From positions 1 to 32,387 of IMG/VR virus record IMGVR_UViG_3300031524_000051: DNA of 32,387 bases; one strand, 5' to 3'. Of the stretch, positions 1 through 32,387 are shown one piece after another (position 1 is the stretch's first letter; each line of letters begins with the position of its first letter). The notes below the pieces were generated by a model that saw only the letters and a program-made list of their open reading frames with translations, was not told the origin of the DNA and ran no database searches. The stretch comes from a virus. The position numbers and the translations under genes are program-made.

Positions 1-2
1 CT

Positions 3-287
3 CCGGGAACCAATCCCACGCTGGCTCAATTCGATTACTCGCTCTCCGGTTCGGCCATCACCCTCACCTACACGTACATGGATGGCGTGACCGGGAACAG
101 CGCAACCCTGGCCACCACGTCCGGCGGACGCATCACCGTCTCCGGCTCTACGCTGAGCGGCGGCGCGCTGCCGTCCAACCGCTATGTCGTGGCGCAGAGC
201 GGGACTGGTGGCATGGCGATCTCGGCTCCGGTTGGTACGTTGAATGCCGGAGACGTGCTCGCCTATACGTGCATGTCATATTGGTAA
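3..287 (+). CDS. 3' end of a tail fibre/tip-like structural protein (partial)
   Basis: The reading frame is open from the left window edge to a TAA at 285-287, so only the last 94 residues are seen. They are rich in Thr, Ser, Gly, Ala and Val with short beta-strand-like stretches and no charged clusters, the composition of a phage fibre or adhesin C-terminus. It ends in an aromatic Ser-Tyr-Trp. The position fits: the right window edge lies in the tail-tip gene and the lysis genes follow here, as in lambda-like genomes (tip, fibre, lysis). The exact role cannot be determined from this fragment. Confidence 0.6.
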   Translation, partial: PGTNPTLAQFDYSLSGSAITLTYTYMDGVTGNSATLATTSGGRITVSGSTLSGGALPSNRYVVAQSGTGGMAISAPVGTLNAGDVLAYTCMSYW

Positions 288-319
288 AACGTGGAAGCGC
301 GTTGCGTTGAGAAGCTTCT

Positions 320-470
320 AAAGGGGCCCCGAAAACCCGCCATTTTGACCCTTTTCCGGCGCACGCGGTAACACTAGCGTGCCGGAATCCGTGCCCCTGC
401 GGCACGTGCGCGGACGGCCCTCCCCATCGAGGCTCCGCGCCCCGGTCCACTTTGCAGAAAAGGGGCCCCG
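320..470. repeat. Two copies of a GGGGCCCC palindrome flanking the lysis promoter
   Basis: The 12-mer AAAGGGGCCCCG occurs at 320-331 and again at 459-470, about 139 bp apart. The second copy lies 7 nt before the ATG at 478 and its purine half can act as ribosome binding site. The first lies just upstream of the TTGACC box at 345. Each is a perfect 8-bp palindrome and could be a regulator site or a local RNA hairpin. The imperfect inverted repeat at about 356-385 overlaps the -10 box between them. Confidence 0.4.
345..374 (+). promoter_or_regulatory. Predicted promoter of the lysis cluster (TTGACC-N18-TAACAC)
   Basis: TTGACC at 345-350 is followed after 18 bp by TAACAC at 369-374. The T-run directly after the -35 box (CTTTTCC) matches two other predicted promoters in this window, at 17227 and 19891. 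Transcription would start near 381, about 95 nt before the ATG at 478. That argues against the longer GTG reading at 379. Confidence 0.45.
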
Positions 471-477
471 CGTTGCA

Positions 478-765
478 ATGGAACACATTCTCGATTCCCA
501 GCTCGACGCGACGGTGACCCCGCCGCAGCAACCGGGATTCCACCTTCCCTACGCCGTGGCCGCGCCCTTTGTGGGCCTCATCATCGCCGTGGCGACGTGG
601 AGCTTTGCGCAGAGCGCGCGCCTGACGGCCGTCGAGACCGAGATCCGGCACCTGGCCACCTCCGACCAGGTGGCCGCGCAGACCCAGAAGCTGGATGACT
701 TCCAGCGCGAGTACGAACGCGACCGCATCAACGACCGCATCGCCACCGAACGCGAGGCAAAATAA
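478..765 (+). CDS. Small single-TM protein with C-terminal coiled coil; lysis/holin candidate
   Basis: 95 aa. The N-terminal about 24 residues are polar, residues 25-44 form one hydrophobic segment (PYAVAAPFVGLIIAVATW), and residues 48-95 are a charged helix with heptad-like spacing, probably a coiled coil. This layout is common in phage membrane proteins next to lysis enzymes. The ATG at 478 has a purine-rich AAAAGGGG upstream and lies downstream of the predicted promoter; a GTG at 379 would add a basic tail that looks untranslated. The stop overlaps the next start (TAATG), so translation is probably coupled to the lysis enzyme. It could be a holin, a spanin-like protein or an unrelated virion membrane protein; no sequence match decides this. 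Confidence 0.65.
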   Translation: MEHILDSQLDATVTPPQQPGFHLPYAVAAPFVGLIIAVATWSFAQSARLTAVETEIRHLATSDQVAAQTQKLDDFQREYERDRINDRIATEREAK

Positions 766-1133
766 TGGGCTTTGAATATCAGCAGTCCACCGGGCAACTG
801 ACCGGCACCGTCACCGCCGAAGGGTACAGCGGCAACGGCGCGGGCCTGAACAACCCAGCCATGCAGCAGGTCCACGCGGTGGGGCCGTTGCCCCAGGGCA
901 CCTACACCATCCAGCCGCCGCATGCGGACCCGAAGGTCGGGCCGATTGCCATGCACCTGGTCCCGGCGCCGGCCAATGAGATGTTCGGGCGCGGCGATTT
1001 TCTGATGCACGGCGACAATGCCGCCATGAACCACACCGCCTCCGAGGGCTGCATCATCCTGCCCAAGGCTGCACGCATCGCCATCGGCGCAGCCGTGCTC
1101 GCCGGCGATACCCAGCTCTCCGTGGTGGCTTGA
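765..1133 (+). CDS. Lysis enzyme of the tlde1/DUF2778 (L,D-transpeptidase-like) type
   Basis: 122 aa. Residues 40-49 (GPLPQGTYTI) are the typical lead-in of DUF2778/tlde1-type proteins. The catalytic region is MHGDN at residues 81-85 and S-E-G-C at 93-96, the His...Ser-x-Gly-Cys arrangement of the L,D-transpeptidase fold, with H82 and C96 as predicted active-site residues. Family members act on peptidoglycan peptides as L,D-transpeptidase, carboxypeptidase or endopeptidase. In a phage lysis cluster the natural role is endolysin. It has no signal peptide, so it would need a holin-type pore, perhaps the product at 478 or 3702. It is coupled on both sides by overlapping stop/start codons. Family assignment is good; the exact bond cut is inference. 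Confidence 0.75.
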   Translation: MGFEYQQSTGQLTGTVTAEGYSGNGAGLNNPAMQQVHAVGPLPQGTYTIQPPHADPKVGPIAMHLVPAPANEMFGRGDFLMHGDNAAMNHTASEGCIILPKAARIAIGAAVLAGDTQLSVVA

Positions 1134-1744
1134 TGGCGAATGCCCCCACCTCGATCCGCGAGCAGATGGAGCAGGAACGCACCGCGCGCGCAGCCTGGGT
1201 CGCGGCCAACGCGAAGAAGCCCGCGGCGCAGGCCACCCCTTTCGCAACACCGATTCCAGTTCCACCGGCCGCGCCCACAACCGCGGCGCCGGCCGCAACC
1301 CTCCCCGTTCCGCAACCAGCACCCGCAGCACCCGCACCAACGGAGATCCCCATGACGTTTTTCCAGAAATTTGAAGCGGAGTTCAAAAAGCTCGTCGGCG
1401 AGGAGCCGGCGGTTGCAGTGAAGATCGCCGCCACGCTGCCGGTCGCCACCAAGCTGTTGACCACCATTCTCAAACTCGTCCCGGCCACCGCGGCGGAAGC
1501 TCCGGTGGTCGCGGCCATTGTTGCGAAGGTCCAGACCGGCCTGGTCACCAGCTCCGTCCTGATCCAGGGTGCGGCCAGCGACCCCACCGTGCCCGGCATC
1601 CTCAACGACGTTACCTCGAACCTCGGCTCCATCGAAGCCGCCGCCCAGATCAAGGACCCGGCAACCCTGGCCAAGCTCAACAGCACGGTCGCGGAGATCG
1701 CCGGCGAAGTCGGCGCAATCGCCGCCGCATTACCGACGGCGTAG
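1133..1744 (+). CDS. Unknown phage protein, Pro/Ala-rich linker then helical domain
   Basis: 203 aa from the ATG at 1133, which overlaps the preceding TGA (TGATG); a TTG three bases earlier is possible. Residues 1-30 are charged and helical, residues 31-72 are a Pro/Ala/Thr-rich low-complexity linker, and the rest is a helical, Ala/Val-rich domain. An ATG at 1351 just after the linker begins MTFFQKFEAEF and has GGAGATCCCC upstream, so a second, shorter product is possible. No function is recognised. Its place in the lysis cluster suggests a late accessory role. Confidence 0.6.
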   Translation: MANAPTSIREQMEQERTARAAWVAANAKKPAAQATPFATPIPVPPAAPTTAAPAATLPVPQPAPAAPAPTEIPMTFFQKFEAEFKKLVGEEPAVAVKIAATLPVATKLLTTILKLVPATAAEAPVVAAIVAKVQTGLVTSSVLIQGAASDPTVPGILNDVTSNLGSIEAAAQIKDPATLAKLNSTVAEIAGEVGAIAAALPTA

Positions 1745-1790
1745 CACTTCGTGCCGTTCTCGACGCGCTCGCGCGCGTGAAGGCAAAAAC
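1744..1790 (+). repeat. Dispersed CTTCGNNCCGTTCTCGA element, copy 1
   Basis: The gap between the 1133 and 1791 genes is filled by one copy of a dispersed repeat: CTTCGTGCCGTTCTCGA followed by a GCGCG-rich segment and GTGAAGGCAAAAAC, ending at the next ATG. Six related copies start at 5852, 8897, 17882, 22943, 23682 and 29006. Confidence 0.75.
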
Positions 1791-2528
1791 ATGAAGAAGG
1801 TACTTTCCCTCGCGCTGGCCATCGCCCTCGGCACCTCGCCGATCGCGGTGGCCGTCGTGTGGGCGCTGTGGCCAGTCCACAACGCAGTGAACAGTGCCTC
1901 CTCACGGTTGAATGGCGTTCTGGACGGCGTGAACGGCGTGGTGAGCATACTACCTGCGCATATCGTCGCGGCACACGCGCGGCTGGATAGCAGCCTCGAC
2001 ACCCTGGACCACCAGGTGGCCACCGTCGGGCCTGTCGTCAAAAAGGCCGGCCCGGTGCTCGACAATCTGGCGTCCACCGAGAAGACACTGGGCGACGCGG
2101 CCGACCTCACCTCGCATCGCCTCAACGATCTCTGCCCCACTCCCACGGCCGTCGACGCGGCCATCCACCCGTGCGGCTCGCTCGCGGATTTCAACCGCAG
2201 CCTGGCGACCTTCCGCGGTACCAGCGGCGAAGTTGAGAAGTCCCTCCTTGTGTTCAACACGCACGAGAGCGATCTGTTTACGCAGGAGAGCACTGCATAC
2301 GTTGGGATGAATAAGTCGGTGCTGGACTTCGATGCGCTGGTTTCCGACACGGCCTTCAAGGCGACCGTCCGCAATGCGGCGACCATCAGCGGGAACTTCG
2401 CGGCGATGACAACCGACGGGAAAGACTGGCTGCACCTGAAGCTCTACCCCACCCAGAAAAAAGGCTTCGTCAGCGGCTTCGATGCGACGGGCGACGCGGT
2501 CAAGCACTGGATGCCGCCAATCTTCTAA
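1791..2528 (+). CDS. Membrane-anchored or exported helical protein, unknown function
   Basis: 245 aa. The start MKK is followed by a hydrophobic stretch at residues 4-27, either a signal peptide or an N-terminal anchor. The rest is mostly long amphipathic helices with many Asp, Leu and Val (for example LDSSLDTLDHQV), two Cys near the middle (LCPT and HPCG), and a C-terminus ending MPPIF. The layout suggests an anchored helical rod in the envelope. It lies in the lysis cluster directly after a dispersed repeat. A spanin-like or envelope-modifying role is possible but not shown. Confidence 0.65.
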   Translation: MKKVLSLALAIALGTSPIAVAVVWALWPVHNAVNSASSRLNGVLDGVNGVVSILPAHIVAAHARLDSSLDTLDHQVATVGPVVKKAGPVLDNLASTEKTLGDAADLTSHRLNDLCPTPTAVDAAIHPCGSLADFNRSLATFRGTSGEVEKSLLVFNTHESDLFTQESTAYVGMNKSVLDFDALVSDTAFKATVRNAATISGNFAAMTTDGKDWLHLKLYPTQKKGFVSGFDATGDAVKHWMPPIF

Positions 2529-2544
2529 CCGACGAAAGGGAATC

Positions 2545-3075
2545 ATGACCACTGAAACTGCAACCGAGACCATTGCCGTCGTAAAGCCAACCCCCAAAGA
2601 GATCGATCGCCTGATCGTCGAGTACGCCTCGGCGCAGAAGACGCTGCTCTCCGCACAGACAATCTCGTCGGTGGCCTCGGCCGCCGCCGGCAAGCTGAAG
2701 GCCCAGCTCACGCTGCTGGTCGAGGCGCACGGCGTGCTGCAGCCCAGCGGCAAGACGAAGCGGCTGGAAGGCCTGCGCAACGCCGCCAAGACCACCACCG
2801 GCACCACGGTTTCGGTCGACGGCGCCGCGGTCGAGAACTTCAAGACCTACCTCGACAAGTCGGAGATGCCGGATCTGGTTGAGCGATTTTTTGCCAAGCA
2901 TGTCAGCTACTCGCTGGTCGCCGGACCGTCCGAGGTGCTGGCCACGCTGAGCCTGGGCGAACGCATCCGGACGAAAATGGCTTCGCTGCTCGGGCTGTGT
3001 AACAAGGTCACCACCAAGAACCCCTCGCTCTCGATTGAAGTGATCGAAGCAATGGCGCCGGCGAAGGCGGCCTGA
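2545..3075 (+). CDS. Unknown helical phage protein
   Basis: 176 aa. The ATG at 2545 has a good ribosome binding site (GAAAGGGAATC). The protein starts with a Thr/Glu-rich tail, then helical segments rich in Ala, Lys and Leu. KTKRLEG and DKSEMPDLVERFF are the most distinctive stretches. There is no signal or membrane segment, so it is probably cytoplasmic. I do not recognise the family; a Gam-like or annealing-type role was considered but nothing specific supports it. It lies between the membrane protein at 1791 and the coupled small genes that end the cluster. Confidence 0.6.
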   Translation: MTTETATETIAVVKPTPKEIDRLIVEYASAQKTLLSAQTISSVASAAAGKLKAQLTLLVEAHGVLQPSGKTKRLEGLRNAAKTTTGTTVSVDGAAVENFKTYLDKSEMPDLVERFFAKHVSYSLVAGPSEVLATLSLGERIRTKMASLLGLCNKVTTKNPSLSIEVIEAMAPAKAA

Positions 3076-3076
3076 C

Positions 3077-3571
3077 ATGTCCTTGATGGGATCGGGAATC
3101 CAGATGCGCGCGCCGGCAGTACTGCCCAGCTCGGCGATCCCGCGCGGGCAGCAATCGCTGGCCGAGCTGACGCGGTGTAAGCGATCCAGCGGCCGGACGT
3201 GTGCCATGCACCGCGGGCCGGAGAAGCAGGGAACAGGGCGCCACCTGGGCACACTATCTCCGCCACCCAAAGGCGAATTCGCGGCGTCGATCCGGACGCC
3301 GGTCTTTACCGCGGCGTTTGTCCGCGACCCGGCCGACGCTCCTGCGTCGCGACCCGGCATGGTCTATGTGATCGAAGGCCCCGGCGGGGAGCAGCTTCCT
3401 TGTAGCTGGGTCAATGCCGGCGGCATGGCTTGCCCTTCGCCGATGAGATTTAGCGACAGCGAATCGGCGCAGGGATTCCTCGCCATCTTTGCGCGGCTGG
3501 GGCACGACTATCCCGGCTTCACCATCCAGGAGCGACGTCTCGCACGCCCGGCAGAGCGGCGCAAGCCGTGA
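3077..3571 (+). CDS. Hypothetical protein
   Basis: 164 aa, starting 1 nt after the stop of the 2545 gene. The first half is basic and low in hydrophobic residues. The second half (PGMVYVIEGPGGEQLPC onward) looks like a small folded domain with two Cys and a conserved-looking FSDSESAQGFLAIFARLG stretch. Its stop overlaps the GTG of the next small gene (GTGA). Coding is supported mainly by the overlaps on both sides. The true start may be internal, since the N-terminal half is less convincing. Confidence 0.5.
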   Translation: MSLMGSGIQMRAPAVLPSSAIPRGQQSLAELTRCKRSSGRTCAMHRGPEKQGTGRHLGTLSPPPKGEFAASIRTPVFTAAFVRDPADAPASRPGMVYVIEGPGGEQLPCSWVNAGGMACPSPMRFSDSESAQGFLAIFARLGHDYPGFTIQERRLARPAERRKP

Positions 3572-3705
3572 AACGCCGGCGGCGCGGGTGCGGGTGCTTC
3601 TTCGGCTGGGAGGAAGAAGGCGAGGAGTGGGCGATGTTGGGCGAGAGCAACACCAAGTCGGCGCGACTATTCCGTGAGCGCTCAAGCATGAGGCGGCTGC
3701 CATGA
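3568..3705 (+). CDS. 45-aa basic/acidic small protein
   Basis: A GTG start at 3568 overlaps the preceding TGA (GTGA), and its TGA at 3703-3705 overlaps the next ATG (ATGA). The product begins with a run of Arg/Lys, has two close Cys, then an acidic Glu-rich stretch and a Ser/Arg tail. The double overlap matches the translational coupling used throughout this genome and is the main evidence that it is real. No function is recognised. Confidence 0.5.
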   Translation: MKRRRRGCGCFFGWEEEGEEWAMLGESNTKSARLFRERSSMRRLP

Positions 3706-3953
3706 ACCTGGGCGAGTACATCTGCGCGATCTTCTCCGCCTCCAGCGTTGCCAGCTTCTCGCGTTGGGCAACCGGCTGCACGGTGCTCACCGGCTGCTGG
3801 GCAGTCATCCACCTCACCCAGCTCAACCACGCGCTGCCAGCCCCCGCGGACCTCGCTGCGCTGGCATTGTGGATGACGGCGCCCTACGGCATCAACAAGG
3901 TCGCCGGCGCCTGGCTGGACAAACCGGCGGCAGGGAAGCCGGAAGGCTCTTAG
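3702..3953 (+). CDS. Two-TM membrane protein, holin candidate
   Basis: 83 aa with two hydrophobic segments, about residues 20-38 and 50-70, separated by a short loop with His and Pro, and a short polar tail. Small size, two TM helices and position as the last gene before the late terminator fit a class II-type holin. The second segment contains APYGINKVAGA, a motif I associate with small phage membrane proteins. The ATG overlaps the preceding stop. If it is the holin, it would release the tlde1-type enzyme at 765 to the periplasm. The alternative holin is the protein at 478. Confidence 0.6.
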   Translation: MNLGEYICAIFSASSVASFSRWATGCTVLTGCWAVIHLTQLNHALPAPADLAALALWMTAPYGINKVAGAWLDKPAAGKPEGS

Positions 3954-4041
3954 GCGCTTAGGTGCCTGCGTGCCTCGAGCGCTCAGGCTGGCCCAGTGGG
4001 CGTAGGATTGCAGCAGGCTCAAGACCAAGTTTCGAGGTTTC

Positions 4042-4077
4042 GCCTCACCCTTCTCTGGGGGGTGAGGCCCTTTTTTT
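4042..4077 (+). terminator. Rho-independent terminator of the late/lysis operon
   Basis: A perfect 9-bp stem GCCTCACCC (4042-4050) pairs with GGGTGAGGC (4060-4068) over a 9-nt loop, followed by CC and seven T (4071-4077). It lies about 90 bp after the last lysis-cluster gene and in the same orientation. Confidence 0.85.
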
Positions 4078-4282
4078 GGGGGGTTGGTTTGCGCGACGTT
4101 TCGGGTTAGCTGCACGGGGCCGGTGCAGCAGCCACTTGCGGGCGCGCGGAGGTTGCCAGAGGGGAATTACCGGGTGGATTGGGGTGGCGAAAAAGAGGGG
4201 TTTTTGGGGGCGTCAGAGCGTCTGGAAGAACGTCTGATAAGAATCATTATGTATCCTGCGCTGTTCTTTCGCATGACGAATT

Positions 4283-4310
4283 GGTAACCCCTGTTGCCTT
4301 CCCGGTTACC
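4283..4310. promoter_or_regulatory. Paired GGTAACC / GGTTACC sites, possible operator
   Basis: GGTAACC at 4283-4289 and GGTTACC at 4304-4310 form a 7-bp inverted repeat with 14 nt between, and also a near direct repeat GGTWACCCC. It lies about 95 bp upstream of the 4404 gene in otherwise empty DNA, so a regulator site is plausible. The binding protein is unknown. Confidence 0.4.
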
Positions 4311-4403
4311 CCATTATTGCGCGACCTACGCACTAATTCCCTTCGTCCTGGGAAACAGTCTAAACTACTCGCTCTATTGGTCAAGTGCCTCCGGAGGTTC
4401 ACC

Positions 4404-5021
4404 ATGGCCCGTCCTGTTTCCTGGCTTCAGCGTGCGCCCGCGATACTCCACGCGGTCACAATTTCGAAGCGTCCCCGCTACGGCGCCCTCGATATCCAGA
4501 ACCTCTTCACCCTGCAGCCGCGCCGGGCCCAGGAGTTGATGAAGATGCTCCCGCGCATCGAGGTTGGGATGGCCCTCCAGGTCTCGCGCGAGGATCTGCT
4601 GGCCTTCCTGGAGCGTGTGCTGGCCGCCGCGCCGCCGGGATGCGGCCACCATGCCGCCGGCGAAGCGATCACCGGCCTCTTCACCCAGATCCTCGCTGCC
4701 GGGGCGCCAGTGACCCGTGAGCAGCCCGCTACGCCCGTGTGGCCCGTGCGCCTGACCCCGCGGGCGCGATCGCTGGCTTCCCTGCCTGAATCGATCCTGG
4801 TCAGCCGCGGGTACGTCCACATCTCCGGCCGCACGCGCGAGGAGGTTGCCGAGGCGCTGCTGGCTTTGTCGGAGGTCATCGAGGGCGATGAGTTCGCCGC
4901 GCGCTTCGAACTGAGCAAGCCGGTGCAGCGCGTCGACCCGGGGGCGCTGGAAGTGCGGGGAATGTTCGCCGAGTTGGAGCAGATGGAAGCCGCCCACGCG
5001 CAGGCCCACGCGGCCGCCTAG
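4404..5021 (+). CDS. Acidobacterial-type hypothetical protein, possible moron
   Basis: 205 aa. The ATG at 4404 has a strong CCGGAGG upstream. The N-terminus (RPVSWLQRAPAIL, then RYGALDIQNLFTLQPRRAQEL, MLPRIEVG, LQVSREDLLAFLERV) resembles a family I recall as common and mostly uncharacterised in Acidobacteriota genomes. The segment after about residue 25 looks helix-turn-helix-like. No catalytic residues are evident. It sits alone between the late terminator and the convergent immunity genes, with its own possible promoter (TAAACT at 4361), the classic place for a moron expressed in the lysogen. Function is unknown. Confidence 0.7.
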   Translation: MARPVSWLQRAPAILHAVTISKRPRYGALDIQNLFTLQPRRAQELMKMLPRIEVGMALQVSREDLLAFLERVLAAAPPGCGHHAAGEAITGLFTQILAAGAPVTREQPATPVWPVRLTPRARSLASLPESILVSRGYVHISGRTREEVAEALLALSEVIEGDEFAARFELSKPVQRVDPGALEVRGMFAELEQMEAAHAQAHAAA

Positions 5022-5193
5022 CCCAACTGCCCTCCAATTGCCAAAGGTTGGCGAGCATCCGCAGAAAAACTTCGTCATGCGCGGATGGCGGGACCGAGCC
5101 CGCATCGATGGCGGCCTGCACGCCCTCTTCCGCGATGTTGAAGTCGTGGCGGCCGGCGATGTAGGCCTCGTGCGCGGTGAGGGGCGTGGCCAT
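4876..5193 (-). CDS. Small protein downstream of the repressor
   Basis: Starts at 5193, 4 nt after the repressor stop, with AGGA upstream, so it is probably in the repressor operon. The first about 58 residues (MATPLTAHEAYIAGRHDFNIAEE onward, to about 5020) look like a real soluble helical protein. The remaining about 47 residues are Arg/Pro/Ala-rich and lie wholly opposite the 4404 gene, where they look like shadow translation. The gene may be truncated, or have a frameshift near 5020. Real as an operon member, uncertain in its C-terminus. Confidence 0.5.
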   Translation of the reverse strand: MATPLTAHEAYIAGRHDFNIAEEGVQAAIDAGSVPPSAHDEVFLRMLANLWQLEGSWARRPRGPARGRLPSAPTRRTFPALPAPPGRRAAPACSVRSARRTHRPR

Positions 5194-5197
5194 GGGG

Positions 5198-5470
5198 CTA
5201 GGCTTCCTGGAGTTGCTGGACGGGTTTGCGCGCGCCTAGGTCGATAACGGGATACTCGTCGGGATAGAGGATCTCTTCACGGGTGACGAGGCCACCGAAA
5301 AAATTGGCGAGACGGGTCGCAATCTCCGGGCTGGCCGAGACTTTACCCTTCTCCAGCTTCGCAAGGTGAGACTGCGTCATCCCGACGCCCTCGGCCACAT
5401 ACGTCTGAGAAAATCCTCGGCGTTCGCGCGCCGCCTTCAAACGGGTCATTGGATACTTTTCAAGTGCCAT
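5198..5470 (-). CDS. Cro/CI-type helix-turn-helix repressor
   Basis: 90 aa. Residues 8-60 form an XRE-family HTH: LKAARERRGFSQTYVAEG is helix 1-2, MTQSHLAKLEKG the recognition helix and ATRLANFF the following helix. A short C-terminal tail has no peptidase domain, so it is a small Cro-like or single-domain repressor. The start at 5470 is chosen because a good leftward promoter lies at 5501-5529 and AAAGGA precedes the ATG; the longer frame from 5584 would run through that promoter. It faces the divergent early gene at 5615 across a palindromic operator. It is the likely lysogeny or copy switch. Confidence 0.8.
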   Translation of the reverse strand: MALEKYPMTRLKAARERRGFSQTYVAEGVGMTQSHLAKLEKGKVSASPEIATRLANFFGGLVTREEILYPDEYPVIDLGARKPVQQLQEA

Positions 5471-5500
5471 AAGGCGCAAGGTTCCTTTCCACTTAGGTTC

Positions 5501-5529
5501 ACTATGACTTGCACGGGAGGAATAGTCAA
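5501..5529 (-). promoter_or_regulatory. Leftward repressor promoter
   Basis: On the minus strand TTGACT (5529-5524) and CATAGT (5506-5501) are separated by exactly 17 bp, giving a start near 5494 and a leader of about 24 nt before the ATG at 5470. An ATGACTTG at 5504-5511, one base off the ATGACTAG half-site at 5583 and 5605, overlaps the -10, which would allow autoregulation. Confidence 0.65.
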
Positions 5530-5577
5530 GCAAATATTGTGCCGAAAGGGTAACGCCGGCCCTCTCAATAAAAAGGC

Positions 5578-5616
5578 TTGACATGACTAGCGTCTTCCAT
5601 GAGGATGACTAGTCAT
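5578..5616 (+). promoter_or_regulatory. Rightward early promoter with ATGACTAG operator sites
   Basis: Consensus TTGACA at 5578-5583, 17-bp spacer, and a weak GAGGAT -10 at 5601-5606. ATGACTAG occurs at 5583-5590, overlapping the -35, and within a perfect 12-bp palindrome ATGACTAGTCAT at 5605-5616 covering the -10 and start site. This is where a repressor bound by the 5198-5470 protein would block early transcription. The ATG at 5615 is part of the palindrome, so the transcript may be leaderless, or GAGG at 5601 may serve as ribosome binding site from an upstream start. Confidence 0.6.
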
Positions 5617-5851
5617 GAGCTTCCTTTTGTCTGCTACGCTACCTTGTACGCCGAGGTCCCTACTTGGCACCGGTGAATTTTCGCCGGTACCGCAGCTTCT
5701 CCCGATTGCGCGGCCGTGGCACTGGTTGGATCTGGCGCGGCCGATCTACCGCTTGATGGCGCACCCGCTCACGATGGCTCTGGGGTGGGGCGTGGTTTTT
5801 CTGCTGGCGTCGTTCAGCTTCTGGGCGGCGCTGATGGTGGCGCTGCTGTGA
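5615..5851 (+). CDS. Small membrane protein, first early gene
   Basis: 78 aa. Residues about 52-78 form a hydrophobic C-terminal segment (LTMALGWGVVFLLASF onward); the N-terminal 50 residues are Pro/Leu-rich. The ATG lies in the operator palindrome directly at the predicted early promoter. As the first gene under repressor control it could be a host-interaction or exclusion protein; nothing in the sequence shows which. A dispersed repeat copy begins at its stop codon. Confidence 0.5.
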   Translation: MSFLLSATLPCTPRSLLGTGEFSPVPQLLPIARPWHWLDLARPIYRLMAHPLTMALGWGVVFLLASFSFWAALMVALL

Positions 5852-5896
5852 GTGCTTCGCCCCGTATTGGACGCGCGCCGCGCGTGACAGACGAAC
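5852..5896 (+). repeat. Dispersed CTTCG element, copy 2 (divergent)
   Basis: GTGCTTCGCCCCGTATTGGA followed by a GCGCG-rich segment and GCGTGACAGACGAAC. It matches the other copies in layout (CTTCG, CCGT, GA, GCGCG, GCGTGA) but carries CTTCGCCCCG like the 29006 copy. It fills the gap between the 5615 and 5914 genes and begins 1 nt after the stop. Confidence 0.6.
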
Positions 5897-5913
5897 CAAG
5901 GAAGGCCCTCCCG

Positions 5914-6057
5914 ATGAAGACGCTGCTCGACGCACTCACCATTTTGATTCCATGCAACACCACGATGACCAACCACGCCGCCGGCCACCTGGTGGCGGCA
6001 CAGGTGGTCCATGAATTTCCGAAGCCGCTGCTGGATGCGAGGGGTGAGGCGCTATGA
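5914..6057 (+). CDS. 47-aa early small protein
   Basis: ATG at 5914 with GGAAGG upstream. The sequence MKTLLDALTILIPCNT has a short hydrophobic N-terminus followed by a soluble His- and Val-rich part. Too short to assign. It follows the dispersed repeat and is followed by a GTGGT-type repeat. Support comes from the ribosome binding site and its place in the early operon. Confidence 0.45.
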   Translation: MKTLLDALTILIPCNTTMTNHAAGHLVAAQVVHEFPKPLLDARGEAL

Positions 6058-6058
6058 A

Positions 6059-6090
6059 GCAGTGGTCAGTGGTTAGTGGTTAGTTGTCAG
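6059..6090 (+). repeat. GTGGT-type repeat, short copy
   Basis: AGTGGTCAGTGG, TTAGTGG, TTAGTTGTCAG in tandem, directly after the 5914 gene stop. It belongs with the longer GTAAGTGGTAAGT elements at 8197, 19704 and 23970. Confidence 0.6.
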
Positions 6091-6112
6091 TTTGAAAACG
6101 TGCGGAGGCTCT

Positions 6113-6370
6113 ATGAAATGGCGGGTTGAGTTCAACGGCGCGGTCGACGTCGAGGCCGAGACGGAAGCGGAGGCGATTGCTGCCGGGTTCAAGCAACTGC
6201 TGTTCGAAGGCTCGGAGAACCTGCTGTTCGCCGACGCCGACGTTGCGTTGGAGATCCCCACCCAGGCGGCGCTGACCGAAGAGTTGGCTTACACCAAAGG
6301 CATCGTCGCGCAGTACGAGGCGGACGAGTTCCGGAGAGGAAAGGAGGTCGCGGACAATCGCCAGAGCTGA
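6113..6370 (+). CDS. Small acidic early protein
   Basis: 85 aa. The ATG at 6113 has GGAGG 7 nt upstream; a TTG at 6092 is less likely. The protein is acidic and helical (FNGAVDVEAETEAEAIAAGFKQLL), with a C-terminal charged helix. The start MKWRVEFNGAVDVEAETEAEA resembles small phage proteins in which a beta-strand is followed by an Ala/Glu helix. No function is recognised. Confidence 0.55.
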   Translation: MKWRVEFNGAVDVEAETEAEAIAAGFKQLLFEGSENLLFADADVALEIPTQAALTEELAYTKGIVAQYEADEFRRGKEVADNRQS

Positions 6371-6491
6371 ACGGGGCCGGGGGCGAAGCGACATGGAGAG
6401 CCCTCGGTCTCGACACCTAAAATTCTAAAGCCCATTGGCAACGTGGGTGTGTATGTGAACCGACGAAGGCACCCCAGAAAGAGATTTTTGC

Positions 6492-6812
6492 ATGACAGAG
6501 AAAAAGTACTTCAACGACACAACGCCGTTTTCCTTCCAGGCATGCCAGTACGTGAATGACCTTGTCTATATGAGTATTGAGCCCGAGCAGCGGTGTGCCC
6601 TGTGGTACCTCGCTTTCAACGCGGGCAACGACGGGGTGACGGAGATTCGATTGAGCGACCTCGAACTGCACTTCGGCGGTTGCCCGCTGGAGACGGCGCG
6701 CCAGAGCCTCGATATCCTGGCGCGCGCGGGAATCATCGAGGTCCAGCAAACGAGTTCCGACACATATCGCTGCACCTTCACAGCCGCGCGACGCGGGGCG
6801 AAACAGGCCTGA
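6492..6812 (+). CDS. Small winged-helix-like protein upstream of the initiator
   Basis: 106 aa. Residues about 28-85 (PEQRCALWYLAFNAGNDG, EIRLSDLELHFGGCPLETARQSLDILARAGIIEV) read as a winged-helix DNA-binding fold: helix, helix, recognition helix, and a wing ending in TYRCTFTAAR. It is the gene directly before the replication initiator and ends at the palindrome 6813-6839. It may bind that site or assist replication; this is inference from fold and position. A weak AGAAAGAG lies upstream of the ATG. Confidence 0.6.
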   Translation: MTEKKYFNDTTPFSFQACQYVNDLVYMSIEPEQRCALWYLAFNAGNDGVTEIRLSDLELHFGGCPLETARQSLDILARAGIIEVQQTSSDTYRCTFTAARRGAKQA

Positions 6813-6839
6813 TTTGAGGTGACAGTTTGTCACTTCAAA
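6813..6839. promoter_or_regulatory. 27-bp palindrome sharing the iteron core, probable operator
   Basis: TTTGAGGTGACA (6813-6824), three bases, then TGTCACTTCAAA (6828-6839): an inverted repeat with one mismatch. The arm TTTGAGGTGACA is identical to the iteron at 7292-7303 and to the inverted copy at 7239-7250. It sits directly before the ribosome binding site of the initiator gene, the expected place for autoregulation by the same protein that binds the origin. Confidence 0.7.
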
Positions 6840-6850
6840 AGGAGTAATTT

Positions 6851-8152
6851 TTGAGCACAACTTTAGTCGGCGCGGTCCTTAATCACGGCCCCGAGAACGG
6901 ACCTCTCAGCCATGCCATGGTGGCTCTTGCAGACAATGCGGACGATTACGGTTTGGCGTGGCCTTCGCTCGAAACAATCGCGCTGAAGAGCCGGTGCGAT
7001 GTGCGAACGGCGATGCGCCGCCTGAAGGCGCTGGAAAAGGCAGGATGGATCACCGTCCATCGCCGCGCGAAGGGGAAATACAGCGTTTACGTGATCGATA
7101 TCGAGAAGCTCGGGGTGACGCTGAACGCGAAGAGCCGGCGGTCGGGATTCTGGGATGATCTGGAGAAAAAAATTAAGGCCCGGCGAGCGAAAGAAGGGAT
7201 GCTGAAGCTGGCTCCGGCTAAAAAGTCACATGACAAAATGTCACCTCAAATCGGCCTTCCGCTGGATGTTTCAGGTGACACCAGCGGTAAGTTTGAGGTG
7301 ACAACCACGGCAATTTCACATGACACCAGTGGTAATTCCCTTAAAGTACTTAACCGTAAGGAACCATCATTGAACCAAAGAACCTACCCTACCCTCCCTG
7401 GGAGGGAGGGTGAGATCGACCCGGTTGATCGCGGACGATGGAACAGCCTGCTGGTGGAACTCAAGCAAGGGCTCTGCTCGACACCGGCGAACGTCGAGCG
7501 GGCGAAGCGCTGGAAGGCCATCAAGCCCGGGGAAAACGACTACGACGCCTGCTTCCGCGCGTGGTGGCTGCTCGAAGTGGAGCGCACAGCGAGCGGACTG
7601 CGGCTGATCACGCACGCCGGCGACGAGCCCACAACCGAGGCTGGCATAGCGAAGTACGAAAAGCGGCTGCAGAGCCTGGTCCGCAAACACTTCGAACTGG
7701 GCGCGGACGCTGAAGTGGCCTTCGAGGTCCGAGTCGGGGACAAAACAAGCAACGGCCACACCGCCGATGAAGGGCAAAGCAACGGCAACGGCGCGCCGCA
7801 CGGCGACACGGAGAGCCACGGCCCGAATGGCGAAACGCTGGTGGACATGCTGCTGGGCGCGATGCCCGATCCGTGGCACCAAGTGAAGTGCGAGCTTGCG
7901 GCCCAATTGCAGAAGCTCGGCAAGCGCGACCTGGGCGACAAGCTGGACTGGTATCGCCAGTCGATCGAGCCCACGCGGCTGTTGCGGATCGAGGACGAGG
8001 GAGGCAAGCCAGTGTGGAAGGTGCTCAGCGACGCGCCAAAGAAGACGCGCGCGGTGATGTCGCTGCTCGGCCGGCACTTCAATCTGGCGGTGAATAAAGT
8101 CGTCGGCGGCGAAGTGCAGATCGTGGTCTTGAACCCGGAAGGCGGCGAGTGA
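6851..8152 (+). CDS. Replication initiator with N-terminal winged helix and internal origin
   Basis: 433 aa. The start is a TTG with an excellent AAAAGGAG 6 nt upstream. Residues about 15-75 (SHAMVALADNADDYGLAWPSLETIA, TAMRRLKALEKAGWITVHRR) form a HTH_36-type winged helix of the kind found in phage replication initiators such as lambda O. Residues about 125-190 are a low-complexity linker encoded by the iteron and hairpin region 7226-7411. The C-terminal half is helical; its end (DPWHQVKCELAAQLQ to VVGGEVQIVVL) faintly resembles a DnaA N-terminal-like fold, a weak impression. It would bind its own gene and recruit host helicase. No helicase or loader gene is seen nearby. A micro-ORF and partition genes follow. 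Confidence 0.75.
   Translation: MSTTLVGAVLNHGPENGPLSHAMVALADNADDYGLAWPSLETIALKSRCDVRTAMRRLKALEKAGWITVHRRAKGKYSVYVIDIEKLGVTLNAKSRRSGFWDDLEKKIKARRAKEGMLKLAPAKKSHDKMSPQIGLPLDVSGDTSGKFEVTTTAISHDTSGNSLKVLNRKEPSLNQRTYPTLPGREGEIDPVDRGRWNSLLVELKQGLCSTPANVERAKRWKAIKPGENDYDACFRAWWLLEVERTASGLRLITHAGDEPTTEAGIAKYEKRLQSLVRKHFELGADAEVAFEVRVGDKTSNGHTADEGQSNGNGAPHGDTESHGPNGETLVDMLLGAMPDPWHQVKCELAAQLQKLGKRDLGDKLDWYRQSIEPTRLLRIEDEGGKPVWKVLSDAPKKTRAVMSLLGRHFNLAVNKVVGGEVQIVVLNPEGGE
7226..7411. other. Predicted replication origin inside the initiator gene
   Basis: Three consecutive direct repeats of 23, 23 and 22 bp lie at 7268-7290, 7291-7313 and 7314-7335. Each carries TTTSANRTGACA followed by a CCA/GGTAA-like tail, with TGACA spaced 23 and 22 bp apart. 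Upstream is an inverted pair (TGACA, AAA, TGTCA at 7231-7243), 45 bp from the first repeat. Downstream, 7336-7385 is AT-richer than its surroundings, followed by a perfect 8-bp hairpin (ACCCTCCC at 7391-7398 with GGGAGGGT at 7404-7411). Iterons, AT-rich stretch and initiator gene in one place match the lambda-type origin inside O and iteron plasmids. Confidence 0.75.
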
Positions 8153-8205
8153 TGGCGTGGCTGCGAAGTTTGCTGGCGTACTGGCGGCGCTGGAACGAGT
8201 GGTAA
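8152..8205 (+). CDS. Possible 17-aa amphipathic micro-protein
   Basis: An ATG overlapping the initiator stop (TGATG) opens a 17-codon frame beginning MAWLRSLLAYW and ending WNEW, a Trp/Arg/Leu-rich amphipathic helix. Its stop codon is supplied by the first GTGGTAAG of the repeat tract. The coupling overlap is the only evidence; it may be a chance frame. Confidence 0.25.
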   Translation: MAWLRSLLAYWRRWNEW

Positions 8206-8254
8206 GCGAGAGCGAGTGGTCAGTGGTAAGCGAGAGCGAGTGGTAAGTGGTAAG
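8197..8254 (+). repeat. GTGGTAAG repeat tract before the partition locus
   Basis: GAGTGGTAAGCGAGAGC occurs twice, followed by GAGTGGTAAGTGGTAAG. It is the same repeat family as the tracts at 6059, 19704 and 23970. It lies between the initiator stop and the tandem 8-bp repeats of the candidate centromere. Confidence 0.65.
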
Positions 8255-8258
8255 GGAA

Positions 8259-8290
8259 GCACCTGAGCACCTGAGCACCTGAGCACCTAA
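8259..8290 (+). repeat. Tandem 8-bp repeats, candidate partition centromere
   Basis: Four head-to-tail copies of GCACCTGA (the last is GCACCTAA), exactly 32 bp, ending 29 bp before the parA start. Ribbon-helix-helix partition proteins bind arrays of short direct repeats upstream of their operon (omega and ParG systems), so position and form fit. A caution is that similar GCACTTAGGCGCTTAG text occurs at 9258-9280 and 3952-3966 and may be a general repeat of this genome. Confidence 0.5.
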
Positions 8291-8319
8291 GAACCTTCGG
8301 AATGGGGAGCGTGAGCACG

Positions 8320-8973
8320 ATGATCATCACCGTAGCGAGCTACAAAGGCGGCGTGGGCAAGACAACCACCGCGGTGCACCTGGCCGCATACCTGGAGACG
8401 CTGGCGCCGACGCTGCTGCTGGATGGCGACCAGACACGCAACGCGACCGCGTGGGCGCAACGTGGCGACGGCTTCCCTTTCCGCGTGGCGACGATCGACC
8501 AGGCGGCGAAGCTGGCGCGCAGTTACAACCACATCGTGATCGACACCGGCCAGCGCCCCAGCGGCGACGACCTGAAGGCCGCGGCCGAGGGATGCGACCT
8601 GCTGGTGGTGCCCACGGTGCCGGCGGCGCTGGAGACCGATGGCCTGGGCCAGACCATCCGCGCGCTGCAGGGCATCGACGCCGCCTTCCGGGTGCTGCTG
8701 ACCTCGGTGCCTGCATACGCCGCCAAGGAGTCCGCCGAGCTGCGCGCGCTGCTGGCCGCGGCCCGTGCGCCGGTGTTCGCGCAGGAGATTCCGCGGCTGG
8801 AAGCCTTCAAGAAAGCGGCGGCGGCGGGCTGCATCGTCGACAAGGCCGAGGACCGCAACGCCGCGCGGGCGTGGGCAGCATACGTCGCCGTCGGAGGTGA
8901 ACTTCGTTCCGTTCTCGACGCTGCGCGTGAAAGATCGAAAGACAGCGACCAACGCATGGAGGCCCACGCATGA
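8320..8973 (+). CDS. parA: ParA-type partition ATPase
   Basis: 217 aa, short and lacking an N-terminal DNA-binding domain, as in type Ib plasmid ParA. The deviant Walker A KGGVGKTT spans residues 9-16 with signature Lys9 and Lys14, Walker A' is LLLDGDQ at 32-38, and Walker B is HIVIDTG at 71-77. ParA proteins segregate low-copy replicons by ATP-dependent patterning on the nucleoid. The start at 8320 (MIITVASYKGG) has GGGGAG at 8304-8309; ATG 8302 and GTG 8311 are in frame but add an atypical tail. It overlaps the RHH gene by ATGA. Its last about 25 residues are encoded by a dispersed repeat copy (8897-8943), so the C-terminus has probably been replaced by repeat sequence. Confidence 0.85.
   Translation: MIITVASYKGGVGKTTTAVHLAAYLETLAPTLLLDGDQTRNATAWAQRGDGFPFRVATIDQAAKLARSYNHIVIDTGQRPSGDDLKAAAEGCDLLVVPTVPAALETDGLGQTIRALQGIDAAFRVLLTSVPAYAAKESAELRALLAAARAPVFAQEIPRLEAFKKAAAAGCIVDKAEDRNAARAWAAYVAVGGELRSVLDAARERSKDSDQRMEAHA
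8897..8943 (+). repeat. Dispersed CTTCG element, copy 3, inside the parA 3' end
   Basis: CTTCGTTCCGTTCTCGACG, then GCGCGTGAAAGATCGAAAGACA. It matches the intergenic copies but is read here as codons of ParA (residues after about 193: GELRSVLDAARERSKDSD). Confidence 0.75.
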
Positions 8974-9266
8974 GCACGCCGAAGAGCACACTCGCCTCCG
9001 CATTCGCGGGCATCAAGGCAGCGCAGTCACCCGAAGCCGGTAGTGACCCCCGACGTAAAAGCGCGCAAGAGGCGCCGCATCTGGTGGCGAAGCCGCCGGC
9101 AGCAGCCGGCAAGAGCGCGAAGAGCACCAACCCGGACTTTGAGCCGGTGAAGATCTACATCCGCAAGGACACGCGCAAAGCGGCCGCGCGGTTGTGGGAG
9201 GATCGCGACGGCGGCGACTTCTCCGAACTGGTTGAGCATCTGCTGAGCGAGTACCTGGGCACTTAG
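8970..9266 (+). CDS. Ribbon-helix-helix centromere-binding partner of ParA
   Basis: 98 aa. Residues 1-55 are a basic, Ala/Pro/Ser-rich flexible tail. Residues about 57-98 (EPVKIYIRKDTRKAAARLWEDR, FSELVEHLLSEYLG) form a strand-helix-helix RHH fold. Small proteins of this layout (ParG- and omega-type) bind the centromere repeats through the RHH dimer and stimulate ParA ATPase with an Arg finger in the tail; Arg residues near position 28-29 (DPRRKS) are candidates. Overlap with parA (ATGA) and absence of a large ParB support a type Ib locus. The specific binding repeats are inferred, not shown. Confidence 0.75.
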   Translation: MSTPKSTLASAFAGIKAAQSPEAGSDPRRKSAQEAPHLVAKPPAAAGKSAKSTNPDFEPVKIYIRKDTRKAAARLWEDRDGGDFSELVEHLLSEYLGT

Positions 9267-9291
9267 GCGCTTAGGCGCTGGAGGTTGACCG

Positions 9292-9633
9292 ATGACTGAG
9301 AAGGGAATCGAGAGTGAACTCGCCGGGGCCGACCACGGGCTGATTCGTTGGTGTAAATGCGCGGAGATGTACTACCGCAACAACCACGACGGGACGCGCG
9401 ACTACACCATCAAAGGCGTTTCGTCATGCCCTATGTGCCATGGGTCTGGGTACGTGGCCCGATGTGTGGATTGCAGCGGCGCTGGCGTGGTGCGGAACGC
9501 AAGGTGCGCCGCGTGCGGTGGGTGTGGAGTCAGGAGCAAGGAGGCACCCTGGAGGCCGCTTGGCCCGCTCGCCGATGTGATGGACCGCAGCCCGATCGGC
9601 ACACCCTATGGAGCGGAGGAGCCAACACGATGA
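9292..9633 (+). CDS. DnaJ-type zinc-finger protein
   Basis: 113 aa. Three CxxCxGxG motifs at residues 46-53 (CPMCHGSG), 58-65 (CVDCSGAG) and 72-79 (CAACGGCG), plus C21 and C23, as in the DnaJ central zinc domain. No J domain or client-binding domain is present, so it is a free-standing cysteine-rich domain, as in small Zn proteins of phages. It may bind zinc and chaperone or anchor a partner. The ATG has GGAGG 8 nt upstream. It opens the coupled string that runs to 12189. Confidence 0.7.
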   Translation: MTEKGIESELAGADHGLIRWCKCAEMYYRNNHDGTRDYTIKGVSSCPMCHGSGYVARCVDCSGAGVVRNARCAACGGCGVRSKEAPWRPLGPLADVMDRSPIGTPYGAEEPTR

Positions 9634-9866
9634 GCGAGGCAGAAACAAGGTGGATTCGGATTTTGATGACCGCGTTGGAAGAGTCGGTGAAGCTGCAGAG
9701 CCACTACGCCGAGCTTTTAAATATGCACGATGGTGGAGAACGCAGGACGTTCCCGCACGCGACAGATTGGCTCGAACGTCTGCTGGTCACCGAAATTATC
9801 CCATTGTCCGAGGTTAACGGAATTCTTAATTCGCTTGCCCAATCGGCAGCCGAGCTCAAGCCATGA
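9630..9866 (+). CDS. 78-aa helical protein
   Basis: Start overlaps the preceding stop (ATGA) and its own stop overlaps the next start. The protein is helical, with two long helices (RWIRILMTALEESVKLQSHYAELL and the region from WLERLLVTEIIPL onward) and a short HDGGERR loop. No function is recognised. Confidence 0.6.
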   Translation: MSEAETRWIRILMTALEESVKLQSHYAELLNMHDGGERRTFPHATDWLERLLVTEIIPLSEVNGILNSLAQSAAELKP

Positions 9867-10345
9867 GAACGATTGGGATAGCGCCGGGGGATGCAGTGTT
9901 GCTGGTCGAGCGGCGCGGCGCGCAGCAGATCGTCCACAACGCGCTGGTGTGCTCGCTGTCGATGGATGCCGCGCAGGCGGGTACGCTGGGCGAGACCATG
10001 ATCGACGCGGCGTTTGTGAGCGCAATTGCGGGCTTTGCCGAGGGCTTACCGCGGAAGATGCGGCCGGATGCCGACCTGGACTGGCCGCATGGGATGGTCC
10101 ACGCGCGCGACGTCGTCCACATCAGCCACCGCGACTGGATCGAAGGCCGCGCCGGGTTGGCGTACGAGGAGTTGCCAGGGCCGACGCCGGGCATGTGCCG
10201 CTACTGCCGATGCACCGAACAGCGCGCGTGTGCGGCGGGTTGCTGGTGGCTCTACCCCGACGACCGGACGGTCTGCAGCAGCCCGGAGTGCGAGGCGAAG
10301 TGGGTGCGGGACAACAAACTGCGGGCAGGAGGGCGGGCGATATGA
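9863..10345 (+). CDS. Phage protein with C-terminal zinc cluster
   Basis: 160 aa. Residues 1-105 form a mixed domain with no known motif. Residues 112-143 carry seven Cys (112, 115, 117, 123, 127, 138, 143), including CRYCRCTEQRACAAGCWW and CSSPEC, a pattern often seen in small phage zinc proteins (CRYCGCT...ACPGGCxW type). It is probably a zinc-bound knuckle that binds nucleic acid or a partner. Coupled by ATGA overlaps on both sides. Confidence 0.65.
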   Translation: MRTIGIAPGDAVLLVERRGAQQIVHNALVCSLSMDAAQAGTLGETMIDAAFVSAIAGFAEGLPRKMRPDADLDWPHGMVHARDVVHISHRDWIEGRAGLAYEELPGPTPGMCRYCRCTEQRACAAGCWWLYPDDRTVCSSPECEAKWVRDNKLRAGGRAI

Positions 10346-10524
10346 CCCAGCACTATCCCAAGGGGACGATCAGCATTCGGAAGTGGTGCAACACCTGCGG
10401 CAGGGAGACGGAGCACTCGGTCAGCGACGGCAGGGTAGGCCGCTGCGTCCAGGACCACCATCCGCCCAGCCAGCCGAAGCCGGCAAAGCCCGCGAAAGCA
10501 GAACAGGGGGGATTGTTTCCATGA
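10342..10524 (+). CDS. 60-aa zinc-ribbon-like protein
   Basis: C16-x2-C19, then C35 and His39/His40 form a possible four-ligand zinc site (KWCNTCGRETEHSVSDGR, RCVQDHH). A Pro/Lys-rich tail follows. ATGA overlap at both ends. It resembles small WCNTCGRETEH-type zinc proteins in phage genomes. Function unknown; nucleic acid binding is plausible. Confidence 0.6.
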   Translation: MTQHYPKGTISIRKWCNTCGRETEHSVSDGRVGRCVQDHHPPSQPKPAKPAKAEQGGLFP

Positions 10525-10724
10525 AGATCAAGAGCACGGAGATTACGGTGAACGGCGCGACCTGGAACACGAACCAGCGGCGCCGGGACATTGCCTGCAC
10601 GGTCTGCGAGGTGTCGACCAAGGGCCGGCTGAACGGCAAGCCGTACTGCCTCGATTGCGGAATGAAGGAGCTGCTGAAGCCGCTCTCCGAGGTTAAGGAT
10701 TTTCTGGGGGGTTTGTTCGCATGA
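10521..10724 (+). CDS. 67-aa protein with CxxC...CxxC zinc motif
   Basis: C26-x2-C29 and C43-x2-C46 (ACTVCEVS, PYCLDCGM) form a standard zinc-ribbon pair separated by a GRLNGKPYC turn. The C-terminal helix LLKPLSEVKDFLGGLF could mediate dimerisation. ATGA overlaps join it to both neighbours. Function unknown. Confidence 0.6.
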   Translation: MKIKSTEITVNGATWNTNQRRRDIACTVCEVSTKGRLNGKPYCLDCGMKELLKPLSEVKDFLGGLFA

Positions 10725-11338
10725 GGCCGGCGAAGGTGGTGGTGCTGGCGTGCAGCGATGAAGGGAAGCTGAGTGTGCGCCGGTTTCTATTCCGCACGCG
10801 GGGCTATCGCGTGGCCTCGGCAGCGACCGCGGAAGAAGCGCTGGCCATCCTCGGGATCGGGGTCGGCGGCCTGGGCAAGGCGGGCCCGGATGCCGAAATG
10901 CAGCAGGTGGATCTGCTGCTGGTCGAATTGCCGCTGCAGGGCTTCGGCGCGGAGGTCCTGCGCCAGGCCAAGCGGCTGCTCCCGAGTTTGCGCACGCTGC
11001 TGCTCTGCCACCATACCGAAGTAGAGTACGACCGCGAGATCGCCGATGTCATCCTGCCGCCGGAGGCGGGGCGGGCGGAGCTGCTGGAGCGCGCCAAGAT
11101 TCTATGCATACGCAAACGCGGCCCGACGAAGAAGCCGCCGGCGAGGGCGCTGCCACCATTCGGCAGCAAGAGCGACGGCGTGCATCTCTCCGACCTGCGC
11201 GCGGCGCGGGAAAGGCACGGCGCGACCGACCCGAGCTACTGGAAGATGGTCAACGGGGAGCGCGTTCACTTCGACCCAAATGTGACCATGGGCGCGGAGT
11301 TTCTGGAGTACGGGCCGAAGAAGAAGGGAGCAGCATGA
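10721..11338 (+). CDS. Pseudo-receiver domain protein
   Basis: 205 aa. Residues 5-130 have the CheY-like alpha/beta pattern: VVVLACSDEGKLSVRRFL (strand 1, helix 1), YRVASAATAEEALAIL, VDLLLVELPLQG, LRTLLLCHH and ADVILPPEA. The phosphoacceptor Asp is replaced by Glu69, a known phosphomimic position, the conserved Lys is absent at ILPPE, and Thr/Ser is replaced by His97/98. It should not be phosphorylated normally and may be locked on. Residues 145-205 form a separate tail (DGVHLSDLRAARERHG onward) of unknown fold. An unusual member of a phage early operon, coupled by ATGA. Confidence 0.65.
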   Translation: MRPAKVVVLACSDEGKLSVRRFLFRTRGYRVASAATAEEALAILGIGVGGLGKAGPDAEMQQVDLLLVELPLQGFGAEVLRQAKRLLPSLRTLLLCHHTEVEYDREIADVILPPEAGRAELLERAKILCIRKRGPTKKPPARALPPFGSKSDGVHLSDLRAARERHGATDPSYWKMVNGERVHFDPNVTMGAEFLEYGPKKKGAA

Positions 11339-12189
11339 GCGATTATTCAAAGGAGGACCCACCGATGGACAACGAACTGGAGAACGGCAAGGCGAAGGCT
11401 TCGCCAGCACTGGCGGACCGCCTCGCGAAATACTTCGACAAGGCAGTCATCGACCAAAACACCGAAGTTCAAACGCGGCCGAACCTGCACGCGGTCGCCG
11501 TCAATGCAACCGAGATGAAAGAGTCCAATGCGCAGATCGGCGAGTACCTGCGCGCGAAGCTGGAGGCGCTGGAGGCCGAGCACGCCGAGATTCAGAGCGC
11601 GGTGGACATTGCGACTGAGAACAAGTGGGCATCAGATGCCCTGGTCAATGTGGGCAAGCGACTCGAACGCCAGGTGACGTATTACGGGAAGCTGCTGCTG
11701 GCCGTCGACGCGGGCTTTACGATCGTGCCCAACATGCCCTGCGATCAATTCGCCATCCGGACGTCGCGGGCGAGGCCGCTGCGCCAGGAGAGAATCGAGA
11801 GCCACTTCTACAAAATGACCCCGAGGGTGCCCGACGAGAAAGCGCAGATTTTACAGCCAGGCGAAGGCCGGAACGAGTCCCCAGTCCAGCGGGTGCTCAA
11901 ACAAGTCACCCTGGAGAAGATGCCGGACCAAGACAGGATCACCGTCCGCGCCTGGGCGGACGACTGGACACCGATCGAGTTTCCGTTTGCCGCCGCGCGG
12001 CCGGTGGTGATGACCGCGACGCAGGCCGCGATGGCGCTGAAGCTGTTCGACCGCATCGGCCTGGTGCCGCAAAGTGTAAGGAACGACGCGGACCCGATCG
12101 TGCTCGGGCAGATTGTTTTGCGAGAGAGCGGTTGGGAGCGTATGACGAGCTTCCTGATCGCATGGCATCTGGACCTGCGGACGCTCTGA
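11335..12189 (+). CDS. 284-aa unknown phage protein with alternative start
   Basis: The ATG at 11335 overlaps the preceding stop (ATGA) with GGGAG upstream. A second in-frame ATG at 11365 follows AAAGGAGG (11349-11356), one of the best Shine-Dalgarno sequences in the window, so a product 10 residues shorter is at least as likely. Residues 65-110 are a charged helix (LRAKLEALEAEHAEIQSAVD); the C-terminal half is mixed alpha/beta. No domain is recognised. It is the largest and last gene of the coupled string. Confidence 0.65.
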   Translation: MSDYSKEDPPMDNELENGKAKASPALADRLAKYFDKAVIDQNTEVQTRPNLHAVAVNATEMKESNAQIGEYLRAKLEALEAEHAEIQSAVDIATENKWASDALVNVGKRLERQVTYYGKLLLAVDAGFTIVPNMPCDQFAIRTSRARPLRQERIESHFYKMTPRVPDEKAQILQPGEGRNESPVQRVLKQVTLEKMPDQDRITVRAWADDWTPIEFPFAAARPVVMTATQAAMALKLFDRIGLVPQSVRNDADPIVLGQIVLRESGWERMTSFLIAWHLDLRTL

Positions 12190-12206
12190 CCGGCGTCTAA
12201 TGAATC

Positions 12207-12908
12207 ATGTTCAAGAACACGGTGCTGAAGGCGCTGGGCGACGACGTGATCGAGCGGCTGAAGTTGCGGCCGGTGACCTTCGCGGTTCAGCACGAGTTGG
12301 AATATCCAGGCACGCCCATCGACAAAATCTACTTCGTCGAAGAGGGCATGGCGTCGATGACCGTCACCTTCTACGACGGGACACAGGTCGAAGTGGGGAT
12401 GTTTGGCTGCGAGTCGATTATCGGGATATCGGCGTTGATGGGGACGAAACAAAGCCTGAACCGCGCCTACACGCAAATCGCCGGCAAAGGCTATAGCTCG
12501 CCGGTGGAGCAGGCGCGGCGGGAGTTCGCGCGCGGCGAAGTATTCCAAATGCTGGCGCTGCGCTACGTGCAGGTCCAGCTTGTCCAGTCGATGCAATCGG
12601 CCGCCTGCAACGCGCGCCACAACTTTGAGCAGCGCCTGGCTCGGTGGCTGCTGATCTGCGCGGACCGCGCGCATAGTGAAACCTTCGAGATGTCGCAGGA
12701 GTATATGGCGCAGATGCTGGGCACGACGCGATCGACAATTTCAATCGCGGCGGGGAAGTTGAAGGAGTTGCGGCTGGTCGAATACACGCGCGGCGTGGTG
12801 CGAATCATCAATCCAGCGGGACTCGAAAACGTGGCGTGCGAGTGCTACCGGGTCATCAAATACCACCTGGACAACTATGACGGGTTTGACAGCCGGGTTG
12901 TTTCTTAG
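12207..12908 (+). CDS. Crp/Fnr-type transcription regulator
   Basis: 233 aa. Residues 1-140 form a cNMP-type sensor jelly roll (FAVQHELEYPGTPIDKIYFVEEGMASMTV, VEVGMFGCESIIG), then a dimer helix, and an HTH_Crp winged helix about 160-215 (MSQEYMAQMLGTTRSTISIAAGKLKELRLV). The cyclic-nucleotide binding residues are not clearly conserved and there is no Fe-S cysteine cluster like Fnr, so the ligand is unknown. In this position it may control late or lysogenic genes. No ribosome binding site is seen; TCTAAT at 12196-12201 ends 5 nt before the ATG, suggesting a leaderless transcript. Confidence 0.75.
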   Translation: MFKNTVLKALGDDVIERLKLRPVTFAVQHELEYPGTPIDKIYFVEEGMASMTVTFYDGTQVEVGMFGCESIIGISALMGTKQSLNRAYTQIAGKGYSSPVEQARREFARGEVFQMLALRYVQVQLVQSMQSAACNARHNFEQRLARWLLICADRAHSETFEMSQEYMAQMLGTTRSTISIAAGKLKELRLVEYTRGVVRIINPAGLENVACECYRVIKYHLDNYDGFDSRVVS

Positions 12909-12920
12909 ACAGGAGCACCA

Positions 12921-13244
12921 ATGGAAACGAATCGCAGAAGGTTCATCACATCCACGGCTGCAGCAGCGTTGGCGCTGGCGGTCATGCCGCGTGCATTCGG
13001 TTACTCGAAAGCTGGAGAAGAGTATCGCGCGGTCTACATTTTGCGAGAGAACGCGTGGGCGAGGGCCGACTTTGAGGAGTTGCGCAAAGGCGACTGGTTT
13101 CTGTTGTGGGATATGCCGACAGGGATTGAAACGGGTGAGGCGATTTACGAGGCCACTTCTGAGATAACACCGGGGCGCGTGGACGGAATTGAAGCCAAGA
13201 CGGTGAAGGTCTGGCTGGATGGCGCCTGGATCGGAAAAGCCTAG
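12921..13244 (+). CDS. Small exported protein with a twin-arginine signal
   Basis: 107 aa. Residues 5-9 are RRRFI followed by a hydrophobic stretch STAAAALALAVM and AFGYS, a Tat signal peptide with possible cleavage near residue 27. The mature part (about 80 aa) is beta-rich (YRAVYILRENAWARADFEELRKG, DGIEAKTVKVWLDGAWIG) and resembles a small hairpin or DnaK-dependent-type fold only loosely. AGGAG precedes the ATG. A folded, cofactor-bearing or quickly folding product in the periplasm is implied; its role is unknown. Confidence 0.65.
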   Translation: METNRRRFITSTAAAALALAVMPRAFGYSKAGEEYRAVYILRENAWARADFEELRKGDWFLLWDMPTGIETGEAIYEATSEITPGRVDGIEAKTVKVWLDGAWIGKA

Positions 13245-13795
13245 TCGCGCTGCGGCCAAACCGAAGCATAGGCGCTGAGCGGGACGACTGGATCGAGCGG
13301 CTCAAGCTCGGCAAACATGTCCGGCTTCTCGACGCCGGCGACTTCATCGTAGGTCGAAAGCGAAGCCAAAGGGAGAAAGAACTGTTTTGCGATCGCGGTG
13401 GGAACGCCGGAGCAGGTGAGCACCATCGCGCGGCGCGTGTAAGTCAGCAAATACCACGCCTGCATCCAATCGCCCTGCAGGCTGAGATCAATCTCAGAGA
13501 GAAGACGTTTGCGCTCGGCGATCGGGTCAAGGTCGAGCCAGTGACATGCGCATTCAAAGCTGCGCTCCCACTCATCCTTATCGCTCTGCAGCGGTCGCAG
13601 ATCGGAGATCCACCAACGGGCCAGGATGGCGAGGTCGGTGGGTAGACCACCGCTTGTCTTCATCGCTTCATCAACAGCTTGATCCAACACCCGACGCCAA
13701 AACAGCAACGGTGGATCGGAACGCATGCGACGAACAAGTTGCGGCTGGCGCATGTAATGACGCTTGCTTTTGACTGTGGAGAGGGTGAGTGCCAT
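13241..13795 (-). CDS. Leftward 184-aa protein of a phage/host uncharacterised family
   Basis: Converges on the Tat-signal gene with a 4-nt overlap of stops. The core (TDLAILARWWISDLRPLQSD, WERSFECACHWLDLDPIAERKRLL) resembles an uncharacterised family seen in phages and Acidobacteria, in which a Trp-rich helix is followed by an LDLD(P)xxxRRxLL motif. No catalytic site is visible. There is no ribosome binding site before the ATG at 13795; a second start at 13753 is possible. A 12-bp inverted repeat TTGCGTCCGCAA (13800-13811) lies directly upstream and may be an operator. Confidence 0.6.
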   Translation of the reverse strand: MALTLSTVKSKRHYMRQPQLVRRMRSDPPLLFWRRVLDQAVDEAMKTSGGLPTDLAILARWWISDLRPLQSDKDEWERSFECACHWLDLDPIAERKRLLSEIDLSLQGDWMQAWYLLTYTRRAMVLTCSGVPTAIAKQFFLPLASLSTYDEVAGVEKPDMFAELEPLDPVVPLSAYASVWPQRD

Positions 13796-14187
13796 CAGAT
13801 TGCGTCCGCAACGTGCGGGGGGAAGGTGCGCATGAGTACCGAGCTTAGGGCTGAGAATCGCCGGCGTCTGTCAGGCTGCTCACTGTGCGGCTTCGCACTT
13901 AGGAGGTGGTGGCGCATGACCCTAGACGTACGCGCCAGGCCAATGGAATTGAAACTCCACTTCTGGGTGAGGACGAACACCGCACAGTTGACGGGATCGA
14001 GCAGCGCACGGCATAACCTACACGGCGCGAGTCTCGGCGCCAAGCCAGCAGCTCTGTATGCAAGGAAGGGCCTCAGTACCCCGCAACCTCAACGGGTCCT
14101 TCCCAGACATCGCTCGCTGCGGGTGACGCGCTACCGCGAGCCCGGCCTAGCACCATTTTTATTTTTTTTAGTTTTCCGTTTCCGCCG
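13796..14187. other. Gap between the leftward gene and packaging genes
   Basis: About 390 bp without a supported gene. It holds the TTGCG/CGCAA inverted repeat at 13800-13811, an AGGAGGTGG at 13904-13912 without a convincing gene behind it, a 9-bp stem (14064-14072 with 14095-14103, one G-T pair) without a T-run, and a T-rich stretch at 14156-14176 just before terS. A late promoter is expected here because terS starts a long operon, but none matches the TTGACC form. Possible regulatory RNA or promoter region. Confidence 0.5.
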
Positions 14188-14790
14188 ATGCCGAAGATCA
14201 AACAGCCCGCGAAGCACGATGCCCTGGCGATCGACGACGTTGCGGCCCTCCTTTTTGTCACCGACCGCACCATTCGCAACTGGCTCAAAGAGCGTGACAT
14301 GCCCTCTGTCGCCGACGAGCGCGGGCGGCGCTTCATCTGGTCGGACGTGCTGCCCTGGTACGTGAAAATGAGGGCCGACGATGACGGAAATGCACGGAAG
14401 CGAGCCGTCTCCTGGCCGCCCACAGCACCGGTCGGTGAGCCGACAGGTCCTGATGCCGGTTGGTCGGAGCTGCAGAAGCTCCAGGAGCGCAAGAATGAGC
14501 TACGCGAGGCTGGCGCCGAGGCGGTCCTGCGCAATGCGATCGCGTCGGCGGATCTCCGCGAGCTCGAGCTGGCGGAGCGCCGCGGCCAGGTAGTCGCCGT
14601 CGACGACGTCGCCCGCACCATGCAGGACACCGCAAAAAACCTTCAGACCAAGATCCTCGGCTGGCCCACGCTGATGATCGGCCGTGTCTTCGGGCTCCGC
14701 GATCGCAACCAGCTCTTCGGCGTACTGACCAGCTCCGCGCGCGACCTCTGCGCCGACCTGGCCAGCGGGAGTAAGGCGCCCGATGCCTAG
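14188..14790 (+). CDS. Terminase small subunit (Nu1-like)
   Basis: 200 aa. The N-terminal MerR-like winged helix (ALAIDDVAALLFVTDRTIRNWLKERDMP, GRRFIWSDVLPWYV) is typical of Nu1-type small subunits and binds cos/pac DNA. A Pro-rich linker follows at about 75-90, then a helical coiled oligomerisation region (ELQKLQERKNELREAG onward). The next gene overlaps its end by 8 nt. The paired TerL is of the lambda gpA type, consistent with cos-type packaging. No ribosome binding site precedes the ATG. Confidence 0.8.
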   Translation: MPKIKQPAKHDALAIDDVAALLFVTDRTIRNWLKERDMPSVADERGRRFIWSDVLPWYVKMRADDDGNARKRAVSWPPTAPVGEPTGPDAGWSELQKLQERKNELREAGAEAVLRNAIASADLRELELAERRGQVVAVDDVARTMQDTAKNLQTKILGWPTLMIGRVFGLRDRNQLFGVLTSSARDLCADLASGSKAPDA

Positions 14791-16819
14791 CTTCCAGTCC
14801 AGCGCCGATTCACTCGCTGCCCTGCAGCGCGCCGTCGTTCTCTCTCTCGCGCTCCTGACCCCGCCGGCGGAGCTCACCGTCTCCGAGTGGGCAGACCTCA
14901 ATGCGCGCCTCCCGCCCGAGGGCGCCTCCGAGCCTGGCCAGTGGTCCACCGACCGCGCACCCTACCAGCGCGGCATGATGGACGTCGCCAACGAGCCCGG
15001 CATTGAAACCGCGGTTTACATGATCGCCGCGCAGTGCGGCAAGACCGCCTCGATGCTGAACACGCTCTTTTACTTCGTTTCGCACGCGCCCAGCCCGATC
15101 CTCTGGGTGATGCCGACCAAAACCCTCGCCGAGGATCTCTCGAAAGAGCGCATCGACACCGCGATCCGCGACACGCCGGCCCTCGCACCGCTCTTCGGCA
15201 AGAGTAAAACCCGGTCCAGCGGCGCCACCATTCTCAAAAAGAAGTTCCCCGGCGGCTTCATGGCCCTGGCGGGAGCCAACGCACCCAGCACCCTGGCCAG
15301 CCGGCCGGCGCGGGTGCTGATCTGCGACGAGGTTGACGACTTCCCGGCCAGCTCCGGGACCAAGGGCGACCCCATCACCATCGCCGACGCGAGAACCACG
15401 AACTTCTGGAATCGTTTCAAGGTCTATGCCTCCACGCCCAGCATCAAGGGCGCCAGCCGCATCGAGAAGCTGCTCGCCAACTCCGACATGCGCGTCTACA
15501 TGGTCGCCTGCCCTCACTGCCACACCTACCAGGAGCTGGTGTGGGAGTCGCTGAAGTGGCCTGGCCCCAACAGCAACAGCGGCGCGACCAGGCATGAGCC
15601 GAGCCGGTGTTACTACGTGTGCGTCCAGGGCTGCGAGATCCTCGAGGCCGATAAGCCGGACATGCTGCGCGACCGCGACGTCGAGTTTCCCGCGTACTGG
15701 CACAAGACCAACCCGGGTGGCGGCGACGGCCACACCGCTGGCTTTACGCTCAGCGTTCTCTACTCGCCCTGGAAGACGTGGGAGTCGCTGATCGGCGACT
15801 GGCTGAAGGCGTACAAAAATCCGCAACAGCGCAAGGCCTTCATCAACACCCGGCTGGCGCGCACCTATGAGGCCTTCGGCGAGACCGTCGACGACACGGC
15901 CCTGATGAAGCGCCGCGGCATCTACGAGGCCGAAGTACCGGCCGGCGCCCTGGTCCTGACCCTCGGCGTCGACGTCCAGGCCGATCGCATCGAGGCGGAG
16001 CTGGTTGGCTGGGGCGCGGATGGCCAGTCCTGGTCCATCGACTACTTCATTCTTCGCGGCAACCCGGCGATGGCCGAGGCCTGGCTGCCGGTCGACGAGC
16101 TGCTCCAGCGCACCTGGCTGCACGCCTCGGGCGCGCGCCTGCGCATCGCGTGCGCCTTCATCGATTCTGGGTATCACACCGCCCAGGTCTATAAGTTCTG
16201 CCGTCCGCGCCAGGTGCGCCGCGTCTTCGCTTCCAAGGGCATGGCTGGCCCGGCGGTCCCGCTCACCCGGCCCAGGGCACAGCGCGCCCACAAATCGCGG
16301 GTGGAGCTGCGCATCGTCGGCATCGACACGGCCAAGGAGGCGCTCTACGCCAATCTGAAGGTCGAGGAGATCGGGCCGAGCTACTGCCACTTTCCTTCGG
16401 CGTACAAAAACGAGCAGGGCACCGTCGTCCCGCGCAACACCTACGACCGCGATTACTTCGCGCAGCTCACGGCCGAGAAGCTGGTCAGCGAAATGGACGG
16501 CATGACGCCGGTCCGCAAGTGGGTCAAAAAGCAGGAGCGCAATGAGGCCCTCGACTGCCGCGTCTACGCGATGGCCGCGCTCGACGATCTCAATATCCGC
16601 GATTGGACCAAGCTGGCGGCGAACCTGCAGCAGATGGCTGCACATTTCAAACAGACGCCGCCGGCCGGAGATCCGCGGAGCGTGCCTGACGCCCCTCCCG
16701 AAGCGATCACGCAAACCCCGGAGATCTCCGCCGGCGACATCCCCATCCTGACAGGCGCAAAGAAGAAGGGCGCCAGGCTCGCCGCGAAGACGAGCTGGGC
16801 CGGGGAGTGGGACCGTTAG
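14783..16819 (+). CDS. Terminase large subunit (lambda gpA family)
   Basis: 678 aa, a usual length for this family. The opening (WADLNARLPPEGASEPGQWSTDR) is characteristic of gpA. The ATPase carries a modified Walker A IAAQCGKTA (residues 81-89) and Walker B VLICDE (178-183). A CPHCH zinc motif follows in the middle. The C-terminal nuclease has LGVDVQADRIEAELVGWG and FIDSGYHT as metal-binding segments. It cuts and packages concatemers into proheads with the Nu1-like subunit and portal. Confidence 0.92.
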   Translation: MPSFQSSADSLAALQRAVVLSLALLTPPAELTVSEWADLNARLPPEGASEPGQWSTDRAPYQRGMMDVANEPGIETAVYMIAAQCGKTASMLNTLFYFVSHAPSPILWVMPTKTLAEDLSKERIDTAIRDTPALAPLFGKSKTRSSGATILKKKFPGGFMALAGANAPSTLASRPARVLICDEVDDFPASSGTKGDPITIADARTTNFWNRFKVYASTPSIKGASRIEKLLANSDMRVYMVACPHCHTYQELVWESLKWPGPNSNSGATRHEPSRCYYVCVQGCEILEADKPDMLRDRDVEFPAYWHKTNPGGGDGHTAGFTLSVLYSPWKTWESLIGDWLKAYKNPQQRKAFINTRLARTYEAFGETVDDTALMKRRGIYEAEVPAGALVLTLGVDVQADRIEAELVGWGADGQSWSIDYFILRGNPAMAEAWLPVDELLQRTWLHASGARLRIACAFIDSGYHTAQVYKFCRPRQVRRVFASKGMAGPAVPLTRPRAQRAHKSRVELRIVGIDTAKEALYANLKVEEIGPSYCHFPSAYKNEQGTVVPRNTYDRDYFAQLTAEKLVSEMDGMTPVRKWVKKQERNEALDCRVYAMAALDDLNIRDWTKLAANLQQMAAHFKQTPPAGDPRSVPDAPPEAITQTPEISAGDIPILTGAKKKGARLAAKTSWAGEWDR

Positions 16820-16837
16820 CCGGGTGGCCCCCGGCCG

Positions 16838-17149
16838 CTAGGCTTCAACTTGGCTGCGCGCGCCCGTCTCGGCCCGGATCGGCGCCTCGGTCGGAGTCAG
16901 CGTGCAGGCAAAGTATCCACGCTTGGCCAGCTCCGTCCACTGTTCCGGACTGGTGATGGTGAGCTGGAGGATCCCGATCGGCTTGGCGGTCGAGGCGTGG
17001 CTGGTGCCGGGTTCGGTCGCCGTCATCTTGACCAGCGACAGGTTGCGGTCCCACTCGGCAGTGGTGAGGTCGGTGACCAGGAAATTGCAGTTGACCTGGC
17101 CTGCGATGGGGGCGTTGCGGTGGTTCTGGCTTGCCTGGGTGCCTTCCAT
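16838..17149 (-). CDS. Small leftward protein within the head operon
   Basis: 103 aa from the ATG at 17149, which has AAGGGAG 9 nt upstream; a longer frame from 17257 adds a very basic tail across the predicted promoter. The core (QVNCNFLVTDLTTAEWDRNLSLVKMTAT, GILQLTITSPEQWTELAKRGYFACTLTPTE) resembles small phage proteins with a strand-rich fold ending in YFxxDFTP-type strands, usually found among structural genes. Here it runs against terL and the gpW-like gene. It may be a moron or a rearranged structural accessory. Function unknown. Confidence 0.6.
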   Translation of the reverse strand: MEGTQASQNHRNAPIAGQVNCNFLVTDLTTAEWDRNLSLVKMTATEPGTSHASTAKPIGILQLTITSPEQWTELAKRGYFACTLTPTEAPIRAETGARSQVEA

Positions 17150-17226
17150 GGTTGTATCTCCCTTGCGCGCAATCCTACGCCGTTTTCTTCGGTTTTTGCC
17201 GATCTTCATGCCTAAATCGCCCATCT

Positions 17227-17256
17227 TTGACCGTTTTTCACGGTTGCATTTACACA
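17227..17256 (+). promoter_or_regulatory. Predicted promoter of the gpW-like/portal operon
   Basis: TTGACC (17227-17232), GTTTTTC spacer of 18 bp, TACACA (17251-17256). Seven bases separate the -10 from the ATG at 17264, giving a leaderless or nearly leaderless transcript. It closely matches 19891-19920, including GTTTT after the -35, a CGG and a TTGC in the spacer. Confidence 0.55.
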
Positions 17257-17263
17257 CTCAGGC

Positions 17264-17881
17264 ATGTCGATCGGGGACTTTCCTTACAACATCGAGTTCG
17301 TGGACGCCCCCAAAGAGCCCGAGCCGCACAACCTCATCGCCGGCGATACGCTGGCCTGGTCGCGCAGCTTTGAGGCCTATCCCGCCACCGCGGGCTGGGT
17401 GCTCGCCTACGTGCTCAACTCACCCACCGGCCGCATCGTCGTCAACTCCGCGGACATCACCGCGACCGGCGATCAGTTCAATATCGCGGTGCCGTCGGCC
17501 GAGACCAAGCTCTGGGCGCCCGGCGCCTATCAGTGGACCGCCGTGGTCGCGCTCGCCGCTTCCGGCCCGGTACCGGCGCAGCGCTTCACCGTTGCCCTCG
17601 GCCGCGTCGTCATCGCCATCGACCTGCTGGATGCGACAGCGCCGCAGGATACCCGCTCCAACGCCGAGAAGGCGCTGGACAACATCCACCTGATGCTGGC
17701 CGGCCGCGGCGGCGACGGCGTGCAGGAGTACACCATCAACGGCCGCATGTTGCGCCGCTACTCCATCACCGAGCTGCTGCAGCTCCGCTCCGTCTACACC
17801 TCCATCGTCAAGATCGAAAGGATCAACCGCGGCGAGTACATGCTGCCCACCACGGTTGCGGTGCATTTCCGTGGCGAGTAG
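17264..17881 (+). CDS. gpW-like head-tail connector with N-terminal beta domain
   Basis: 205 aa. Residues 1-115 look like an Ig-like beta domain (GDTLAWSRSFEAYPATAGWVLAYVL, TRIVV-like strands). The C-terminal part from about 125 (DTRSNAEKALDNIHLMLAGRG, YTINGRMLRRYSITELLQLRSVY) has the gpW pattern: helix, short strands, helix. Lambda gpW is a 68-residue connector protein; here it is fused to a larger N-terminal domain. It lies directly before the portal. No ribosome binding site, and the start lies 7 nt after the predicted -10. Confidence 0.65.
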   Translation: MSIGDFPYNIEFVDAPKEPEPHNLIAGDTLAWSRSFEAYPATAGWVLAYVLNSPTGRIVVNSADITATGDQFNIAVPSAETKLWAPGAYQWTAVVALAASGPVPAQRFTVALGRVVIAIDLLDATAPQDTRSNAEKALDNIHLMLAGRGGDGVQEYTINGRMLRRYSITELLQLRSVYTSIVKIERINRGEYMLPTTVAVHFRGE

Positions 17882-17920
17882 GTGCGCTTCGCACCGTTCT
17901 CGAAGGCTTTGCGTGAAAAC
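17882..17920 (+). repeat. Dispersed CTTCG element, copy 4
   Basis: GTGCGCTTCGCACCGTTCT, then CGAAGGCTTTGCGTGAAAAC, starting right after the gpW-like stop and ending 2 nt before the portal ATG. A short form of the element. Confidence 0.7.
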
Positions 17921-17922
17921 CT

Positions 17923-19497
17923 ATGAATGAGATTTTTAGCCTCGACCTTTCCGAAGCCAAGCTGGCCGTCATGGACTCGCGCGCTACCACCCAGGCCGCA
18001 ACCCTCGCCCGCACCGCGGCAGAGTCCCGCAAGCGCGACCTCAACTTCCGCGCCGGCCGGGTCACCCGCACCACTGAAGACTGGGGCACGTCCAACAGTT
18101 CGGCCGACCTCGATCTCTGGGCCAATTTGTATGGGCTCCGGGGTCGCGCCCGACGCCTCAGCACCAATAATCCCATCATCCGCAAATACCTCCGCATGTG
18201 CCAGAAGAACATCGCCGGCGACAAGGGGATTCAGTTGCAGATGAAGGTGCCCATGAAAAAGGGCAAGAAAATCAACAAAAAGCTGTCGATGGAGATCGAG
18301 GCAGCGTGGAAGCGCTGGACTGCCCGCGAGTTCTGCACCGTCACCGGCAAAATGAGCTTTGCCGAAGCGCAGCGCTTCGCCATCGAGCAGTGGAAGCGCG
18401 ACGGCGAGTGTCTGTGCCGCATGGTCACCTACGACCGCGGCAACCCGTACAACTTCGCGCTGCAGTTCTTCGATCCCGACCAGCTCGACCTCAACTACTT
18501 CATGTATCAGATGCCCAACGGGAACCAGATCCGCATGAGTGTGGAGACCGATGCCTACGGCAAGCCGGTCAACTTCCACCTGTGGAAGCGCCACCCGGCC
18601 GAGTACTCCACCGCGCCGCAGTTCCGCGTCGTGGTGCCCGCCCAGGAGATGGTCCACCTCTTCTTCGCGCAGCGTGTCGGCCAGACCCGCGGTTATCCGG
18701 AGATGGCGCCGTCGATGATCGCGATCCACATGATCGGCAAGTACTCGGAGTCGGAGGCCATCGCCGCGCGCACCGCCGCGGAGAAGCAAGGCTTCTTTGA
18801 GTCCGCCGCCGCCACCGACGAGAGCTACACCGGCCCGCGCGACGAAGAGAACATGCTCAGCATGAAGTCGGAGCCGGGGATGTTGGAGCAGCTCCCCGCC
18901 GGGGTGCAGTTCAAGGCGTGGGACGCCAACCATCCGACCCAGGCCTTTCCGTTCTTTATGAAGTCGCTCACCCGGCTCGCCGGAGCGGGCCTCGACGTCA
19001 GCTATGAGTCGCTGGCCAACGATCGCGAGGGTGTGAACTACTCCAGCATCCGCGCCGGGCTGCTCGATGAGCGCGATACCTGGCGCGTCGAGCAGGATGT
19101 CTTCAAGGCCGGCTTCATGCGGCCCATCTTCGAGGCGTGGCTGCAGAACGCCTGGCTCGCCGGCGAGATCAAGCTCGACGGCCTGCCCAGCGACTACTTT
19201 GAGTTCGCCAGCTTCCATGCGCGAGGCTGGCCGTGGGTGGATCCGCTCAAGGATGCGCAGAGCGCGGTCCTCCAGGTCGAGAACGGATACGAGGCGCAGT
19301 CCGACCAGATGGCTGAGGCGGGCCACGACTTCGAGAGCACCATCGACCGCATCAAGTACGAGCAGGATTACATCCTGGCCTCGGGCGTGAAGCTGGGCAC
19401 CGACACCAAGGGCATCGCCGACACCGCGACCGACACCGAGGCCGATGAAGCCGCGGCCGACAGCGGCGGCAAGAAACCGGAAACAGGAGGCAACTGA
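17923..19497 (+). CDS. Portal protein (lambda gpB family)
   Basis: 524 aa, typical for lambda-type portals. Recognisable segments are GRARRLSTNNPIIRKYLRMC (about 70), the core PEMAPSMIAIHMIGKYSESE, the tunnel/stem region AWDANHPTQAFPFFMKSLTR, YSSIRAGLLDERDTWRVEQ, and the C-terminal WPWVDPLKDAQSA followed by an acidic tail. Twelve copies form the DNA gate at one capsid vertex and dock TerL. The 3' end is coupled to the next small gene (TGATG). Confidence 0.9.
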   Translation: MNEIFSLDLSEAKLAVMDSRATTQAATLARTAAESRKRDLNFRAGRVTRTTEDWGTSNSSADLDLWANLYGLRGRARRLSTNNPIIRKYLRMCQKNIAGDKGIQLQMKVPMKKGKKINKKLSMEIEAAWKRWTAREFCTVTGKMSFAEAQRFAIEQWKRDGECLCRMVTYDRGNPYNFALQFFDPDQLDLNYFMYQMPNGNQIRMSVETDAYGKPVNFHLWKRHPAEYSTAPQFRVVVPAQEMVHLFFAQRVGQTRGYPEMAPSMIAIHMIGKYSESEAIAARTAAEKQGFFESAAATDESYTGPRDEENMLSMKSEPGMLEQLPAGVQFKAWDANHPTQAFPFFMKSLTRLAGAGLDVSYESLANDREGVNYSSIRAGLLDERDTWRVEQDVFKAGFMRPIFEAWLQNAWLAGEIKLDGLPSDYFEFASFHARGWPWVDPLKDAQSAVLQVENGYEAQSDQMAEAGHDFESTIDRIKYEQDYILASGVKLGTDTKGIADTATDTEADEAAADSGGKKPETGGN

Positions 19498-19697
19498 TGG
19501 ACACCGCGCATGCCGATGGCCGCTTTCAAAAGATGGCGTACTTCTACGCAAAAGAAAACTTGCCGGCGAGCGTTGTTGCTCCTGGCTTCCAAAAGTTCAC
19601 CAACATCGGTGGGCGAATCTACCTGGTGAAGGACGGTCGCAATTACCGGTTGGATCGCCTCGTGAAGACCGGGCGCGCCAGACTCGTCGCCGCCTGA
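19497..19697 (+). CDS. 66-aa basic protein between portal and capsid
   Basis: Start overlaps the portal stop (TGATG), with CAGGAGG upstream. Basic and beta-rich (FQKMAYFYAKENLPASVVAPG, GRIYLVKDGRNYRLDRLVK). Its place between portal and protease-capsid genes fits a small head accessory protein. No family is recognised. Confidence 0.6.
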   Translation: MDTAHADGRFQKMAYFYAKENLPASVVAPGFQKFTNIGGRIYLVKDGRNYRLDRLVKTGRARLVAA

Positions 19698-19703
19698 CAA
19701 TTT

Positions 19704-19809
19704 GGTAAGTGGTAAGTCAGTGCAGCGCGCGCCTTTTTTGCTTTTGCTGACCACTTACCACTGATCACTTACCACTTTTACCACTTACCCCTCGCTCTCA
19801 CTCACCACT
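19704..19809. repeat. Palindromic GTAAGTGGTAAGT element, compact copy
   Basis: Left arm GTAAGTGGTAAGTCAG, a middle GTGCAGCGCGCGCC, T6, GCTTTTGCTGAC, then the right arm CCACTTACCACTGATCACTTACCAC and a degraded tail. Left and right arms are reverse complements over a long stretch, so it can fold into a hairpin or act as a mobile palindrome. The middle is almost identical to 24056-24112. The T-run may give it terminator activity. Confidence 0.75.
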
Positions 19810-19890
19810 GCCGTTTTCGCCGTGCTATCCCATCACCGCTTTCGCGGCAGCGCCTTGTAGGGCTTCCTGCGCGTTGATTTTCCCGCACAT

Positions 19891-19920
19891 TTGACCGTTT
19901 TCGCGGATTGCCCCTAAACA
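19891..19920 (+). promoter_or_regulatory. Predicted promoter of the protease-capsid gene
   Basis: TTGACC (19891-19896), 18-bp spacer starting GTTTTCGCGG, TAAACA (19915-19920). Ten bases separate it from the ATG at 19931, without a ribosome binding site. The match to 17227-17256 is the clearest of the promoter family. Confidence 0.6.
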
Positions 19921-19930
19921 TCGTTGCGAC

Positions 19931-21913
19931 ATGGCAGAACTCGCAGCGGCACAGAAGATCACCAAGCAGCTCCCCCCCGTCAAGCTCCCCATGCAGAGCC
20001 GGGCCTTCAGCGTGCGCGCAGCCGCGCCGGCCGAAGGCGCGGACGACAATGTCGTGCCCATCACGTTCTCCTCGGCGAATCCCGTCAAGCGGATGACCTG
20101 GGGCGGCATGTGGTGGAACGAGGTGCTGAAGCACTCTGGCGGCGCGGTAAAAACTGACCGCCTCACCCAGGGCCTGGCGGTGCTGGTCAATCACGACGCC
20201 AACCAGCGCGCCGGGATTTTGCAGGATGGAGCCATCCATGACCAGACCGGCAGCGGCAATATCCGCTTCAACACTACTCAATTCGGGAAGGACGTTGCTA
20301 CCGAGGTGCGCGAGGGAACTCTCCCGTATATCTCCGTTGGCTACATCGTCCACAGCGAAGCCCGCGCTGAAGACATCGACCCAGCCGACGACGAGGACCC
20401 GAACTATCTAGGCACCTTCGAAGCCGACTCATGGGAGCCGATCGAAGTTTCCCTCGTCGCCATCCCCGCCGACCCCAGCGTCGGCGTCGGGCGCGGCCTT
20501 TCAGACCTTCCGCTTTATCCGGTGCGCTTTGCAGGCATGCCGGCAGATCCGCCGGCAGCAGCCGGACGCAGCACCCAGGAGCCTCACATGCCCGAAGCAG
20601 TCATCGCCGTCGTCTCTGACAATACCGTCGCCCTCAAGGCAGAGCGCGAGCGTTGCGCGCAGATCGCTCTCCTGCAGCGCCAGTTCCCCGAAGTCCTTAC
20701 CCGCGAGCTGGCCGACACCGCCATCAACGAGGGCCACACCCGCGATGCAGTCGCGTCCATGGTGCTCGATAAGAAGCGCGAGAAGGAAGCCACCCTCAAC
20801 GCCGGCGCATCGGCCGTCACGCTCAGTGCCAAGGAAGCCCGCGCATACGACTTCCTCGCCGTGATGCGCGGCGATCGCAGCGTCGAGCAGCCCAGCCTGG
20901 AGAAGGAAATTTCCGACACGCTGACCAAGACGCTCGGCCGCGCCACCGGCAACATCTTCATCCCCACCAACCAGCCCATCTTCCGGATGACCAGTGACGA
21001 GCGCGCAGCGCGCACCCGCGCCGGCCTCTACACCGGCACCTCGGGCGCAGGCGGCGCCACCGTGGCCACCGAGCTGATCAGCTTCCTCGACTTCCTCCGC
21101 CCGGCGCTTCGGCTGCCGGGTATGGGCGCGGAGTTCATGGGCGGCTGCACCAGCAACTTCGCACTGCCCAAGATGACCGGCGACGCCGGCTTCAACTGGG
21201 TGGGCGAGAATCCGGGCGCGGACAACACCGACGTCGACCCTACCTTCGGCCAGGTCTACTTCAGCCCGCTGCAGGCGATCGGCTCCACCAGTTGGTCGCG
21301 CCAGTTGCTGGTGCAGTCCACCATCGACATCGAGGCCAAGGTGCGCAACGCGCTGGTATTGCGCGCGGCCATCGGCATCGAGACGGCGGCGCTTGCCGGC
21401 ACCGGCGGAACCCAGCCCACCGGCCTGCTCACCACCACCGGCGTCCATGTGGTCGCGCTCGGGACCAACGGCGCCACCCCCACCAAGCAGAACTACATCG
21501 ACATGTTGACCGCGTGCTTCGTGGCCAACGCCGCCCTGGGCGAGCAGAAGTATCTGCTCACTCCGGAGATCGCGGGCTACCTGGCCGGGCTGCCGGAACT
21601 CGGCAACACCATCGCGCTGCCCACCTTCACCTACGCGGCGGATGGCAAGGGCCGCATCAACGGGCACGAAGCTGCCTGGTCGAACCTGCTGCCGAAGACG
21701 CTCGTCAAGGGCATCTCGGGCGCGGTTTGTCACGCGGCCATCGGTGGCAGCTTCAACGCATTGACGATCGCCGAGTGGGGCGCGATGGAGATCATCCTCG
21801 ACCCCTACACGCTGGCCCGCCAGGGAATGATCAAGATCATCGCGCAGTTCCTGGTGGACTCCAACCTCACCTATCCGCAGGCCTTCTCTGTGGCCCTGGA
21901 CCAGCTCGTCTAG
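19931..21913 (+). CDS. Prohead protease-major capsid protein fusion
   Basis: 660 aa. Residues 1-200 are an HK97-type S78 prohead protease: His88 in LAVLVNHD, Ser135 in LPYISVGY and the WEPIEVSLVAIPADP segment at 168-182. After a Pro/Ala linker (about 200-219), residues 220-350 form a helical scaffold-like delta region (AERERCAQIALLQRQFPEVL onward), and residues 350-660 are an HK97-fold capsid with FIPTNQPIFRM and ALGEQKYLLTPEIAGYLAGL stretches. Protease-capsid fusions are known in some siphoviruses. Full-length fusion could release capsid by self-cleavage, or capsid may be made from the internal start at 20588. Confidence 0.85.
   Translation: MAELAAAQKITKQLPPVKLPMQSRAFSVRAAAPAEGADDNVVPITFSSANPVKRMTWGGMWWNEVLKHSGGAVKTDRLTQGLAVLVNHDANQRAGILQDGAIHDQTGSGNIRFNTTQFGKDVATEVREGTLPYISVGYIVHSEARAEDIDPADDEDPNYLGTFEADSWEPIEVSLVAIPADPSVGVGRGLSDLPLYPVRFAGMPADPPAAAGRSTQEPHMPEAVIAVVSDNTVALKAERERCAQIALLQRQFPEVLTRELADTAINEGHTRDAVASMVLDKKREKEATLNAGASAVTLSAKEARAYDFLAVMRGDRSVEQPSLEKEISDTLTKTLGRATGNIFIPTNQPIFRMTSDERAARTRAGLYTGTSGAGGATVATELISFLDFLRPALRLPGMGAEFMGGCTSNFALPKMTGDAGFNWVGENPGADNTDVDPTFGQVYFSPLQAIGSTSWSRQLLVQSTIDIEAKVRNALVLRAAIGIETAALAGTGGTQPTGLLTTTGVHVVALGTNGATPTKQNYIDMLTACFVANAALGEQKYLLTPEIAGYLAGLPELGNTIALPTFTYAADGKGRINGHEAAWSNLLPKTLVKGISGAVCHAAIGGSFNALTIAEWGAMEIILDPYTLARQGMIKIIAQFLVDSNLTYPQAFSVALDQLV
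20577..20590 (+). promoter_or_regulatory. Internal ribosome binding site and start for free capsid protein
   Basis: AGGAG at 20577-20581 lies 6 nt before an in-frame ATG at 20588 (Met220 of the fusion), exactly at the protease-capsid junction. It would produce a 441-residue scaffold-plus-capsid protein, while the fusion start at 19931 has no such site. The layout recalls lambda C/Nu3 nested initiation. Confidence 0.6.
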
Positions 21914-21921
21914 ATCCTTCG

Positions 21922-21973
21922 GGTGGCGTGGAGAAACTGCCTCGCCGCCCGCGCACCACCTCACCTTTTTTTT
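21922..21973 (+). terminator. Possible weak terminator/attenuator after the capsid gene
   Basis: GGTGGCG (21922-21928) can pair with CGCACCACC (21952-21960) with a 2-nt bulge, followed after TCACC by eight T (21966-21973). The stem is imperfect and the loop long. It may reduce read-through into the head-tail joining genes. Confidence 0.35.
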
Positions 21974-21999
21974 GATTCGCACCACGGAGATCCCCAGTT

Positions 22000-22197
22000 A
22001 TGGCAATCACTACCGTCCAGCCAGGCAGCAGCAAACTCAAAACCGTCAATGTCACCGCCAAGGCCGTTCTCGGTCCCGGCGGCGTGGTCCTCACCAAGGG
22101 CCAGACCGTCCGCGTTCCCGAGGCCGATGCGCACACGCTGGTCTCCGGCGGGCAGGCACAGTTCGTGACGGCCGAAGAGCAGCCGGTAAAGAAGTAG
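22000..22197 (+). CDS. Small head protein
   Basis: 65 aa, with a GGAG 11 nt before the ATG. Beta-rich, with LKTVNVTAKAVLGPGGVVLTKGQTVRV and a DAHTLVSGGQAQFV segment. Short proteins of this form (VRVPEAxAxxLVxxGxA) follow the capsid gene in many siphoviruses as head-tail or decoration accessory proteins. Three bases separate it from the next start. Confidence 0.6.
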   Translation: MAITTVQPGSSKLKTVNVTAKAVLGPGGVVLTKGQTVRVPEADAHTLVSGGQAQFVTAEEQPVKK

Positions 22198-22200
22198 GCC

Positions 22201-22512
22201 ATGTACGGCGACGCCGATCTGCCCACGTTCTTCGCGGACTTCGGCGTCGCTGTGAATTTTCAGGGCGTCGCGTCGAAGGGTAACTTTGACCGCCCGGTCG
22301 ACGTGAAGCTCTCCGAGCAGGGCTTCGGCGGCGCCATCATTGCGACCCCCGCGGTCCGGATGCCGTACAACGCCTTTCGGCCGATGCCGAAGACGGGAGA
22401 TGCAGTGACTGTCGACGGCATGGACTACACGGTCAGCGAGCCCACCGCGGAAGCCGACGGCGCCGTCGTGTGCTACGAGCTGAAGAAGGTCGCGCTGGGG
22501 TGCAGAGCATGA
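22201..22512 (+). CDS. Head-tail joining protein (gpFII-like)
   Basis: 103 aa. The N-terminus ADLPTFFADFGVAVNFQG and the strand-rich middle (IIATPAVRMPYNAF, GDAVTVDGMDYTV) match the pattern of lambda FII-type neck proteins, which complete the head for tail attachment. The stop overlaps the next start (ATGA). The position after the small head protein and before the tail terminator supports the call. Confidence 0.65.
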   Translation: MYGDADLPTFFADFGVAVNFQGVASKGNFDRPVDVKLSEQGFGGAIIATPAVRMPYNAFRPMPKTGDAVTVDGMDYTVSEPTAEADGAVVCYELKKVALGCRA

Positions 22513-22943
22513 CCGCGCCCAGCATCCAGTCGCAGGTCATGGCCAAGGTAGTCGCCACCGTCAACATGCCTGGGGTCGCGCTGGCCTGGCGCTCGCGCAT
22601 GTCCGCCTTCAACGCCGGCGAGCTGCCCGCCATCAATGTGCTGCCGGAAGAGGGCGACGCCGAGTACCTCGACACCGATTCGATCGACCGCAAGTTCACT
22701 TTCCGCGTCCGCCACATCACCGCGTCCGTGGATGAGTGCGACGCGGCCATCGATCCAGTTTATGTAGCAGCCCAGAAGCTGCTCTTCGCCGACCCCACGC
22801 TCGGCGGCCTCGTGCGCTTTACCCGCGAGAACAGCCAGAAGTGGGAGTTTGAAAAGGGCGAGCTGGATACCGTCGCCCTGGTTGTGACGTATCAAGCGGA
22901 ATTTTCCACGACCCGGAGCGATCCGAGCGTGGCCTGCGGCTAG
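22509..22943 (+). CDS. Tail terminator / minor tail protein (gpU-like)
   Basis: 144 aa. An alpha-beta protein with RMSAFNAGELPAINVLPEEGDAEYL, RKFTFRVRHITASVD and WEFEKGELDTVALVVTYQAEFST, the fold signature of phage tail terminators that cap the tail tube. It lies between the FII-like and major tail genes as in lambda. Coupled by ATGA. A dispersed repeat starts at the end of its reading frame. Confidence 0.65.
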   Translation: MTAPSIQSQVMAKVVATVNMPGVALAWRSRMSAFNAGELPAINVLPEEGDAEYLDTDSIDRKFTFRVRHITASVDECDAAIDPVYVAAQKLLFADPTLGGLVRFTRENSQKWEFEKGELDTVALVVTYQAEFSTTRSDPSVACG

Positions 22944-23002
22944 TGCTTCGCACCGTTCTCGATACTTCGCGCTAGAACAAAGCGCGAAGCGTGAAAGACA
23001 AA
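22943..23002 (+). repeat. Dispersed CTTCG element, copy 5, with internal hairpin
   Basis: GTGCTTCGCACCGTTCTCGA, then a perfect 9-bp hairpin CTTCGCGCT (22965-22973) with AGCGCGAAG (22981-22989), then GCGTGAAAGACAAA. It fills the gap before the major tail gene and ends at its ribosome binding site. Confidence 0.8.
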
Positions 23003-23014
23003 AGGAGTTACACC

Positions 23015-23680
23015 ATGTTCAAGAAACTCACCGGCGACCTCGCCCAGACCAGCGTAGGCTCCAACGTCACCTTCACGGCCACCACTGCCACCGGCAGCCC
23101 GACCCTCACCGCCCTTTCTAGCGGCGCGCTCGGCCAGTTGGCAATCGGGCAGGTCCTCACCGGCGCCGGCATTCCGGCCAACACCACCATCATTGGCTTC
23201 GGCGGCGGCGTTACCATGTCGGCCAACGCCACCGCAACCGGCGTAGCGACTGTGATCGCCGCGGCTGAGGTCCAGGTGGTCGGTCTCAACGAGTGGTCGA
23301 TCGACTGGAAGCGCAAGACGGTCGACGCCACCACCACCGACGACTCCGCCTATGAATCCTCGCTCGGCTCGACCGCGAGCTGGACCGCCAAGGCGAAGTA
23401 CATCTTCTACGATGGCGAGGCCTCGCAGCTCGACTTCATCCTGGCCGCGATCATGTCGCCGCAGGCGCCGCAGAAGTGGAACTTCTTCCCCGACTACGCC
23501 AACTCGGACATCGTATGGACCGGCCTGGCGTTCGTCGACGGCATCCCGATCACCGCCGGCGTCGGTAAGATTGTCGGGCTCGACGTGAGTCTCAAGGGCA
23601 CCGGGCCGCTGACCATCGGCAGCCAGTCTGCTCCGATCGCCAACCCGAACACGATCACCGGCGAGCAGGCGGAGGTATAA
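23015..23680 (+). CDS. Major tail protein
   Basis: 221 aa, with AAAGGAG upstream. The tube core runs from about 85 (NEWSIDWKRKTVDATTTDDS, SLGSTASWTAKAKYIFYDGEASQLDFI) to the C-terminus. Residues about 20-80 carry an accessory beta-motif (LAIGQVLTGAGIPANTTI, GGVTMSANATATG) that recurs in the tail-tip protein at about 31740-31900. Many copies form the tail tube. Coupling to the upstream tail terminator is interrupted by the dispersed repeat. Confidence 0.8.
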   Translation: MFKKLTGDLAQTSVGSNVTFTATTATGSPTLTALSSGALGQLAIGQVLTGAGIPANTTIIGFGGGVTMSANATATGVATVIAAAEVQVVGLNEWSIDWKRKTVDATTTDDSAYESSLGSTASWTAKAKYIFYDGEASQLDFILAAIMSPQAPQKWNFFPDYANSDIVWTGLAFVDGIPITAGVGKIVGLDVSLKGTGPLTIGSQSAPIANPNTITGEQAEV

Positions 23681-23681
23681 G

Positions 23682-23722
23682 GACTTCGTGCCGTTCTCGA
23701 ACGCCAGGACGGGGCGAAGCAC
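23682..23722 (+). repeat. Dispersed CTTCG element, copy 6, palindromic short form
   Basis: CTTCGTGCCGTTCT at the left and AGGACGGGGCGAAGCAC at the right are imperfect reverse complements around CGAACGCC. It shows that the element family has a palindromic terminal structure, as in the 29006 copy. Confidence 0.75.
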
Positions 23723-23727
23723 CGGCG

Positions 23728-23799
23728 ATGGGCGAGGTTGTTTTTAGCCGTGTTCCCCCACGCAAGGACGGCCAGCCCGTCGCCGTGAAAACGCAATGA
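23728..23799 (+). CDS. 23-aa micro-protein between tail genes
   Basis: ATG at 23728, product starting MGEVVFSRVPPRKDG and ending VKTQ. Its TGA overlaps the ATG of the lipoprotein gene at 23796 (ATGA). No family. It may only couple translation. Supported by the overlap and a GGGGCGAAGC-adjacent start; weak. Confidence 0.35.
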   Translation: MGEVVFSRVPPRKDGQPVAVKTQ

Positions 23800-23987
23800 G
23801 GAACCCGATGAAAATGCTGTGGATATTGCCGCTGCTTCTGTTGGCTGGATGCGGGTTGCCAGCCGCGCCGGTCGCGCCCGTGCCGGCGCCTGGGGTTTAT
23901 CAGGTCCAAGTCATCGCGCGGGATGCGGCAGGGAACCAGCAGAGCAAGACGCTCACCGTCACCATCGTTGGGGTAAGTGGTAAGTGA
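23796..23987 (+). CDS. Small lipoprotein (moron)
   Basis: 63 aa from ATG 23796, or 59 aa from the ATG at 23808 with GAGG upstream. A hydrophobic stretch LWILPLLLLAGC ends in a lipobox (LAGC, Cys19). The mature part is Pro/Ala-rich, then a beta strand (YQVQVIARDAAGNQQSKTLTVTIVGV) like an Ig-strand pair. Its last residues (VSGK) and stop are read from the repeat at 23970. Phage lipoproteins in the tail region often block superinfection or shield receptors. Role not established. Confidence 0.6.
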   Translation: MRNPMKMLWILPLLLLAGCGLPAAPVAPVPAPGVYQVQVIARDAAGNQQSKTLTVTIVGVSGK

Positions 23988-24164
23988 GAGCGAGGGGTAA
24001 GTGGTAAGTAAGAGCGAGGGGTAAGTTGTAAGTGAGAGCGAGGGGTAAGTTGTAAGTCAGTGCAGCGCGTCGCCTTTTTTGTTTTTGCTGACCTTTTTTG
24101 TTTTTGCTGACCACTTACCACTGATCACTTACCACCGGTCACTTACCACTGATCACTTACCACC
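23970..24164. repeat. Palindromic GTAAGTGGTAAGT element, long copy with 24-bp tandem units
   Basis: Four 24-bp tandem units (23970, 23994, 24018, 24042), each GGGGTAAGTGGTAAGT plus a GAGAGCGA-type end, are followed by a TGCAGCGCGTCGCC middle, duplicated T6-GTTTTTGCTGACC text, and the CCACTTACCACTGATC right arm repeated. Left and right arms are reverse complements. It fills the gap before the tail chaperone gene and forms the end of the lipoprotein frame. Confidence 0.8.
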
Positions 24165-24183
24165 GAGTTTTTGAAAGGGTTAC

Positions 24184-24633
24184 ATGAAGATTTCCGCAGC
24201 CCGCGGCGCCATTGCCATCACGCTCGACCGCCCGCGCATTCTCTTCTTTGACATGGCAGCCACCTGGATGCTGGTGCAGCGCTACGGCGCCGGCTTCGTC
24301 CGCGAGCTGTACATCCTGGAAGGCATGGGGCTCAACCGCAAGGTCAAGCTCAAACATCCGGACGCGCTGCGCTTCTTTCTGTGGGCCGGCCTGCAGGCGG
24401 AGATCTCCGACACCGGCGAGACGCTGACCGAGGAAGACGCCGCCGCGCTGATCCACCCGTGGACCTTCGAGCCCATCTTCAACGCGCTGGTCATGGCGAT
24501 CACTGGCGCAATTTCAACGCCGGCGCCGCCGGGAAAACTCGAGGCCCCGCCGGCGCCGCCGCCAAGCCCGGCCGGAAAAAGAAAACCGGCTTCGACTTCC
24601 GCGAAGCGCAGCGCTTCGCCTGTGGCGGACTAG
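24184..24633 (+). CDS. Tail assembly chaperone (gpG-like)
   Basis: 149 aa. The first about 105 residues are a compact alpha protein (TLDRPRILFFDMAATWMLVQRYG, TGETLTEEDAAALIHPWTFEPIFNAL), and the rest is a Pro/Ala-rich tail. It lies between tail tube and tape measure genes as gpG does. A slippery sequence at 24531-24537 in its 3' part allows a -1 shift into the gpGT product. Made in excess, it coats the tape measure during tail assembly. Confidence 0.7.
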   Translation: MKISAARGAIAITLDRPRILFFDMAATWMLVQRYGAGFVRELYILEGMGLNRKVKLKHPDALRFFLWAGLQAEISDTGETLTEEDAAALIHPWTFEPIFNALVMAITGAISTPAPPGKLEAPPAPPPSPAGKRKPASTSAKRSASPVAD

Positions 24634-25007
24634 GCCAGACCGCAACTGAATTCTGGGCCAGCACCCTGCGCGAGTACAACCTGGCGCGCCAGGGCTACGA
24701 CCGCGTCCTCAGCGATCGCCGGCGCCGCGAGGGGGAGTGGATGGCGATGCTGCTCAACTCCCAGTACTCCGAGGCCCGCCTCACCGCCGACGTGCTGCTG
24801 GGCGAGGAGCTCCCCGACGCCGGCGGGATCCAGGCGGACCTGAAAAAGCTCAACGCGCTGGTTGCCAGCCGCAAGGCGACGGGCGGACGCGCCATCACCC
24901 CGGCGGATCTGGTGGGCGACGGACGTGGCCGGGGCGACCTGGGCGACGTTGCGGCCGCAGACCGGAGACTGACCAAGCTGCTGGCGAGCCGGGGTAAGCG
25001 CCGGTAG
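24184..25007 (+). CDS. Frameshifted tail assembly chaperone (gpGT-like)
   Basis: About 274 aa when the ribosome slips back one base at 24531-24537. After 118 residues of the G part, the -1 frame continues (KTGFDFREAQRFACGGLGQTATEFWASTLREYNLARQG onward) to TGA at about 25007. The added part is a helical domain with DRRRREGEWMAMLLNSQYSEARL, typical for T domains that bind the tail tube proteins. The T frame has no good start or ribosome binding site of its own, which supports the shift. The exact efficiency is not known. Confidence 0.7.
24531..24537 (+). other. -1 frameshift slippery site GGGAAAA
   Basis: The heptamer reads G|GGA|AAA in the gpG frame, the ideal X|XXY|YYZ phasing (lambda uses GGGAAAG). 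After a -1 slip the downstream frame is open to 25007. A GC-rich stretch with palindromes (GCCGGCGCC) directly downstream may form the stimulating structure. Confidence 0.75.
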
Positions 25008-25155
25008 GCCGTTTTTGGGGATGCTACCCCCCACCGGATCGCCAGCGGCGCGCTGTGGAGGCTGCCGTGGGCCGGGCGACCCCGAATTTTGGCGGTTTCG
25101 CCGGATCGGGCGGCTCCGTGGCAGTATCTCCATGGAACCGGGGACAGAGGGGTAA

Positions 25156-27477
25156 ATGGCAACCAAGGGCGTAGTCATCCAGATCACCGGCGATGGGGCC
25201 AGCGCAGCCAAGGCGCTGGAGATGGTCGATGCCCACCTTAAGCAGACGGCCGAAGAGGCCAAGAGCTCGGGCTCGTCGATCTCGTCCGCGCTGGGCGGCA
25301 TACAGAACGCGCTGGGCACGCTCGGGATCTCGGTGGGTATCGGCGCGGCCATCTCCGAGCTGAAACAGATGATTAGCACCAGCGTCGACCTCGGTGTCGA
25401 GATTGGCCATCTCTCGCAGAAGACCGGCATCGGCACCGAGACCCTCTCCGGGCTGAAGTATGTCTCCGACGTGACCGGGGTCAGCTTTGAATCCTTGCAG
25501 CGGGCGAGCAAGAAACTTTCCACCGAGATGCTGGATGCGGAAGAGGGCAAGAAAGCGGCGATCCAGAGCTTCGGCCTGCTCGGCATCAGTGTGGAGCAGG
25601 TTCGCGCCCACTCCAACGATCTCTACGGGATGCTGGAGATCCTCGCCGATAAATTTCAGACGATGCCCGACGGTCCGCAGAAGCTGGCCATCGCCACTCA
25701 ACTGCTGGGCAAGACCGGTCTGGACCTGATCCCGATCCTCGACCAGGGAAGCGCCGGGCTGGCAAAGTTCAAGGCGGAGGCCGAATCGCTCGGCTTGGTG
25801 CTGGATGCCGCCGGTATCGCCAAGTTGGAGGCGATGCATGCGGCCGAGGTAAAGCTCGATGGAGCAACTCAGGGGCTGGCTCTATCGTTGACCAGCGCAC
25901 TGAGCCCGGCACTTACCGATATGGCCAGCGCTGCTGAAAAAGGTATTGAAAAACTTCGTCAACTGATGGTAGCGTCCGGCAATGCCGGTATGGAAAATTT
26001 CAGTAGCTACCGGACCGTAAAGACAGCCACAGACTACAAGCAATATGTTCCGCAGAGCGTGACGGCGATCAGTGAGTCGAACCTGGTTCCAACCGCTATG
26101 GCGGCGCAGAAAGCTGCCGACGCTGCCCAGGCGCAGGCGGTGGCACTCGACGCGAAACACAGCAAAGGCCTCGTGTCGAAGAAGGAATATGAGAAGCAGA
26201 AGCTCGCGGTGCAGCAGGAATACTATAGCCAGTCGCAGGCCGCCGCGGCCGCCTATTATCTACGTGAACAGTCCCTTCACGATGCTGCCCTCAAATCTGG
26301 AAACGAGGCTGATCGGGCTACTTATCATACGATGATGCTCCGCCACGGTGCCGTTATGGAGCACGACACCGAGATGCTGGCGCAGCTAGCACCAAAGGCA
26401 CCGGCGCTCAACATTTCCGGGGACGACGACGGCGGCAAAGGTACCGCGGCGGTGCAGGCGGCTGCGGTCCCGATCGATAAGTCGGTGGCCGCGCTGGTGG
26501 CTGCGCGCCAGAAGGCCGCGATCGATGCGCTGCACCAGATGCAGGAGCTGGCCCGCGAAGCGCCTCCGGCCGCCGTCGATGTCTCTTCGATGGCGGGGAT
26601 CGAGAAACAGAAGCAGCAGGATGCGGCGCTGGCGGCGCTCGACCTGAAACGCACAGCCATGCAGCGCGAGTCCGGGCTGGTGGAGACCCAGGTGCAGCAG
26701 CAGGCGCTGGCCGGGACCCTGAGCCAGCAGGCCGCGCTGAAGGACCTGGACGCCGAACATGCAGCGGAGATCGTTCGCCTGCAGGCGCTGGCGGCCGAGT
26801 ATGCCGCGTTCGGCGATGCCGGCCGCGCCGCCTACGCGGAGATCGAGGAAGAGATCACGCGCGAGATGGAGGCGGAGAAAAAAGAGGATAAGAAGTCCTC
26901 GGGCGTCGAGGCGGCCAAGCAGCTCGGCGACGGCATGACGTCGATGGCCGAGAAGATGGCGCGCGCCACCGGCACCGGCCGCGAAGGCTTCCACAAGATG
27001 TGCATGAGCATGGAGCAGGACCTGGTCGAACTGGCGGCGAAGTTCGCGATCAACGCGTTCCTCAAGCCGTTTATGACCGGGCTGGGCGCGGGAATGTCCG
27101 GGGGCGGGGGCGGGGGCGGCGTTGGCGGTGGGGGCGACGGCACCGACCTGGCCGCGCTGATCGGCAACGGGCATGCCGGCGGCGGCGACATGAACTCGCC
27201 AGGGATCGTTGGCGAGGAGGGCCCCGAACTGTTCTTCCCCGAAGGCCCCGGCACGGTGATGCCCAACGATGCGCTGCAGAACCTCAGCAAGAGCAGCGGC
27301 GGCGGCGGCGCGCCCAGCATGACCATGAACGTTACCAACGCCAGCAGCCAGCCGGTGACGGCGCGCCAGACCGGCAGCAGCTTCGACGCCGACACGCGCA
27401 GCTACATGACCCATGTGATTCTGGAGGACCTGAGCCAGAACGGTCCCATCTCCACTGCGATGCGCGCCGGCGCCTAG
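25156..27477 (+). CDS. Tape measure protein
   Basis: 773 aa, the largest gene of the window, with AGAGGGG before the ATG. The N-terminus is helical with a small hydrophobic segment (LGGIQNALGTLGISVGIGAAI), the middle a long Ala/Gln/Lys coiled region, and the C-terminus a Gly-rich linker then VGEEGPELFFPEGPGTVMP, a motif common at tape measure ends. Length implies a fairly short tail. Codons between about 25900 and 26350 are visibly more AT-rich than the flanks, suggesting recombination. Its stop overlaps the brnA-like stop on the other strand by 4 nt. Confidence 0.85.
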   Translation: MATKGVVIQITGDGASAAKALEMVDAHLKQTAEEAKSSGSSISSALGGIQNALGTLGISVGIGAAISELKQMISTSVDLGVEIGHLSQKTGIGTETLSGLKYVSDVTGVSFESLQRASKKLSTEMLDAEEGKKAAIQSFGLLGISVEQVRAHSNDLYGMLEILADKFQTMPDGPQKLAIATQLLGKTGLDLIPILDQGSAGLAKFKAEAESLGLVLDAAGIAKLEAMHAAEVKLDGATQGLALSLTSALSPALTDMASAAEKGIEKLRQLMVASGNAGMENFSSYRTVKTATDYKQYVPQSVTAISESNLVPTAMAAQKAADAAQAQAVALDAKHSKGLVSKKEYEKQKLAVQQEYYSQSQAAAAAYYLREQSLHDAALKSGNEADRATYHTMMLRHGAVMEHDTEMLAQLAPKAPALNISGDDDGGKGTAAVQAAAVPIDKSVAALVAARQKAAIDALHQMQELAREAPPAAVDVSSMAGIEKQKQQDAALAALDLKRTAMQRESGLVETQVQQQALAGTLSQQAALKDLDAEHAAEIVRLQALAAEYAAFGDAGRAAYAEIEEEITREMEAEKKEDKKSSGVEAAKQLGDGMTSMAEKMARATGTGREGFHKMCMSMEQDLVELAAKFAINAFLKPFMTGLGAGMSGGGGGGGVGGGGDGTDLAALIGNGHAGGGDMNSPGIVGEEGPELFFPEGPGTVMPNDALQNLSKSSGGGGAPSMTMNVTNASSQPVTARQTGSSFDADTRSYMTHVILEDLSQNGPISTAMRAGA

Positions 27478-27788
27478 GAGCCTACGCCTCTCGACTTCTT
27501 GACAAACTGACGGCGCAAGGTTGCGTCCACAGTGGACTGCCAGCCTCTACCGGTGGCTCTCAATGCGTCGATTACGTCGGACGATAAACGTATCGAGGTA
27601 AGGACCTTCGTGGGCGCCTTCTGCAGGCCGCGCCTCTTCCGGGATGCTTTCTGAATCGCTGAAAGTTTAGCCTGAAGGCTCGCGGGGAGATCCTCGAAAC
27701 GCTTCGATCGGTCGAACATTTCTTTCGTCCACTCGGGGTTCTCGGCATCAGGAATCCCATCCTGCACTGGCTCTTTAGTTTTGGGCAT
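27474..27788 (-). CDS. brnA: BrnA-type antitoxin
   Basis: 104 aa from the ATG at 27788 with AGGAGAG upstream; a longer frame begins inside brnT. The C-terminal region (PTKVLTSIRLSSDVIDALRATGRGWQSTVDATLRRQF) is the BrnA ribbon-helix-helix DNA-binding and repression domain; the N-terminal part binds the toxin. It overlaps the toxin gene by 14 nt and follows it, the standard BrnT-BrnA order. It should repress the operon from the inverted repeat at 28055-28068. Confidence 0.85.
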   Translation of the reverse strand: MPKTKEPVQDGIPDAENPEWTKEMFDRSKRFEDLPASLQAKLSAIQKASRKRRGLQKAPTKVLTSIRLSSDVIDALRATGRGWQSTVDATLRRQFVKKSRGVGS

Positions 27789-28047
27789 ATTGATTTCTCT
27801 CCTGTGCGTTTGCTTTGCGGAGGCTGATTGCGCGGATCGTATTCGGGGCGTCTTCATCGCGGAAGATGAGGGTGTAGAGCAGGGCGTCGAGCCAGCTAAT
27901 GGCGATCACCCGGATTTCCCCATAGTCCTGCGAGTCGTCGTCAACGTAGTAGGCGGTGTCGAAATCGAAGTCTTCGGCCCGAGCCAACGAGATGCCATGC
28001 TTTCTGATGTTCTCGGCATCTTTTGCGGGGTCAAAGGTGACTTCCAT
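27775..28047 (-). CDS. brnT: BrnT-type toxin (ribonuclease)
   Basis: 90 aa, typical BrnT length. Family signature: MEVTFDPAKDAENIRKHGISLARAEDFDF at the N-terminus, GEIRVIAISWLDALLYTLIFR in the middle and AISLRKANAQERNQY at the C-terminus. BrnT is a RelE-fold RNase that blocks translation; BrnA neutralises it. It is the first gene of a leftward operon embedded in the rightward tail region. The ATG lies 7 nt after a strong -10 with no ribosome binding site. In a plasmid-like prophage it would act as an addiction module or in phage defence. Confidence 0.88.
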   Translation of the reverse strand: MEVTFDPAKDAENIRKHGISLARAEDFDFDTAYYVDDDSQDYGEIRVIAISWLDALLYTLIFRDEDAPNTIRAISLRKANAQERNQYAQN

Positions 28048-28054
28048 GTATCTA

Positions 28055-28083
28055 ATTGTATCGACAATAAACTAAGATGACAA
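28055..28083 (-). promoter_or_regulatory. brnT promoter and inverted-repeat operator
   Basis: On the minus strand TTGTCA (28083-28078), 17 bp, TACAAT (28060-28055). Inverted repeat ATTGT-N4-ACAAT (28055-28068) overlaps the -10, the expected BrnA operator. Seven bases lie between the -10 and the ATG of brnT, so the toxin mRNA is probably leaderless. Confidence 0.7.
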
Positions 28084-28098
28084 GCGAAATATCGAAGA

Positions 28099-28884
28099 TT
28101 AGAACTTCACGGAGAGGCCGGTGCCGCGCAGGGCATCGTTGACGGCCACCTCGGTGGCGGCGCGGGTGAAGTTGGCATCAAACTTCGCCCCCACCGTCTT
28201 CTCGACAAGTTCGGTCATCGGGAAGACCCCCTTCACATGTCCGTGACTGATGAGGAGGTACCAGGGCTCCGCATCTCTCGATCCGCCGTGCCAGCTCATC
28301 CCGCCGTGACGCACAAAGATGCACTGAATTCCCGACTTGGCCTTCTGGACGAAGGCGACAAACTCGGCTGTTCCCAACTTCTTCAGCGTCTTCTTGCCGA
28401 TCACTCGCTTGACGGCACCGGCGCCCGAGCTGAAGCTGCCCTCATAGCTTTCCCCAAACTGCGCGTTTGCGGGCAACAGGGCCCGAGGACGGAGGTTGTC
28501 CGGGATCACACGTTTGCGGCTGGTGTATTTGAAGAGGTAATCGGTCGGGATCGCCAGCCAGCGGTGGCCGCCGACGGGAACCTTTTCGCCGCCATCCTGC
28601 TGCCGCGGCAGATAGTCGGGATGGCTTGCGTTGCCGGTGTCGGTGTAGACCTCGGCCATCATCTTCTCCTTGGTCGCCGGCGTGATCTTGGTATTCCGGA
28701 CCGTCCAGTCGTTGCGGATATTGAACACGCCACCCTTCTCAAACTGGCGTACGACGGTCTGGGCGTCCTGGGCGGTCATGGTGAGGGACCGCGCGATGAC
28801 GAAGGGGAGCGACTGGTCGCGGAGGGCTCGGATGCCTCGCAGCGGTCCGTCGACGTCCACACTCACTTTGACCAGGTCGCCCAT
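28099..28884 (-). CDS. gpZ-like minor tail protein, inverted relative to the tail operon
   Basis: 261 aa from the ATG at 28884 (GGGAG upstream); a TTG at 28920 would add 12 residues. The start (VKVSVDVDGPLRGIRALRDQSLPFVIARSLTMTAQDAQ) and the WTVRNTKITPATKEKMMAEVY segment match a common phage family of tail or head completion proteins (gpZ-like). The remainder has GMSWHGGSRDAEPWYLLISHGHVKG. It is encoded against its tail neighbours, next to the toxin-antitoxin operon, which suggests a segment inversion or an acquired gene. Its expression would need a promoter upstream of 28884. Confidence 0.6.
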   Translation of the reverse strand: MGDLVKVSVDVDGPLRGIRALRDQSLPFVIARSLTMTAQDAQTVVRQFEKGGVFNIRNDWTVRNTKITPATKEKMMAEVYTDTGNASHPDYLPRQQDGGEKVPVGGHRWLAIPTDYLFKYTSRKRVIPDNLRPRALLPANAQFGESYEGSFSSGAGAVKRVIGKKTLKKLGTAEFVAFVQKAKSGIQCIFVRHGGMSWHGGSRDAEPWYLLISHGHVKGVFPMTELVEKTVGAKFDANFTRAATEVAVNDALRGTGLSVKF

Positions 28885-29005
28885 GCGGCCATTCTCCCGG
28901 CCTTTGCTAGTGTCGGGCAAGATGGCGCATAACTGGGGTGCGGCGGCGTGGACTCAGCACAGTCCCGGGCTTCGCCCCCAGTGTCATCTCCGGCGCCGCT
29001 GCAAC

Positions 29006-29079
29006 GTGCTTCGCCCCGTTCTGGACCGCTTCCGCGGTGCTTTCACGCGCGTGAGCGCGTTGAGGACCGCACGAAGTGC
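29006..29079. repeat. Dispersed CTTCG element, copy 7, longest with inverted ends
   Basis: Left end GTGCTTCGCCCCGTTCT, middle with GCTTTCACGCGCGTGAGCGCG, right end AGGACCGCACGAAGTGC. The ends are imperfect inverted repeats of each other, so this is likely the fullest form of the family (74 bp). It lies between the inverted segment and the tail gene M. Confidence 0.75.
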
Positions 29080-29085
29080 CGGTTT

Positions 29086-29115
29086 TTGCACGATTCTGAC
29101 AGAAGGCCTCAGAAT
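29086..29115 (+). promoter_or_regulatory. Predicted promoter of the tail-tip genes
   Basis: TTGCAC (29086-29091), 18 bp, CAGAAT (29110-29115), then six bases to the GTG at 29122. No ribosome binding site. Same tight spacing to the start codon as at 17227 and 19891. It would restart transcription of the tip genes beyond the inverted BrnT/Z segment. Confidence 0.45.
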
Positions 29116-29121
29116 CCCCGC

Positions 29122-29493
29122 GTGAGCAACCCAGCATTTCCGGAGCTGAGCCGCGCGCCCTCGCTGCGGACCAAGACCGCCACCATCGACCCCACGCTGC
29201 GCGATCCCATGGAGAACGGGATGCAGAGCACCCGCGCCAAGTTCACCCGGCGGCGGCGCAAGTGGCAGGTCACCATCGATTTTCTGACCAATGACGACTG
29301 GACCAGGCTCGAGACCTTCGTCCAGCAGGACGCAGTTTACGGCGCGCAGATCTTCACCTTCCAGGACAACCGCGATCCGCGCAACCCGGTGACGCTGCTG
29401 GTCCGCTTCGACCCCGTTCCCACCTACACCGACGCCGGCTATGTCGGCGCCGAGTTCCGCCAGAACGCCAGCTTCGGGATCTCGGAGGTCTGA
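29122..29493 (+). CDS. Minor tail protein M-like
   Basis: 123 aa from GTG 29122. The sequence (MQSTRAKFTRRRRKWQVTIDFLTNDDWTRLETFV, FQDNRDPRNPVTLLVRFDPVPTY) fits the minor tail family of lambda M, a small component of the tail tip. It lies directly before L-, K- and J-like genes, the lambda order. Stop overlaps the next ATG (TGATG). Confidence 0.7.
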   Translation: MSNPAFPELSRAPSLRTKTATIDPTLRDPMENGMQSTRAKFTRRRRKWQVTIDFLTNDDWTRLETFVQQDAVYGAQIFTFQDNRDPRNPVTLLVRFDPVPTYTDAGYVGAEFRQNASFGISEV

Positions 29494-30236
29494 TGTCTAC
29501 CCGGCCGCCGTTCTCCCTGCTCTCCGTCGTCGCCAACATCGAGCGCCACAAGCTCGCGTCCTCGGAGCCGTGGCTGCTGCTGATGGATCTCGCATGGCCT
29601 GGCACCGACCCGCTGACCGACACCCACCTGCGCCTGGTGCGCGACCTGAACCCCTGCACCTTCGACGCCAACGATGGCAACGGCCCGCAGACCTACACGC
29701 CGTTCAACTTCCAGATGGGCGACCTCAGCGTCAGCTCCAACGGCAGCGTGCCCGACTGCGAGGTCCAGGCCTCGAACGTGATGCGCGCGTTGCAGCAGAC
29801 CATTGAGCAGTACGCCGGCGTCGTGGGCGCGGCGCTCGATCTCTACGCCGTCAACACCGCCAACCCCGCCGGCGAGCCCGACCTCACGCTGAGCTTCACC
29901 GTCAAACAGACCATCAGCGACGCCAAGCTGATCCACTTCAAACTGGGAGCTTCCAGCCCGCTGCGGAGATTGTTCCCGATCCACATGTACCGGCCGAACT
30001 TCTGCATCTGGCAGTACAACTCGCCAGACCTGCAGGCGCTTACCGCCGCGGCGATCACGGCCGGCCACCCGCTGGTGGATCCGCTGGGCGCGCAGTGCGG
30101 GTACATCGGCGCGCTGACCACCTGCAGCCACACCATCGACGGCGCCACCGGCTGCATCGCGCACAACAACCTGATCCGGATCGGGACGTTTCCCGGGATC
30201 GACACCAACGGCGCGGCCGTGGCGAGTGTCGCATGA
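29493..30236 (+). CDS. Minor tail protein L-like with Fe-S cysteines
   Basis: 247 aa. The C-terminal domain carries four Cys (residues 171, 202, 211, 221: NFCIWQY, QCGYIG, TTCSHTIDGATGC) matching the [4Fe-4S] ligands of lambda gpL, with R-I-G-T-F-P-G at the end. The N-terminal domain is beta-rich. It is a tail-tip hub component between M and K. Coupled to the next gene by ATGA. Confidence 0.85.
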   Translation: MSTRPPFSLLSVVANIERHKLASSEPWLLLMDLAWPGTDPLTDTHLRLVRDLNPCTFDANDGNGPQTYTPFNFQMGDLSVSSNGSVPDCEVQASNVMRALQQTIEQYAGVVGAALDLYAVNTANPAGEPDLTLSFTVKQTISDAKLIHFKLGASSPLRRLFPIHMYRPNFCIWQYNSPDLQALTAAAITAGHPLVDPLGAQCGYIGALTTCSHTIDGATGCIAHNNLIRIGTFPGIDTNGAAVASVA

Positions 30237-30760
30237 GGAACCCCTGCTATCAGGACTTCAGCGACTATGCGGCCGAGGTCGCGAAGTGCCTACCGGCGCG
30301 GCTGTACGCGGACCTGGTTGGCAAGCCCTTTGCCGCGGGCGGACGCGGCCCGGATGTTTTCGACTGCGTCGGCCTGGCGGCGGAGATCCAGCGACGTCGC
30401 GGGCTGGCCGTTCCGGAGTTCTATTCGAGCGAGGCCGAGCTCCACCGCCAGATCGCGGCGGGCGGATTCCTCGCCGACTGCCAGCGCGTGCGCAAGCCGG
30501 AGCCGGGCTGCGTTGCGCTGCTCAAGATGGGTCTGCATGAGCATCACCTCGGCACGATGGTATCGCAGCACCGCATCCTCCACACCACGGCACAGACCCG
30601 CGGCGTGGTGGTCGAGTCCATCCTCGGGCCGCTGTTCAAAAACCGCATCCTCGGCTTTTATCTGCTGGCCAGCGAGCCGGCAAGTCAGCGAGTCAGCGAA
30701 AAACGCTTCGCGCCAGGCCTCGGCGCGTATTCCAACGGCGACGAGGGCGCCCGCCCATGA
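30233..30760 (+). CDS. Tail assembly NlpC/P60 peptidase (gpK-like)
   Basis: 175 aa. FAAGGRGPDVFDCVGL holds the catalytic Cys45, and HEHHLGTMV holds the catalytic His at about 105, as in NlpC/P60 proteins. In lambda-type tails this protein processes or assembles the tip and may cut peptidoglycan during DNA entry. The N-terminal JAB-like part of lambda K is missing, so it is the short form. The stop overlaps the J-like start (ATGA). Confidence 0.8.
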   Translation: MRNPCYQDFSDYAAEVAKCLPARLYADLVGKPFAAGGRGPDVFDCVGLAAEIQRRRGLAVPEFYSSEAELHRQIAAGGFLADCQRVRKPEPGCVALLKMGLHEHHLGTMVSQHRILHTTAQTRGVVVESILGPLFKNRILGFYLLASEPASQRVSEKRFAPGLGAYSNGDEGARP

Positions 30761-32387
30761 TCACCATCGTCGAAGTCAAGAATCCGCTGCAGCCCTCGGC
30801 CGGCCGCACCACGCGGGAGATGGACTGGCACGGCGGCGAGCGCCTGGACAGCTTTCTGGTCCGGTGCGTCAGTCCGCGATCGGAGTTCGATCACATCACG
30901 GTCTCGCTCAACGGCCGCGTGTGGGAGCGCTCGCTGTGGGGCGAGCTGACTTTGAAGGACGGCGACTGCGTCGTCTGCGCGCCCCGGCTGGCGGGCGGAA
31001 GCCTGCTGCGCACGCTGGCCCAGGTTGGGGTGATGGCGGCCGCGGTGGCCGTGGGCGCAATTACCGGCGGCGCGGGCTTCGCTTTGATGGGACTCACCAG
31101 CGCGGCTACCGCGAGCCTGCTGGCCGGCGCGGTCTCGGTCGCGGGCAACCTGCTGATCTCCGCGTTCCTCAACAATCCCAGCAAAAAGTCCAGCTCGCCC
31201 AGCTACGCCTTCGATGGGCCGCAGTCGCTCGCGCAGTCGGGCACCGTCATCCCCAAAGGCTATGGGACGTTCCTCTCCGGCGGCAACATCGTCTCCAGCT
31301 TCGTCGACGTCGAGGGCGCCGATCAGTACATCAACGCGCTGGTGTGCTACGGCTACGGCCCGGCGCGCTCGATCACCGGGCTGCAGATCCAGGGCAAAGA
31401 CATCGCCGAGTACGGGAACGTGAGCTACTACACCCGCCTCGGCAGCAATACTCAGACGCCCATCCCCGGCTTCAATCGCATTGTCAACGGCTACCCGCAG
31501 GACGCGCAGTGCCTCGCCGGCGTGCCTGTGATCGTGCCCGGCACCGGCGACCTTACCCAGGAGCTCCAGGTGGACGTCGTCTTCCCCGACGGCCTTTGGG
31601 TGCTGACCAATGACAACAACCTGATCCCCGCGACCATGACCTATCTGGTGGAGTATGCGCTCAACGGATCGACACCCGGCCCCTTTCCCGGCAACACCAC
31701 AGCCGGGAGCACAACCGTCACGGGGGTCAACACCTTGCTGCTCACCGCCGGTCAGCCCATCTCGGGGGCGGGAATCCCGTCCGGGACGACGATTGCCCAC
31801 GTCGGCACCGGCATAGGGATAGGCGCGGGTCCTTATGGCCCTTATGGGACGCTCATCCTCTCGGCTGCCGCCACCGTCACGGGAACCCCGAATTTGACCT
31901 GTACAGGGTATCCGGGCGGCCGGGAGGACTGGCAGCCGGCGCTCTACCCCGCCTCCACCGAGGACGTGGTCACCTACCACCTCGATGGGTCGCCCTATCC
32001 CTATCCCACCTGGTGCGCGATGGCCACCGACCTGGCGCCAGGCCTGGGCGTGGTCTACGCCACCGACAGCGGCTCGCATTATCCCGGCGAACCCTACGCC
32101 ACCAGCGAGGGCGTTGAGGTCCTGAATCCGGATGGCACCACCTGGACCTACTCAAAGAACTGCACCGGCGAGTGGCAGCTCACCGTGCCCAACATCAACC
32201 TGGTCCTGGTGACCGGCTGGACCGCCGGCTACCAGAGCGCGACCTTCTGCCAGCAGACCGCGTGCTATCAGCGCACCACCATCTACATGCCGGCGGCGGG
32301 CAAATATGACGTGCGCATCACCAAGTACGGGTCCGCGCGCTGGGGCAGCCCTGGCGACATCTCGCCGGGGGACAACTGGTCGCCGCA
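30757..32387 (+). CDS. Tail-tip host specificity protein J-like (partial, open at the right edge)
   Basis: At least 543 codons from ATG 30757 to the window edge without a stop. The first about 80 residues form a ubiquitin-like, gpI-like domain (MITIVEVKNPLQPSAGRTTRE), followed by a hydrophobic segment (GVMAAAVAVGAITGGAGFALMG) and the J core (SLAQSGTVIPKGYGTFLSGGNIVSSFVD, YGYGPARSITGLQIQGKDI). An inserted beta domain around 31740-31900 (GQPISGAGIPSGTTI, LSAAATVTG) resembles that in the major tail protein. The receptor-binding end is not in the window. Confidence 0.85.
   Translation, partial: MITIVEVKNPLQPSAGRTTREMDWHGGERLDSFLVRCVSPRSEFDHITVSLNGRVWERSLWGELTLKDGDCVVCAPRLAGGSLLRTLAQVGVMAAAVAVGAITGGAGFALMGLTSAATASLLAGAVSVAGNLLISAFLNNPSKKSSSPSYAFDGPQSLAQSGTVIPKGYGTFLSGGNIVSSFVDVEGADQYINALVCYGYGPARSITGLQIQGKDIAEYGNVSYYTRLGSNTQTPIPGFNRIVNGYPQDAQCLAGVPVIVPGTGDLTQELQVDVVFPDGLWVLTNDNNLIPATMTYLVEYALNGSTPGPFPGNTTAGSTTVTGVNTLLLTAGQPISGAGIPSGTTIAHVGTGIGIGAGPYGPYGTLILSAAATVTGTPNLTCTGYPGGREDWQPALYPASTEDVVTYHLDGSPYPYPTWCAMATDLAPGLGVVYATDSGSHYPGEPYATSEGVEVLNPDGTTWTYSKNCTGEWQLTVPNINLVLVTGWTAGYQSATFCQQTACYQRTTIYMPAAGKYDVRITKYGSARWGSPGDISPGDNWSP

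Follow-up and report, generated by a model that had tools for sequence, protein, structure and literature searches.

The sequence analyzed here is an IMG/VR record of a tailed phage from soil, and its whole length of 32,387 bases is referred to as the window. In addition to terminase and structural genes, the window carries a pseudo-receiver gene that lies between the ParA-like and terminase genes in a compact plus-strand gene row (Table 1). At its start codon this gene overlaps the preceding gene, and its stop codon likewise overlaps an ATG of the following frame; it is plausible from position that the row constitutes an early operon. Two more IMG/VR records hold the identical gene. Related phages were gathered via their terminase, and three of them had enough upstream sequence for comparison, with the L019 homolog added later. 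As the earlier note on this DNA had advised, the same gene was sought in these phages and was found in each, with identities to the window protein of 43-47% in L008, 38% in L012, and 36% in L011. Several other genes of the window were also noted. The ParA-like gene and the small conserved ORF after it might indicate a plasmid-like prophage state, and no integrase was detected among the subset of window ORFs scanned. A copy of the Crp/Fnr-type regulator, 65% identical, occurs in the related phage L012 in a different place and on the opposite strand (L012:18-779 (-)). The Tlde1 / L,D-transpeptidase-like protein possibly acts in lysis or cell-wall modification.

Table 1. Genes of the window and parts of the pseudo-receiver gene, with positions in the window.
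Feature	Position	Strand	Evidence or remark
Tlde1 / L,D-transpeptidase-like domain protein	765-1133	+	Pfam E=1.2e-16
O-like replication initiator	6851-8152		upstream of the terminase and structural genes
ParA-like protein	8302-8973		upstream of the terminase and structural genes
ParA-like partition protein with the small conserved ORF after it	8302-9266	+	common to L008 and L126
67-aa CxxC protein	10521-10724	+	directly upstream; ATGA overlap with the pseudo-receiver start codon
Phage pseudo-receiver gene, 205 aa	10721-11338	+	open frame from ATG 10721 to TGA 11338; L008, L011, L012, and L019 each have a homolog at this place
Basic N-terminal motif MRPAK (host form MRPKK)	10721-10735	+	common to phage and host members
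REC core (residues 6-129), without a formed helix a4	10736-11107	+	profile against PDB, AlphaFold2 model, Foldseek
C11-S12 at the receiver acidic pair (DD)	10751-10756	+	alignment columns
E69 at the phospho-Asp position, final residue of b3	10925-10927	+	alignment, model
C96 at the Thr/Ser position, first residue past b4	11006-11008	+	alignment, model
P114 at the conserved Lys position	11060-11062	+	alignment
ELLERAKILCIRKRGPTKKP, the a5 end and basic tail common to the host family	11078-11137	+	RKRGP conservation; kept in members found without using the tail
C-terminal extension, residues 140-205 (about 64 residues)	11138-11335	+	helix 156-165 and b-hairpin 173-184 modeled with low confidence (block-mean pLDDT about 48-71)
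Crp/Fnr-type regulator	12207-12908	+	HTH_Crp_2 E=2.6e-15; partial cNMP-binding domain
GpA-type terminase	14783-16819		
Portal	17923-19497		
Protease-capsid protein	19931-21913		
Tape measure	25156-27477		

Taken alone, the window protein matched Pfam Response_reg at E=0.22, below the Pfam cut-off, gave a weak NCBIfam match, and reached PDB entries at E=0.041. A PHROGs search with it returned no match, a scan of genome contigs found nothing, and the annotated phage records of INPHARED contained no relative of either this protein or that of L008. A profile built from four phage homologs, by comparison, matched solved receivers in PDB at E=1.5e-6. For structural modeling, a single-sequence AlphaFold2 prediction (mean pLDDT 43) was discarded, and an AlphaFold2 model computed with 40 relatives was used. 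This model predicts the order b1 6-10, a1 14-26, b2 30-34, a2 37-46, b3 65-69, a3 76-86, b4 91-95, b5 110-112, and a5 118-129, with high confidence at residues 1-45 and 62-130 and a block-mean pLDDT of about 75-96 across the REC region, the loop 47-61 excepted. Foldseek searches with the model returned receivers (3crn_B, TM 0.81 on the target). Because the model alignment contains canonical receivers, the fold evidence is not independent of homology. The predicted assignment of the first ~138 residues to the receiver fold (REC, PF00072), a (beta-alpha)5 arrangement, is solid. The earlier note had described a clear CheY-like fold: the fold itself is borne out, and the predicted structure, whose comparison with receivers had also been proposed, is receiver-like, but the fold is not clear from the sequence of this protein by itself. 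The description of the C-terminal tail as unrecognized likewise stands, as no relatives of the extension were found among all sequences searched. The extension may add a second contact. A likeness of residues 172-193 to toxin A repeats in PDB (whole-sequence E 0.27-0.9) was judged to be a chance resemblance between short aromatic repeats.

The active-site columns were read from an alignment of 62 members, comprising 38 from phages or prophages and 24 from hosts. The window protein has lost all five catalytic positions, which are occupied by C11, S12, E69, C96, and P114; the Asp acceptor, the acidic pair, the Thr/Ser, and the Lys of a functional phospho-receiver are all absent from it. Both the alignment, which places no Asp there, and the model agree with the previous claim that Glu69 occupies the phospho-Asp position, and the reported loss of the conserved Lys was also confirmed, its column holding P114. 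The reported replacement of Thr/Ser by His did not hold, as the column contains C96 and H97 is the neighboring residue, and the loss of the N-terminal acidic pair had gone unmentioned. In the related phages of the window group, these five positions are occupied by CAHSK in L008, AANSE in L011, ASNSE in L012, and SANGN in L019. Under a published definition by which a receiver without the acceptor D is aspartate-less (PMC12632262), the window protein is, judged by its sequence, both a pseudo-receiver and an aspartate-less receiver.

Its closest cellular counterpart is a family for which we use the name KRGP receiver, coined here for a REC domain with basic MRPKK and RKRGPKK ends and no output domain. 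When the conserved end ELLERx[KR]...KRGP was scanned over 84,980 bacterial and archaeal species, one genome each, 102 places matched, of which 101 belonged to Acidobacteriota, mostly Acidobacteriaceae; this accords with the acidobacterial host assumed in the earlier note. The sole match outside the phylum (L119) is a Granulicella-like KRGP receiver on a bog metagenome bin labeled 'Rhodanobacteraceae', a contig that is probably misassigned. Of 40 Acidobacteriaceae genomes searched with a profile, 38 had a single strong copy (E 1e-33 or better), clearly separated from the next receivers at 1e-25, and a stricter DNA motif matched 49 of 200 genomes, none with two copies. Of 101 genomes drawn across the class, 20 matched, and the family search had already included every one of these 20; we strongly infer, rather than count directly, that the KRGP receiver is restricted to Acidobacteriaceae. 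The host proteins are stand-alone, canonical-looking receivers of the form MRPKKxILCVDDNEQ...DLVLxDLxMP...ADAFLPKG...ELLERIRVLVARKRGPKK, and their genes tend to be flanked, among 30 loci, by a PhzF-like gene (at 21) and a LolD-like ABC ATPase (at 17). Two chromosomal host clades can be distinguished, one of which, ending in SARKRGPRKG (e.g., L022, L078, and L035), has Gly/Ala at the Thr/Ser position while keeping DD, D, and K. The lack of Thr/Ser in one host clade suggests that the host switch may also be atypical.

The window protein is homologous to these host receivers (e.g., that of Terriglobus roseus, NC_018014, L030) over the REC core and both basic ends, and the two are alike in being stand-alone proteins without an output domain. 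It shares with the family the MRPAK start, the RKRGPTKK tail, its placement in the tree, and the short a4 region, which PDB alignments show to be ~4 residues shorter in the whole family than in canonical receivers. Whereas the host proteins keep DD, D, and K, and in one clade also Ser, the window protein lacks all five residues and bears an extra tail, and neither the intact phosphorylation site of the host type nor the chromosomal PhzF/LolD neighborhood is present in the window. Given the catalytic loss and the phage neighborhood, the window protein represents a derived phage branch rather than a host orthologue.

Among viral contigs, the motif scan gave 27 stretches, and a scan with the N-terminus only added 11 distinct members, so that about 38 non-redundant phage or prophage proteins could be compared with 24 host proteins. 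DD, D, and K are intact in 3 of the 38 phage members compared with 21 of the 24 host copies (Fisher p 1.8e-10, kinship ignored), and a test of catalytic loss on independent pairs pointed in the expected direction with five pairs only (median p 0.25). Only L133 among the phage members retains all five catalytic residues, whereas L125 (98 aa) has wholly lost the acceptor region. L145 and L148 resemble the second host clade, L148 being counted as phage by its IMG/VR listing alone. The carriers comprise window-type phages, L188 and L143 with an rve-type transposase and an AAA protein, which suggests that these two are Mu-like phages, and L138, L133, and L112 with DnaB or DUF5131 neighbors. The three clearly degenerate copies initially found on bacterial contigs (L083, L098, and L112) adjoin genes common to phage loci, and no phage-locus genes were found beside the chromosomal copies checked. 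As a separate observation, a GroEL-like chaperonin (Cpn60_TCP1 E=4e-44) is encoded at L145:5026-6867 (-) and also on L191, contigs that carry a phage receiver relative as well.

A single phage clade was rejected (AU test p about 5e-56). The tree requires seven phage/host label changes, of which well-supported branches force at least five; with bootstrap values not fully settled and four long-branch rows, this count is approximate. The tree being unrooted, some of the exchange may have run in the other direction. L126 is a window-type phage (portal 78% and TerL 65% identical) whose copy is nearest to the host-type protein L119, at 76% identity, and has DD, D, and S intact with the Lys segment deleted. 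Judged by these identities, L126 shows the capture process at an early stage. At the level of sequence, these comparisons establish common descent, the loss of the five catalytic residues, a retained REC scaffold with basic ends, and several separate phage clades.

The basic ends are the most constant part of the phage proteins. In the N-terminal motif, conservation in phages and hosts is 0.94 and 1.00 for M, 0.94 and 1.00 for P, and 0.97 and 0.79 for K5, and RKRGP is conserved at 0.91-1.00 in phage members. The mean charges of the N- and C-terminal ends are +3.2 and +4.7 in phages and +3.0 and +5.0 in hosts, with a negative core in both. The possibility that tail conservation was an artifact of a tail-based search was ruled out by members found without the tail: the terminase-anchored L008, L011, and L012 keep it, as do all 11 distinct members from the N-terminus-anchored scan (10 with KRGP and 1 with RRHGP). 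A comparison of the basic end with solved structures gave no match.

We propose that the window protein is a phage-held, phosphorylation-blind version of the acidobacterial KRGP receiver that would act on that regulator's own target, a reading to which we give an even chance of being correct. In receivers, b1 begins and a5 ends at one edge, opposite the phosphorylation pocket. The two basic ends would probably make one binding face, a geometry taken from the general fold, and this face would bind the target of the host regulator, either nucleic acid or an acidic protein. In the host protein, the pocket would tune target binding; the phages would keep the binding and discard the control, and the phage copy would occupy the target whatever the state of the host kinases. 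A decoy competing with the host protein is modestly preferred to a permanently active substitute for it. Alternatively, the ends could be conserved because they help the protein to fold or keep it stable. More tentatively, and with somewhat less than even confidence, we suggest that phages infecting a single bacterial family captured the same single-copy, family-specific signaling protein repeatedly and independently of one another, each time dropping the phosphorylation switch and keeping the target-binding ends. A phosphorylation-blind decoy directed at one host regulator would then be a recurrent strategy shared by unrelated phage types.

Other roles were weighed against this proposal. The captured protein might instead use its basic ends in the phage's own transcription, replication, or lysogeny, without acting against the host protein. 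Such ends could bind nucleic acid, and the window has replication and partition genes close to this gene, as L138 has DnaB directly beside it; however, the carrier phages differ widely in their replication and packaging genes, and the same host gene was drawn on several times, which together suggest that the system of the host is the point. We consider an independent regulator of this kind unlikely. Slightly less probable still is a kinase sponge, akin to the sequestration of a host kinase considered in the earlier note: by binding a histidine kinase or phosphotransfer protein of the host, the phage protein would keep phosphate from being passed to the host receiver. The helix a1 region of receivers contacts kinases, and parts of this helix and the next turn are conserved (S18, F22, L24, and V31). 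A precedent exists in PIT4, a phage protein that has been found experimentally to bind histidine kinase domains (PMC10714779). Conservation is nevertheless strongest at the basic ends rather than on the a1 face, large parts of the core are missing from L125 and L124, and no recurrent kinase gene lies beside the host gene in the flanks examined, ~1.5 kb on each side.

The earlier note had suggested that Glu69 mimics an activated receiver, by which the residue would fix the active state and the protein would be a constitutively active partner. A Glu in place of the D gives partial activation in many receivers and is frequent among pseudo-receivers, but the Thr/Ser and Lys are thought necessary to hold a phosphomimetic Glu (PMC12632262), and both are missing from all four Glu-bearing members (the window protein, L130, L136, and L137). 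The acceptor position, moreover, reads E, H, N, N, and N in the phage group of the window, relatives in the same genomic slot thus having His or Asn, and E, Q, C, A, R, G, S, K, Y, or D in other members. This variety, together with the state of the Glu-bearing members, makes phosphomimicry very unlikely. Also missing are DD, the Pro past the acceptor loop, and the conserved Gly. Hardly credible, finally, is the view that these are host receivers acquired by chance and decaying without function. Catalytic residues have been lost in many combinations, and the gene has changed more quickly than those around it, given that the window and L008 are 43% identical in the pseudo-receiver, 51-56% in the flanking genes, and 84% in TerL. 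Decay without function would not, however, be expected to leave open frames throughout, near-invariant ends, and a gene present in all four of the window-type phages first compared with enough upstream sequence. Values of dN/dS in phage pairs of 0.14-0.48, with synonymous sites near saturation in some pairs, further demonstrate that related phage copies are under purifying selection.

Pseudo-receivers are already known, as are viral receiver-like proteins such as cRec and annotated viral response regulators. The window protein resembles the reviewed bacterial pseudo-receivers in having a REC fold without catalytic residues, with Glu as a frequent replacement of the acceptor (PMC12632262). It differs from them in being phage-borne and stand-alone, with a single-copy host counterpart visible, and phages are not mentioned in that review. 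The cRec of jumbo phages, a cyclic-phosphate-processing receiver domain, is likewise a divergent phage-encoded receiver domain; unlike the window protein, it keeps the catalytic Asp, and it is linked to NAD/ADP-ribose enzymes (PMC7824862), domains of which had no Pfam matches among the window proteins scanned. PIT4 of Pseudomonas phage LSL4 is aimed at host two-component signaling (PMC10714779), which for the window protein is only a hypothesis. In the open-licence papers searched, we found no description of the KRGP receiver family or of a phage-wide pseudo-receiver set derived several times from one host gene.

If the proposal is true, an uncharacterized single-copy protein of Acidobacteriaceae, which are abundant soil bacteria, would be a repeated target of phage capture and modification. 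The natural variants would tell the parts of this protein that matter, its basic ends, apart from the phosphorylation site, which does not, and would offer an entry to the open question of how pseudo-receivers work without phosphate. MRPKK...RKRGPKK would, in addition, provide a sequence marker for Acidobacteriaceae phages in metagenomes.
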